Shown here: positions 1-47,759 of the stretch, in pieces | Position numbering within the stretch: position 1 is the stretch's first letter | Layout of the letters: each line of letters begins with the position of its first letter | NCBI GenBank assembly: GCA_011390515.1 | Contig: JAABSJ010000018.1 | Span: forward strand, 1-47,759 | Source of the DNA: Oscillatoria sp. | Lineage (GTDB): Bacteria > Cyanobacteriota > Cyanobacteriia > Cyanobacteriales > Laspinemataceae | Direction of reading: 5' to 3' | DNA: 47,759 nt | The notes under the pieces: model-generated | The model's input: the letters and a program-made list of their open reading frames with translations, nothing else | Database searches by the model: none | What the model was told of the DNA's origin: nothing | Position numbers and translations under genes: made by a program

Positions 1-743
1 CAGATATTCTGCTGATTGATGAGGTGTTAGCCGTCGGAGATGTCAAGTTTAAAATTAAGTGTCATCGACGGTTGGCGCAATTGCGGGAAACGGGGACGGC
101 TTTTATTTTGGTGTCCCATAATTCTCACAGTTTGCTGAATGTTTGCGATCGCTCGATTTATTTGAAAAAAGGCCAACTAATTACCTCCGGGGAAACCGAG
201 TCGGTGATTCGCCACTATGAGGAAGACCTCTGTTTGAGTGGGACGGATAAGGCAACTGGCGCAATGGTGCTTCCGCCCAAATCCCCCGAGGAAAGCATGG
301 GGTTAGATATTACCCAGGTTTGTTTTAAAGATGAAGGGGGAAATGTTTTAGAATATGTCAATTCTGGGGAACCGGCTTGTTTATCTGTAGAGTGTAAGTC
401 ATCGGGGTATTTTGAGAATGCCAATTTGGGGTTTTTACTCACCGGATTAGGAGGCGATCGCGAGTATGTTTTATATCTGACAACGGCCAGTGATAATGAG
501 TTGTTGGAAATCTCTCCCGGACGAGTGGAAATTCAGATGCACTTACCCCATTGCGGGTTAGTGCCCGGTGCTTATAGTGCCAAGATTTATATCAGAACCG
601 GGGTGAAATCCTTGGATATTGTAGAATCCTTTAGATTTACGGTGAAATCTAATAAAGTAACTAGCCGATGTCTGTTTTATCAACCTCGGAGTTGGAAAGT
701 GCTTCATCATCAGGATTCCACCTCTGGCAAAATACCGGATTGA
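1..743 (+). CDS. Polysaccharide/O-antigen export ABC transporter ATP-binding protein, Wzt type (5' partial)
   Basis: The reading frame is open from base 3, so the start lies outside the window. The visible part begins in the Walker B region (ILLIDEVLAVGD), followed by the H-loop (FILVSHNSHSLLNVCDR) and the end of the nucleotide-binding domain (LKKGQLITSGETESVI). About 150 residues then form a beta-rich C-terminal domain. In Wzt and TagH relatives such a domain binds the end of the glycan chain before export across the inner membrane. The C-terminal domain is inferred from length and beta-strand pattern; its substrate cannot be read from sequence. The permease (Wzm type) is expected upstream, outside the window. 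Confidence 0.85.
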   Translation, partial: DILLIDEVLAVGDVKFKIKCHRRLAQLRETGTAFILVSHNSHSLLNVCDRSIYLKKGQLITSGETESVIRHYEEDLCLSGTDKATGAMVLPPKSPEESMGLDITQVCFKDEGGNVLEYVNSGEPACLSVECKSSGYFENANLGFLLTGLGGDREYVLYLTTASDNELLEISPGRVEIQMHLPHCGLVPGAYSAKIYIRTGVKSLDIVESFRFTVKSNKVTSRCLFYQPRSWKVLHHQDSTSGKIPD

Positions 744-797
744 TCCCCCCAACCCCATACGCATCAAGCTAAGGCTTCCATCCTTATGGGTTAAATG

Positions 798-824
798 TTT
801 TCAGGGATGGGGCCTCCCTGAAAA
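798..824. terminator. Inverted repeat, possible terminator of the export ATPase gene
   Basis: A perfect 10-bp stem (TTTTCAGGGA / TCCCTGAAAA) with a 7-nt loop lies 55 bp after the upstream stop. It has A/T tails on both sides but no long T run, so termination is only possible. Confidence 0.35.
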
Positions 825-903
825 CTATCCAGGTAATGGATGTGGCTGTCGAGCAGGGATAGGGTCGTTTTTCGGGTTCGTTTTTGTTTGCAAAGCCGAT
901 TAA

Positions 904-964
904 TAGACCTCTTGCAAAATTCTTTAAAGCCCCCCTTCTTAAGGGGGGTTGGGGGGATCAATCC
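904..964 (+). repeat. Truncated copy of a miniature element (left end)
   Basis: This matches almost base for base the left 60 bp of the element at 12728-12808: TAGACCTCTTGCAAAATTC, then the AAAGCCCCCC...GGGGGG core and GGGATCAATCCTT. The right terminal repeat is missing here and the sequence passes into the possible ferredoxin-like remnant. The rest of 744-1219 holds no gene I can support. Confidence 0.7.
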
Positions 965-1029
965 TTATCATTTTGGCATACAGATAGCGAGCAAGATGCA
1001 AAGCAAGTAGGCATAGCTGGTGCTTACCG

Positions 1030-1140
1030 CACTACAAGACTTTCAGTAATCCAGAGGAAGTGCCTGCGGTGGTAGAGCGACATCTCAAAGTTGGCGAACC
1101 CGTTAAAAAGATGATATACTCTAAATTTCACCAGAGCTAA
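1030..1140 (+). pseudogene. Possible 3' remnant of a thioredoxin-like [2Fe-2S] ferredoxin gene
   Basis: One frame reads HYKTFSNPEEVPAVVERHL, continues as a short Lys-rich tail (GEPVKKMIYSKFH) and stops at TAA 1138-1140. From memory this resembles the C-terminal end of cyanobacterial (2Fe-2S) ferredoxin-domain proteins, where an EEVPAIVEQHL-type segment precedes GxPV and a YxKFHP-like end. The iron-binding cysteines would lie upstream and are absent. In-frame sequence before the match stops at 985-987 and looks non-coding. A truncated mobile-element copy sits just upstream. Assignment rests on one short motif and could be wrong. Confidence 0.35.
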
Positions 1141-1219
1141 ACGGAAAACTTTTAATAAAGTCTAACAGAAGGCAAAGGGTATCGGAACCGGAGAATCTAG
1201 CGGTGTGGGTTAACAAAAG

Positions 1220-2392
1220 ATGAAAAAAATTAAGTTGTGGTTGCTCGATACGCCGGTTAAATTTAAAACTTGGTTGGGAACAAAGCAAGAGTCCTTATCA
1301 ACAGAAACCAGTGAAGAATTGCCACTAGATTTTGTAAAATCCGTAAAACGGGCGATCGCTGATTTGCCAGCGCCGCCCACTCATCAAAAAGCCGTACAAG
1401 CCGCATTTGTTGAAGCGATCGCTCGGTGGCGAGAAAATCCGGATGCGCCGAATAGTTTAGTGATTTTGGGCAGTCCCTTAGATGAAATGTCTCGGTTGTT
1501 TCGAGACACCCTGGAAGCGTGGGAAAACGAGAATGGTTTGCGAGTGCGATCGGTGAAATCGCAAATGTGTCCTCACGATTATGCCGAAATAAAAACCAAT
1601 TTTCAAGTGGAATTGGGTGTGGGGGAAGGATTTTCCCCAGACAATCCAGAGTTAGAAGCTCGTCAAGAAACTATTGTGATTCCCCGCTTAGACTGGTGCT
1701 TTTTGCGTTGCATCGGCGGTTTAGAAGCGATTGAACTTTTGCGAGATACGATTTATAAAGATGCGTCACGGTTTTGGCTGATCGGTTGCAACCAGTTGGC
1801 ATGGACGTATTTAGATTATGTGGTTCAAGTGAGTGCCTATTTTCAGCAAACGCAGTTGCTGCCACAGCTCAACGGTTCTCAGTTGCAAGAGTGGTTGCAG
1901 CCTGCCAGGAGAGAATTAAAGCTTTATTTTAATGGCAGTCTAGATGAACTAGATGAAGAAGAACAGGCAAAACTGCAAGAGCAATATTTTGATCGGTTAG
2001 CGAATATTTCCCAGGGAATTACTTCGGTTGCAGCCAATTTGTGGCTGCGATCGCTCTATAGTGAGTCTCCAGAAACCGATGCGAGCGATTCTCCCGACGC
2101 AGATTCAAACTCCACTGTGCAGCCCATTGGACAAGGAAAAGCAAACTTACCCGACTTACCCGTCTTGCTTCCCGAAGATCGATATTTGCTGTACTCCCTG
2201 CTGTTACATGGAGGCATGAGTTTATCCCATTTAGCGTTAAGTTTGGGAGAAACTGAAAGCAACGTTCAAGCAAGGGTTCATTTTTTGTGGTTGAACGATG
2301 CGATCGAGCGCGATCGCAATTTTCTCTGGGTTGAACCCGCTCACTATCCTCGAATTAGCTCCCTTTTGGCACAAAACAACTTTTTGGTTTGA
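1220..2392 (+). CDS. Conserved cyanobacterial protein, degenerate P-loop ATPase-like, next to mscS
   Basis: 390 residues; not recognised as a named family. The N-terminus is Lys-rich. An alpha/beta region (about 60-240) has strand-turn elements such as LVILGSP and a block (CFLRCIGGLEAIELLRD, then FWLIGCNQLAWTYLD) that resembles Walker B and sensor regions of AAA/STAND-like ATPases, but no Walker A GxxxxGKS/T is present. A Ser/Asp-rich linker (about 284-305) leads to a C-terminal winged-helix-like domain (about 315-390). No signal peptide or membrane segment is seen. The mscS gene follows after 186 bp on the same strand, suggesting a functional partner. The ATP-independent role is inference. 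The ATG has no clear Shine-Dalgarno sequence. Confidence 0.75.
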   Translation: MKKIKLWLLDTPVKFKTWLGTKQESLSTETSEELPLDFVKSVKRAIADLPAPPTHQKAVQAAFVEAIARWRENPDAPNSLVILGSPLDEMSRLFRDTLEAWENENGLRVRSVKSQMCPHDYAEIKTNFQVELGVGEGFSPDNPELEARQETIVIPRLDWCFLRCIGGLEAIELLRDTIYKDASRFWLIGCNQLAWTYLDYVVQVSAYFQQTQLLPQLNGSQLQEWLQPARRELKLYFNGSLDELDEEEQAKLQEQYFDRLANISQGITSVAANLWLRSLYSESPETDASDSPDADSNSTVQPIGQGKANLPDLPVLLPEDRYLLYSLLLHGGMSLSHLALSLGETESNVQARVHFLWLNDAIERDRNFLWVEPAHYPRISSLLAQNNFLV

Positions 2393-2578
2393 TGATAGAT
2401 AGCCTCTTTATCGGTTTTTGGATTGGGAGAGGGGAAACTTCTGAATTCACTGCCCGGTTTACGAGCTAGAATAGCGAATCATTGTGTAGTTTTGATAGTG
2501 GATTGATTTGGGAATGAAATTGTGTTACTCTATTGATTTCAATAAGCTTTCTCTAGTTTCTATAAAAAATTAGCTCGG

Positions 2579-3460
2579 ATGCCGATACTCTTTTCTTCTC
2601 TAGACGTGCAACTCGCTCAATTTCCAGTTTATGTCGCGCAAGCGATCGCAGAAAGTGCAGAAGACGAAGGTCAGCTACTGACTGAGATTACTTTAGGTAA
2701 AATCGCTAACGCTTTTATCATTCTGACGTTCGCCTACATATTGCTGTTAGGGAGCGAAAAACTAATCGAATGGCTGTCGGAGAAAGTACCCAGCCGTCTG
2801 CGTTTGATTATCAAGCAATCTCTCCCGTTTTGGAGGGCGATCGTAATTATTCTGTCAGGATTTACATTGCTGCAATTATTTTTCCGCTTGTCCCCGAGTA
2901 ACGTTTTAGCGTTGACGGGAACTACTGCCGTTGCATTGGGATTTGCATTTAAAGATTATGCCAGTTCGTTAATTGCTGGCGTGGTGGCACTGTTTGAAGG
3001 CCCTTATCGAGTAGGCGATCGCGTCCAAATTAACGAACATTATGGGGAAATTGTCAGCTATGGGCTCAGAGGAATTCGCATTCAAACTCCCGGAGACAAT
3101 TTAGTGACAATTCCCCATAATAAAATTTGGACGGAAGCAATTTCTAATGCGAATACGGGGGAACTGGAAGCGCAGTGCATCACGAACTTTTATTTCGCTC
3201 ATAATGTTGATGTAGAACTGGTGATAAAGATTTTATATCAAGCTGCATACACCAGCAAATACACTCAAATCAAATTGCCGATTGTGGTGGTTATGCAAGA
3301 ACAACCCTGGGGAACTCACTTTAAATTGAAATCCTATCCAATGGATGCTCGCGATGAATTTGTGTATCAGACAGATTTGCTCAAGCGAGCTAAAACAACC
3401 TTGGCGAAATATGGGATTGCCTATCCCGAACCCCGGTTTTCTTATGGCGATCGCGACTAG
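2579..3460 (+). CDS. MscS-family mechanosensitive ion channel
   Basis: 293 residues, close to the compact MscS core. Membrane helices lie at about 42-60 and 84-104. The pore-lining TM3 (about 107-140) carries the family pattern GTTAVALGFAFKDYASSLIAG. The cytoplasmic beta domain follows (YRVGDRVQI, GEIVSYGLRGIRIQT, VTIPHNKIW) and then an alpha/beta vestibule. Such channels open under membrane tension to release osmolytes after hypo-osmotic shock and sit in the inner membrane. The gene upstream may encode a cytoplasmic partner. The ATG is the first in frame, without a strong ribosome site. Confidence 0.93.
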   Translation: MPILFSSLDVQLAQFPVYVAQAIAESAEDEGQLLTEITLGKIANAFIILTFAYILLLGSEKLIEWLSEKVPSRLRLIIKQSLPFWRAIVIILSGFTLLQLFFRLSPSNVLALTGTTAVALGFAFKDYASSLIAGVVALFEGPYRVGDRVQINEHYGEIVSYGLRGIRIQTPGDNLVTIPHNKIWTEAISNANTGELEAQCITNFYFAHNVDVELVIKILYQAAYTSKYTQIKLPIVVVMQEQPWGTHFKLKSYPMDARDEFVYQTDLLKRAKTTLAKYGIAYPEPRFSYGDRD

Positions 3461-3543
3461 AACCGCCAAGATTTCCCTTTGATTCTTGCTTCTGCAAGTA
3501 GGGTGTCAAGGCTAAAAGTGTAAGGGCACAGACGCAGTGCGAT

Positions 3544-3580
3544 CGGCATCTCTACGGGAACTGTTCCCGTAGAGATGCCG
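3544..3580. repeat. Near-perfect 37-bp palindrome after mscS
   Basis: Two 18-nt arms (CGGCATCTCTACGGGAAC and its exact complement) flank a single T. It lies between the convergent mscS gene and the ygfZ remnant. It can form a long hairpin but has no T run. Confidence 0.8.
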
Positions 3581-3590
3581 AAGTTCCCGA

Positions 3591-3872
3591 TTATTCTGCC
3601 ACGGTTGCCAAATATCCTCGCGTCACAAATGGCACATCAACCACTTCCCCACCAGCATCACCGACTTGCACTGCCAAACCTGCACCACCTGCTTTGGTGC
3701 GGATGTAAGCTAATCCAAACCACCCATCTGCGATCGCCGTACAACTGGTGAGCGTGCCGACTTTTTCCTCACCAACAGTAACTGAAGATCCAGGTTCTGC
3801 GGGGGCCCTGAGTTTCACGCCCCACAGTTGTACTTTGACCCCTTTGTAAGTGTTGAGACGTGCGTTTGCCAT
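3591..3872 (-). pseudogene. ygfZ: 5'-truncated ygfZ (folate-binding GcvT-like protein) remnant
   Basis: The 93 codons match the C-terminal third of the YgfZ/IbaG-type folate-binding family. The frame enters inside the signature region that normally reads like KGCYxGQExxARLNTYKGVK: only ARLNTYKGVK remains, after a chance ATG. The beta-barrel end follows (WGVKLRAPAEPGSSV, GEEKVGTLTSCT, GLAYIRTKAGGAGL). Intact YgfZ proteins are about 300 residues and help maintain Fe-S enzymes. The N-terminal two thirds are missing; upstream DNA holds a miniature element and no matching coding sequence. The residual frame is free of stops, so the loss may be recent, or the piece could be a translated fragment. 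Confidence 0.7.
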
Positions 3873-3949
3873 CGGAGTCGATAAATAGTTCCCACTACTG
3901 AGGCCGACCCAATTTCCGAAGGAACATTCGTAACAAACAGATTGAATTC

Positions 3950-4075
3950 TATAGCAATCCTAAATGATTTGTACCTCACCCGATGTCCCCTCTCCCCCTG
4001 AGCTAAGTCGAAGGGCTGGGCCGCCGACGGTTGGGGGCCGCCATCGTCTTCCACAACTGATTTAGGACTGCTATA
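3950..4075. mobile_element. TA-flanked miniature inverted-repeat element, 126 bp
   Basis: The ends TATAGCAATCCTAAATGA (3950-3967) and TGATTTAGGACTGCTATA (4058-4075) are inverted repeats matching at 16 of 18 positions, with TA at both edges as expected for IS630/Tc1-type insertion. The inside has no transposase and contains CCCTCTCCCCCTGAGC-type sequence shared with the element at 43993. Confidence 0.75.
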
Positions 4076-4255
4076 GCTGAAAAAATGCAGCGATCGGAGC
4101 TCGTCGGCTCTTAATCACGGCTGCCAGAAGCCGGAGGTAATTGCGTGAGATTTTGGCTCCCCGAATCCTGTGGGTCTTGACTCCAACTGAATTCGGTGCG
4201 GTTGGGGAACCAGAGCGCTTGCTTCGCCCCAAACCCAGGCAGCATCAGGGATTCA

Positions 4256-4306
4256 CCTTAGCTTGATGCCTATGCCCCCACCCTTAAGAAGGGGGGCTTT
4301 TGTGCT
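4256..4306. repeat. Fragment of the C-run repeat seen at 745-790 and 904-964
   Basis: In reverse orientation this carries AAAGCCCCCCTTCTTAAGGG and, beside it, GCATCAAGCTAAGG; the latter also occurs at 761-774. Read forward it ends with a GGGGGGC TTTTG hairpin-like end that could act as a weak terminator. No gene is supported between 3873 and 4522 apart from the element at 3950. Confidence 0.5.
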
Positions 4307-4446
4307 CGGGACGGGGCGATCGCGCGTCACGCACTCTTGGCAGCTTAAACCCTTACTCTTAGACTGGAGGCAGAGCCACATCACGAGGAAAGCACTCCTC
4401 TCCCTCTAGGTAGAAATCCGGACCAAAAGTTATCCCGATTGGGGGG

Positions 4447-4475
4447 TTGACATCGGGTTTGAGCTTTGTTAGGTT
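4447..4475 (+). promoter_or_regulatory. Candidate sigma-70 promoter of the aroF leader
   Basis: A perfect -35 TTGACA (4447-4452) is followed after exactly 17 bp by TAGGTT (4470-4475), a weak -10. Predicted transcription would start near 4482, giving a leader of roughly 370 nt before aroF and about 40 nt before the first leader peptide. Confidence 0.55.
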
Positions 4476-4522
4476 TAGTCTATCTAGGACTAAATTCAAT
4501 TGATTCATCCATTCTCATCATC

Positions 4523-4579
4523 ATGTTAAACCGCAGCCCCTTCTTTTATTTTTGGTTTATCTTGGTTCACCGGCAGTGA
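4523..4579 (+). CDS. aroF leader peptide 1, 18 residues with run FFYFWF
   Basis: The ORF starts at ATG 4523 and stops at TGA 4577-4579. It begins MLNRSP, continues with six aromatic codons in a row (Phe Phe Tyr Phe Trp Phe, 4541-4558) and ends ILVHRQ. Such a run is the classic mark of a leader peptide whose translation senses aminoacyl-tRNA supply, as in E. coli pheA and trp leaders. Codons near the stop contain GGTTCACCGG (4564-4573), which can pair with CTGGTGAACC (4602-4611) and so exclude the terminator that follows. No Shine-Dalgarno is visible, which is common in cyanobacteria. Function is inferred from architecture; no relative is known to me. Confidence 0.75.
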   Translation: MLNRSPFFYFWFILVHRQ

Positions 4580-4601
4580 ATCCATTTTGACATGGAAACC
4601 C

Positions 4602-4636
4602 CTGGTGAACCGCAGAAGCAACGCTGCGGTTTTTTG
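4602..4636 (+). terminator. Attenuator 1: intrinsic terminator with competing antiterminator
   Basis: Terminator stem AACCGCAG (4608-4615) / CTGCGGTT (4624-4631), 8-nt loop, followed by TTTTTTG. Its 5' arm overlaps 4602-4611, which is complementary to 4564-4573 inside leader peptide 1 (10 bp, one G-U). The two structures cannot form together. The same AACCGCAG also occurs at 4529-4536 inside the leader ORF, an additional possible partner for the 3' arm. Confidence 0.8.
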
Positions 4637-4678
4637 TTGGTTTGAAACACTCTCTCGTAAAGGAAAAAGGCGATCGCT

Positions 4679-4744
4679 ATGACATCTCATCTCCCTAACT
4701 GGTTTTTTGGCTTCTACTTTTGGCTCCCAAAGAGTTCTGGGTAG
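4679..4744 (+). CDS. aroF leader peptide 2, 21 residues with run WFFGFYFW
   Basis: The ORF starts at ATG 4679, with AAAAGG 8 nt upstream (4665-4670) as ribosome site, and stops at TAG 4742-4744. It reads MTSHLPN, then WFFGFYFW (seven aromatic codons in eight, 4700-4723), then LPKSSG. It lies 100 bp after leader peptide 1 and has the same plan: aromatic codons in the middle, an antiterminator arm in the last codons (4731-4742), then an intrinsic terminator. All three aromatic amino acids are represented in both peptides, matching a regulator of the common aromatic pathway rather than of one branch. Confidence 0.82.
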   Translation: MTSHLPNWFFGFYFWLPKSSG

Positions 4745-4771
4745 GTTTTGTCATGATGCCAAATCGCCTCC

Positions 4772-4804
4772 GCCCGGAACTTTCAACAGGTTCCGGGCTT
4801 TTTT
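4772..4804 (+). terminator. Attenuator 2: intrinsic terminator with competing antiterminator
   Basis: Perfect 9-bp stem GCCCGGAAC (4772-4780) / GTTCCGGGC (4790-4798), 9-nt loop, then six T. Bases 4731-4742 (AGAGTTCTGGGT, end of leader 2) can pair with 4772-4783 (12 bp including three G-U), which removes the 5' arm of the terminator. Aligned with attenuator 1, both antiterminator arms lie just before the leader stop codon. Confidence 0.87.
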
Positions 4805-4854
4805 ATTGTCCATCTTGATTATTTGTAGATTATTTGTACATAAGGAGTAACCCA

Positions 4855-5712
4855 ATGAAAAATGCCAAACTCGTCAACAAATCTCATCCCACGCAACAAA
4901 CCGCCATTTCTATAGGCGATCGCACGACGATTGGGGGCCAAGACTTATTAATCATTGGCGGTCCCTGTGCCGTGGAGAGTCTCGAACAAATGGAAACCGT
5001 CGCCCGTCACCTCGCCCATGCACCCGTGCAACTATTACGCGGTGGCGTCTTCAAACCCCGCACCTCCCCCTACTCCTTTCAAGGCATGGGAGATGCGGGG
5101 TTAACTATTTTATCGACAGTGCGTCAGCGCTATGGGATTCCCGTGGTGACGGAGGTGATGTCAATTCATCAAATTGAAAGCATTGTCGCCCACGCGGATC
5201 TGTTACAAGTAGGCAGTCGGAATATGCAAAATTTCGACTTGCTCAAAGCATTAGGGGAAGCGGGTAAACCTGTGTTGTTGAAGCGGGGACTGGCAGCGAC
5301 TCTGGAAGAATTTGTGTTTGCTGCCGAATATATCCTGTCTCATGGGAATCCGGATGTGATTCTCTGTGAACGGGGGATCCGCAGTTTCGATTCGTTTACC
5401 AGGAATATTCTGGATTTGGGGGCAGTGGTGGCCCTGAAACAGATTACCCATTTGCCGGTGATGGTGGACCCGTCTCATGCCGCAGGGAAGCGAGAATTGG
5501 TGGCAGGATTAGCAAGGGCGGCAGTGGCAGCAGGGGCCGATGGATTGATTATTGAGTGTCATCCAGAACCGGAACAGTCGGTGTCTGATGCCAGACAGGC
5601 GCTGTCTCTTCCCGAAATGGTAGAATTGGTGCAGAGTTTAGGTCCCGTGGCAGCAGCAGTAGGGCGTCGGGTGCGTGGGGTGGAAGCTGTGCGGGAATTA
5701 TCAGCAGCTTAA
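4855..5712 (+). CDS. aroF: 3-deoxy-7-phosphoheptulonate (DAHP) synthase
   Basis: 285 residues. Catalyses phosphoenolpyruvate plus erythrose 4-phosphate to DAHP, the first step of the shikimate pathway to Phe, Tyr, Trp and plastoquinone/phylloquinone precursors; cytosolic, metal-dependent. Family signatures: GGPCAVES (about 35-42), FKPRTSPYSFQG (66-77), LLKRG, CERG, DPSHAAGKRELV and ECHPEPEQSVSD. Length and pattern fit the B. subtilis/KDO8P-like type (AroA I-beta), which lacks the E. coli AroF/G/H feedback site; no ACT or chorismate-mutase domain is fused. The chosen ATG has AAGGAG 7 nt upstream (4842-4847); an upstream TTG at 4834 has none. Expression appears to be set by the two attenuators upstream. 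Confidence 0.96.
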   Translation: MKNAKLVNKSHPTQQTAISIGDRTTIGGQDLLIIGGPCAVESLEQMETVARHLAHAPVQLLRGGVFKPRTSPYSFQGMGDAGLTILSTVRQRYGIPVVTEVMSIHQIESIVAHADLLQVGSRNMQNFDLLKALGEAGKPVLLKRGLAATLEEFVFAAEYILSHGNPDVILCERGIRSFDSFTRNILDLGAVVALKQITHLPVMVDPSHAAGKRELVAGLARAAVAAGADGLIIECHPEPEQSVSDARQALSLPEMVELVQSLGPVAAAVGRRVRGVEAVRELSAA

Positions 5713-5723
5713 TCGCAGTGGGA

Positions 5724-5758
5724 GACTCGGATGGGTTGAGGGTTGGGAAATCCGAGTC
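5724..5758 (+). terminator. Possible terminator of aroF
   Basis: Stem GACTCGGAT / ATCCGAGTC (9 bp) with a 17-nt loop starts 12 bp after the aroF stop and is followed by TTCCATTT. The T run is weak. Confidence 0.45.
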
Positions 5759-5880
5759 TTCCATTTCTAGATGCAAACGCCAATTCGGTGAGTGACCTTG
5801 CCGCGCCAGATGAGTTGTGGATACAATAAAAGTATCTGGGTGAATCACAAGGCCGGGGTGTCTTGAGTTCCAAAGGATGA

Positions 5881-6093
5881 GTGTCATGTGTCGTTTGTCA
5901 TGTGTCGTTTGTCATGTGTCGTTTGTCATGTGTCGTTTGTCATGTGTCGTTTGTCATTTGTCCTTTGTCATTTGTCCTTTGTCCAATGACTAATGACCAA
6001 TGACTAATGACCAATAACCAATAACCAATGACAAAGGACCAATGACCAATGACAAAGGACCAATAACCAATGACCAATGACCAATGACCAATT
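5881..6093. repeat. Heptamer repeat array that switches orientation
   Basis: About 100 bp of TTTGTCATGTGTCG-type units (14-bp period, 7-bp subperiod) turn near 5985 into about 105 bp of complementary-sense units such as TGACCAATGACTAA and GACAAAGGACC. This is the cyanobacterial short tandem repeat family related to STRR2 (TTGGTCA). The two halves can fold back on each other. The array ends 20 bp before the next gene. Confidence 0.9.
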
Positions 6094-6113
6094 CTAGCCA
6101 CTAGAACCCACTT

Positions 6114-6695
6114 ATGACTGAGATATTTGGAGACTTCATTGAGGATTTGCCCTCGGGAACGGAATATTTGATTTTGGGATTTTCTCCCGCTTCGATTCCC
6201 CTCAAGCAGCGCTGGCGAAATAATGGATTATCGGCAGATTTTCTGGCAGATTATTTAACTACGTTTTTTCCAGGTAGTGATGAAAGCGCTTCACATTTGA
6301 ATAAAAAAGCCGAAATACAATGTGCAGTCAGCTATATTGCCAATGAGCTCCTAGAAAATGCCATGAAGTTTAGTGCGGAGACTCAGGGATATCCGATTAG
6401 TATTCAACTTCACTTAAATTCTGAAAAAATTATTTTTGTTACCACTAATAGTATTTGCCGGGAGAAACTGGACGGGTTTCAGGCATTTTTAAAGCGGTTA
6501 AGCACTGAGGACCCCCTGCAACTCTACATTGACCAACTGGAAAAAAATGCCCAAGAGGGTAGCAGCAGCGCATCGGGATTGGGTTTTCTGACCATGATCA
6601 ACGACTATGACGCTAAGATCGGGTGGAAATTTCAGGATATGAACGGGGCGCAAAAAGCGATCGCCGTAACCACAATGGTACAGCTCTTATTATAA
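6114..6695 (+). CDS. slr1658-superfamily regulator (DUF6272-like, GHKL ATPase-like)
   Basis: 193 residues. The segment NELLENAMKFS (about 82-92) resembles the N-box of GHKL (histidine kinase/anti-sigma) ATPases, and SASGLGFLTMINDY (about 152-165) resembles the G2 box; the domain lacks a phospho-acceptor histidine. I recall this family as adjacent to slr1659-type STAS-like proteins, and such a protein follows here at 7054. By analogy with SpoIIAB/RsbW partners it may bind and regulate the STAS-like protein, but that is inference. Soluble, no membrane segment. The ATG follows a heptamer repeat array with no clear ribosome site. Confidence 0.75.
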   Translation: MTEIFGDFIEDLPSGTEYLILGFSPASIPLKQRWRNNGLSADFLADYLTTFFPGSDESASHLNKKAEIQCAVSYIANELLENAMKFSAETQGYPISIQLHLNSEKIIFVTTNSICREKLDGFQAFLKRLSTEDPLQLYIDQLEKNAQEGSSSASGLGFLTMINDYDAKIGWKFQDMNGAQKAIAVTTMVQLLL

Positions 6696-7053
6696 ACTCA
6701 TTAATATCGAGATCCTCGGACCCCTATCCGATTCTATTATTTGGCCGGTGGGACAGTTGCTCGCACAGAGCGCGGCGCAAGTGATCAGGGGCGATCGCTC
6801 CGCGCAGGGCCAGTGTTGTCAATGAACTGAAGGGGTAATTCTACTGAACACTATCCCGGCTTTGTCCCGTACCATTAATTAGGGAGTGATTCGGCGCGCA
6901 TCCGTCAGCGTCGGCGAGTGCATCGACTAAAACCGGAGAAAAATGAGAGAGGAGGCAATCCAATCTGGGCAAACTACGGTTAGGATCGGCAAGCTGACCC
7001 TCTTACTCCTTGTACCCTTAAACCGAGATCCCTTATTAACGACTTGACTACTG
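6696..7053. other. 358-bp gap between the two partner genes
   Basis: One HIP1 site (GCGATCGC) near 6790. No open frame, terminator or repeat that I can support. The length leaves room for a separate promoter for the STAS-like gene. Confidence 0.4.
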
Positions 7054-7401
7054 ATGATGGAAATTAAGACTGACGATTATCGCCTGTGGTATGAGAATGA
7101 AACCTCAACACTGAACTGCCTGGGTTCCCTGCGGTTGAATGGTATGGATGAGTATGACCCAATTATTCAACTCCTGGAAAGTGCGATCGACCAAGAACCG
7201 GGGACGATGATTCTCAATCTGAAGGGCCTAGAATTTTTAAATAGCTCGGGGATCAACGTACTCTCCAAGTTTGTGATTAAGGTACGGCAGAAAAAAAATG
7301 TCAATCTGATTGTCAAAGGTTCTAAAAACCTGCTGTGGCAGGGAAAATCATTGAAGAACTTACAACGACTGATGCCGTCACTAGAACTGGAATGGGAATA
7401 G
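7054..7401 (+). CDS. slr1659-superfamily regulator (STAS-like anti-sigma factor antagonist fold)
   Basis: 115 residues with the STAS layout: strand (TSTLNCLGSLRLNG), helix (YDPIIQLLESAI), strand TMILNLKGLEFLNSSGINVLSK (about 51-72). The SSG in LNSSGINVL matches the conserved loop whose first serine is the phosphorylation site in SpoIIAA/RsbV proteins. It pairs with the GHKL-like gene upstream (358 bp) and precedes a histidine kinase gene (277 bp), suggesting one signalling module. Two adjacent ATG codons (7054, 7057) are possible starts. Confidence 0.75.
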   Translation: MMEIKTDDYRLWYENETSTLNCLGSLRLNGMDEYDPIIQLLESAIDQEPGTMILNLKGLEFLNSSGINVLSKFVIKVRQKKNVNLIVKGSKNLLWQGKSLKNLQRLMPSLELEWE

Positions 7402-7678
7402 GGAGAGAGCCCCGGGAGTGGATCGTCGTCAGGGACATGAGACCCTTCGCCATTCCGTAGGCGAGAGGGGACTGCGCTAACAAGGGTAGCTCAAGGGTCA
7501 AAGCGGCTGATTGACCTTAAGTTAAATCCCTGGTCCTCTTTCAAGTCTTCACAACTACTGTAAAGCGACCCTCAACCGGAGCTTTACCCCTAGAACTTTG
7601 ACAAGACTTGAACCAGGCGAGGACAACGGGATAAAAGCGGCAAATATCACGCGATCGCCAAAGGAAGAGATTAAGTCT

Positions 7679-8704
7679 ATGTGGGAAGAGACAGTAACAA
7701 GAGAACAACTCCTTTTGGAGGTCCAGACCCTGCGCCGGGATGTGGAAATGCTCAAGCAGGAAAAAAATGACCTGGAAATCCTACTGGAGAATACCACGGA
7801 ACACTGCGATAATATCGAAGCCGAGCTGTTAAAAGCCAAAGAGGTGGCAGAAGTTGCCAGTCGTGCTAAAAGCGAATTTTTAGCGAATATGAGCCATGAA
7901 CTGCGAACCCCTTTGAATGGGATTTTAGGCTATGCCCAACTGATGTTGGAAGAAGAAGAAGACCTCACGGAACAACAACGGCTGGACCTGACTAAAATTT
8001 ATCAATGCGGCGAACATCTCCTAACTTTAATCGCCGATATTCTAGATATTGCCAAAATCGAGGCTTGCCGATTAGAAATCGATGCCCAAGAATTTCACTT
8101 TCCCCTCTTCCTTAAGGGAATTTGCGATTTATTTGATATGCGCTCTAAACAAAAGGGCATCGAGTTTACTTATGAGCGGTTGACCCCCTTACCGAGTGGC
8201 ATTTACACGGATCAGAAACGATTACGGCAAATTCTGATTAATTTATTGGGAAATGCCATTAAGTTTACGGATTCCGGTTTGGTTTCCTTTAAAGTGGGCT
8301 ATGCGGTGAATGACCAGTCGTGCAGTAGCGATCGCCCCCCGGGTTGTTGCTCCCTCCCCAGTAGCAACGGGATTAGGGATGAACTTAAGGCAGAACCGGA
8401 GAACAGCAAACATCCGACTCCCCGAAAAATTCGCTTTGAAATTCAAGATACCGGCATCGGCATTCCCGAGGAAATGCTCAACGAAATTTTCCTCCCCTTC
8501 CATCAAGTTGGAGATAAAAGTCGGATGGCAGAAGGCACCGGACTCGGACTCGCTATTAGTAAAAAATTAGTGGAAATGATGGGAGGAGAACTCCATGTCA
8601 GCAGTCGCGTTGGCGAAGGCAGCATCTTTTGGATGGAGTTGGAGTTGCAAGAACTTCCAGAATGGGCAGATAGCAACTCCTTACCCTTAAGAATCGGAAA
8701 TTAA
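7679..8704 (+). CDS. Soluble sensor histidine kinase
   Basis: 341 residues. The N-terminal part (about 8-65) is a predicted coiled coil with no PAS, GAF or membrane segment. HisKA follows with the phospho-acceptor H73 in [13 protein letters not shown], then HATPase_c with N-box [11 protein letters not shown]1 [10 protein letters not shown]-box FLPFHQ and G2 [12 protein letters not shown] Ser/Pro-rich insert of about 40 residues ([12 protein letters not shown]...) sits inside the ATPase domain after VGYAVND. The input may come from the preceding slr1658/slr1659-like pair; no response regulator is adjacent. The ATG at 7679 has AGGAAGAG 9 nt upstream; the TTG at 7598 has no ribosome site. Confidence 0.9.
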
Positions 8705-8723
8705 CCCTAAAAACCACAAAGGA

Positions 8724-8749
8724 AAGGGGAATCCCGATTCCTTTTTTTT
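8724..8749 (+). terminator. Intrinsic terminator after the histidine kinase
   Basis: AAGGGGAAT (8724-8732) pairs with ATTCCTTTT (8737-8745) around CCCG, with two G-U pairs, and runs into an uninterrupted T tract. Confidence 0.55.
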
Positions 8750-8769
8750 AGGCCGTTTTAGACTTTCTT

Positions 8770-9570
8770 TTACCCAAAAACGGCGGGACGACTGCTGGAA
8801 AGGATGGAATGTAAATTGACCACCTGACCAATCACGGCGATCGCCGGGGCCTCAAATCCACTTTCTTCAACCCGCTGGACAATAGTTTCCAGGGTGCCAA
8901 TCAGTTCTTCTTGATCCGGGCGGGTCCCCCATCTAATTAAGGCGATCGGGGTCTCAGGACTCAGCCCTGCATTCAGCAGTTCCTGGGTAATATAGGGTAA
9001 ATTCTGCACACCCATATAGACGGCGATGGTTTCCGAACCTTGGGCGATCGCCTGCCAATTCACCTGGGGTCGATATTTCCCCACGGTCTCATGTCCCGTC
9101 ACAAACGTCACCGAAGAACTATATCCCCGATGAGTCAGGGGAATTCCCGCATAAGCAGGGGCCGCAATTCCCGAGGTTACTCCAGGGACCACCTCCACCG
9201 CCACCCCAGCGGCAATTAAATCCTCCATCTCTTCCCCACCGCGCCCGAACACAAACGGATCCCCGCCTTTTAACCGCACCACCACAGCATGAATCTGCGC
9301 CTGTTCGATTAAAATTTGGGTCGTCTCATCTTGCTTTAACGAATGCCGTCCCCGGCGTTTTCCCGCATTAATTTGTTCAGCATGAGGATTAATTAGGGCA
9401 ATAATTTGCGGACTGACTAAGGCATCATAAATCACCACATCCGCACATTCTAAAAGGGTTTTGCCCTTAATCGTCAACAAACCCGGGTCTCCCGGTCCTG
9501 CCCCAACTAAATACACTTTGCCCAATGTTTTTGCCTTTTGCCCGCTTGAGTTTGCAGATTGTACTACCAT
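8770..9570 (-). CDS. cobA: Uroporphyrinogen-III C-methyltransferase
   Basis: 266 residues. Uses two SAM molecules to methylate uroporphyrinogen III at C2 and C7 to precorrin-2, the branch to siroheme and cobalamin; cytosolic. SUMT signatures are all present: VYLVGAGPGDPGLLT (start of the SAM-binding domain), LKGGDPFVFGRGGEE, VPGVTSGIAAPAYAGIPLTHR and VTFVTGHE. Length equals the stand-alone enzyme; no HemD or CysG oxidase/chelatase domain is fused. ATG start at 9570. It converges on the histidine kinase gene, with about 65 bp and a terminator between them. Confidence 0.96.
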   Translation of the reverse strand: MVVQSANSSGQKAKTLGKVYLVGAGPGDPGLLTIKGKTLLECADVVIYDALVSPQIIALINPHAEQINAGKRRGRHSLKQDETTQILIEQAQIHAVVVRLKGGDPFVFGRGGEEMEDLIAAGVAVEVVPGVTSGIAAPAYAGIPLTHRGYSSSVTFVTGHETVGKYRPQVNWQAIAQGSETIAVYMGVQNLPYITQELLNAGLSPETPIALIRWGTRPDQEELIGTLETIVQRVEESGFEAPAIAVIGQVVNLHSILSSSRPAVFG

Positions 9571-9861
9571 ATTGACTGAACTTTAATCCTTGATTTTAGT
9601 TGCTGTAAATCGGTCCGATTAACCTAGGTTTATCCTGTTAAAATGTATCAATAATATCGAGAAAAAATTTGGGTTAGGGAATTTCAGACCGCTCTGTTAT
9701 TTCTAGTTTATGCTATTTGTAATCTGGATAACAATTCGTATCTTTGATTACCAGAATGGATTTTAAATGATAGGATTGCATTTAGCTTATCCGATTTTTG
9801 CATTAGTGGGAAGGGAACCACGGATTTCACGGATTTTCACGGAGTTGGAGGAGGGGAAGCG

Positions 9862-10599
9862 ATGGATTTTGAGGCATTTTTTACCGTGCACTGCAATTTG
9901 CCTAGGGAAGGGCCGGGAAGTGATGAAGCAACCCGGGAGGCGCTTCGCCGGTTGCCTCCGTTGCCGCGATCGCCTCGGGTTTTGGATTTGGGATGTGGTC
10001 CCGGACGGCAGAGTTTGGTGTTGGCGCAGGAGTTGGGGTCGGTGATAGCGGTGGATTTCCATGAACCGTTTCTGCGGCAGTTAGAAGTGTCGGCGAAACA
10101 AGCGGGACTGGGCGATCGCATCACCATTCGTCAAGGGGATATGGGGGCGTTAGAGGACCCTCCAGGCAGTTTTGACCTGATTTGGTCAGAAGGGGCCATC
10201 TATCTCCTGGGATTTGCCAACGGATTGCGCCTATGGCGTCCCCTGTTGCGGGACGGTGGACTGCTGGGGGTCAGTGAATGTACTTGGATTCAGGACAATC
10301 CGCCTCGGGAAGTCAGGGAATTTTGGCAAGCAGAATATCCAGAAATGATGACAATTGAAGACAATCTGAAAACAGCAACCGACGCGGGGTATGAGGTATG
10401 GGATACCTTTATTTTACCGCGATCGGCCTGGTGGGATGAATATCTAACCCCAGTTAGCGATCGCGTCCAACAGTTACGCGCCTCGGGCAATCTCACCCCG
10501 GGATTATCCCAAGTCCTCGCCGAAACTGAACGAGAAATCGACATTTGCGATCGGTATGGGGAGTTTTTTGGGTACGTCTTTTATCTCATGAAAAAGTAG
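9862..10599 (+). CDS. Class I SAM-dependent methyltransferase
   Basis: 245 residues. Motif I is VLDLGCGPGRQSLVLA (about 40-55), followed by the acidic end of strand 2 (VIAVDFHEPF), then RQGDMGALEDPPGSFDLIWSEGAIYLLGF. The set is typical of the methyltransferase-11/25 Rossmann group acting on small molecules. The WSEGAIYLLGF stretch resembles a subgroup often annotated only as class I methyltransferase; the substrate is unknown. The ATG has a strong ribosome site (GGAGGAGGGG, about 10 nt upstream). No clear functional link with the genes on either side. Confidence 0.88.
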   Translation: MDFEAFFTVHCNLPREGPGSDEATREALRRLPPLPRSPRVLDLGCGPGRQSLVLAQELGSVIAVDFHEPFLRQLEVSAKQAGLGDRITIRQGDMGALEDPPGSFDLIWSEGAIYLLGFANGLRLWRPLLRDGGLLGVSECTWIQDNPPREVREFWQAEYPEMMTIEDNLKTATDAGYEVWDTFILPRSAWWDEYLTPVSDRVQQLRASGNLTPGLSQVLAETEREIDICDRYGEFFGYVFYLMKK

Positions 10600-10608
10600 C
10601 AACACCCG

Positions 10609-10663
10609 GCGGGGGTTTAAACCCCCGCCTAATAGCTTAAGTCGGTTAAAACCGACTAAAAAC
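10609..10663 (+). repeat. REP-like double palindrome, copy 1
   Basis: Two palindromes in a row, GCGGGGGTTTAAACCCCCGC and GTCGGTTAAAACCGAC, separated by CTAATAGCTTAA. The whole is repeated in inverted orientation at 10790-10846. Confidence 0.85.
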
Positions 10664-10690
10664 ATGAAACCATAAGACTTTCCGACTTCA

Positions 10691-10786
10691 GTCGTTCTCT
10701 TCTCTTATGTTCGTAGTAACGACTTCAGTCGTTCTCTTCTCTTATGTTCGTAGTAACGACTTCAGTCGTTCTCTTCTCTTATGTTC
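10691..10786 (-). repeat. 37-bp tandem repeat family, three units
   Basis: Units read CGACTTCAGTCGTTCTCTT then CTCTTATGTTCGTAGTAA; the core AACGACTgaAGTCGTT is self-complementary. These units lie exactly between the two inverted REP-like copies. The same family occurs at 16603, 26645, 30431 and 47676. Confidence 0.85.
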
Positions 10787-10789
10787 GGT

Positions 10790-10846
10790 GTTTTTAGTCG
10801 GTTTTTAACCGACTTAAGCTATTAGGCGGGGGTTTAAACCCCCGCC
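10790..10846 (-). repeat. REP-like double palindrome, copy 2 (inverted)
   Basis: Mirror image of 10609-10663: GTTTTTAGTCGG...CCGACTTAAGCTATTAG then GCGGGGGTTTAAACCCCCGC. It ends 29 bp from the stop of the gene on the minus strand. Confidence 0.85.
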
Positions 10847-10874
10847 CGGTATTGACCCATAATCCAACCCCGAA

Positions 10875-12575
10875 TCATCGCACTTGTAAAGTCCGCAACC
10901 GATTCAGGGCCGCAGCGAGTTCCAGAGGACGAAACCGCACTAAATCCCCTTCCGGAAAGCGGGTTAACACATCTAAACCCTGTTGATCAATATCCGCCAT
11001 CACCCGATCGAGAATCTCCCGCAACGATCGCCTGCCATCCATGTAGCGGTCCTTCCCATACACCATTGCCGCCGCGATCGCCCGTAATTGTCCCGGGTCC
11101 ACAATTTGCTCAACGGCAGTTAAATCAATATCTTCCACACCAAAGCGCACTTCATCCACATCGCGTACCTTCAGACGCACATCCCGTTTCCCGGAACTCG
11201 GGTCCAGACTGTTGGGAATGGGGATGCGGTTGGGGATGCTTCCGAACTCTTGTCCCCCTTCCGATTGCCGACCCGTGGCATATTCTGCTGCAATTGCCTT
11301 GGCGCGATCGCTGACATCGTATGCCACAAAATTATCCATTGCCACAGCGAGATCGGCCACATCAAAATAATCGCCACTGCCTCCCATGACTAAAATGGTA
11401 GAAACGCCCAGAGTCGTGAGAGATTTAATTTTATCAATAAACGGTGTAATCGGTTCCTTTTCTTTAGCAATTAACGCTTGCATCCGGCGATCGCGAATCA
11501 TGAAATTCGTCGCTGCCGTATCTTCATCCACCAATAACACTGTTGTTCCCGCTTCCAATGCTTCCATAATATTAGCAGCTTGTGACGTACTGCCACTGGC
11601 ATTTGCTGTCGAAAACTGTTGGGTAGAACGACCTTGGGGTAAATGATTAATAAAGGGTGAAATATCCACTCCGATGACGCTGCGACCATCTTCTGCCCGG
11701 ATTTTCATCGCCCCGGGATCGGTGATCGCAAATTCTCGACCATCGCCGGGAATGTGATTATAAACCCCGACTTCGATCGCCCGCAGTAAGGTAGATTTGC
11801 CATGATAACCCCCTCCGACAATCAGGGTAATGCCCGTGGGAATTCCCATGCCGGTAATTTTACCGCGATTGGGACAATCAAATTCCACCTGTAATGACTT
11901 AGGAGAGACAAAGGGAATTGCTTCGGTGGCAGTTAATGGGCGATCGTCTACCCCACTGCGGCGGGGTAAAATGGCACCATTGGCAATAAAGGCGATTAAA
12001 TTCTGTTCGGGGAGGCGATCGCGCAACCAGTCCGCATCTTCAATGGTTTCCACCTGGGTGCGAATTTTCGCTGCATTCAGATTGCGGTAAAACAGCGCCT
12101 TTTCCACAATTCTGGGAATATCATCGCAGAGCATTTCCCCAGCGAGATGGCCCAAAATCCGCCGTCCTTGGGCCGGAAGTCCCACGTTAAACCGAATTTC
12201 CACCCCATCGGAATTGATAGTAGCACAACTGCGTTCCAGGACTTCTTGGGTCACACGGGCGATCGCAATTTGACCGCTTTTGCCCGTTCCTCGTCGGGTG
12301 GAAACCTGCCTTGCCGCCTGAGAAAACTCCCGAGTGAGATAATCCCCCAAGGCAATATTTCGACTGGGAGAGTGATATAATTCCTCGGGAAAACCCGCCA
12401 CCGATTGAGGCACTCGCACGGACAGTTTACTCGGTGAGGCAAACGGGTCTCCCTGAACATAATCGATAGACAGGGTAAAATCAGGGAATTTGTAGCGTCC
12501 CTGGATATCTTTATACGCCTTATAACTTCGACCCTCTAATTGATTTAACTGCTGTCGTAACTGTTGATATTGCAT
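10875..12575 (-). CDS. ABC-class ATPase domain protein (COG3044 type)
   Basis: 566 residues. Matches the 'predicted ATPase of the ABC class' family: a conserved N-terminal domain beginning MQYQQLRQQLNQLEGRSYKAY, a Walker A-like loop GGGYHGKST (about 254-262), a Ser-rich signature-like segment (STANASGSTSQAAN, about 322-335), Walker B VLLVDEDTAATN (about 346-357) and a switch-region segment ILVMGGSGDYFDVAD. There is no membrane domain or permease partner, so it is not a transporter. The biological role is unknown; a trypanosome relative (MRB1590) has been linked to RNA. The ATG at 12575 fits the family start; the upstream in-frame TTG at 12626 does not. Confidence 0.85.
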   Translation of the reverse strand: MQYQQLRQQLNQLEGRSYKAYKDIQGRYKFPDFTLSIDYVQGDPFASPSKLSVRVPQSVAGFPEELYHSPSRNIALGDYLTREFSQAARQVSTRRGTGKSGQIAIARVTQEVLERSCATINSDGVEIRFNVGLPAQGRRILGHLAGEMLCDDIPRIVEKALFYRNLNAAKIRTQVETIEDADWLRDRLPEQNLIAFIANGAILPRRSGVDDRPLTATEAIPFVSPKSLQVEFDCPNRGKITGMGIPTGITLIVGGGYHGKSTLLRAIEVGVYNHIPGDGREFAITDPGAMKIRAEDGRSVIGVDISPFINHLPQGRSTQQFSTANASGSTSQAANIMEALEAGTTVLLVDEDTAATNFMIRDRRMQALIAKEKEPITPFIDKIKSLTTLGVSTILVMGGSGDYFDVADLAVAMDNFVAYDVSDRAKAIAAEYATGRQSEGGQEFGSIPNRIPIPNSLDPSSGKRDVRLKVRDVDEVRFGVEDIDLTAVEQIVDPGQLRAIAAAMVYGKDRYMDGRRSLREILDRVMADIDQQGLDVLTRFPEGDLVRFRPLELAAALNRLRTLQVR

Positions 12576-12727
12576 GAAAAGTCCCGAGAAAGAGAATGCC
12601 AGATTAGAGGACTGAATTTGGGCCAATCCGGTTTTCAGTCCCTCTTTTTAGGATTATCCCACAAGAGTTACGCATATTTTAATAATCCGCCCTAAATGTA
12701 GAGGCGATTCGCGAATCGCATCTACAT

Positions 12728-12808
12728 TAGATCTCTTGCAAAATTCTTTAAAGCCCCCCTTCTTAAGGGGGGTTGGGGGGATCAATCCTTTTTTTTGCAA
12801 TAGGTCTA
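12728..12808. mobile_element. 81-bp miniature inverted-repeat element
   Basis: Left end TAGATCTCTTGCAAA and right end TTTGCAATAGGTCTA are inverted repeats (13 of 15). The core is AAAGCCCCCCTTCTTAAGG plus GGGGTTGGGGGGATCAATCC. A copy lacking the right end lies at 904-964. No coding capacity. Confidence 0.75.
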
Positions 12809-13021
12809 TTTAGGGGTAATGCGTAAGTCCTATCCCACAAGAAAATCCCAAAAAAAATCGAAAGGGCGCATAACTTGCGCCCCCAATTATTCAAGAATTG
12901 ATGATTCGTAATATCCTCAAAAACGTCGAATTGATGTGACCCTATCTTGAGTTGAGAAAAAGTGACCGATTCCCCTCTCAGTGCGGTCATGATGGGGGAA
13001 TAAATGACAAAATCCGGTGAA

Positions 13022-13243
13022 TTACGCCACCTCTTGATGACCGATCGCCCGGTCGATGAAACGCTTCCCCGCAGCGATCGCCACCTCGGGAGTGGGATAG
13101 GGTTTCGGATCGCTGAGGACCTCAGTTTCTGAAGCAAGGCACAAGGGACGGTATCCATCAGTTCCCGGAAACACCAAAATGGTCCAATCCCGATAGTTAA
13201 CCTGATGGGGTTTTGCAGTTTGCAAGTCCCGATTGGGGTTCAT
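13022..13243 (-). CDS. Small conserved cyanobacterial protein
   Basis: 73 residues; function not recognised. The ATG has a good ribosome site (AAGGAAGGG, 6-8 nt upstream on the minus strand). The sequence looks like a real small domain with alternating strands and a final helix: YRDWTILVFPGTDGYRPLC, then PTPEVAIAAGKRFIDRAI. It has no signal peptide, membrane segment or cysteine cluster. The next gene downstream on this strand is the COG3044 ATPase, more than 400 bp away with a miniature element between, so co-transcription is doubtful. Confidence 0.65.
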   Translation of the reverse strand: MNPNRDLQTAKPHQVNYRDWTILVFPGTDGYRPLCLASETEVLSDPKPYPTPEVAIAAGKRFIDRAIGHQEVA

Positions 13244-13627
13244 GATTGCCCTTCCTTTTTAATAAACCGTCTTAACATACAGGACATTATCAAGAGATTC
13301 CGTCACCCAGCAAACAACGGGACCCTTGGAGTCTGTCAAGGTAGTAAATTTAATGCCCAAAAATCGTTGTTTCATCTAGGGGTTTGGTTTCCAAACCCTC
13401 CCCTGATGCGCTGATCACCCTCTTCTCAGGTAGGGGTATGCTCTGCAAACCCACCGGGTCCCCACGGAACAGGTGGCAGAGGTGACGGAGATGGGATCCG
13501 GGAGGTGGCGCGTCGTTATAATAGGGAAGGCCGCGCCGGACTGGGCGATCGCCCTCATAAGAATCCGGATACCGAACTGTTGTTCACCCTGCCACTTTCC
13601 CCCTTTCATCCCCTACTGTGTACACTC
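13244..13627. other. Divergent intergenic region before the cation ATPase
   Basis: Contains a TATAAT at 13517-13522 about 105 bp before the ATPase start, with no convincing -35 at 16-18 bp, and a short GGTTTGGTTTCCAAACC palindrome near 13382. No gene supported. Confidence 0.35.
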
Positions 13628-16441
13628 ATGTCTGCAAATTCTTCTAGGCAAAATACGCCAGTTCCTTGGCATACATTTGACATCGATACCACCCTGGAAA
13701 AACTCCAGGTTGATCCCGCGACGGGTTTAAGCGCTGCGGAGGCAGCGGAACGCTTGCAGCAGTATGGCCCTAATGAACTGGAAGAAACTGCTGGTCGCAG
13801 TCCCTGGATTATTTTACTCGATCAGTTCAAGAACATTATGTTATTGATGCTGATTGCGGTGGCCTTTATTTCAGGGTTTTTGGCCATTCAGCAGGAGGAG
13901 TTCCCCAAAGATGCGGTGGCAATTATGCTAATCGTGATTCTGAATGGGGTCTTGGGCTATCTTCAGGAAACCAAGGCCGAAAAAGCTCTCGCTGCGTTGA
14001 AAAGTTTGGCCTCTCCTATGGTCCGAGTTCTCCGGGATGGCAAACTGCTGGAAGTTGGCGCACCGGACGTGGTCCCGGGAGATATTATGTTTTTGGAAGC
14101 AGGGGTGCAGGTGGCGGCAGATGGCAGACTCTTAGAAGAGTCTAATCTGCAAATCCGCGAGTCTGCCTTGACTGGGGAGGCGCAGGCGGTGGAAAAGGAT
14201 GCGCCAATTGATTTGCCGGAGAATACATCCCTGGGCGATCGAGTGAATTTGGTCTTTTGTGGCACGGAAGTGGTCAAGGGACGGGCCAAGGCGATCGCGA
14301 TTGGCACCGGAATGCACACGGAACTGGGTAAAATTGCCACCATGATTCAGGGGGTGGAAAGTGAAGATACCCCCCTGCAACAACGGATGACCCAACTCGG
14401 CAATGTGTTGGTCACCGGGTCCTTAATTCTTGTGTCGATCGTGGTCATCGGTGGCACCCTGGTTCAGGGAATGTCAGCATTTAATCATCTGTTAGAAATT
14501 TCCCTGAGTATGGCGGTGGCGATCGTCCCCGAGGGGTTACCGGCAGTGATTACCGTGACTTTGGCCCTGGGGACCCAACGCATGGTCAAGCGTCACGCCT
14601 TAATTCGCAAACTGCCTGCGGTGGAAACCTTGGGGAGTGTCACCACAATTTGCTCGGATAAAACCGGCACTTTAACTCAAAATAAAATGGTGGTTCAAGG
14701 GGTGGAAACTCTCAGTCACAGCTTGACGGTGACGGGAGAAGGATATGAACCCACGGGCGATTTTTTAGGTGCAAATGGGACAAAAATTGGGGTGGGTGAG
14801 TTAGGGGACTATCCCGAACTGGAAACCCTGCTGCTGAGTTGTGTGCAGTGCAATGATGCGGTGTTGCAGTATGAGAATAATGACTGGGCAATTGTGGGGG
14901 ACCCGACGGAAGGGGCGTTGCTGGTCCTGGCGGGTAAGTTGGAATTCACCGGCGATCGCCTCTCTCCCCAACTGCCTCGAATCAGTGAGTTTCCCTTCTC
15001 CTCAGAACGCAAACGGATGAGTGTCATCTGTCAAGTTTCCAATCCTGAATCAGAGGTCATCACTCAGGACTCCACGCCCTTCGTAATGTTTACCAAGGGG
15101 TCTCCAGAATTAACCTTAGACTGTTGTACCCAAATTCTGATTGGCAACCAAATTCAACCCCTTTCTGAGGCACAACGCCAGCAGGTTTTAGACCGGAATA
15201 ATGATTTAGCATCTAGGGGGTTGCGTGTTCTCGGATTTGCTTACAAACCGTTAACGGAAGAACCCCCCGAGAGTTCGGAAGACCAGACGGAACGGGAGTT
15301 AGTCTGGTTGGGAATGGTGGGAATGTTAGATGCACCCCGACCGGAAGTGCGTGAGGCGGTGGTGAAATGTCGCAGGGCCGGGATTCGACCGATTATGATT
15401 ACGGGGGATCATCAACTCACGGCGATCGCCATTGCCCAGGATTTGGGAATTGCTCAAGAAGGCGATCGCGTTCTCATCGGTCAAGAGTTGGAAGAAATGC
15501 CCCAGGAGGAGTTAGAACGGGAGGTCGATCACGTTAGTGTATATGCCCGAGTCTCTCCAGAACATAAGCTCAGAATTGTCCAAGCGCTGCAAAAACGGGG
15601 TAAATTTGTCGCCATGACCGGGGATGGGGTAAACGATGCCCCCGCCCTCAAACAAGCGGATATCGGCATTGCAATGGGGATTACTGGCACCGATGTGAGT
15701 AAAGAGGCCAGCGATATGGTCCTGCTGGATGATAATTTTGCCACCATTGTCGCCGCCACGGAAGAAGGTCGAGTGGTTTATACCAATATTCGCCGGTTTA
15801 TTAAATACATTCTCGGGTCTAATATTGGGGAACTGCTGACGATCGCCGCTGCACCTCTGTTGGGATTACCCGGTGTTCCCCTCACTCCGTTACAAATTCT
15901 CTGGATGAATCTGGTTACCGATGGATTTCCCGCTTTAGCATTGGCAGTCGAACCCCCAGAACCGGATGTGATGAATCGTCCTCCTTTTAGTCCTCGGGAG
16001 AATATTTTTGCTCGGGGTTTGGGGTTGTATATGGTGCGAATTGGGATTGTTTTTGCGATTATTTCCATTACCTTAATGATGGTGGCGTTTTCTTACACGC
16101 ACACCGTTTTCGGAGAGGGACTCTCTCCGGACCGTTGGAAAACGATGGTGTTTACGACCTTGTGTATTGCTCAGATGGGTCATGCGATCGCGGTCCGGTC
16201 TAATACGCAGTTAACGATTCAGTTAAATCCGTTCTCAAATCCGTTTGTATTTGGGGCGGTGATTATTACTACAATTCTCCAACTTATGTTGATTTATGTG
16301 GAACCGTTGCGGGTGTTTTTTGGAACCCATTGGTTGACGCCGACTGAATTGGCAATGTGTTTAGGATTTAGTTCGTTGTTGTTTGTTTGGGTGGAAATGG
16401 AAAAGGTCTTTTTTCGGTTGTTTTATCGCGGAAAAAAGTAA
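13628..16441 (+). CDS. P2A-type cation-translocating ATPase, probable Ca2+ pump
   Basis: 937 residues. Order: N-terminal cation-ATPase domain ([15 protein letters not shown]), membrane helices M1-M2, actuator domain with [11 protein letters not shown] (TGE motif), M3-M4 with [19 protein letters not shown], phosphorylation site D344 in [13 protein letters not shown], nucleotide-binding domain, hinge [21 protein letters not shown] (D666, D670) and M5-M10 ([18 protein letters not shown], ending [12 protein letters not shown]). PEGLP in M4 is the PMR1/SERCA/PacL pattern for Ca2+ or Mn2+. Pumps the ion across the plasma or thylakoid membrane. The ATG at 13628 fits family length; upstream in-frame codons contain promoter-like DNA and lack homology. 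Confidence 0.93.
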
Positions 16442-16450
16442 AAAGCACGG

Positions 16451-16581
16451 CACCGGCGTGGGTTAAAACCCACGCCTAACAGCTAAAGTCGGTTGAAACC
16501 GACTGGTCATATTATCCCGTGGTGTTTTTAGTCGGATTTATCCGACTTTAGCTATTAGCAGGGGGTTTTAACCCCCTGCGG
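16451..16581. repeat. REP-like double palindromes, inverted pair
   Basis: GCGTGGGTTAAAACCCACGC plus GTCGGTTGAAACCGAC (16451 on) faces a mirrored GTCGGATTTATCCGAC plus GCAGGGGGTTTTAACCCCCTGC (ending near 16581). Same plan as 10609-10846 with diverged stem sequences but conserved pairing. Confidence 0.8.
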
Positions 16582-16602
16582 TTGTCGCTACTGGGGAGAA
16601 CG

Positions 16603-16698
16603 ACTGAATTCGTTACTACGAACATAGATAAGAGAACGACTGAATTCGTTACTACGAACATAGATAAGAGAATGACTGAATTCGTTACTACGAACATT
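16603..16698 (+). repeat. 37-bp tandem repeat family, three units
   Basis: Units GAACGACTGAATTCGTTACT then ACGAACATAGATAAGA. The core here is AACGACTgaATTCGTT. The array lies about 60 bp before recF. Confidence 0.85.
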
Positions 16699-16756
16699 AG
16701 ATTTTTTATTGCGATTAGGGTTTATTTTATTTTATTTTAATAAATTTTATTTAATT

Positions 16757-17911
16757 ATGTTTGTAAACCAACTGCATTTGAGACAGTTTAGGAATTATCA
16801 GGAACAGGAGATTGAGTTAAATGCCCCGAAGACTATTTTAGTAGGGGATAATGCTCAGGGGAAAACCAATGTCTTGGAAGCGTTGGGGTTCCTTTCCACT
16901 TTGAAGAGTTCTCGGGTCAGTCGCGATCGCGATTTAGTGCGGGAAGGAGAACCCCAAGGACAAATTACCGGCATCGTATCTCGGGAATATCGGTCAGTTA
17001 AATTGGGAGTCGTCCTGCGTCGGAGTGGACGGCGAACGGTATCTGTCGATGAAGAAACCTGTCGGCGAAATGTGGATTTTTTGGGGTTGTTAAATGTGGT
17101 GCAGTTTTCGAGTTTGGATTTGGAGTTAGTTCGGTCCGGTCCGGAAACGCGGCGCAATTGGTTAGATGGATTGTTGGTTCAGCTTGAGCCAATTTATGCT
17201 CATATTTTACAGCAATATAATAAAGTTTTAAAACAAAGAAATGCATTACTCAAGGAGATTAGAAGTGCGGAGGCCCGGGGAGAGAAATCTGCTCTCAGTC
17301 CGGAACATCAGGCACAATTGGGGTTATGGGATGCTCAATTGGCGACCATTGGAGTGCGGGTGATGCAGCGGCGATCGCGGGCGTTAGACCGATTGGTTCC
17401 CATTGCAGAGACTTGGCACGCGGCGATTAGTGGGCGAGTGGAATCTTTATGTATTCATTATGCCCCAAATGTGGAAAAAATGCAAGATAAAGTCTTGCGC
17501 GATCGTCCACAACAGGCAATGCAGGCATTTTTAGAAAAACTCCAATCTCGGGCGATCGCAGAATCATTTCAAGGCACAACCCTTGTCGGTCCTCACCGCG
17601 ATGATATCGAGTTCACCCTCAATGAATTACCCGTGAAACAATTCGCCTCCCAGGGACAACAACGCACCCTAGTTTTAGCCTTAAAATTGGCAGAATTAAA
17701 ACTGATTGAGGAGATAGTTGGAGAACCGCCAGTTTTACTCCTTGATGATGTGCTTGCCGAGTTAGACCCCAAGCGGCAAAACCAACTACTTGAAGCGATT
17801 CAAGACCGATTTCAAACCCTGATTGCGACGACTCATTTAGGTGGATTTGAACATGATTGGATTAATTCCGCCCAAATTCTCACGGTGAAAGGGGGGGAAA
17901 TTTTTCCATAA
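16757..17911 (+). CDS. recF: DNA replication and repair protein RecF
   Basis: 384 residues. SMC-like ATPase that binds gapped DNA with RecO/RecR and helps load RecA at daughter-strand gaps. Starts MFVNQLHLRQFRNYQ, the typical RecF opening. Walker A GDNAQGKT (30-37), coiled region around 130-260, signature FASQGQQRTLVLALKLAEL and Walker B PVLLLDDVLAELD, then TTTHL-like ATTHLGGF. The ATG at 16757 is chosen because the 16 upstream in-frame codons are AT-rich and outside the family. No dnaA or dnaN is adjacent, as in many cyanobacteria. Confidence 0.96.
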   Translation: MFVNQLHLRQFRNYQEQEIELNAPKTILVGDNAQGKTNVLEALGFLSTLKSSRVSRDRDLVREGEPQGQITGIVSREYRSVKLGVVLRRSGRRTVSVDEETCRRNVDFLGLLNVVQFSSLDLELVRSGPETRRNWLDGLLVQLEPIYAHILQQYNKVLKQRNALLKEIRSAEARGEKSALSPEHQAQLGLWDAQLATIGVRVMQRRSRALDRLVPIAETWHAAISGRVESLCIHYAPNVEKMQDKVLRDRPQQAMQAFLEKLQSRAIAESFQGTTLVGPHRDDIEFTLNELPVKQFASQGQQRTLVLALKLAELKLIEEIVGEPPVLLLDDVLAELDPKRQNQLLEAIQDRFQTLIATTHLGGFEHDWINSAQILTVKGGEIFP

Positions 17912-17995
17912 CCGGGGGCCCGCACCCTGAAGGGGAGAGGGATTTAGGGTGAGGGTGAGTATCAAAAAACAATGACACCCAATACAGATATTTAG

Positions 17996-18051
17996 AGGAG
18001 TGCGAGCATCTTGCTCGCTATTGCCCTAGCGAGCAAGATGCTCGCACTCCT
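17996..18051. repeat. Perfect 24-bp inverted repeat
   Basis: Arms 17996-18019 (AGGAGTGCGAGCATCTTGCT + CGCT) and 18028-18051 are exact complements around the loop ATTGCCCT. There is no T run, so it is unlikely to be an ordinary terminator; it looks like a folded repeat. A GAGTGAGGG-type C-run fragment lies between recF and it. Confidence 0.9.
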
Positions 18052-18076
18052 GAATAGCTGCTGCCGCGTCACGGGC

Positions 18077-18110
18077 GGCAACAGTGGAGGCGATCGCCTC
18101 CACTGTTGCC
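18077..18110. repeat. Perfect 34-bp palindrome centred on a HIP1 site
   Basis: GGCAACAGTGGAGGCGATC and its exact complement meet at the CGATCG centre (18091-18096), so the core is GGCGATCGCC, containing a HIP1 octamer. It lies 26 bp after the 24-bp inverted repeat. Confidence 0.9.
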
Positions 18111-18142
18111 AATCCTCTCCCCCTTGAGGGCCTTCTTAGGCT

Positions 18143-19117
18143 ATGCTCTATAAACATAATCGGGTAATGACTCTCTCCGTATGCCAGGGGAATAAATTCG
18201 TGCTATCTAAACGCCAAAAATCTAACTCAAAACGCGCTCAACTCGGTCAAAAACCCGCTGATTCAGTTAATTTCCCTGATTTTATCCCGTCTCCAACCCC
18301 TCGCCATCCCCTTGATATAGTTTATGAACAGTTTAGCAAACCCCAACTGACCTTAATTTTGAAAAAAGATGAACCCTCGATTTATGTCCGTCATACCGAG
18401 GGACAAATTGTCCGAGGAAACTATCAAGTTGAACAAGTCTTTGAAGATAAAATTACGGGATTTTATGCTGAGGGTCGAGTTCCTTTATCGGGCAATGCAC
18501 CGCCGGTATTAGTGATTCGCGGATATGGGTCTTGGTATCCGTTGGATGGAGTTTTGCAAGATACCCCAGAGGTGTTTATTGCTCACCTCGATTGGCAATC
18601 GAAAGCGGCGGAAACTGAAGGGGCGATCGCTTGGATTACGGACAAATGTCAACAGGGCGATCGCCCGGATGTTATAGGCGAAAGTCTCGGGGGCAAAATC
18701 GCCCAACAACTGGCGGTTAAATACTGCGATCGCATTCGGTCCGTCGTCACCTTTAATCCATTAGGAATTGCCCCCAAGTTAGCCCAATCTAGTCTTCATC
18801 CGTCGGTGTTTCATTACTTTACCCTCGGGGAACGCTACGCATTTTGGGCCAGTCAAGGGGAATTCATTCCCGGGACAATTTTGCAAGTCTCTAAACGGGG
18901 AACTCGGTCCTGGAAATACCGACTCACCGAATGGTTGATTCAGCGGACTCCCTCCCCCCTGGAAACCTTTAAAAGTCGCCATTGTTTATGTCGAATCTTC
19001 GAGATTCTTGAGCGTCTGGTTGTCCAATTGATTCTCATTTATCGCCATAATGGGTTAATTTTTACCCATCCCCATCCCGTAGTTCGGGTTGTTGAGTTAA
19101 AAGAGTTGCTCCCCTGA
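18143..19117 (+). CDS. Alpha/beta hydrolase-fold protein of unknown substrate
   Basis: 324 residues. The nucleophile-elbow motif GESLGG (serine about 181) follows a strand (DRPDVI) and precedes a helix (KIAQQLAVKY), as in lipase/esterase-type alpha/beta hydrolases; the oxyanion region may be VIRGYG (about 124-129). The catalytic acid and histidine cannot be fixed; H near the end (THPHPVVRV) is a candidate. The N-terminal 50 residues are basic and variable, so the true start may be the internal ATG (residue 9). No signal peptide. ABC exporter genes follow after 112 bp on the same strand. Confidence 0.7.
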   Translation: MLYKHNRVMTLSVCQGNKFVLSKRQKSNSKRAQLGQKPADSVNFPDFIPSPTPRHPLDIVYEQFSKPQLTLILKKDEPSIYVRHTEGQIVRGNYQVEQVFEDKITGFYAEGRVPLSGNAPPVLVIRGYGSWYPLDGVLQDTPEVFIAHLDWQSKAAETEGAIAWITDKCQQGDRPDVIGESLGGKIAQQLAVKYCDRIRSVVTFNPLGIAPKLAQSSLHPSVFHYFTLGERYAFWASQGEFIPGTILQVSKRGTRSWKYRLTEWLIQRTPSPLETFKSRHCLCRIFEILERLVVQLILIYRHNGLIFTHPHPVVRVVELKELLP

Positions 19118-19229
19118 GCTAAAATAAACCTATCCCCTCAAGCATGGGGCTATTCCAACCCAGTCTGCTTTGGCGGGGTTAGATGAACATTTCACCGGAT
19201 GAGTTGCGGGTTTAGTAAAAATAATTATT

Positions 19230-20228
19230 ATGTCAATCATTGTTGCCGAACATCTCAGTAAAGTTTATCCCGTTGCCATCAAAGAACCGGGACTCAAAGG
19301 GACTTTGAATCACTTTTTTCACCGGACCTATCGAAATATCGAAGCGGTGAAGGATGTTTCATTTCAAATCCAACCCGGGGAAGTGGTAGGATTTTTAGGA
19401 CCCAATGGGGCCGGAAAAACCACGACTTTAAAAATGCTAACCGGGCTAATTCATCCCTCTAGTGGGCGGGTGGAAGTGGCGGGTTATATGCCGTTTCAAC
19501 GCAAAGAAGCATTTCTGCAAAAAATTACCTTAGTCATGGGACAAAAGCAACAGTTACTCTGGGATTTACCCGCCTTAGATTCGTTAAGAATTAATGGGGC
19601 GGTGTATGGGATTCCAGAGAAAGAATGTCGGGAACGGATTGGTCAATTAACGGAAATGCTTTCTCTGGAAGGCAAGCTGAATCAACCTGTGCGAAAGCTG
19701 TCCCTCGGGGAACGGATGAAAGCGGAATTGATGGCGGCATTATTGCACAATCCTGATGTACTATTTTTAGATGAACCGACTCTGGGATTAGATGTGAATG
19801 GACAAGCATCCGTCCGGGAGTTTTTACGGGAGTACAATCAGCGAACCGGGGCGACGATTTTGTTAACCAGTCATTATATGGCGGATATTACCGCTCTATG
19901 CGATCGCGTGATTTTAATCTATGCGGGTCAATTGATTTATGATGGCAGTTTGGATGGTTTAGTTGAGCGGTTTGCGCCCTATCGTGAGGTCCAGTTAGAG
20001 TTAACTCATGCGGTTTCTGACCCGGAGAAATTGCGACAACAAATCTCGCAGTTTGGCGAAGTCGAAGAAATTGCGGGTCAGTCGGTGCGATTATTGGTGC
20101 GTCGGGATACCCTAACTGCTACGGTGAGTCAGATTTTAATCGATTTTGAAATCTTAGATTTGACCGTGACTGAACCCCCGATTGAAGAAGTGATTGGACG
20201 AGTCTTTACCGCTGGGGCGATCGGCTAA
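19230..20228 (+). CDS. ABC-2 exporter ATP-binding protein (COG4586 type)
   Basis: 332 residues, single nucleotide-binding domain. Walker A GPNGAGKTT (58-66), Q-loop VMGQKQQLLWDLPA, signature LSLGERMKAEL, Walker B DVLFLDEPTLGLD, H-loop LTSHYM. A C-terminal regulatory extension of about 90 residues follows. The long N-terminal lead (KEPGLKGTLNHFFHRTYRNIEAV) and QQLLWDLP are typical of the COG4586 group, which works with two ABC-2 permeases of COG4587 and COG3694 type. In Synechocystis such a trio was reported as a viologen exporter; the natural substrate is unknown. Permease genes lie at 20379 and 24986. Confidence 0.92.
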   Translation: MSIIVAEHLSKVYPVAIKEPGLKGTLNHFFHRTYRNIEAVKDVSFQIQPGEVVGFLGPNGAGKTTTLKMLTGLIHPSSGRVEVAGYMPFQRKEAFLQKITLVMGQKQQLLWDLPALDSLRINGAVYGIPEKECRERIGQLTEMLSLEGKLNQPVRKLSLGERMKAELMAALLHNPDVLFLDEPTLGLDVNGQASVREFLREYNQRTGATILLTSHYMADITALCDRVILIYAGQLIYDGSLDGLVERFAPYREVQLELTHAVSDPEKLRQQISQFGEVEEIAGQSVRLLVRRDTLTATVSQILIDFEILDLTVTEPPIEEVIGRVFTAGAIG

Positions 20229-20244
20229 ACAATCCGGTGATGCT

Positions 20245-20333
20245 AAATCCGGGTATCAAAAGTTGTTTTTATAGAGTAGCCTGCGCAGGCAGGCTTCGTC
20301 CATGTAGCCCCACCCTTTAGTGTGCGGGTTTTT
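20245..20333 (+). repeat. Dispersed 90-bp repeat, copy A
   Basis: GGGTATCAAAAGTTGTTTTT, ATAGAGTAGCCTGCG, AGGCAGGCTTCGTCC and TAGCCCCACCC in order; the same string with few changes occurs at 43244-43332. Both copies end 30-45 bp before a gene start, in the same orientation. Confidence 0.85.
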
Positions 20334-20378
20334 AGACCTTTCCTGAACCAATACCCTAATCTATTAACCCTAAAATTC

Positions 20379-21167
20379 ATGAGACGTTTTTTAAGAATTG
20401 CTCCAACTTTACTCTCCGTTCATTATGCTCATATGTTGGAATACCGCGCCGAAATTGTGCTATGGGCGCTCTCGGGTACTTTGCCGTTTATTTTAATGGG
20501 ACTCTGGTTAGAAGCCTCTCAAACTGGGAATTTTGCCTTAAACCCTGTGGAGTTTGCTCGGTATTTTTTAGCGGCCTTTATTGTCCGGCAATTCAATGTG
20601 GTTTGGGTGGTTTGGGAGTTTGAAAAAGAAGTGGTGGAAGGAAAACTATCCATGCGGTTATTACAACCGTTGGACCCGGTGTGGCATCATGTCGCCTCTC
20701 ATTTAGCGGAACGGGGCGCTCGCATCCCCTTTATTGGCTTCTTAATTTTAATCTTTTTTGCCTTATATCCCGATGCATTTTGGCTGCCCGATTTAGGACG
20801 TTTTTTGCTCTGGATTGGGGTAGTTATATTGGGATTTATCCTGCGATTTTTGATTCAATATACCTTTTCCCTCCTGTGTTTTTGGATAGAACGGGCGAAT
20901 GCGATCGAGCAATTTTGGTTTCTATTTTATCTGTTTTTCTCGGGCATGGTTGCTCCCTTAGAGGTGTTCCCGGAATCAGTGCGTCAAGTGGTTTTATGGA
21001 CACCGTTTCCCTATATGATTCACTTTCCAGCAGCGTTATTGGTGGGATTACCTGTGAATGTTCTCCCCAGTCTTGCCATTATGTGCGGTTGGGTGGCAAT
21101 CTTTTGGATCATTAATCGCTGGTTATGGCGTCGCGGGTTGCGCCAATATTCCGGGATGGGGGCTTGA
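20379..21167 (+). CDS. ABC-2 family exporter permease (COG4587 type)
   Basis: 262 residues with six predicted membrane helices and no signal peptide: around ALSGTLPFILMGLWL, YFLAAFIVRQFNVVWVVW, IPFIGFLILIFFALYP, FLLWIGVVILGFILRFLIQY, FWFLFYLFFSGMVAPLEVFP and LPSLAIMCGWVAIFWIINRW. The FSGMVAPLEVFPE segment is the typical ABC-2 helix with following loop. It follows the ATPase gene by 150 bp, with a dispersed repeat between them. The start ATG 20379 is preferred; the frame opens earlier at a GTG inside the repeat. Confidence 0.88.
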   Translation: MRRFLRIAPTLLSVHYAHMLEYRAEIVLWALSGTLPFILMGLWLEASQTGNFALNPVEFARYFLAAFIVRQFNVVWVVWEFEKEVVEGKLSMRLLQPLDPVWHHVASHLAERGARIPFIGFLILIFFALYPDAFWLPDLGRFLLWIGVVILGFILRFLIQYTFSLLCFWIERANAIEQFWFLFYLFFSGMVAPLEVFPESVRQVVLWTPFPYMIHFPAALLVGLPVNVLPSLAIMCGWVAIFWIINRWLWRRGLRQYSGMGA

Positions 21168-21174
21168 TTTAAAC

Positions 21175-23052
21175 TCAAATCATGGACTTGAGATTTAAGG
21201 CTGTTTCGTTGAGTTTTTGAATCCCGGTTTTGACGTGAGTCATACTCGTTGCGGTTTCTGCTGCTTCATGGGTGAGATCGTTCATCGCCGTCATCACCTG
21301 TTCGATCGCCAGGGATTGTTGTTGTGCGGTGAGGGCGATTTGCTGGGTATGTTCCACAATTTGTTCCATCCCCCCGGCAATATCGGTAAACACTTCTGCG
21401 GTATTTTGAGCGATTTTCACCCCGGTTTCTACATTGGTTTGGCCCTCATGAGCAGCCAGGGCCATTGAATTAACCGCCTGTTCGATATCTTGAACTAAGG
21501 TGGAAATATTCTGGGTGGATTGTTTACTGCGATCGGCTAGTTTTCTAATTTCCGAGGCAACCACGCCGAACCCTTTTCCCTCTTCTCCTGCGCGGACCGC
21601 TTCCACCGCTGCATTCAGCGCCAACATATTGGTTTCTGTGGCTAAATTGCTGACTAAATTGGAGATAGTGCTAATTTTATTGGTCTGCTCATTTAAGCTG
21701 AAACTCCGGGAGGCGATCGCCTCTACTTTTTCTTTCAAAGTTTCCATTTCCTCAAAAGTTTGGGAAACCGCTTTGCTCCCTTCTTCTACTCGAATTAAGG
21801 CGTGTTTTCCACCAATAGCGGCATTTTGCGCTTGTTGCGCCGATTCTGCGGAAGCCGCATTAATCCGATCAATCGCTACGGTGGTTTCTTGCACCGATGC
21901 CGACTGCTGCACAGTCATTCGTTCTTGCTGTTCAATGGTTGCCAACAGTTCTATGGAAAAGGAGGAAACCACCCCGGTAATGTCTCGAATAGAACCGAGC
22001 AAATTCTTTAAAATTAGACTCCCGAGTTGCAGGACAATCACCAAAGAAACCCCAGTAATTAAAATTGCCACAGTGCTGAGGGTATTAATCGGGGCAAAAA
22101 CCAGGTCTTTCGGCGTGGCATAGACCAGAATAAACGCATTTTTCACACTTTGACTATTCGGGGAAATTGGATTATAGCTAATCACCCAATCGCTTCCTTC
22201 AGAAATAAATCCCGATTCCAAGGACAATAACTGTTCGCTAATGTTTTCGGGATAGTCCTGGACTATGTTCTCCTGTTTATTTAAATCAAACCCCCATTCT
22301 TTGCTTTCATTTCCGTGATAAATATAGTAGCCGTCTGGATTGAGGATAAAGGCTTCATGGGAATCATCCCCCGTTTGTTCATCTACCATTTCTAAAAAAG
22401 AATCGGCAAATACATTAGCAATCACGATTCCCCTTTTTTCTCCCGTTGCACTATAAATCGGTGTGCTGTAGCGAATAACTGGGGTATAAGGAACTTCTAT
22501 TTTTCCATTTTCTCGATTTAAATCAACCTCGGAAACAAAAATTTCTCCGGGATTTAATTTCATCGTTTCGATGAAATAATCATGAACAGCCTTGTTTTGA
22601 AGTTGGGAATCGGGTATAGTCCGAATCGTTCCATTTTTTAAGTCCATGCGGACCAACTCATTGCCATTCTCATCCAAATAGCGAAGTTGATAATAATAGG
22701 GTTTAGATTCTAGGAAAGAATAAAAAATGATTTCTAATCTATTTCTCCAATTTTGATAGGAAGACTTATCTAGGGGATCGATTCCTTGATTGGCTCTAGC
22801 TCTCACTATCCCTTGAATCGGAGGGGTTTGGCTGAGGTACAAAACATCAGCTTTAACATTATTTAGAAAAGAAGTAATTTTTGACTCACTATCTGTCCCT
22901 TGACGCGCCATTTGTTTATAGAGTAAATCGGTTAAAACCTTCCGGTAGGATAGGTTGCTATATCCCCCGACGATCGCCGCAGGAATTAAGGTGCTCAAAA
23001 AAAGTAGAATCAAGAGCTTATTTTGAAATTTGCTGAATAGTTGAGTAATCAT
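21175..23052 (-). CDS. Methyl-accepting chemotaxis-type receptor with periplasmic Cache-like sensor
   Basis: 625 residues. TM1 is near residues 13-32 ([19 protein letters not shown]). A periplasmic region of about 270 residues resembles a double Cache sensor ([53 protein letters not shown]). TM2 ([22 protein letters not shown]) leads to the cytoplasmic signalling coiled coil without an obvious HAMP, with hairpin tip [19 protein letters not shown]. In filamentous cyanobacteria such receptors act on type IV pilus-driven gliding or phototaxis. It converges on the ABC permease with a 7-bp gap. ATG 23052 has GGAG upstream; a GTG at 23070 is less likely. Confidence 0.92.
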
Positions 23053-23492
23053 CTGAGTCTCCAACTTCACCGTAAGGGAACAAATTATTCTGTAGGCGGT
23101 TTCAATTTACCAGCACCAATTTATGACAGAAGTGTAGAACGGACAACCTGAATAAATAGAGAATTCTCTATACTGCTGTCACTTTTATTCTTCGATACTA
23201 GGGGGGTTAACCCATAAAGCTGACCTGTTTGGGTTGAGTGACCTGAGTTATGGATTTATTTTTTATTTTATACTAAAACTTACCCCACAGACATCCGCTA
23301 TTTTGCGGAAGTTTAGCCACTGCCTCTCATCGGTTTAACCGGGCGTTCAAGTCCCGAAAAATAATTTGTAATTTTATCATAAGGATACTAAACTGTCAAG
23401 AAAAAAAGTCTGAGTAGAGGAACCCAGGGTCAGGCGAGAGCGGACCGTTTGAAGCCCCAGGCAAGGTGGAGATGGAAACAGGTTCTGACCCT
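23053..23492. other. 440-bp gap between receptor and kinase genes
   Basis: AT-rich, no open frame of note. A GTTCAAGTC string at 23345-23353 looks like a tRNA T-loop but no cloverleaf fits. Near 23298-23312 there is a weak CCGCTATTTTGCGG hairpin. Confidence 0.4.
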
Positions 23493-24713
23493 CTAAAAAA
23501 TTGCTGTTTGGGTTGATAACGGCTGAATTTGGAGGGGCAAAGTTACCGTAAAGGTAGAACCGACATTCACTTCTGAAAACACCTGAATATTGCCTTGCAA
23601 CAACTTAACCAACCGCGACACGATCGCCAGTCCCAATCCCGTACTATTCGGCAAAAATGTGTTACTGCAACCGGATACTCGAAAATAGGGTTCAAAAATC
23701 TGAGATTGGTCTTTTTTCTCAATTCCGACTCCAGTATCAATCACACTGATTGACCAGTTCTGTTCCGAGATCACTTGGCAGCGAATCAGGACTGTTCCTT
23801 TGTCGGTATAACGAACTGCATTAGTGACTAAATTGGTCAGCACTTGCTGTAATCGTAACGGGTCACTGACGATTAGATTAAAAGATTGATCACAGTCCAC
23901 CTCAATTGTAATATTTTTAGCGTGGGCCATATACTCAACCATTTCTACGGTTAAATTAATGACATTACGCACGTTGGTTTCCATCAAATGGAGCGGCAGT
24001 TTCCCGGATTCATAGCGCGAAATTTCTAATGCATCGTTAATTAACTGGAGTAACTGTCGTCCGTTGCGAAGCACTTTTTCAATATGCTCTAAATTAGGAA
24101 CTGCCTTCTCCCATTCCGCTAAATGTTTTCGCTGTTGACGTAAAAAAAGATCGGAATAGCCAATAATCGAAGTCAGGGGGGTTTTCAATTCATGGGCAAG
24201 GTGGGCCAGATTTTCTTGACTCGCCCGGACTAATCGCGCCAATTCTTGATTGGTGAGCTTGAGCTGGGCGTATAAAATTTGTAATTCTTGCAATTGTTCT
24301 TCGGTATAACTGGCGAAGCAGAGTCTGATGACTTCATCCATTGCCTGCTCAATCAGGCGCATGACCCGAATCACTTCTTTCGGATTGCTTCGTTCGAGTT
24401 TTTCTTCGAGTACATCTAAAATGGTCTCTCGGGCTAACCCATATTCCCGGACAATTTCTTGAGCTTTGTAGTCGGGTTGCAGGTTTATAAATCCATGTTC
24501 TAAAGCGGTCTGTAATAGAGTGCGTTGGTCATTTTCTTGGAACGGATCGAGGATCGAAGCGATCGCCTCAATGATTTTAGGTAGGGTATCCTGAATTAGT
24601 TGATAAGGGACTTCCCCCGTTGTCCCCAGTGTTTGCTCATGGCGAACCAAGATAATCCATTGCTCCAAAATTAAATCTTTTTTATCTCGTAATAATTGGC
24701 TGAATTCGTTCAT
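23493..24713 (-). CDS. Sensor histidine kinase with N-terminal RsbRD-like domain
   Basis: 406 residues, soluble. Residues 1-135 are a helical domain matching RsbRD N-terminal type (FSQLLRDKKDLILEQWIILV), found in stressosome-related regulators. A coiled segment (about 138-165) leads to HisKA with H174 in LAHLAHELKTPLTSIIGYS, then HATPase_c with N-box NLVTNAVRYT, G1 DTGVGIEKK, F-box FEPYFR and G2 STGLGLAIVSRLVKLL. No response regulator is adjacent. It runs in the same direction as the receptor gene (440 bp apart) and divergently from the permease at 24986; a role with either is only suggested by position. Confidence 0.92.
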   Translation of the reverse strand: MNEFSQLLRDKKDLILEQWIILVRHEQTLGTTGEVPYQLIQDTLPKIIEAIASILDPFQENDQRTLLQTALEHGFINLQPDYKAQEIVREYGLARETILDVLEEKLERSNPKEVIRVMRLIEQAMDEVIRLCFASYTEEQLQELQILYAQLKLTNQELARLVRASQENLAHLAHELKTPLTSIIGYSDLFLRQQRKHLAEWEKAVPNLEHIEKVLRNGRQLLQLINDALEISRYESGKLPLHLMETNVRNVINLTVEMVEYMAHAKNITIEVDCDQSFNLIVSDPLRLQQVLTNLVTNAVRYTDKGTVLIRCQVISEQNWSISVIDTGVGIEKKDQSQIFEPYFRVSGCSNTFLPNSTGLGLAIVSRLVKLLQGNIQVFSEVNVGSTFTVTLPLQIQPLSTQTAIF

Positions 24714-24985
24714 TTGTTATTTGCTCTGCTAAATTGATTAAATATCTCCAATAATTGCCTATTACTCCAGCCGGATCACGGCTTTTGATGTCACTTTTGG
24801 AGATGTTTATTAGAAAATAACTCCTGCCAATGACCTAAAGCTTAGGAAGATGAACCGATGTTGCCGAATCGAGGTCCCTCGGGAATTCTGGATCTCCTCA
24901 ATGGGCGATCGTTGCGCTACGCTAATAAAAAACAGACTAATTTTGGCCCTTCCCAATTTATTATCTTGTAAAATCCCCAAGAAAA

Positions 24986-25789
24986 ATGAAACGATATTTG
25001 TCTGCATTTGTGCTATATTGGTCGATACTCCTGCTATTTTGGAAGACTGCGATCGCTGCTGAACTCGAATATCGGGTCAATTTTGCGATCGCCGCCTTCA
25101 GTAGCCTGGGAAACCTCGCAGGGAGTTGGTTTGCCCTCTCCCTATTCTACGGCACGGACTACAATTTCGGGGGATGGCAATGGGAAGAGGCCCTCGTGGT
25201 TTTGGGAGTATTTACTATTCTCCAAGGCTTTTCCTCCACCTTCCTCGCCCCTAATCTGAATACCATTGTCAAACAAGTCCAAGAAGGCACCCTCGATTTT
25301 GTGCTGCTTAAACCCATCAGTTCTCAATTTTGGCTATCGGGACGGACGATTTCCCTGTGGGGCCTACCAGATATTATTTTAGGCTTACTCCTGATTTTTT
25401 ATGCCGGTAGCAACCTGAATTTACCCCCGGTTAATTATCTTGTCAGTTTAATTCCCCTCCTCTTTGGGGCCATCAGTCTCTATAGCCTCTGGTTTATGTT
25501 AGGTGCGATGAGTATTTGGTTTGTCAAAATATATAATGTGACTCAAGTTCTCAGAGGATTACTGGAAGCGGGTCGATTTCCAATGGTGGCTTATCCCACT
25601 GCCTATCGCTTTTTCTTCACCTTCATTGTCCCCGTCGCCTTTCTCACTACCGTCCCGGCAGAGTCGGTGTTAGGACGGGTCGAAGTCAGTTGGATTGCGG
25701 GGGCCGCCCTGTTGGCGATCGCCCTCTTCTTGGCTTCGATGGCATTTTGGCGGTTTGCCCTTCGGTTTTATACCAGTGCATCCAGTTAG
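24986..25789 (+). CDS. ABC-2 family exporter permease (COG3694 type)
   Basis: 267 residues; about six membrane helices (FVLYWSILLLFWKTAIAA, LAGSWFALSLFYGTDY, LVVLGVFTILQGFSSTFLAP, IILGLLLIFYAGSNL, LIPLLFGAISLYSLWFML, and GAALLAIALFLASMAFW). The pattern VQEGTLDFVLLKPISSQFWLSGR is typical of the COG3694 group, the usual second permease of COG4586/COG4587 systems. The other two parts lie at 19230 and 20379 on the same strand, more than 3.8 kb away, with two opposite-strand signalling genes between. It probably joins them in one transporter, which is inference. Confidence 0.88.
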   Translation: MKRYLSAFVLYWSILLLFWKTAIAAELEYRVNFAIAAFSSLGNLAGSWFALSLFYGTDYNFGGWQWEEALVVLGVFTILQGFSSTFLAPNLNTIVKQVQEGTLDFVLLKPISSQFWLSGRTISLWGLPDIILGLLLIFYAGSNLNLPPVNYLVSLIPLLFGAISLYSLWFMLGAMSIWFVKIYNVTQVLRGLLEAGRFPMVAYPTAYRFFFTFIVPVAFLTTVPAESVLGRVEVSWIAGAALLAIALFLASMAFWRFALRFYTSASS

Positions 25790-25844
25790 CCGCAACGGGG
25801 GGTAGAGGAGAAGTGAGTCAGCTTTTTCCAGGCGATCGCCTCCT

Positions 25845-26618
25845 TTATTCCAATAAATCCGGCTGCTGACGAACAATCATGTCATAAAGCGACTGAAAGC
25901 TAAACCACCCCATGTAATGACTTCCCACCTGAGTATAAGTCAATTGAGCAATTTCTGGCGCAATAGCGATGGGTTTTCCTGCTGCCTCTGCCATCAGTTG
26001 ACTTTGACAGGACCGATCCATTGTGATAAACCACCAGCTTGCCTCATCCACGGAATGACCCACGGTGAGTAATCCATGATTGCGCAGGATAATCGCCTTC
26101 GCGTTTCCCAAGGTCCGCGCTAATCGTTCGCCCTCACTTATTTCTAACACCACGCCGGTATAGTCATCAAATAAGGTATGATCCCCGTAAAAGGCACAGG
26201 CATCTTGAGTAAGCGGATCAAGGAGTCGTCCCAGGGTGGACCAGGTTTTGCCATAGAGGGAATGAGCGTGTACTGCCGCGATGACATCGGGACGCGCTTG
26301 ATGGATTTGGGAATGAATGGCAAATCCAGCAGCATTGATCGGGCGATCGCCTTCTAAAATTTCCCCTTGATGGTTGACTAATACTAGGTCCGAGACGCGA
26401 ATATGACCGAAATACATTCCAAAGGGATTCACCCAGAATTGGTCAGGAAATTCCGGGTCCCGGACTGTAATATGACCCGCCACTCCTTCATCAAATCCAA
26501 AATGAGCGAATAGGCGAAATGCGGCTGCCAAGCGTTGTTTGCGATATAATCTTTCATCGCTGAGGCGATCAAATGTGGGGGGTTGAGGGAGTCCGGGTTT
26601 GATTAAGCGTTCATCCAT
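25845..26618 (-). CDS. Class II aldolase/adducin family protein
   Basis: 257 residues. The family metal site is seen in AAVHAHSLYGK (HxH zinc ligands) and the later RNHGLLTVG; EGVAGHITVRDP at the N-terminal side fits the phosphate-binding loop. Members include fuculose-1-phosphate aldolase, methylthioribulose-1-phosphate dehydratase and many oxidoreductase-like proteins. The sequence alone does not distinguish a substrate; the length (about 250) and GMYFGHIRVSDLVLVNHQGEI fit the adducin-head group often left unassigned. Cytosolic. It ends about 55 bp from the permease gene, convergent. Confidence 0.88.
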   Translation of the reverse strand: MDERLIKPGLPQPPTFDRLSDERLYRKQRLAAAFRLFAHFGFDEGVAGHITVRDPEFPDQFWVNPFGMYFGHIRVSDLVLVNHQGEILEGDRPINAAGFAIHSQIHQARPDVIAAVHAHSLYGKTWSTLGRLLDPLTQDACAFYGDHTLFDDYTGVVLEISEGERLARTLGNAKAIILRNHGLLTVGHSVDEASWWFITMDRSCQSQLMAEAAGKPIAIAPEIAQLTYTQVGSHYMGWFSFQSLYDMIVRQQPDLLE

Positions 26619-26644
26619 AATTGTGCGGGGTGGTTGGGGGGGGG

Positions 26645-26862
26645 AAGAGAACGACTGAAGTCGTTACTACGAACATAAAAGAAGAGAACGACTGAAGTCG
26701 TTACTACGAACATAAAAGAAGAGAACGACTGAAGTCGTTACTACGAACATAAGAGAAGATAACGACTGAAGTCGTTACTACGAACATAAGAGAAGAGAAC
26801 GACTGAAGTCGTTACTACGAACATGAAGAAGAGAACGACTGAAGTCGTTACTACGAACTTGG
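26645..26862 (+). repeat. 37-bp tandem repeat array, six units
   Basis: Unit AGAGAACGACTGAAGTCGTT plus ACTACGAACATAAAAGA, exact 37-bp period for most units. The self-complementary core is AACGACTgaAGTCGTT. There are no variable spacers, so this is not CRISPR. The last unit runs into the 3' end of the PanE-like gene. Confidence 0.95.
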
Positions 26863-27831
26863 GAGAGGGGGGGTGGTTTTGATTTGAGTGTTTATGAAGT
26901 TTAATTGGGCGTAAAGCATTGCGATTTTGGGGACGGGGATTTGTTTGGCGATCGCCGCTTTTAAAGGATTGCCAATGATGGATTCTAGTTCTAGGGGGCG
27001 GTGGTGGTCATAATCCAATTTCATACTGGTAATATAGGGCTGCATATTAGCAGTATGGTCTAGCATTTTTTGCATAAAACTTTCGGGAATTTTTCTGCCA
27101 TAAGCAGCGGCAACCGCCCCGACTTCCTGCATTAACTGTTTGCATAAAAGACTGGTGTATTCATTTCCCATGATTTCATCCGTGCGGGCATTTAGCACCA
27201 CGGACAAGCCATTATAAGGAATATTCCAAATCAATTTTTTCCAGCGGGCGAGGAGTAAATCTTCGGCAAATTGGATGGAAATTCCGGCGGTTTCAAAATC
27301 TCCGGCAATGTCTCGGAGGGTAGCGGTGATTCCCAATGGGTGATAATCCGGTGCATATTCCCCTAGGGTAATCGCCCCATAATCGAGGTGGTTAATATGG
27401 CCCTCTCCGACTTTATGAGAACAAATAAAGCATAATCCGCCCAGAATATGAGCCGGACCAACTATCGGGGCGATCGCTTCTTCGTTACCCAGACCATTTT
27501 GTAACATTAATACCGCCCCAGATTCTTTTATAACTGGCGGCAGCAAAGTGGTCAATAAAGAATTGCGGGTGGTTTTTAGAGCAACAATGACCACATCACA
27601 AGGCGGCATTTGGTGGACATCGTTATAAACATTCAGGGAGTCGAGGGTAAAGTCCCCCCAAACCGAATCCACCCTTAATCCGCGCTGCCGCACGAACTGA
27701 TAATCGCTATGCAGCAAAAAATGCACCTCAAACCCCGCCTGCTGGAGTTTCGCGCCATAAAACCCGCCAATCGCCCCGGTGCCAATAATGGCATAACTCC
27801 GATTCCTCTGAGACTGCAACGCTGTACTCAT
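26851..27831 (-). CDS. Ketopantoate reductase-like (PanE/ApbA family) protein
   Basis: 326 residues. N-terminal NADPH-binding Rossmann loop IIGTGAIGGFYGAKL (about 14-28), then VVIVALKTT, LMLQNGLGNEE and LGGLCFICSHKV; the C-terminal domain has KKLIWNIPYNGLSVVLNA with the catalytic Lys/Asn positions and TSMKLDYDHHRPLELESIIG. The family reduces 2-dehydropantoate to pantoate (pantothenate pathway); cyanobacterial paralogues of this form are often only called putative. The final residues TTPPLPSS and the TAG stop are supplied by the neighbouring 37-bp repeat. ATG start at 27831. Confidence 0.88.
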   Translation of the reverse strand: MSTALQSQRNRSYAIIGTGAIGGFYGAKLQQAGFEVHFLLHSDYQFVRQRGLRVDSVWGDFTLDSLNVYNDVHQMPPCDVVIVALKTTRNSLLTTLLPPVIKESGAVLMLQNGLGNEEAIAPIVGPAHILGGLCFICSHKVGEGHINHLDYGAITLGEYAPDYHPLGITATLRDIAGDFETAGISIQFAEDLLLARWKKLIWNIPYNGLSVVLNARTDEIMGNEYTSLLCKQLMQEVGAVAAAYGRKIPESFMQKMLDHTANMQPYITSMKLDYDHHRPLELESIIGNPLKAAIAKQIPVPKIAMLYAQLNFINTQIKTTPPLPSS

Positions 27832-27919
27832 TCTCCCATGACTTTCAACTCGCTACTCTATCAATTTTAACGGAGAAGTGGCATCAACAACATAGTTAAT
27901 TTTCCGCTTTCTCGCAATC

Positions 27920-28063
27920 GGGAGCATCTCAATTTGGACAGTTGACCCTCATCCCCCAACCCCTTCTCCCAAAATGGGAGAAGGGGCACCTCCGGATTCA
28001 AAGTCCCTCTCCCATTTTGGGAGAGGGATTTAGGGTGAGGGCGACCTTTCAGGAGATGCTCCC
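27920..28063. mobile_element. 144-bp miniature element with 8-bp target duplication
   Basis: Terminal inverted repeats GGGAGCATCTC (27920-27930) and GAGATGCTCCC (28053-28063) are exact. The flanking 8 bp TCGCAATC occurs immediately outside both ends (27912-27919 and 28064-28071), a target-site duplication. The interior consists of two hairpins of the CCCTTCTCCCAAAATGGGAG type. No coding capacity; a relative lies at 43993-44149. Confidence 0.9.
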
Positions 28064-28131
28064 TCGCAATCTAGGGGGAAACTGTTGCGCTTCGTCCCGA
28101 TTTCGTTAGAACCTTTGGTTGTCAGTCTGAT

Positions 28132-28222
28132 TTAGTTTCCCTCATCGACATCAGAAAACAGTGAGCTTAAATCGCGATACCCACTCACCACCCCGACTAT
28201 TTCAATTCCATCATTGCTGACC
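28132..28222 (-). pseudogene. ParE toxin C-terminal stub
   Basis: Directly after the parD stop, shifted by one frame, comes VSNDGIEIVGVVSGYRDLSS and LFSD, ending TAA at 28134-28132. This resembles the last strand and tail of ParE/RelE-type toxins (IEIxRVxxGxRDLxxLF). The remaining 60-70 residues of the toxin, including the N-terminal helices, are absent. With no start codon it is not expected to be translated as a toxin. Confidence 0.65.
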
Positions 28223-28480
28223 CTATTGAAGGAGTTTACGGGATTTTTCTCTGAGTTGAGCCATCACCGCTTCTCCATCAATCCCTTCCCCTCTATCAAG
28301 TTGGGCGAGTCCCGTTTCTAGCTTTGCTTGAGTTGTTTTCACCCACTCGTCATACTGTCTATCTCGTTCTTCCAATAAGCGAAAGGCTTCGGTTAAAATC
28401 TCATCAACCGTGGTATATTTTCCGCTATTTAATTTTTCTGCTATAAACTGCTCTTGTTCGGGCTTTAATGATATCGTCAT
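28223..28480 (-). CDS. ParD-like antitoxin
   Basis: 85 residues. Starts MTISLKPEQEQFIAEKLNSG, the ribbon-helix-helix opening of CC2985-type ParD antitoxins; then TVDEILTEAFRLLEERD and an acidic tail that would wrap the toxin. It would bind its own operator as a dimer and neutralise ParE. Only a stub of parE follows, so this is an orphan antitoxin here; it could cross-neutralise another toxin. The ATG has GGAG 10 nt upstream; the longer frame from 28531 is outside the family. Confidence 0.85.
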   Translation of the reverse strand: MTISLKPEQEQFIAEKLNSGKYTTVDEILTEAFRLLEERDRQYDEWVKTTQAKLETGLAQLDRGEGIDGEAVMAQLREKSRKLLQ

Positions 28481-28727
28481 CGAATTAACTCCAGTCAGAA
28501 TAAGGGACAAGTTTGATGGCATTTCGTTCAATTTCAGCAGATTCGTACTGACCCAGCAGGTTACAGGTGATAGCGCCCTTGTCTTCTTCCCGTTAGGACC
28601 TTCCTTCTAGGGTATCACAGCATCTGGGTCAGAAACCCGGTTTCTGGTCCCTGGGTTTCTGGCCCTTCCAAGTCTGGATGTCCTAGATTATGATAAAGAG
28701 AGTTTACTAAACTTAATAATAGAGACC

Positions 28728-29633
28728 GTGACCACACAACAGCTTAGACTACCGACTGCGATCGCCAAGGAAACCTGGATTTGGAACGGCCATAAAGTTC
28801 AGTATGCCGTTCAAGGGGTCGGTCGTCCCCTCCTCCTGATTCATGGATTCGGGGCCTCCATCGGCCATTGGCGCAAGAACATACCCGCCCTTGCGGAAGG
28901 GGGATATCGAGTGTTTGCCTTGGATTTGCTGGGGTTTGGCGGTTCAGATAAAGCCCCCCTGAATTACACCCTGGAACTGTGGGAAGAACTGATTACGGAT
29001 TTCTGGACGGAACATATCCAGGAACCCACCGTATTTATCGGCAATTCCATTGGTGCCTTACTCAGTCTGATGCTGGTTGCCAATCACCCCGACAAGTCAG
29101 CAGGGGGGGTATTAATCAATTGTGCCGGGGGGTTAAATCATCGCCCGGAAGAACTCAATCCACCCTTGCGGTTGGTGATGGGTACGTTTAGCAAATTAGT
29201 GAGTTCCCCAACCGTCGGAACGTTCCTGTTTAACCGCATTCGCCAAAAACGTCGAATTCGCAATACCTTGCGCCAAGTGTATCGCAACCATGAAGCGATT
29301 ACCGATGAGTTGGTCGATTTGCTATACGAACCGTCCTGTGATGTGGGGGCGCAGAAAGTGTTTGCCTCAATTTTGAGTGCACCTCCGGGAACACCGCCCT
29401 CGGAGATTTTACCGAATGTTACCCATCCGTTATTGGTGTTGTGGGGGGAAGATGACCCTTGGACACCGATCGCCGGAAGTCGGATTTTCCAGCAGTCTCA
29501 CCCAGAACGTTCCATGACCTTCAAGTCCATTCCCAATACCGGCCACTGTCCCCATGATGAACGTCCAGAGGTGGTAAATCCCCTGATTTTAGACTGGTTA
29601 GAAACCAGTGGATCAGGGAACTTCAACGCCTAA
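28728..29633 (+). CDS. Alpha/beta-fold hydrolase
   Basis: 301 residues. HGFGAS oxyanion loop (39-44), nucleophile S107 in FIGNSIGALLSL, acid in LVLWGEDDPWTP, and catalytic His in IPNTGHCPHDERPE. Overall close to haloalkane-dehalogenase/epoxide-hydrolase-like plant and cyanobacterial proteins; related plant plastid enzymes include pheophytinase, but no specific substrate can be assigned. No signal peptide. GTG start; no Shine-Dalgarno. An RNA-modifying enzyme follows after 124 bp on the same strand. Confidence 0.88.
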   Translation: MTTQQLRLPTAIAKETWIWNGHKVQYAVQGVGRPLLLIHGFGASIGHWRKNIPALAEGGYRVFALDLLGFGGSDKAPLNYTLELWEELITDFWTEHIQEPTVFIGNSIGALLSLMLVANHPDKSAGGVLINCAGGLNHRPEELNPPLRLVMGTFSKLVSSPTVGTFLFNRIRQKRRIRNTLRQVYRNHEAITDELVDLLYEPSCDVGAQKVFASILSAPPGTPPSEILPNVTHPLLVLWGEDDPWTPIAGSRIFQQSHPERSMTFKSIPNTGHCPHDERPEVVNPLILDWLETSGSGNFNA

Positions 29634-29757
29634 CATTTTCCGATTCATGGGAGGGACAAGGCAACCGCTTGTTCCTCCCATGACCAAGGCGGACCGTCTT
29701 TTTGAGGTAAAATTCTCACTTATAACCGAATGTTATGTTTTATCCGTGAATTGAACT

Positions 29758-30357
29758 GTGTCTTATCATTATATTTTGTTTCACAAACCCTATAACGTGC
29801 TGTGCCAATTTAGCGATCGCGACGGCAAGAATGCGGGCATTCAACGCCCGACCTTAAAAGATTACATTGATATTCCCGACATTTATGCCGTCGGTCGCCT
29901 AGATTTAGACAGTGAGGGATTGTTGTTGTTAACCAATCACGGTGCCATCCAACATCGCCTCTGTTCCCCTAAATATGCCCATCCCCGGACCTATTGGGTC
30001 CAGGTGGAACGCATCCCCGACGAACAGGCCCTCAACTGCCTCCGCAACGGGGTCCAGATTCAGGATTATCGCACCCGACCGGCAACAGTGCAACTCTTAC
30101 CCACCGAACCCGAACTTCCCCCCCGAGATCCCCCGGTGCGCTTTCGCAAAACCGTCCCCACCGCCTGGTTAGAAATCACCCTCACGGAAGGCAAAAATCG
30201 CCAAGTCCGACGCATGACTGCTGCCGTGGGGTTTCCCACCCTCCGCCTGGTGCGATCGCGTATCGGCAACCTCTCCCTAGCAGGGTTACCACCGGGACAA
30301 TGGCGAGAGTTGACTCCCGAGGAGGTGAAATCTGTCTTGAAACAGTTGCGATCGTAG
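29758..30357 (+). CDS. 23S rRNA/RNA pseudouridine synthase, RluE/RsuA type
   Basis: 199 residues. Catalytic Asp49 in [15 protein letters not shown], the signature of the RsuA family. Also [11 protein letters not shown] at the N-terminus and [27 protein letters not shown] at the C-terminal RNA-binding part. The protein lacks the N-terminal S4 domain, as RluE does, so a 23S rRNA target (uridine 2457 in E. coli) is the best guess. The GTG start is needed, with no ATG in the right region. The 3' end leads into a repeat-rich gap. Confidence 0.9.
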
Positions 30358-30360
30358 GGA

Positions 30361-30403
30361 GGATGGGTCAATTGTCCTTGGTCAATTGTCCTTGGTCATT
30401 GGT
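30361..30403. repeat. Short heptamer array (TTGGTCA type)
   Basis: TCAATTGTCCTTGGTCAATTG and variants, directly after rluE-like stop; same family as 5881-6093. Confidence 0.75.
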
Positions 30404-30430
30404 AGATGGGGTGAATGGGGTGAATGGGGT

Positions 30431-30607
30431 TTCATGTTTGTAGTAACGACTTCAGTCGTTGCCAAGAGTGTCATGGCATCCGCCATGACACGCACTATGA
30501 GCAGATTAATTACCTGGGAAGGAACTGGAAGATCCGCAGATGGGTGCGTTACTTGGCATCCGCCAAGTAACGCGGATAACGACTGAAGTCGTTACTACAA
30601 ACATGAA
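30431..30607. mobile_element. 177-bp element with perfect 30-bp terminal inverted repeats
   Basis: TTCATGTTTGTAGTAACGAC continuing to 30460 is exactly complementary to 30578-30607. The repeats contain the 37-bp family core (AACGACTgaAGTCGTT). Two internal hairpins share a GGC-ATCC-GCC tip: 30469-30490 (9-bp stem) and 30546-30573 (12-bp stem GCGTTACTTGGC). No ORF; a composite, mobile-looking unit. Confidence 0.75.
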
Positions 30608-30612
30608 CCCCC

Positions 30613-30662
30613 ATCAACCAATGACCAAGGACAAATGACCAAGGACAAATGACCAATGACCT
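30613..30662. repeat. Heptamer array upstream of the kinase gene
   Basis: ACCAATGACCAAGGACAAATGACCAAGG-type units, related to STRR2, ending 33 bp before the kinase start. Confidence 0.75.
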
Positions 30663-30694
30663 ACAATAAAAACAGCCCCTAGCGATTTTCCACC

Positions 30695-32413
30695 ATGAAT
30701 GATTTTCCCGACTTTAGTGCGAACGGCTATAAAATTATCCGAGAGCTTGGCCATAATCGTGCCGGGGGTCGGGTAACTTATTTGGCACTTAATCAGCAGC
30801 GACAAGAATCGGTAGCAATTAAACAATTCCAATTTGCCACCAGTGGTTCCGACTGGTCCGCTTATCGGGCGGTGGAACGGGAAATTGCGGTGTTGCAACA
30901 GTTAAATCACCCCGGGATTCCCAACTATTTGGATTCGTTTGAGACTGCCGATGGGTTTTGTATGGTCCAGGAGTATAAAGATGCTCAATCCCTGGCAGTT
31001 CCGCGCAGTTTTGACCCGGAGGAGGTCAAGGCACTGGCGATCGCTGCTTTAAACATCTTAGTTTATCTGCAAACTCGGACCCCGTTGGTGATTCATCGGG
31101 ATATTAAACCGGAAAATATCCTAGTGAGCGATCGCCTAACGTTATACCTCGTCGATTTTGGCTTTGCTAAACTCGGTTCGGAAGAGGTGGCGATGAGCAG
31201 TATGGTAAAAGGGACGATGGGATTTATGCCCCCTGAACAACTGCTGAATCGCCAACTGTCTGCGGCATCTGACCTGTACGGATTAGGCGCTACGTTGATT
31301 TGTTTACTGACGGGGACTCGATCCGTGGCGATCGCCGAGTTGGTCGATGACGATTATCGCATCCAATTCAAACATCTCACTCCGAAAGTCAGTTGGCGCT
31401 GGATTGAATGGTTGGAAACAATGGTCCAACCCCATCCGGGCGAGCGTTTCCCCGATGCAGCAACGGCCTTGGCCGCATTGGAACCGATTTATGTCGTCCG
31501 CACACCAGAAGTTCATCTCAGCAAAACTCACATCACAGCAACCGCCTCAACCCTAGGCGAACAAATTATCCACACCCTCTCGATTAAAAACCCGGTTGCC
31601 GACACCCGACTCCGGGGAAAATGGCAGGTTGCCCCCCATCCCCAGGACCCGCCTCATCGTCCCGATGCTCATGCTTGGATTTCCTTTTCTCCCGCACAGT
31701 TTAAAAAGAATCGGTTGGACGCTCAAATTATTATTGATACGAGCCATTTACGCGCCAATCAAACCTATCAAAGAGAACTTTTATTAGAACATAATGGCAT
31801 ACCCAATCCGATTAGAATTCCCCTAGAAATTACCACCGCCCCCATTCCAATTTACACTCAAAAATTACCCTACAGTTCATTAGGATTGTTATTTTTAGCC
31901 GCCGGTGCCGGAGGAATGTTAGCCCTTCATTCCATCGCCACCCCAATTGCGATCGCCCTGAGTGGATTTTTAGCTTGGGCGGGGCTTGCTAAACTGACAG
32001 GAAAGCAGGGATTTGCAGTGAAATTCCTGCTCACTGCCGTGGCAACAACCCTAATCGCAGCGATCACTGGATTTACCCTAGGAATGGCTGCCGGGGCTAG
32101 TCTAATCGGGTCTTGGGCCACCGCTGGCACCTTAGCCGCCACAGCAGTAACCGGGGTTGCTTTAATCTTAGCCGCCTCGGGGATTACCAAGGAATTTGGA
32201 CTACAAATCGCCACTGCGCTCTCCCTGCTAACTGCCGCCTCTGGCATCAGTTGCGGCATTGCTGTACAATTAGGATTCTGGACACCGTTACTCATCGCAG
32301 CAGCGGCGATCACCGGCATTCCCGTGATTGGAGTCATGGTCTGGCTTCCCATCAAGCGATCGCGTCTCAAAGCCCAATATCGCCGTTCTGAGGAGCATTT
32401 AATCGCGCCTTAA
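30695..32413 (+). CDS. Membrane-bound serine/threonine protein kinase
   Basis: 572 residues. Kinase domain about 10-270: glycine-rich loop region GHNRAGGRVTYLA, K43 in VAIKQF, D136 in HRDIKPEN, D154 in VDFGFAK, and the activation-segment GTMGFMPPEQ and ASDLYGLGATLICLLTG. A beta-rich region (about 285-385, IHTLSIKNPVADTRLRGKW) resembles the extension of cyanobacterial kinases with possible protein-binding role. The C-terminal 170 residues are four to six Ala/Gly/Leu/Ile-rich membrane helices. Such PknB-like kinases are membrane-anchored signal transducers. No phosphatase gene is adjacent. Confidence 0.92.
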   Translation: MNDFPDFSANGYKIIRELGHNRAGGRVTYLALNQQRQESVAIKQFQFATSGSDWSAYRAVEREIAVLQQLNHPGIPNYLDSFETADGFCMVQEYKDAQSLAVPRSFDPEEVKALAIAALNILVYLQTRTPLVIHRDIKPENILVSDRLTLYLVDFGFAKLGSEEVAMSSMVKGTMGFMPPEQLLNRQLSAASDLYGLGATLICLLTGTRSVAIAELVDDDYRIQFKHLTPKVSWRWIEWLETMVQPHPGERFPDAATALAALEPIYVVRTPEVHLSKTHITATASTLGEQIIHTLSIKNPVADTRLRGKWQVAPHPQDPPHRPDAHAWISFSPAQFKKNRLDAQIIIDTSHLRANQTYQRELLLEHNGIPNPIRIPLEITTAPIPIYTQKLPYSSLGLLFLAAGAGGMLALHSIATPIAIALSGFLAWAGLAKLTGKQGFAVKFLLTAVATTLIAAITGFTLGMAAGASLIGSWATAGTLAATAVTGVALILAASGITKEFGLQIATALSLLTAASGISCGIAVQLGFWTPLLIAAAAITGIPVIGVMVWLPIKRSRLKAQYRRSEEHLIAP

Positions 32414-32436
32414 AGCCGACTTTTTGAAGTCATCAA

Positions 32437-32512
32437 AGGACCAAGGACCAATGACCAATGACCAATGACCAATGACCAATGACCAATGACCAATGACCAA
32501 TGACCAATGACA
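32437..32512. repeat. Heptamer array TGACCAA, near-perfect
   Basis: About nine successive units of ACCAATG, immediately after the kinase gene. STRR2-type. Confidence 0.9.
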
Positions 32513-32556
32513 AAGCATTGCCTTGTCCCTACTATCCAAATAATTGGGGAAACCCG

Positions 32557-32864
32557 CTAAAGAGACTCCAGCCAAGTCACTAAATCAGTGACTTCTGTAA
32601 AATCGAATAAGGCCAAACTCAACTCTTCTAATTGAGTTAGGGTGAGGGATTCAAGGCGGTTTTGGACATTGGTTTCCAGGGAACCAAAACGGCGGTTCAG
32701 CATCCCCTGAATCATGGCGATCGCCTGCTGCTTTTTACCTTGATTGAAACTCAGTTCAAGACCTTGTGCTACTCCCTTTTGAAAAATGTCTTGGTAAATC
32801 ACGGATTCCTGCATAATTCCCTCCAGAAAAAGTTTACAATTAAATCTTGCTCAAACCGTAAAAC
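32557..32864 (-). pseudogene. Partial duplicate of the DUF4351 protein gene (C-terminal part)
   Basis: The 85-codon frame (32557-32814) matches the last 80 residues of the gene at 32914 with few changes (QESVIYQDI, GMLNRRFGSLE, LTLTQLEELSLALFD), plus a 4-residue insert (AQGLELS-type). Similarity continues 50 bp further upstream, past the ATG, in DNA that encodes the FFREE segment in the full gene; a 1-bp deletion there breaks the frame. So this is a tandem partial copy that lost its N-terminal nuclease domain, though a short product could still be made. Confidence 0.75.
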
Positions 32865-32913
32865 CCCAAATTATTGGGTTTAGGGCAGTTCCCTAACTAC
32901 CCTAAACCTAACT

Positions 32914-33744
32914 TTAACGAGACTGCAACCAATTCACTAAATCTGTTACTTCTGTCAAATCGAATAAGGCCAAACTTAACTCTTCTAATTGAGTTAGGGT
33001 GAGGGATTCAATGCGTTCTTGGACATTGGGTTCTAAGGAACCAAAACGGCGATTCAGCATCCCTTGAAGTAGGGCGATCGCCTCCTGCTTTTTCCCTTGA
33101 TTAAGACCCTTTTGAAGGATATCTTGGTAAATCACGGATTCCTGCATAATTTCCTCCCGGAAAAAGTTAGCAATCGTATCTTTGTTAAACCGTAAACCCG
33201 CTAGAACCTGGGTACAAGCGGCGATTTCTTGGCGCAGTTCAGTTTCCTCTATTTTAGCCACTTCCTGAGCAACTTGAGCCAGGAGTTGGTTCGGTTCTTG
33301 AGTTGCCGCTAACACCGCCAAGGGGAGCAATACTGGGTCTTGGAGCAACAGTTCGGGAGATTCCTCCCAAATCCGAATGACCTCATATCGATGTCGCGTA
33401 TTTTCCCTGACAAATTCTGTCTCAAACACCGCTGGATTGCTGGTGGGTTGCAGCCAAATAATCACCTGTCTCACTGGCAGTCCATATTGCCAATGTAGCC
33501 GCACCCAATAGTTTAACATCCGCAAAGGCATCGGTCTATCCTTGGGGACTTTTACCTGAAATTCTAAATGCAGAATTTCCTCATCCGTCCGTAAAAAAAT
33601 CACCGAATCAGCCCGCACGGGTTCCAGGGTTAATTCGGTTTTTAACACTTCCACGGGTGAGGTAATGATTCTTCGCAATATCCAAGAGGCAAAGCGTTGT
33701 GGATATTTCGTGGCTAGGTATTTACATAAGTTGTCAATCGGCAT
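32914..33744 (-). CDS. Rpn/DUF4351-family PD-(D/E)XK nuclease-like protein
   Basis: 276 residues. The N-terminal domain contains TELTLEPVRADSVIFLRTDEEILHLEFQVKV, which resembles the PD-(D/E)XK core (D...ExxxQxK) of Rpn/YhgA-like putative transposases and nucleases. The C-terminal part (about 215-276) is a DUF4351-like helical region: QGMLNRRFGSLEPNVQERI and LTQLEELSLALFDLTEVTDL. Many cyanobacteria carry dozens of these; relatives promote recA-independent recombination in E. coli. Function here is unknown. A truncated copy follows downstream at 32557. ATG start at 33744. Confidence 0.8.
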   Translation of the reverse strand: MPIDNLCKYLATKYPQRFASWILRRIITSPVEVLKTELTLEPVRADSVIFLRTDEEILHLEFQVKVPKDRPMPLRMLNYWVRLHWQYGLPVRQVIIWLQPTSNPAVFETEFVRENTRHRYEVIRIWEESPELLLQDPVLLPLAVLAATQEPNQLLAQVAQEVAKIEETELRQEIAACTQVLAGLRFNKDTIANFFREEIMQESVIYQDILQKGLNQGKKQEAIALLQGMLNRRFGSLEPNVQERIESLTLTQLEELSLALFDLTEVTDLVNWLQSR

Positions 33745-33959
33745 AATCCTTGAGTTTAATTGCCATATTTCATCTTTAATTTTAGGCTAAAAAGGTCCAT
33801 GATAATTCCCAGAGTTTATATTAATTTACCTGCACCGGAATCCGATCGCCTGATAGACTCAGGGAGTTCGTTCGGATTGCCGTACCCGGACTGGGTGTGG
33901 ATAATGGGGAAAATTTCCCTCATAATAGAAGTAGCAAACTATAACAAAGGAGTGTTACT

Positions 33960-35780
33960 TTGGTTCAAACCCCTCAATCCCCGGCGATCGCTCAATTGGA
34001 AAATCCCCAGGAGTGGGACTTATCAGACCTGTATCAAGGGTTTGATGACCCGCAGATTGAGCATGATTTAGAAGTCCTTCAGCATCGCGCTGCGGGGTTT
34101 CGTCGCACCTATCGCGGCCATGTCGCCACCCTAAAACCGGAACAAATCGCCGATTGTTTACAGGAATTGGAAGAAATCGGTCAAATCTCCGGTTATGTCT
34201 ATGCCTATCCTTCTCTAACCTTTTCAGCAGATACGCGCAATACGGAAGCGAAACAACTGCTGGATCAGGTGATGGAAGCGCTAACGGCGATCGAGAATCA
34301 ATTGCTGTTTTTTGACCTAGAATTACAGCAGATTTCTGAAGAGAATTTTAACCAATTACTCGCATCTGCGGAACTAGCAAGTTACACCCATTATCTCAAT
34401 CGCATTGCGGAGTTTCGTCCTCACACCCTTTCAGAAGAAATCGAACAAACTCGCAATCAAGACAGTCTCACGGGTCGGCAAGCGTTTATCCAATTGCGAT
34501 CGGTGCATTTGGGAGAACAAGAATATGAACCCGTGAGCACCCCCGATGGCAAAAGTGCCAGCAATGAGGCGGAATTAAGTGCCTTGTTGTTTCATCCCTC
34601 GCCGGAAGTGCGGTACAATACCTATCTCTCCGTGCGAAATGTCCTCAAACAGCATAACTCCCTCTACGGGTTCATTCTGAATACCGTCACTCAGGATCAT
34701 CGCATCGAAAGTCAGATGCGCCAGTATTCCTCTACTTTGCATAAGCAATTGTTAGCTGATGAGGTTTCTGAACCTGTTTTCCGTGCCATTATGGACGGGA
34801 CCGCGAGTCGGTTTGAACTGTTTGAGCGCTACTATCAACTCAAAGGAAAGGCACTCGGTCAAACAATCCGCATTTGTGACCTTTATGCACCTTGGACGAC
34901 TGAGGATGAGGAACCTTTACCTCCGTTAAAATATCAAACGGGAGTCGAAACCTTACTCAATGCCTTACAAGAGTTTGATGTCAATTATGCGCGGCGTGCA
35001 GAAGAATTTTTCCTGAAAAATTGGATTGATGCCAAGGTCCGTCCGGGTAAACGGGGTGGGGCATTTTGTGCTTACTCTCACGGTAAACACAGTTATTTAT
35101 TGCTCTCTTACACGGACGATTACAATTCTTTGTTTACCCTGGCTCATGAAATGGGTCATGGGTTACATTTTGCTTGGATTGATGATGCTCAGTCCTATTA
35201 TAATAGCAATCCGCCTTTGGTTTTAGCCGAGATTGCTTCGACCTTTAATGAATTGCTGTTGCTGGATTACCTGCTGAAAACTTCGGCAGACAATAAGGCG
35301 CTGATGAAGTCGTTGCTGACTCGGCAGTTGGAAGACCAGTTCAATTTGCTATTCCGGCAAAGTACGATTAGTCGTTTGGAGTTAGCGATTCACGATCGCG
35401 CCAAAGAAGGCAGTTTTGATGCCAAGTTCGTCAATGAGAAGTGGATGGAGTTGTATCGCAATCTCTGTGGAAATTCCGTGGAATTATTACCGGAACACCA
35501 GTATGATTGGGCGCGAATTGGGCATATTTACTTTAAGCCTTTTTATTGCTATCAGTACGCCGCTTCTAACATTGTGAGTTTAGCCTGTTATCAGAAGTAT
35601 CTGGAAACGGGTAAAGATTTTATTCCCGGATATCTGGAGTTATTGTCTGCCGGAGGGAGTCTCAATCAGGTGGAGGCGTTGCGGAAGTATGTGGATGTGG
35701 ATATCGAAAATCCCCAGACGATCGCCAGTGCATTAGATTATATTGAGGGCTTATTGGATAAGTTGCAGGCGAGTTTGTAA
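33960..35780 (+). CDS. pepF: M3-family oligoendopeptidase F
   Basis: 606 residues. Zinc metallopeptidase cleaving short peptides in the cytosol. Zinc site H396-E-M-G-H400 (HEMGHGLHFAW) and the glutamate ligand in AEIASTFNELLLLDYLL. N-terminal M3 helical domain from about 20 to 200, with NPQEWDLSDLYQGFDDP at the start. The TTG at 33960 is supported by AAAGGAG 7 nt upstream (33946-33952) and an in-frame stop immediately before it; the first ATG lies too far inside. It ends convergent with the PEP-CTERM gene, separated by a shared terminator. Confidence 0.94.
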   Translation: MVQTPQSPAIAQLENPQEWDLSDLYQGFDDPQIEHDLEVLQHRAAGFRRTYRGHVATLKPEQIADCLQELEEIGQISGYVYAYPSLTFSADTRNTEAKQLLDQVMEALTAIENQLLFFDLELQQISEENFNQLLASAELASYTHYLNRIAEFRPHTLSEEIEQTRNQDSLTGRQAFIQLRSVHLGEQEYEPVSTPDGKSASNEAELSALLFHPSPEVRYNTYLSVRNVLKQHNSLYGFILNTVTQDHRIESQMRQYSSTLHKQLLADEVSEPVFRAIMDGTASRFELFERYYQLKGKALGQTIRICDLYAPWTTEDEEPLPPLKYQTGVETLLNALQEFDVNYARRAEEFFLKNWIDAKVRPGKRGGAFCAYSHGKHSYLLLSYTDDYNSLFTLAHEMGHGLHFAWIDDAQSYYNSNPPLVLAEIASTFNELLLLDYLLKTSADNKALMKSLLTRQLEDQFNLLFRQSTISRLELAIHDRAKEGSFDAKFVNEKWMELYRNLCGNSVELLPEHQYDWARIGHIYFKPFYCYQYAASNIVSLACYQKYLETGKDFIPGYLELLSAGGSLNQVEALRKYVDVDIENPQTIASALDYIEGLLDKLQASL

Positions 35781-35877
35781 GGGGGGATAACCACTGAGGT
35801 TGTTACCCGAGATGGACTAAACTCGTTACTAAGAATGGGGGAAACTTCCCCTTTATCCTTGGCCTGATGTTTTGGGT

Positions 35878-35911
35878 AAAAAAAAGGAAGCCTTAAGGCT
35901 TCCTTTTTCTC
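35878..35911. terminator. Bidirectional terminator between pepF and the PEP-CTERM gene
   Basis: AAAAAGGAAGCC (35881-35892) pairs with GGCTTCCTTTTT (35897-35908) around TTAA, with A and T tracts on both sides. It serves transcripts from both strands. Confidence 0.85.
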
Positions 35912-35942
35912 CGGATGTGTCTAACTTATTCCATCAGCCAAG

Positions 35943-36848
35943 TTATGCGTTTTTGGCGGATTTGCGCTTGGAGGTGGCAAATAGACCTCCAACTGCCATC
36001 AGAGCAAGCATGGTGGAGGGTTCGGGAACAGAAACGTCATTGCCCGGTATGGCAGCTAGGGTAATTTCGTAATTGCCATTATGTGAGCGGCCATCGGCGA
36101 GGTCGAACAGTCCTGAACCTGTGCCAAACAGGCTCGAAAAGTAGCCCGTCTCTCCACCGTAAGTCACCTTCACGATTTCGCTGAGTTGCACGTTGTGGGG
36201 AACGAACCCGGCAAATTGCCCTAACCCTTGCAAATTCAGGAAGGTATTGATATCAGTATTTAATGTGAAGTGACCGGCTAGGCCGATTTTAACTTGATTG
36301 TTCTCTTGATTGATGTAGGAGATATTCGGATCGCTGGCTCGGGCAAATCCACCACCCATTAAAAAGGTGCTAAAGAGCGAGGATCTTGTCAAATTTTGTC
36401 CAACCTGTGCAGCTGAGGCGGCAATGGTATCGAAGTTATAGGCATCCAAGGCGGCGTTGAACCATTGGTTAGCAAAGTTATTTGCTCCAAATGATTGATT
36501 CAAATCGGCTCCAAACCAGTCGGTTGCTGTCATACTACTCAGGGTGATGGATTGGCCTCCAATCATGCCGCTGAGGGTTGAGGCATTCCAGAAATCTGCG
36601 GTGCTTGGGTGTAGGGTAGTGCCACCTAACTCAATATTATTTCCCGGTGCAGTGCTATCCCCCGTCAACGTAACGGTATTGACGTTGGTACCCCCGAGAT
36701 ATGTATTCGTGCCATTGGAGTCGTAGTAAAGGTTAGGGCCTGAAACACTCCCTGTGAAGCTACCGGCAAGGGCGGAGGTGCTACCGATCGCAGTCATACC
36801 CACGGCAACGGAAGTGGCGATCGCGAGTTTTTTAACAAGTCCGGTCAT
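35943..36848 (-). CDS. PEP-CTERM sorting-domain surface protein
   Basis: 301 residues. Signal peptide at 1-28 (LAIATSVAVGMTAIGSTSALA), beta-rich body with many Asn, Gly, Ser, and a C-terminal sorting signal: VPEPSTM, a hydrophobic helix (LALMAVGGLFA) and KRKS. Such proteins are cleaved at PEP by exosortase and probably go to the outer surface or extracellular matrix. The FDLADGRSHNGNYEITLAAI segment before the tail suggests one of the conserved cyanobacterial PEP-CTERM subfamilies. Exosortase is not in this window. The ATG has GAGGAG upstream. Confidence 0.9.
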   Translation of the reverse strand: MTGLVKKLAIATSVAVGMTAIGSTSALAGSFTGSVSGPNLYYDSNGTNTYLGGTNVNTVTLTGDSTAPGNNIELGGTTLHPSTADFWNASTLSGMIGGQSITLSSMTATDWFGADLNQSFGANNFANQWFNAALDAYNFDTIAASAAQVGQNLTRSSLFSTFLMGGGFARASDPNISYINQENNQVKIGLAGHFTLNTDINTFLNLQGLGQFAGFVPHNVQLSEIVKVTYGGETGYFSSLFGTGSGLFDLADGRSHNGNYEITLAAIPGNDVSVPEPSTMLALMAVGGLFATSKRKSAKNA

Positions 36849-37235
36849 GGGGGGGTCTCCTCAAAAATGTGCAAGTGGGTTTAGGTTAGTGAATCCGCTG
36901 GGTGTTGCGGATGTCTCATTAAATCTCGGGATTTCCCGGGATGGTGCGATCGCCATCACGTTAAAGAGGCGATCGTTTGGAAGTTGTTCGGTCAATACAC
37001 TGACCCTCGGTTGGGTCTGCCTGCCCCTCTCTATATCTGAGAGGGTCTTAGTCTTAACTTTAAGGTTAAGTAATCACCATAGGATTTATGACTATCTGCC
37101 CTAATCTTATCCGCGAACCCTCTCACCTTCCATAAAGTTATGATGGAATCTCGTAAAGTTTCTGTAAAGAGTTGCTAAACTTGCCCCGTTTCAGGTCAGT
37201 AGTTTTACTCAAGTTTTCTCCCAGTGTGGCTTTTG
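36849..37235. other. Intergenic region upstream of the PEP-CTERM gene
   Basis: About 390 bp upstream on the minus strand of the PEP-CTERM gene; presumably holds its promoter. One HIP1-like CGATCG cluster near 36947-36975. No ORF or repeat of weight. Confidence 0.35.
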
Positions 37236-37270
37236 TAAAAAACAACCGATGAGACTCTCTCATCGGTTGT
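37236..37270 (-). terminator. Terminator of the aminotransferase gene
   Basis: On the minus strand, ACAACCGATGAGA (37270-37258 complement) pairs with its mate around GAG, followed by a T run (complement of 37236-37241). 28 bp after the stop at 37298. Confidence 0.8.
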
Positions 37271-37297
37271 TCTGTGGGACTGGGGAATTCGGTAAAA

Positions 37298-38470
37298 TTA
37301 TGAATTCAAAAACTGGGCAATTCGTTCCACCGCTTCTTCTAATACCGGGGGGTCCCAAACTAAGGCAAACCGCACATACCCTTCGCCCATTTTGCCAAAC
37401 CCAGAACCGGGAGAAGCGGCTATGCCGGTTTTTTCGACCATCTGGGTACAAAAGCCGATGGAATTGTTGGCCCACTGTTCGGGGAGTTTGGCCCAGACAT
37501 ACATGGTAGACTCGGGCATCGGCACTTGCCAGCCGATGCGATGGAGGGCGTTGACGAAAGCATCCCGACGGTTGCGGAAGATGCGGGTCATTTCGGCTAC
37601 GGTATCTTGGGGACCCGTGAGGGCAGCGATCGCCCCGTTGAGAATGCCCTGATATTGGTTGAAATCCACTGCCGCCTTGACTTGCCGCAGGGCTTTAATT
37701 AGTTCGGGATTACCAATGGCATACCCAATCCGCAAGCCGCCCATATTATAAGATTTGGACAAGGTAAAAAACTCGATAGAAACGGTTTTTTCTGGGTCCG
37801 CTTGCAGGATGGAGGGGACGGAAATTTGAGCATCAAATACTAAGTCGGCGTAGGGAAAGTCGTGAACCAGGACTAACTGATGCTGCTGACAAAAGGCAAC
37901 CGCTTCTTGGAAAAACGACAGGGGAGCGATCTCGGTGGTGGGGTTGTGAGGGTAGCTGAGAACCATCATCCGCGCTTGGTTGAGAACCGCTGGGGGAATT
38001 TCTTCAAAGACGGGCAGAAATCCGTTTTCTTCCCGCAGGGGCATCCCATAAATTTGACCACTGGCTAAGTAGACCCCACCGGCATGGGAGGGATAGCCCG
38101 GATCCATGAGGAGGGCAAAATCTCCAGGATTTAAAATGGCTAAGGGTAAATGAGCGGTGCCTTCCTGGGAGCCAATTAAGGCTAAAACTTCAGTTTGGGG
38201 GTCTACGGCAATGCCATAGCGCTGGTGATACCACTGGGCGGCAGCTTCGCGAAAGGCTTGGGTGCGGTGAAAGAGGACGTAGCCGTGAGAGTTGCGATCG
38301 GGTAAAGAGGAGGCGATCGCCTCGATGATATGTCCTGCTGGGGGGAGGTCCGAGGACCCCAAGGATAAATCAATGACCTTCAATCCTGCGGCTTTTGCCT
38401 TAGCTTTAGCGTTATCCATATCTGCAAAGACATTGGAACGCAGGGGTTCTAAACGGTTAGCAAATTGCAT
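37298..38470 (-). CDS. Class I/II PLP aminotransferase, LL-diaminopimelate aminotransferase-like
   Basis: 390 residues. PLP lysine in FFTLSKSYNMGGLRIGY, Asn/Pro in LSYPHNPTTEIA, Asp-Tyr region VLVHDFPYADLVF, and Arg near the C-terminus (GEGYVRFALVWD). The fold and GSQEGTAHLPLA are typical of the group I gamma/LL-DAP aminotransferase relatives (Synechocystis sll0480-like); a DapL role in lysine synthesis is plausible but another amino donor substrate is possible. The ATG at 38470 fits family start; the longer frame from 38521 has no ribosome site. Confidence 0.85.
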   Translation of the reverse strand: MQFANRLEPLRSNVFADMDNAKAKAKAAGLKVIDLSLGSSDLPPAGHIIEAIASSLPDRNSHGYVLFHRTQAFREAAAQWYHQRYGIAVDPQTEVLALIGSQEGTAHLPLAILNPGDFALLMDPGYPSHAGGVYLASGQIYGMPLREENGFLPVFEEIPPAVLNQARMMVLSYPHNPTTEIAPLSFFQEAVAFCQQHQLVLVHDFPYADLVFDAQISVPSILQADPEKTVSIEFFTLSKSYNMGGLRIGYAIGNPELIKALRQVKAAVDFNQYQGILNGAIAALTGPQDTVAEMTRIFRNRRDAFVNALHRIGWQVPMPESTMYVWAKLPEQWANNSIGFCTQMVEKTGIAASPGSGFGKMGEGYVRFALVWDPPVLEEAVERIAQFLNS

Positions 38471-38520
38471 GATGGTTAACGGGTGAGAAGCTGATGGAGT
38501 GCAACTGAGGGTGATAAGCA

Positions 38521-38564
38521 AACAAACTTAAGCATTTCGTGACATTTGACTGCTTAAGTTTGTT
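38521..38564. repeat. 14-bp inverted repeat between trx and aminotransferase genes
   Basis: AACAAACTTAAGCA and its exact complement TGCTTAAGTTTGTT flank a 16-nt loop. Possibly the end of the thioredoxin transcript, but with no T run. Confidence 0.6.
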
Positions 38565-38665
38565 CTGAGCCTGAGTGATGAATCAGGGACTAACCCAGGG
38601 TTAAGGATCCCCAAATGTTGTGGAGTCTCCAGGGGTGAGTCCGGTTAGGGAATCCCAATGAGTTT

Positions 38666-38989
38666 TTAGAGATGGGCGTCGATTAGGGTGGCTAATGCCT
38701 GTTTGGTAATGGCTCCTTCAAAGGATTCCACGATCGCCCCATCTTTAAAGACGCGGATTGCCGGTACGCCTTCAACACCGCACTTTTTCACTGATTCAGG
38801 ATTGGGATCGACTTCTAGCTTAAGGACTTTGAGGCGATCGCCATATTCTTCGGCTGCCCAGTCTATATAGGGGGAGACCAATCGGCAAGGCCCACACCAA
38901 CTGGCCCAAAAATAGGCCAATACTGGGGTGGTTGCTTGTTCTACTTCGGGTCCAAACTCAGTATCTGTGACTTTGATAATGCTACTCAT
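38666..38989 (-). CDS. trxA: Thioredoxin
   Basis: 107 residues, standard size. Active site WCGPC (C32, C35), cis-Pro in GVPAIRVF and the usual helix-strand order. Reduces disulfides of target enzymes using electrons from ferredoxin- or NADPH-thioredoxin reductase. WASWCGPCR and KVLKLEVDPNPESVKKCGVEGVPAI resemble the cyanobacterial TrxB/TrxM-like group more than E. coli TrxA; the VKKCGV cysteine is extra and may be regulatory. ATG 38989 chosen; the upstream ATG at 39004 lacks a better site. About 195 bp upstream of the aminotransferase gene, same strand. Confidence 0.95.
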   Translation of the reverse strand: MSSIIKVTDTEFGPEVEQATTPVLAYFWASWCGPCRLVSPYIDWAAEEYGDRLKVLKLEVDPNPESVKKCGVEGVPAIRVFKDGAIVESFEGAITKQALATLIDAHL

Positions 38990-39136
38990 GCCCACCGCTT
39001 TCAAATATCAGGTACCAGGCGATCGCCAACCCAAGCTATCGGAAATCCAACCGGAGTGGCGATCGCTCAATGTTATTAAACTGTGATTATTTTACAGCAG
39101 GGGAGGCACTGGGAGATTGGGGAGATTGGGGGGATA

Positions 39137-39240
39137 GGTCATTTGTCATTTGTCATTTGTCCTTTTTCATTTGTTGTTTGTCATTTGTTATTTGTTATTT
39201 GTCCTTAAGGGATTGGGGGGATGGGGGGGATGGGGGGGAT
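39137..39240. repeat. Heptamer array and GGGGGAT runs
   Basis: ATTTGTCATTTGTCCTTTTTC and variants (TTTGTCA family) flanked by GGGGAGATTGGGGG and GGGATGGGGGGGATGGG runs. Slippage-prone, non-coding. Confidence 0.8.
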
Positions 39241-39359
39241 GGGCGATTTATAGACAAAAAAACACAACTCCCTGGGTAGAGGGCCGCCTTAGTCAGAAAG
39301 AAGTCAAGACAAGCCAGCTCATGAACATCAGGGAGTTGTGGAAAATCAAAGGGGTTTAG

Positions 39360-40124
39360 TTAACCGTCATTGAGTTGCGATCGCAACTGTTCCAATTCGT
39401 CATCCACAGCGGTTTTGGGAGCGCTGCTTTCTCCGGCGCTGGGGAGTTGACTTTGAGCCGGAGAAGCGCCGGTGAGTTGAGCTTTCATGGCAGAGAGTTC
39501 ATCATCCACATCGCTTCCCGCCTCCAATTGCGCGAACTGACTTTCCAGATTCGTGCCGCCAATTTCATAAGCCGCTTGAGAGCGGGCTTCCATTTGCAGG
39601 ACCTTTTCTTCCATCCGCTCAAAGGCTGCCATTGAGCCACCCGTGTTGATGGAACCGAGGGTGTTTTGAAGCTGTTCGTTCGCCTTGGCCGCTTGCGCCC
39701 GAGCTTTGAGCATATTTTTCTTAGTTTTCGCTTCGGAAATCTTGCTTTCCAAACCGATTAAATTACGCTTGAGGTTATCCACCTGAGTTAACTGCCCATC
39801 GAGTTGAGCTTTTAACATGGCAGCGGTTTCAGCGTTGGTTTTTTTGCGAACGAGGGCTTCGCGGGCGAGATTTTCATCGCCTTTTTGGAGGGCGAGTTGG
39901 GCGCGACTTTGCCAGGTATTGGCTTCGTTGTTGGCCTGCTCGTATTGTTTCTGGGTGCGTTTTTGGTTGGCAATGGAGCTGGCAACGGCTTGGCGCAACT
40001 GCACCAAGTCTTCCTGCATATCGATAATAGATTGCTCTAGGACTTTTTCTGGGTCTTCTGCTTTGCTGACTATATCGTTAAGATTGGCTCTGACAACTCG
40101 GCTAATGCGATCGAACAATCCCAT
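39360..40124 (-). CDS. vipp1: Vipp1/IM30 membrane-shaping protein
   Basis: 254 residues. ESCRT-III-like protein that forms rings and rods on thylakoid and plasma membranes; needed for thylakoid maintenance. N-terminal amphipathic helix MGLFDRISRVVRANLNDIVSKAEDP, then the long PspA/IM30 coiled-coil helices (EKVLEQSIIDMQEDLVQLRQA, EALVRKKTNAETAAMLKAQL). A C-terminal extension after an SPAQSQLPSAGESS linker (VDDELEQLRSQLNDG) is the Vipp1-specific helix 7, absent from PspA. ATG 40124 has AAAAGGA about 10 nt upstream. A paralogue lies upstream at 40672. Confidence 0.94.
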   Translation of the reverse strand: MGLFDRISRVVRANLNDIVSKAEDPEKVLEQSIIDMQEDLVQLRQAVASSIANQKRTQKQYEQANNEANTWQSRAQLALQKGDENLAREALVRKKTNAETAAMLKAQLDGQLTQVDNLKRNLIGLESKISEAKTKKNMLKARAQAAKANEQLQNTLGSINTGGSMAAFERMEEKVLQMEARSQAAYEIGGTNLESQFAQLEAGSDVDDELSAMKAQLTGASPAQSQLPSAGESSAPKTAVDDELEQLRSQLNDG

Positions 40125-40671
40125 GATGCTATTTTTCCTTTTCGGGTTTACAAGGTAGGTTGTTATGGACAGGCTGCTGGGCTGAGATCCCCCGGTTGAT
40201 TGATTGGGTGGCAACGGTCCTCACCCATTCCATCTCCTTTGATGGTACTCGGTGTCAGCCGGAGACAGAAGGTGACTGCGGCGATCGAATACTAGAGACT
40301 CTCTTGATGAATCTAGTGTAAAAACTTCATCCGCTTTCGCGCTACATCCCGATATATTTTTGGGTGGATGGACCACCGGCAATATTGACTCCGAAGGCAC
40401 TGCTTCAAGGGTCCCTGGTTGAGTCAAGGGGAACGGGATAGGGGAACTCAGCGCCTTGATCGGGTTAGGAAGTGAGTGTAATTCCTATGTTAAAGGGTAA
40501 GGCTTAAAGTTTTGAGAGCTGATCAGCCCTGGGCAATTCACGGACTGATGTTGATGGAGAGCAACAGAAGGGATGGATGCCAAATTCACCTGACATTGAG
40601 CGGTGAACCGGAAGCAGCCCGGGTTCAGGCTCTGTAACAGGATGGATGGACAAGACACCCTACTCTCAGGG
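40125..40671. other. 547-bp region between the two vipp1 genes
   Basis: Probably the promoter region of vipp1 at 39360. No terminator with a T run and no repeat seen; no open frame with support. Confidence 0.4.
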
Positions 40672-41427
40672 TTACTCTTCCATGCGATCGCGGAGTTTTT
40701 GGAGTTCTCCTTCTATTTCCGGATCTGAGGCAGCAGAGACTGGCTGAAGTTCAGGACGAGCGGGGTTACTCCCGCTGATTTGCGCTTTCATTGCCGTTAA
40801 TTCTTCATCTACCTCACCCCCGGATTCTAGGGAAGCAAATTTTTTTTCTAGGTCATCGCCACCGAGGGATGAGACTGCCTCCGATCGCGCTTCGAGTTGC
40901 ATGACTTTTTCTTCCATCTGCTCAAAAGCCGCCATTGCATTCCCGGTCCCAACGTTCCCGAGCATCTCATTGAGTCGCTCGGATGCCTGGGCGGACCTGG
41001 CACGAGCGATATAGAGGTCTTTTTTCGTCCTCGCTTCGACGATTTTACCTTCTAAAGCTCGCATATTTTGCTTGAGCTGTTCCACCACGCCGGTTTGTTG
41101 GTCGATCTGTGCTTTCATGCCCGTGGCGGTATCTTGGTAGGATTTACGACGGGTCAGGGCTTCCCGGGCGAGGTTTTCATCCCCCTTTTCCAAGGCCAAC
41201 TGCGCCCGTCGATGCCATTCATCAGCAGTGGACTGGGCTTGGCTATACTGACGCTCGGTGCGTTTTTGGGTCGCGATCGCCACAGCTACCGCTTGTCGCA
41301 GTTGGATCAAATCCTCCTGCATTTCAATCATCGTCTGTTCGAGAATCTTTTCAGGGTCTTCGGCTTTATTAATTAGACTATTAATATTGGCGCGAATCAC
41401 CCTCATGATTCGGTCAAACAATCCCAT
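40672..41427 (-). CDS. Second Vipp1/PspA-family protein
   Basis: 251 residues. Same plan as the neighbour: MGLFDRIMRVIRANINSLIN at the N-terminus, PspA helices (EKILEQTMIEMQEDLIQLRQA, EALTRRKSYQDTATGMKAQI), and a C-terminal extension (DPEIEGELQKLRDRMEE). Most cyanobacteria have one Vipp1 and one PspA; here both proteins carry a helix-7-like tail, so this copy may be a Vipp1 paralogue. Residue choices (YIARARSAQASERLNEM) are less like Vipp1 than those of the neighbour, and it may have a stress-related role. ATG 41427 chosen by family length. Confidence 0.9.
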   Translation of the reverse strand: MGLFDRIMRVIRANINSLINKAEDPEKILEQTMIEMQEDLIQLRQAVAVAIATQKRTERQYSQAQSTADEWHRRAQLALEKGDENLAREALTRRKSYQDTATGMKAQIDQQTGVVEQLKQNMRALEGKIVEARTKKDLYIARARSAQASERLNEMLGNVGTGNAMAAFEQMEEKVMQLEARSEAVSSLGGDDLEKKFASLESGGEVDEELTAMKAQISGSNPARPELQPVSAASDPEIEGELQKLRDRMEE

Positions 41428-41683
41428 AACGGACTCCATATAAGTTGCATAGTGCGTTTAAGGTCGCCCCAGGTCCTAAGCTAAAATGTCAGGATTTTAA
41501 AACAAGACGCCAGAGGCGATCGCCTTCTATCCCGTGACTGAGGGCTGGCAATTTTTTCAAACCCCCTTTCCCCCTTTGGGGCGATCGCCCAGAGTCTAGT
41601 GCTCACATCCTGCCTGTTTCGGACCGGGTACGAACCCTAATCCTATGCTATCGCAGTCTAATCCAGGCTGTGGAGTCTATCCC

Positions 41684-43066
41684 TTAAGGCTTATAAATTT
41701 GCCCGGTTATCCCTTGCTTCTTCATTTGTTCCAGCATTGCTTGAGCTGAGGCTTGATCTTCAAAGGCTGCAACCTGAATCTTCACCCCAATTGGATACTC
41801 ACGCAGGTAGGCATCGGGGACGACTTCTCTCGCCTTCCATAGGCTCTGATCATTCTGATAATCCATCACCACATAGTAAAACCCCGGGAATGACGCCGGA
41901 CTCACCCCCGTAGTCGGGGCCGGTGCTGCCGGTGCTGCCGGTGTTGGCGTAGCAGTCCCCCCATTCGGAGTGACAGTCCCCCCATTCGGAGCGACAGTGG
42001 GGGCGGTTCCGGTGGCCGGTGGAGTCACCGGAGGCTGTCCGGATCCAGCCAAATAATCGGTGGTCAGATTGCTCAATCCTGGGTCCGTTGGGGTCACCGT
42101 GACTGAGGCGGGGTTGGGGGTGACCGTTGGGGCGATCGCCCCCGTCTGTGCGGGGACAGACCCTTGGGGACTCGGTGTCGGAACTGCTACCGGCTGTTTT
42201 TCCTCCAGAGTTCCGAGATTGCCTAAATCCAAGGGTTTAAACTGGGAATTGGTTAAATCTGGGGTAATTCTACCCGCTTCATTCGGCAAGGGCTGCTCAG
42301 ACACCTGACTATTCGCATTTCTGCCTCGATTGGCGTTTTGCCGAGTGCCTGGGTTTTCACCCTCTCCCATCTGAGTCACGACATAAACTAAGGTGGCACT
42401 TGCTGCCACAAATAACAGCATTGACCCAATTCCCAAGGGACTCAGGAAGCTATTTTGGGACCGAGTTTTTCGTTTAGCCCGCAGTTCGGCAAGCTTTTTG
42501 CTGTTTTCTCGATCTAAACTACTGACTAATTTTTCTGAAGAGTCGAGATACTCATTGGGGTCCTTGGGGTCAGTTCCCGGAGTCGGTCCCACGAGGGCAC
42601 CGGGGCTTTCGGTCGATAAGCCGCTGCCATTGGTAGTTCCGGGATTGGCGGAGGATGAGCCATTGCCGTTATCCCCGGAGGTGGCGATCGCCGGAATATC
42701 CAAGGGCTGATTCTGACTCCCGTTAACCGCAACACTCGGCGTTTCTACTGCATCAGGTCCGGCCATCGGTTTGAGGGCTTCAAATTTCAACGTCTGAGCG
42801 CTAGGCAGTTCTAAAGAGGGAGACTGCTGAGGTGGCTTGCTACTGGGGGACAGAGTAATTAAATCCACTGCGGTTTTTTGAGGGGGGGTCAACCCATTCC
42901 CGGAATAGGACGGTTGCACGGCATCACCCCGTTTTTGTCGCCGATAGCGGGTTAATTCTGACTCTAGCTTGACGTCTAAACTTTCTAGCACTGCGGCTAA
43001 TGCCGGTTTTAATCCCTGCTCTGGGGAAACTGGGGCTCCACTCGCCTGGGGGGACCGTTCGCTCAT
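41684..43066 (-). CDS. Membrane-anchored SPOR-like domain protein
   Basis: 460 residues. N-terminal cytoplasmic region with the conserved patch LKPALAAVLESLDVKLESEL (about 19-38), a low-complexity stretch, one membrane helix (GSMLLFVAASATLVYVVTQ, about 210-228), then a Pro/Thr/Gly-rich periplasmic linker with tandem units (PNGGTVTPNGGTATP) and a C-terminal domain (about 385-460) of SPOR type: YYVVMDYQND, then VKIQVAAFEDQASAQAMLEQMKKQG. SPOR domains bind denuded septal peptidoglycan, so a role at the division site is likely. The ATG at 43066 has AGGAG 6-8 nt upstream. Divergent from dciA. Confidence 0.82.
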   Translation of the reverse strand: MSERSPQASGAPVSPEQGLKPALAAVLESLDVKLESELTRYRRQKRGDAVQPSYSGNGLTPPQKTAVDLITLSPSSKPPQQSPSLELPSAQTLKFEALKPMAGPDAVETPSVAVNGSQNQPLDIPAIATSGDNGNGSSSANPGTTNGSGLSTESPGALVGPTPGTDPKDPNEYLDSSEKLVSSLDRENSKKLAELRAKRKTRSQNSFLSPLGIGSMLLFVAASATLVYVVTQMGEGENPGTRQNANRGRNANSQVSEQPLPNEAGRITPDLTNSQFKPLDLGNLGTLEEKQPVAVPTPSPQGSVPAQTGAIAPTVTPNPASVTVTPTDPGLSNLTTDYLAGSGQPPVTPPATGTAPTVAPNGGTVTPNGGTATPTPAAPAAPAPTTGVSPASFPGFYYVVMDYQNDQSLWKAREVVPDAYLREYPIGVKIQVAAFEDQASAQAMLEQMKKQGITGQIYKP

Positions 43067-43243
43067 GCCGTCTCTCCTGTGTGATTTCGTGATGATTTCG
43101 CCTGGTGGGTGACTCCCTGAAGATGGGGAGTTGGACTGATTCTGCCTAATGCCCATCCCTATAATAGGAGGCATGGCAGCAGTCAGAAACTGTACTGTTG
43201 CACCCAATTTTAAATGGTTCAGTTCAATGTTGAGTTGGATACC

Positions 43244-43332
43244 AAATTCGGGTATCAAAAGTCGTTTTCATAGAGTAGCCTGCGTGAGCAGGCTTCGTCC
43301 GTATAGCCCCACCCTTAAGGGTGCGGGTTTTA
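43244..43332 (+). repeat. Dispersed 90-bp repeat, copy B
   Basis: Same string as 20245-20333 (GGGTATCAAAAGTCGTTTTC, ATAGAGTAGCCTGCG, GAGCAGGCTTCGTCC), with the CACCCTTAAGGGTG palindrome intact here. Ends 30 bp before dciA. Confidence 0.85.
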
Positions 43333-43361
43333 ACTATCAATACCGGATTCCGTTTGACTCG

Positions 43362-43925
43362 ATGGCTTTTAACTCTCTTGATCATATTTTAGGCGCTCTG
43401 GCGGCTCAGACCCTGGGACAAAAGCAACGGGAATATCAGCAGTTGGTTGAGTCTTGGGCGATCGCAGTTGGGCCCAAGATTAATCAACATACTCGTCCTT
43501 TGGCGGTGGAACGGGGGGTGCTGCGGGTGGCGACTTCTAGTGCGGCTTGGGCCCAAAACCTCATGTTTGAGCGCCGACGGATTTTGCAACGGTTGAATGT
43601 GGGGCGTTCCGAGGCGATCGCCGATATTCGCTTTTCTCCCAAGGATTGGTCTAAATCTGATGTGAAATGTCCAGATTTGGCGGATCAAGAAATACTTTGG
43701 CAGGATCATCCTTCTCGGTTGGGTGAGTTGAGTGCTGATGCCGCAACTCCGAAGGGTTCTAAGGTTGAGAATGCTCAAGGGACTTTTGATCGCTGGGCTG
43801 CCGGGGTGCAAGCGCAGTCCCTGGGATTACCCCTTTGTCCGCATTGTGGTTGTCCCACGCCTCCCGGGGAACTCGATCGCTGGTCGGTTTGCGCCCTCTG
43901 TGCTGCAAAACAGTGGTCAGGGTAG
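43362..43925 (+). CDS. dciA: DciA-family (DUF721) helicase-loading protein
   Basis: 187 residues. The DUF721 core (about 1-90) includes ILGALAAQTLG, LVESWAIAVGPKINQHTRPLAV and GVLRVATSSAAWAQNLMF. DciA interacts with DnaB and is thought to help helicase loading in bacteria without DnaC/DnaI, including cyanobacteria. The C-terminal part carries two CxxC pairs, CPHCGCPTPPGELDRWSVCALC, a probable zinc ribbon. The ATG at 43362 is the first in the family region; the frame extends upstream through a dispersed repeat. Divergent from the SPOR gene. Confidence 0.88.
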   Translation: MAFNSLDHILGALAAQTLGQKQREYQQLVESWAIAVGPKINQHTRPLAVERGVLRVATSSAAWAQNLMFERRRILQRLNVGRSEAIADIRFSPKDWSKSDVKCPDLADQEILWQDHPSRLGELSADAATPKGSKVENAQGTFDRWAAGVQAQSLGLPLCPHCGCPTPPGELDRWSVCALCAAKQWSG

Positions 43926-43992
43926 AGGCGATCGCCGCCTTTCGAGATTACCCATACCGTTACCTCCATTGCCAATATCTCCCTCAAATCTC

Positions 43993-44149
43993 GGGAGCAT
44001 CTCAATTTCGACAGTTGGCCCTCATCCCCCAACCCCTTCTCCCAACCCTTCGACTTAGCTCAGGGGGAGAAGGGGAGCCGGATTCAAAGTCCCTCTCCCA
44101 TTTTGGGAGAGGGATTTAGGGTGAGGGCGACCTTTCAGGAGATGCTCCT
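43993..44149. mobile_element. 157-bp relative of the element at 27920
   Basis: Ends GGGAGCATCTC (43993-44003) and GAGATGCTCCT (44139-44149), matching the first element at 10 of 11. Probable 8-bp target duplication CAAATCTC (43985-43992) / CCAATCTC (44150-44157), 7 of 8. The interior has the same hairpins but with CCCTTCGACTTAGCTCAGGG inserted. Confidence 0.8.
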
Positions 44150-44161
44150 CCAATCTCTATC

Positions 44162-44386
44162 TTGACTGCCTTGACTTATTTCGATTTGGGACCAGCAACT
44201 GCTGACTTACAAGGCAAACTCTCGGCATTTAATGAGGCTATCTTCTCTCAAATCTCCCCGGGTCACGAAAGGAAACGACTGGCTAAAATGTTGATCCCCA
44301 TGAATTTACAGCTTGAACTCATCCAGTTAGGAACGGTGGAGATGAGTTGTTACTTAACTGAATTGTTGCTATTTCTTACAGAATAA
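44162..44386 (+). CDS. Small hypothetical protein next to a miniature element
   Basis: 74 residues; not recognised. It needs a TTG start at 44162, only 12 bp after the end of the miniature element, so the original start may have been replaced by the insertion. The sequence is plausible for protein (YFDLGPATADLQGKLSAFNE, then ERKRLAKMLIPMNLQLELIQ and SCYLTELLLFL), with amphipathic helices and no signal peptide. It may be a truncated gene or a real small one. Confidence 0.4.
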   Translation: MTALTYFDLGPATADLQGKLSAFNEAIFSQISPGHERKRLAKMLIPMNLQLELIQLGTVEMSCYLTELLLFLTE

Positions 44387-44521
44387 TAAAGAAAATATTA
44401 AGATAAATTTTTAGTGGGGATCGCTTAAACCTATACGGCATAAAGGCTTGATGCCTTTCCTGCGTAAAATCACCTGACATCATAATAGAATCATCATTTG
44501 ATTGTCCCCCAAGCACCCATA

Positions 44522-44863
44522 ATGAAGACCTCAAATTGCCAATCGTCATCCTGTCGCCATTGTCGGTTCTATACCCCTGAAGGCCGTCGGGGTGGAAACT
44601 GCCAACAACTCGGTGTCCTGGTTCGTGGAGGCTGGAAAGCTTGTTCGTTAGCTTTACCTCCCTTTGCTCCTTCGTGGGAAGACATTAAACCCGATGTGTT
44701 CGTCTTGGAAGACCAACGACTCCGAGTGGAAGGGACTCTATCCCTAGAACGGGCATTCTACCAACCCTCAGCAGAGCGAAATCCGGATCAACCCGACTCG
44801 GTGGTTGTCTCTACCCCCCTCAATCAACCGGATAACGGTGAGCATTTTCTCTCAGTGAGCTAA
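44522..44863 (+). CDS. Conserved cyanobacterial Cys-rich small protein
   Basis: 113 residues. N-terminal part has five cysteines in CQSSSCRHCRFYTPEGRRGG, NCQQLGV and WKACSLA, with two spaced CxxC-like pairs, suggesting a metal- or redox-active site; then LPPFAPSWEDIKPDVFVLE and a variable tail. The pattern RFYTPEGRRGGxCxxLGVxVxGxWKACSLALPPFAPSW is one I recall as common in cyanobacteria but without function. The ATG at 44522 is preferred over the upstream GTG/ATT. No operon partner is evident. Confidence 0.72.
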   Translation: MKTSNCQSSSCRHCRFYTPEGRRGGNCQQLGVLVRGGWKACSLALPPFAPSWEDIKPDVFVLEDQRLRVEGTLSLERAFYQPSAERNPDQPDSVVVSTPLNQPDNGEHFLSVS

Positions 44864-45019
44864 AGTTACAAAAAATTTGACATTCACGTTCATTCATTTA
44901 ATACAAGTTAAACGACCGGATTATTGGATTGAATCGCTCAGTAGAATTACTCAGCAAATCTCGCTTCTGGGGTTAAACTCCAGAAGCGATCGCGATCGCC
45001 ACTTTTAAACATCAGGGGT

Positions 45020-45049
45020 AAAAACCCGGTTTGAAAATCCAACCGGGTT
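45020..45049 (-). terminator. Terminator of menB
   Basis: On the minus strand AACCCGGTT pairs with AACCGGGTT over a 9-nt loop and is followed by TTTTTA (complement of 45020-45024). It lies about 43 bp after the menB stop. Confidence 0.75.
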
Positions 45050-45091
45050 GCATGATTTAACGGCAGTGAATGATCTGAGGCAATTTAAAAA

Positions 45092-45925
45092 TTATGGCAA
45101 CCAGGGATACTGACGAAAATCCGGTTGCCTTTTTTCTAGAAACGCTTGTTTTCCTTCCGCCCCTTCCTCGGTCATGTAATACAACATCGTGGCATTCCCC
45201 GCCAGTTCCTGTAACCCCGCTTGACCATCGCAATCGGCATTAAAGGCAGCTTTCAGACAGCGAATGGCGATCGGGCTTTTCTCTAAAATTTCATTCGCCC
45301 AAGTCACCCCCTCCGCCTCCAGTTGTTCCACCGGCACCACCGCATTCACCAACCCCATCTCCAACGCTTGGGTGGCATTATATTGCCGACAAAGAAACCA
45401 GATTTCCCGCGCCTTCTTTTGACCTACGATTCGCGCCAGATAACTGGCCCCAAACCCCCCATCAAAACTACCCACTTTCGGTCCCGTTTGCCCAAAAATG
45501 GCATTCTCTGCCGCTAGGGTTAAATCACAAATCAGGTGTAAAACATGACCCCCCCCGACTGCATATCCCGCAACTAAGGCAATCACCACTTTCGGCATGG
45601 ACCGAATTAACCGCTGTAAGTCCAGGACATTTAAACGGGGAACTCCCGCCTCATCGATATATCCCGCTTCCCCCCGCACACTTTGGTCCCCACCGGAACA
45701 GAACGCATATTTGCCATCAGTATGAGGTCCCGCACCTGTCAATAACACCACCCCAATGCGACTATCTTCCCGCGCATTAGAAAAGGCATCATACAGTTCA
45801 AACACCGTTTTCGGACGGAAGGCATTCCGCTTGTGGGGCCGGTTGATGGTAATTTTGGCAATCCCATCGGTTTTTTCATAGAGGATATCTTCGTAAGTTT
45901 TGGCGGTTTGCCAGTTGATTTGCAT
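45092..45925 (-). CDS. menB: 1,4-dihydroxy-2-naphthoyl-CoA synthase
   Basis: 277 residues. Crotonase-fold enzyme closing the second ring in menaquinone/phylloquinone synthesis; phylloquinone is the A1 acceptor of photosystem I. Oxyanion-hole and active-site regions: [11 protein letters not shown] (about 74-84), [17 protein letters not shown] and [19 protein letters not shown] with the Tyr/Asp positions of MenB. C-terminal [20 protein letters not shown] is the MenB tail. Length as expected. ATG 45925; no clear operon mates. Confidence 0.96.
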
Positions 45926-46088
45926 TTCATCCAGTAGCTGCGCGACGTCAAATTGTGCATTGTACCTTGCCTGGGGTGTTTCCGCTTCACCTGGCCCCCG
46001 ATCGCCCCTGCTTCACCCGGATTCCCCTGGCCCTATTCTGACAATTTTGCGAATTAATCCCGATTTATATCTTTTAAAATCCCTGAAT

Positions 46089-46193
46089 TATAGCGGTTCC
46101 CGGACTGATGAGGTACTTTTCAAAGCCCCTCTCCCGTTCTGGGAGAGGGGTTTGGGGTGAGGGCTGTACCTTATGGACATGAGAAACGCTATA
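46089..46193. mobile_element. 105-bp miniature element with TA ends
   Basis: TATAGCGGTTC (46089-46099) and GAAACGCTATA (46183-46193) are inverted repeats at 10 of 11, with TA at the edges. Inside is a CCCCTCTCCCGTTCTGGGAG hairpin. Nearby 45926-46088 and 46194-46619 hold no supported gene; the latter should carry the promoter of the next gene. Confidence 0.65.
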
Positions 46194-46619
46194 TCAAGGG
46201 TAAATAAACTTTAAATCCTGGATTTGTTTTATAACTGCACAGTCGGAACCTCTATCAATTTGTAAGGTAATCTCAAAAATCCGGGAAGAGAGCCCCTCTG
46301 TTTCCTGCCTAATTCAAATGATTTATAAAGTTTCTACCCGCTGAGTTGTTGCGTATCTTCACTGAATCAAGCTTTGGAAATAAAAAAGATTTACCCCCCT
46401 AACTCACCTCGATTGGTGAATCTTTACGTGAATATACGGACTATTTAAGCTTAATGAATTACAGTGACCTAATCCAACCGTCTTCAAATACCCCCGATGG
46501 GGGGATATTGTAGAGATTTTCTTTACTCAACCTTTAAAAAAAAGACTTGTCTTTCCCCAAAAAAGTTCATAGGATTGTGAATGTAAGAACCAAATTTTAA
46601 CACCTGTGACGAGGGGAGC

Positions 46620-47549
46620 ATGATGAAATCAACTGTATTCAACACAATCTTAGGAACCGCTGCTGCTACCGTTTGTTTGATGGGGGTTACTGCACCCCAA
46701 GCCAATGCCGGGACACTTCATAATGGCTGGAACTACGCGATTGATTCATTTAACGATGGGGCAGAAGGGAGTATTATTGGGGCTAGAAGTGCATACGAAT
46801 TCTATGGGATGGCTGTTAAAGAGGATACCCAAAGTAACAGTATTTTTGTAGCGATTAACGCCAATCTGCCGATTACTGGCGACAACTATAGTGGTGCAGC
46901 AGATGGTCATATTGGTTGGGGTGATTTAATTTTCAACTTTTCCGGTCAGAATTTGCAAACCGCCAATGCCAGTGGCAATTTGTTTGGCATTCGGTTTACG
47001 GAAAATAGCGATTCTGGGGTGAGCAGCGTTGGGGTTTATGATAATGTGAAACTCCAAAGTGTGACGAGTACAAACTCTGGATTCAGAAATTTAACACACC
47101 ACAGGAACACCGTTAATAATCTACGTGGCAGCGCTTCTATGGGTGACTTGGCTTACAATGACTCCTACTTTGCAGGTCAAATTACTGGAACTCATACGGT
47201 GCTGAACTCGATTCAAACGGGGAATTGGGTGGGTGGAATTAATCTCATCAATGATTTCACCGGGTTAGGGTTGGATTTCGGTAACTTCTCGGCGATGGGA
47301 AGCCATACTTTTGGGTTTAGTTTTGATAAATCTTTAATGCCGGTGGGTGAATTTGTGGCCCATTTGTTCGCGGAATGTGCGAATGATGGGGTGGCATTAT
47401 TGGGTGAGTTTGCTGTGGCAAGTGTTCCGGGTGACGGGGACGTTTCAGTGCCGGAACCCTCTAGTATGCTGGGGTTATTGGCGTTAGGTTTGACCTTTGC
47501 AGGCAGTCGGTCCCGGAAAAAAGGTCAGGCGATCGCAGTTGAAGGGTAG
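46620..47549 (+). CDS. PEP-CTERM surface protein, XDD-like
   Basis: 309 residues. Signal peptide at about 1-30 (ILGTAAATVCLMGVTAPQANA). The body starts GWNYAIDSFNDGAEGSIIGA and YEFYGMAVKE, a pattern I recall from cyanobacterial exosortase-dependent surface protein families of the XDD group. Sorting signal VPEPSSM, helix LGLLALGLTFA and SRSRKK at the end. A conserved HLFAECANDGVALLGEF lies just before it. Probably processed by exosortase and shown on the surface or in the matrix. The ATG pair at 46620/46623 follows GAGGGGAG. Confidence 0.9.
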   Translation: MMKSTVFNTILGTAAATVCLMGVTAPQANAGTLHNGWNYAIDSFNDGAEGSIIGARSAYEFYGMAVKEDTQSNSIFVAINANLPITGDNYSGAADGHIGWGDLIFNFSGQNLQTANASGNLFGIRFTENSDSGVSSVGVYDNVKLQSVTSTNSGFRNLTHHRNTVNNLRGSASMGDLAYNDSYFAGQITGTHTVLNSIQTGNWVGGINLINDFTGLGLDFGNFSAMGSHTFGFSFDKSLMPVGEFVAHLFAECANDGVALLGEFAVASVPGDGDVSVPEPSSMLGLLALGLTFAGSRSRKKGQAIAVEG

Positions 47550-47610
47550 ATTCAATTTTGATTGGGAAGCGATTGATTACAGTTGCCCGATTGAACTGCA
47601 TCAGGTTTTG

Positions 47611-47640
47611 ACCTCCTCTGATTTGAATCAGGGGAGGTTT
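47611..47640 (+). terminator. Terminator of the second PEP-CTERM gene
   Basis: ACCTCCTCTGATT (47611-47623) pairs with AATCAGGGGAGGT (47626-47638) with one G-U, followed by TTTAATATTTA. Confidence 0.6.
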
Positions 47641-47675
47641 AATATTTAGGGGGATCCAAAAATTAAAATCTCCGA

Positions 47676-47759
47676 ACCAAGAGGGAGAACGACTGAAGTC
47701 GTTACTACGAACTAAGAGGGAGAACGACTGAAGTCGTTACTACGAACTAAGAAAGAGAA
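47676..47759 (+). repeat. 37-bp repeat family at the window edge
   Basis: Two full units GGGAGAACGACTGAAGTCGT, TACTACGAACTAAGA and the beginning of a third; the unit is shorter here (about 34 bp). It continues past the window. Confidence 0.9.

What the first reader, a model, noticed from the sequence alone, without database searches (positions are those of the whole stretch)
4447..4855. Two aromatic-sensing leader-peptide attenuators in series before aroF
Seen: after a TTGACA promoter box, an 18-codon ORF with FFYFWF is followed by an intrinsic terminator, then a 21-codon ORF with WFFGFYFW is followed by a second one, then the DAHP synthase gene with its own AAGGAG site. Known: such runs sense charged tRNA in pheA and trp leaders of proteobacteria. 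Inferred: transcription must pass two separate ribosome-controlled gates, which would sharpen the response to shortage of any of Phe, Tyr and Trp. I know of no described tandem aromatic attenuator, nor of one at aroF in cyanobacteria.
Basis: partly seen in the sequence, partly recalled or inferred. Interest (0 to 1): 0.93.

Follow-up and report, generated by a model that had tools for sequence, protein, structure and literature searches.

The report
Two aromatic attenuators in series
In many filamentous cyanobacteria the gene for the first enzyme of aromatic amino acid synthesis is preceded by two short coding stretches packed with phenylalanine, tyrosine and tryptophan codons, each followed by its own terminator-like hairpin, and these likely act as two ribosome-controlled gates in series that would let the gene be read only when those amino acids run short.

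Summary
The window (nearest Laspinema, a cyanobacterium) has a promoter, an 18-codon ORF (FFYFWF), a terminator, a 21-codon ORF (WFFGFYFW), a second terminator, then aroF. Both gates precede aroF in 74 of 75 named relatives with enough upstream DNA. In a 386-genome phylum sample, 35 of the 38 genomes with this aroF type have both gates by model search, a 36th has an altered gate 2, and two keep one gate. Both ORFs evolve as coding sequence. In both, the last codons pair with the terminator's 5' arm, with compensatory changes. Folding with a modelled ribosome switches each gate before the terminator is complete, as in E. coli trp and phe. The enzyme lacks the regulatory domain of its paralogue, so attenuation may replace feedback inhibition. 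Tandem leader-peptide attenuators (mgtCBR) and a single aroF attenuator (C. glutamicum) are known. Ten literature searches showed no case in cyanobacteria; a 2016 paper states 'no reliable data' on attenuation there. No expression data were available: stalling and regulated termination are inferred. New variant of a known kind.

The parts
4447..4475 (+). promoter: -35 TTGACA (4447-4452), 17-nt spacer, weak -10 TAGGTT (4470-4475)
   Evidence: pattern in 74 of 74 loci against 26 of 1480 shuffles; not reported by the scan
4523..4579 (+). leader ORF1, MLNRSPFFYFWFILVHRQ; sensor codons FFYFWF at 4541-4558; no Shine-Dalgarno-like site
   Evidence: in-frame pN/pS 0.28; SD-like site in only 1 of 74 loci
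4564..4611 (+). gate-1 antiterminator: B 4564-4573 (last codons of ORF1) pairs with C 4602-4611; -21.0 kcal/mol
   Evidence: 28 rows: 99.1% of cells paired, 4 of 8 pairs with double changes, 0 of 500 shuffles as high on four of five measures; partner swap 0 of 500; energy
4607..4635 (+). gate-1 intrinsic terminator, stem 4607-4632 then T-run; shares GAACC with C
4659..4670 (+). purine-rich Shine-Dalgarno-like stretch before ORF2
   Evidence: SD-like site before ORF2 in 58 of 74 loci
4679..4744 (+). leader ORF2, MTSHLPNWFFGFYFWLPKSSG; sensor codons WFFGFYFW at 4700-4723
   Evidence: in-frame pN/pS 0.17
4733..4781 (+). gate-2 antiterminator: B' 4733-4741 (AGTTCTGGG, last codons of ORF2) pairs with C' 4773-4781; -20.9 kcal/mol for 4732-4782
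   Evidence: 26 rows: 95.7% of cells paired, double changes at 2 of 8 pairs; partner swap 0 of 500; energy
4678..4755 (+). possible extra helix: A' 4678-4684 (around the ORF2 start codon) with E' 4749-4755 (after the ORF2 stop)
   Evidence: suggestive only: 81.2% of cells paired, 4 of 7 pairs with double changes, but one slid control has 5; partner swap 12 of 500
4772..4804 (+). gate-2 intrinsic terminator, stem 4772-4798 then T-run
4855..5712 (+). aroF: short type I-beta DAHP synthase, 285 aa, no ferredoxin-like regulatory domain; AAGGAG at 4842-4847
   Evidence: TIGR01361 and NF006421; PF00793 and NeuB only, not PF18152; aligns from residue 67 of chain 1rzm_A

Best explanation
The aroF leader carries two complete sets of leader-peptide attenuator parts in series, which likely make transcription of this DAHP synthase gene depend on ribosomes stalling, one after the other, on two runs of Phe, Tyr and Trp codons. 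One transcript starts near 4480 (inferred from the promoter match). Gate 1: when charged aromatic tRNAs are plentiful, a ribosome would run to the ORF1 stop and cover B (4564-4573), so C would pair with the terminator's 3' arm and RNA polymerase would stop near 4636. When any of the three is short, the ribosome would stall on FFYFWF, B would stay free and pair with C, and the terminator would not form. Polymerase then transcribes ORF2, where the same decision would be repeated with B' (4733-4741), C' (4773-4781) and a terminator ending near 4804. Because both gates carry codons for the same amino acids, their readthrough probabilities would multiply: lower leak and a steeper response than one gate. 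The enzyme lacks the regulatory domain found in its paralogue, so this leader probably takes the place of allosteric feedback. Shown by sequence: the ORFs, their coding selection, both terminators, both alternative hairpins and their covariation, and conservation. Inferred: stalling, regulated termination, multiplication, loss of feedback inhibition.
For: Conservation: both gates in 74 of 75 aroF loci with enough upstream DNA; in 35 of 38 genomes with this aroF type among 386, plus an altered gate 2 in a 36th. Coding: in-frame pN/pS 0.28 and 0.17 over 38 rows, other frames 0.68-2.48; all three of F, Y and W in 71 of 74 ORF1 and 74 of 74 ORF2. Structure: covariation at both antiterminators and at terminator 1, weak at terminator 2; partner swap 0 of 500 for both antiterminators, while two control regions gave 356 and 174 of 500. 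Geometry: the last aromatic codon starts a median 8 nt (gate 1) or 13 nt (gate 2) before B, and the stop lies a median 5 or 0 nt after B. Folding before the terminator's 3' arm exists: C is paired upstream in 34 of 38 (stall at Tyr), 38 of 38 (stall at Trp) and 3 of 38 (at stop) for gate 1, and 37, 38 and 1 of 38 for gate 2; E. coli trp and phe behave alike. Codon choice: Phe TTT:TTC is 204:23 and 233:39 in the leaders against 96:283 in aroF.
Against: No transcript, 3'-end or ribosome data. With the whole terminator made and the ribosome stalled at Trp, equilibrium still favours the terminator base in 35 of 38 for gate 1 (mean 0.54; window 0.53) and 12 of 38 for gate 2 (window 0.96); stalled at Tyr the counts are 10 and 6. 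So antitermination needs co-transcriptional folding; E. coli trp shows the same (0.90). With no ribosome, gate 1 folds open (C paired upstream in 25 of 38), so an untranslated leader would leak. ORF1 lacks a Shine-Dalgarno-like site in 73 of 74. Some relatives have flawed gates: a shortened T-run at L076, an early ORF2 stop in L007, no usual ORF2 start in L079, an ORF2 that runs into the terminator in G174. The C. glutamicum aroF leader has Phe and Tyr codons but responds only to Phe (PMC11802643, passages), so sensing of all three is not guaranteed. I found no evidence that ribosome and polymerase are closely coupled in cyanobacteria (one search listed 4 papers; none opened).
Confidence: 0.86

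Rival explanations
1. Only one gate is regulatory; the other is a relic or a fixed-strength terminator that merely lowers expression.
For: Single-gate loci exist: L014 and G143 keep gate 2 only, G116 keeps gate 1 only. The window's gate 2 favours the terminator at equilibrium even with a stalled ribosome.
Against: Both ORFs keep aromatic codons under purifying selection and both antiterminators covary, which a relic would not. Both gates are kept in 74 of 75 loci and at least 35 of 38 genomes.
Confidence: 0.08
2. The leader peptides are arrest peptides that sense a small molecule (an aromatic amino acid or pathway intermediate) in the ribosome tunnel, as TnaC does (recalled), and not charged tRNA.
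For: The FYFW core is conserved: 56 of 74 ORF1 and 65 of 74 ORF2.
Against: Codons of all three end products are present, the exact residues vary between species, and synonymous codons are skewed towards TTT, which fits codon-based stalling.
Confidence: 0.04
3. The ORFs act mainly on translation (reinitiation or coupling into aroF), or the terminated leaders are trans-acting small RNAs or peptides.
For: A trans-acting leader peptide is reported in Sinorhizobium (PMC7298713, seen in a search listing only).
Against: ORF2 stop to aroF start is 74-352 nt with a terminator between, far for coupling; aroF has its own SD-like site in 72 of 74; both ORFs are built around mutually exclusive terminator/antiterminator pairs.
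Confidence: 0.02

Closest known systems
aroR-aroF attenuator of Corynebacterium glutamicum
   Same: leader ORF with Phe-Tyr-Phe codons before a DAHP synthase gene, attributed to ribosome stalling (PMC11802643 and PMC4046766, passages seen)
   Different: one leader ORF is described, no Trp codons are mentioned, Actinobacteria; said to respond to Phe but not to Tyr
mgtCBR leader of Salmonella (mgtM and mgtP tandem attenuators)
   Same: two leader ORFs in series, each with its own attenuator (PMC3641672, abstract and section 11 read)
   Different: the two gates sense different signals (ATP, proline) and do not resemble intrinsic terminators; here both gates carry codons for the same three amino acids and have intrinsic terminators
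E. coli trpL and pheL attenuators
   Same: leader peptide, terminator and antiterminator; same folding behaviour in my control
   Different: single gate, one amino acid each; the helices do not look alike (own reading of the sequences)
uORFC-13-1 motif before aroF in Acholeplasma
   Same: uORF with a U-run coding for Phe and a terminator stem before aroF (PMC8632094, section 26 read)
   Different: single motif, other phylum; 'at least one' Phe codon

Membership tests
classical ribosome-mediated (leader-peptide) transcription attenuator | short ORF rich in codons of the pathway's end products | tested here: met
   35% and 41% aromatic residues in ORF1 and ORF2 over 74 loci, against 3.7% in aroF
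classical ribosome-mediated (leader-peptide) transcription attenuator | the ORF evolves as a coding sequence | tested here: met
   pN/pS 0.28 and 0.17 in frame, 0.68-2.48 out of frame, 38 rows
classical ribosome-mediated (leader-peptide) transcription attenuator | intrinsic terminator between leader ORF and gene | tested here: met
classical ribosome-mediated (leader-peptide) transcription attenuator | antiterminator that excludes the terminator, free when the ribosome stalls and masked when it reaches the stop | tested here: met
   with E. coli trp and phe as controls; met for RNA made up to C, not at equilibrium in all
classical ribosome-mediated (leader-peptide) transcription attenuator | hairpin that protects against leak when the leader is not translated (the 1:2 helix of trp) | tested here: inconclusive
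   gate 1: without a ribosome C pairs upstream in 38 of 38 before the terminator's 3' arm is made, gate 2 in 34 of 38 (pseudoknots not modelled); gate 2's A':E' helix is only suggestive
classical ribosome-mediated (leader-peptide) transcription attenuator | ribosome stalling and readthrough that respond to charged tRNA in the cell | not testable with these tools
   needs expression data
T-box or amino acid riboswitch | match to an Rfam family | tested here: not met
   no match at the gathering score in the whole window; the highest-scoring of three sub-threshold matches in 4400-4900 has 25 bits against a gathering score of 59
tandem attenuators of the mgtCBR kind | two leader ORFs in series, each with its own attenuator | tested here: met
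tandem attenuators of the mgtCBR kind | the two gates sense different signals | tested here: not met
   all of F, Y and W in 71 of 74 ORF1 and 74 of 74 ORF2; judged from codons only

The most novel reading that the evidence does not exclude
Cyanobacteria use true ribosome-mediated attenuation, and here in a doubled form: two gates in series that sense all three aromatic amino acids and multiply, built as the replacement for allosteric feedback on a DAHP synthase that has no regulatory domain. The tandem would be ancestral to this enzyme subtype, and its existence would imply that cyanobacterial RNA polymerase and ribosomes are tightly coupled.
Probability: 0.6. Interest if true: 0.87.

Novelty: new variant of a known kind. 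Interest (0 to 1): 0.82.

Why it matters
A 2016 comparative paper states that there is no reliable data on attenuation in cyanobacteria (PMC4833913, section 7 read). This locus supplies strong sequence evidence in many named species and makes two open questions directly testable: whether cyanobacterial ribosomes follow RNA polymerase closely enough for attenuation, and what a second gate for the same signal buys. Theory for single attenuators ties sensitivity to the number and fraction of regulatory codons and cites 10-15% basal readthrough for trp (PMC1183508, passages seen); two independent gates in series would square such a leak (inference). It also offers a natural sensor part for aromatic amino acids in cyanobacterial engineering.

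Tried and rejected
Considered and rejected: (1) chance or low-complexity artefact: shuffles give no module. (2) T-box or riboswitch: no Rfam match at the gathering score. (3) Gate 2 as a recent copy of gate 1: neither model finds the other gate in the own genome at E up to 10. (4) A second promoter between the gates: one search reports none there, but it also missed the main promoter, so this is weak; only about 43 nt lie between the first T-run and ORF2. (5) A local hairpin at the ORF1 stop (TTCAC:GTGAA) as a further regulatory helix: partner swap shows no covariation (455 of 500). (6) The same leader on other genes: in 386 genomes gate 1 was found outside this aroF type once, before what looks like an aroF remnant (G030), and no gate-2 match below E 1e-4 was found outside it. 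These phylum searches scored only 8-9 candidates per genome with strict filters, so weak copies could be missed. The own genome's long paralogue has no ORF of 10-45 codons with 4 or more aromatics in 8 in the 500 nt upstream (14 ORFs). (7) 15 gate-2 places between E 4.7e-4 and 0.01 (12 of these genomes have no better one and lack gate 1 and the short aroF) were treated as noise; three were fetched (L149, L150, L151, the last from G039, which also has the real tandem) but not examined.

Results that came out weaker than hoped: the A':E' helix (partner swap 12 of 500; the slide by +3 has 5 pairs and 11 cells with double changes against 4 and 6); terminator 2 (one pair with a double change, 150 of 500 shuffles as high); a first codon-position count that was not in register, replaced by the frame-wise test. 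For all pair counts the tool warns that relatedness alone can beat its shuffles.

Rows dropped: one search kept the best 80 of 266 stretches that encode a relative. Five of the 80 have too little upstream DNA (L006, L008, L025, L042, L071). L076's gate 2 was missed by the script; its ORF and hairpin are there but its T-run is short. The 74-row sets are the window plus 73 relatives, without L014 and L076. Models R1 and R2 used 28 and 26 of the 38 representatives. The partner-swap tests used 36 of 38 (without L031 and L079). The tree left out G060 and G091, whose protein my script did not find.

Scripts that failed and were redone: (last part); one search asked for a range beyond the locus.
Full report
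WHAT IS THERE. A -35 box TTGACA (4447-4452) with a weak -10 (TAGGTT, 4470-4475) precedes ORF1 (4523-4579, MLNRSPFFYFWFILVHRQ), terminator 1 (stem 4607-4632, T-run to 4635), ORF2 (4679-4744, MTSHLPNWFFGFYFWLPKSSG), terminator 2 (stem 4772-4798, T-run to 4804) and aroF (4855-5712). The aroF protein is 97-98% identical over residues 1-285 to that of three Laspinema strains (L003-L005).

IT IS NOT CHANCE. The 500 nt before the window's aroF hold two aromatic-ORF-plus-terminator modules; 0 of 2000 dinucleotide shuffles hold one. Over 38 representatives 28 have two, 8 one and 2 none by this strict scan, against 0 of 760 shuffles. The in-frame pN/pS of the aromatic cores is 0.28 (ORF1) and 0.17 (ORF2), against 0.68-1.37 and 1.69-2.48 in the other frames (38 rows). 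A promoter match lies upstream of ORF1 in 74 of 74 loci, against 26 of 1480 shuffles.

HOW FAR IT IS CONSERVED. A scan of one genome per species found 266 stretches that encode a relative and kept the best 80, all from cyanobacteria by their titles. Five end too close to aroF to judge. Of the other 75, 74 have both gates and one (L014, a MAG) has only gate 2. A few are flawed: L076 has a short T-run at terminator 2, L007's ORF2 stops four codons early, L079's ORF2 has no start at the usual place. In 386 genomes of the phylum, 38 hold this short aroF type (E below 1e-100, identity 69% or more; the next, G343, is at 60% and has no gate match). The two models find both gates next to each other in 35 of the 38. 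G174 has a diverged gate 2: the hairpins are there, but ORF2 has no stop at the usual place and runs into the terminator. G116 keeps gate 1 only, G143 gate 2 only. Among the other 348 genomes gate 1 matches once, in G030, before what looks like a remnant of this aroF, and gate 2 has no match below E 1e-4. These searches scored 8-9 candidates per genome with strict filters. In a protein tree of 48 rows (42 with both gates, 3 with one, 3 long paralogues) the three single-gate rows need three separate changes, so loss from an ancestral tandem is the simplest reading; G116's place on a long branch is unsure.

HOW EACH GATE IS BUILT. In both gates the last codons of the leader ORF form the 5' arm (B or B') of an alternative hairpin whose 3' arm (C or C') overlaps the 5' arm of the terminator. 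Gate 1 (28 rows): 99.1% of cells paired, 4 of 8 pairs with changes on both sides, 0 of 500 shuffles as high on four of five measures. Gate 2 (26 rows): 95.7%, 2 of 8 pairs. Swapping partners between 36 species lowers pairing at both antiterminators (0 of 500 permutations reach the real value), while two control regions and the local ORF1-stop hairpin show no such effect. Terminator 1 has double changes at 2 pairs, terminator 2 at 1. The last aromatic codon begins a median 8 nt (gate 1) or 13 nt (gate 2) before B, and the stop codon follows B by a median 5 or 0 nt. So a ribosome on the aromatic codons, except the last one of gate 1, leaves B free, and a ribosome at the stop covers it.

FOLDING TEST. 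The ribosome was modelled by holding all bases from the ORF start to 12 nt past the start of the A-site codon unpaired. With RNA made only up to C, C is paired upstream in 34 of 38 (stall at Tyr) and 38 of 38 (stall at Trp) for gate 1, and in 37 and 38 of 38 for gate 2. With the ribosome at the stop the counts are 3 and 1 of 38. With the whole hairpin made, the terminator base forms in 38 of 38 at the stop for both gates. The E. coli trp and phe leaders, treated alike, give 0.75 when stalled and 0.00-0.01 at the stop. Against the model: with the whole hairpin made and the ribosome at Trp, equilibrium still favours the terminator base in 35 of 38 for gate 1 (mean 0.54) and in 12 of 38 for gate 2; in the window the values are 0.53 and 0.96 (E. 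coli trp 0.90). Stalled at Tyr the counts fall to 10 and 6. An earlier run, stalled at the last codon that leaves B free, gave the antiterminator in 37 of 38 for gate 1 and 24 of 38 for gate 2, the window's gate 2 not among them. So kinetics must matter. With no ribosome, gate 1 folds open.

A THIRD HELIX, UNCERTAIN. In gate 2 the start-codon region (4678-4684) can pair with a stretch after the stop (4749-4755). It has 4 of 7 pairs with double changes, but a slid control has 5, and the partner-swap test is weak (12 of 500). If real it would hide the start codon when no ribosome is loaded, or form a pseudoknot with the antiterminator.

WHAT THE GATES GUARD. The enzyme is a type I-beta DAHP synthase reduced to its catalytic core. 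It matches PF00793 but not the ferredoxin-like domain PF18152, and aligns from residue 67 of 1rzm_A, recalled as the Thermotoga maritima enzyme. The second DAHP synthase of the same genome (354 aa) has PF18152 at residues 1-68 and no aromatic leader ORF in the 500 nt upstream. I infer that the short enzyme escapes feedback inhibition and that the leader supplies the control. The short enzyme is also nearly free of Trp: 9 of 74 have any in the catalytic region, against 17 of 17 long paralogues. That would let it be made when Trp is scarce; whether it is an adaptation or an older trait was not tested. The leaders use the Phe codon TTT in 204 of 227 and 233 of 272 cases, whereas aroF uses it in 96 of 379 (test). 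I take this as a sign that decoding speed matters; the alternative is selection for unstructured U-rich RNA.

WHAT TWO GATES WOULD DO. Both ORFs carry all three aromatic residues in nearly every species (71 of 74 and 74 of 74). Any shortage would then open both gates, and the readthrough probabilities would multiply. A single gate leaking 10-15%, as cited for E. coli trp (PMC1183508, passages), would become 1-2% for two. This is arithmetic on an assumption of independence, not a result.

LITERATURE. Ten full-text searches listed no title or abstract that reports an aromatic leader-peptide attenuator in cyanobacteria or two such gates with the same signal. Four listings were cut (20 of 144, 20 of 32, 15 of 143, 12 of 54), and the library lacks most subscription papers. 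A 2016 paper says there is no reliable data on attenuation in cyanobacteria (PMC4833913, section 7). Known relatives: C. glutamicum aroR (PMC11802643, PMC4046766, passages), Salmonella mgtCBR tandem attenuators (PMC3641672, abstract and section 11), Acholeplasma uORFC-13-1 (PMC8632094, section 26). PMC1173090 (passages) lists database-predicted attenuators before tyrA operons, with two units in Streptococcus pneumoniae; their kind was not stated in what I saw. PMC7997468 (passages) held nothing relevant.

VERDICT. A real, conserved, doubly built aromatic attenuator: by anatomy it meets the core features of classical leader-peptide attenuation that sequence can test. Its tandem same-signal form, its phylum and its link to an enzyme without a regulatory domain make it a new variant of a known kind.

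Noticed in passing
   Followed up: partly
window 4855-5712 and 74-locus set: The short AroF is almost Trp-free (9 of 74 have any Trp in the catalytic region; long paralogues 17 of 17), as would suit an enzyme made during Trp shortage.
   Followed up: partly
window 4523-4579 and 4679-4744: Leader ORFs strongly prefer the Phe codon TTT, the opposite of aroF.
   Followed up: partly
window 4523: ORF1 has a Shine-Dalgarno-like site in only 1 of 74 loci, ORF2 in 58 and aroF in 72; how ORF1 recruits ribosomes is open.
   Followed up: no
window 4170-4305: A TTGACT box and a terminator-like hairpin (stem from 4281) lie upstream of the aroF promoter; part of the hairpin is shared with two Laspinema relatives. 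Possibly a small RNA.
   Followed up: no
window 10683-10787, 16596-16702, 26644-26858, 47673-47759: Dispersed arrays of a 35-37-bp repeat around CGACTTCAGTCGTT or its complement.
   Followed up: no
window 5882-6092: Tandem 14-bp and 7-bp repeats just downstream of aroF.
   Followed up: no
   Followed up: partly
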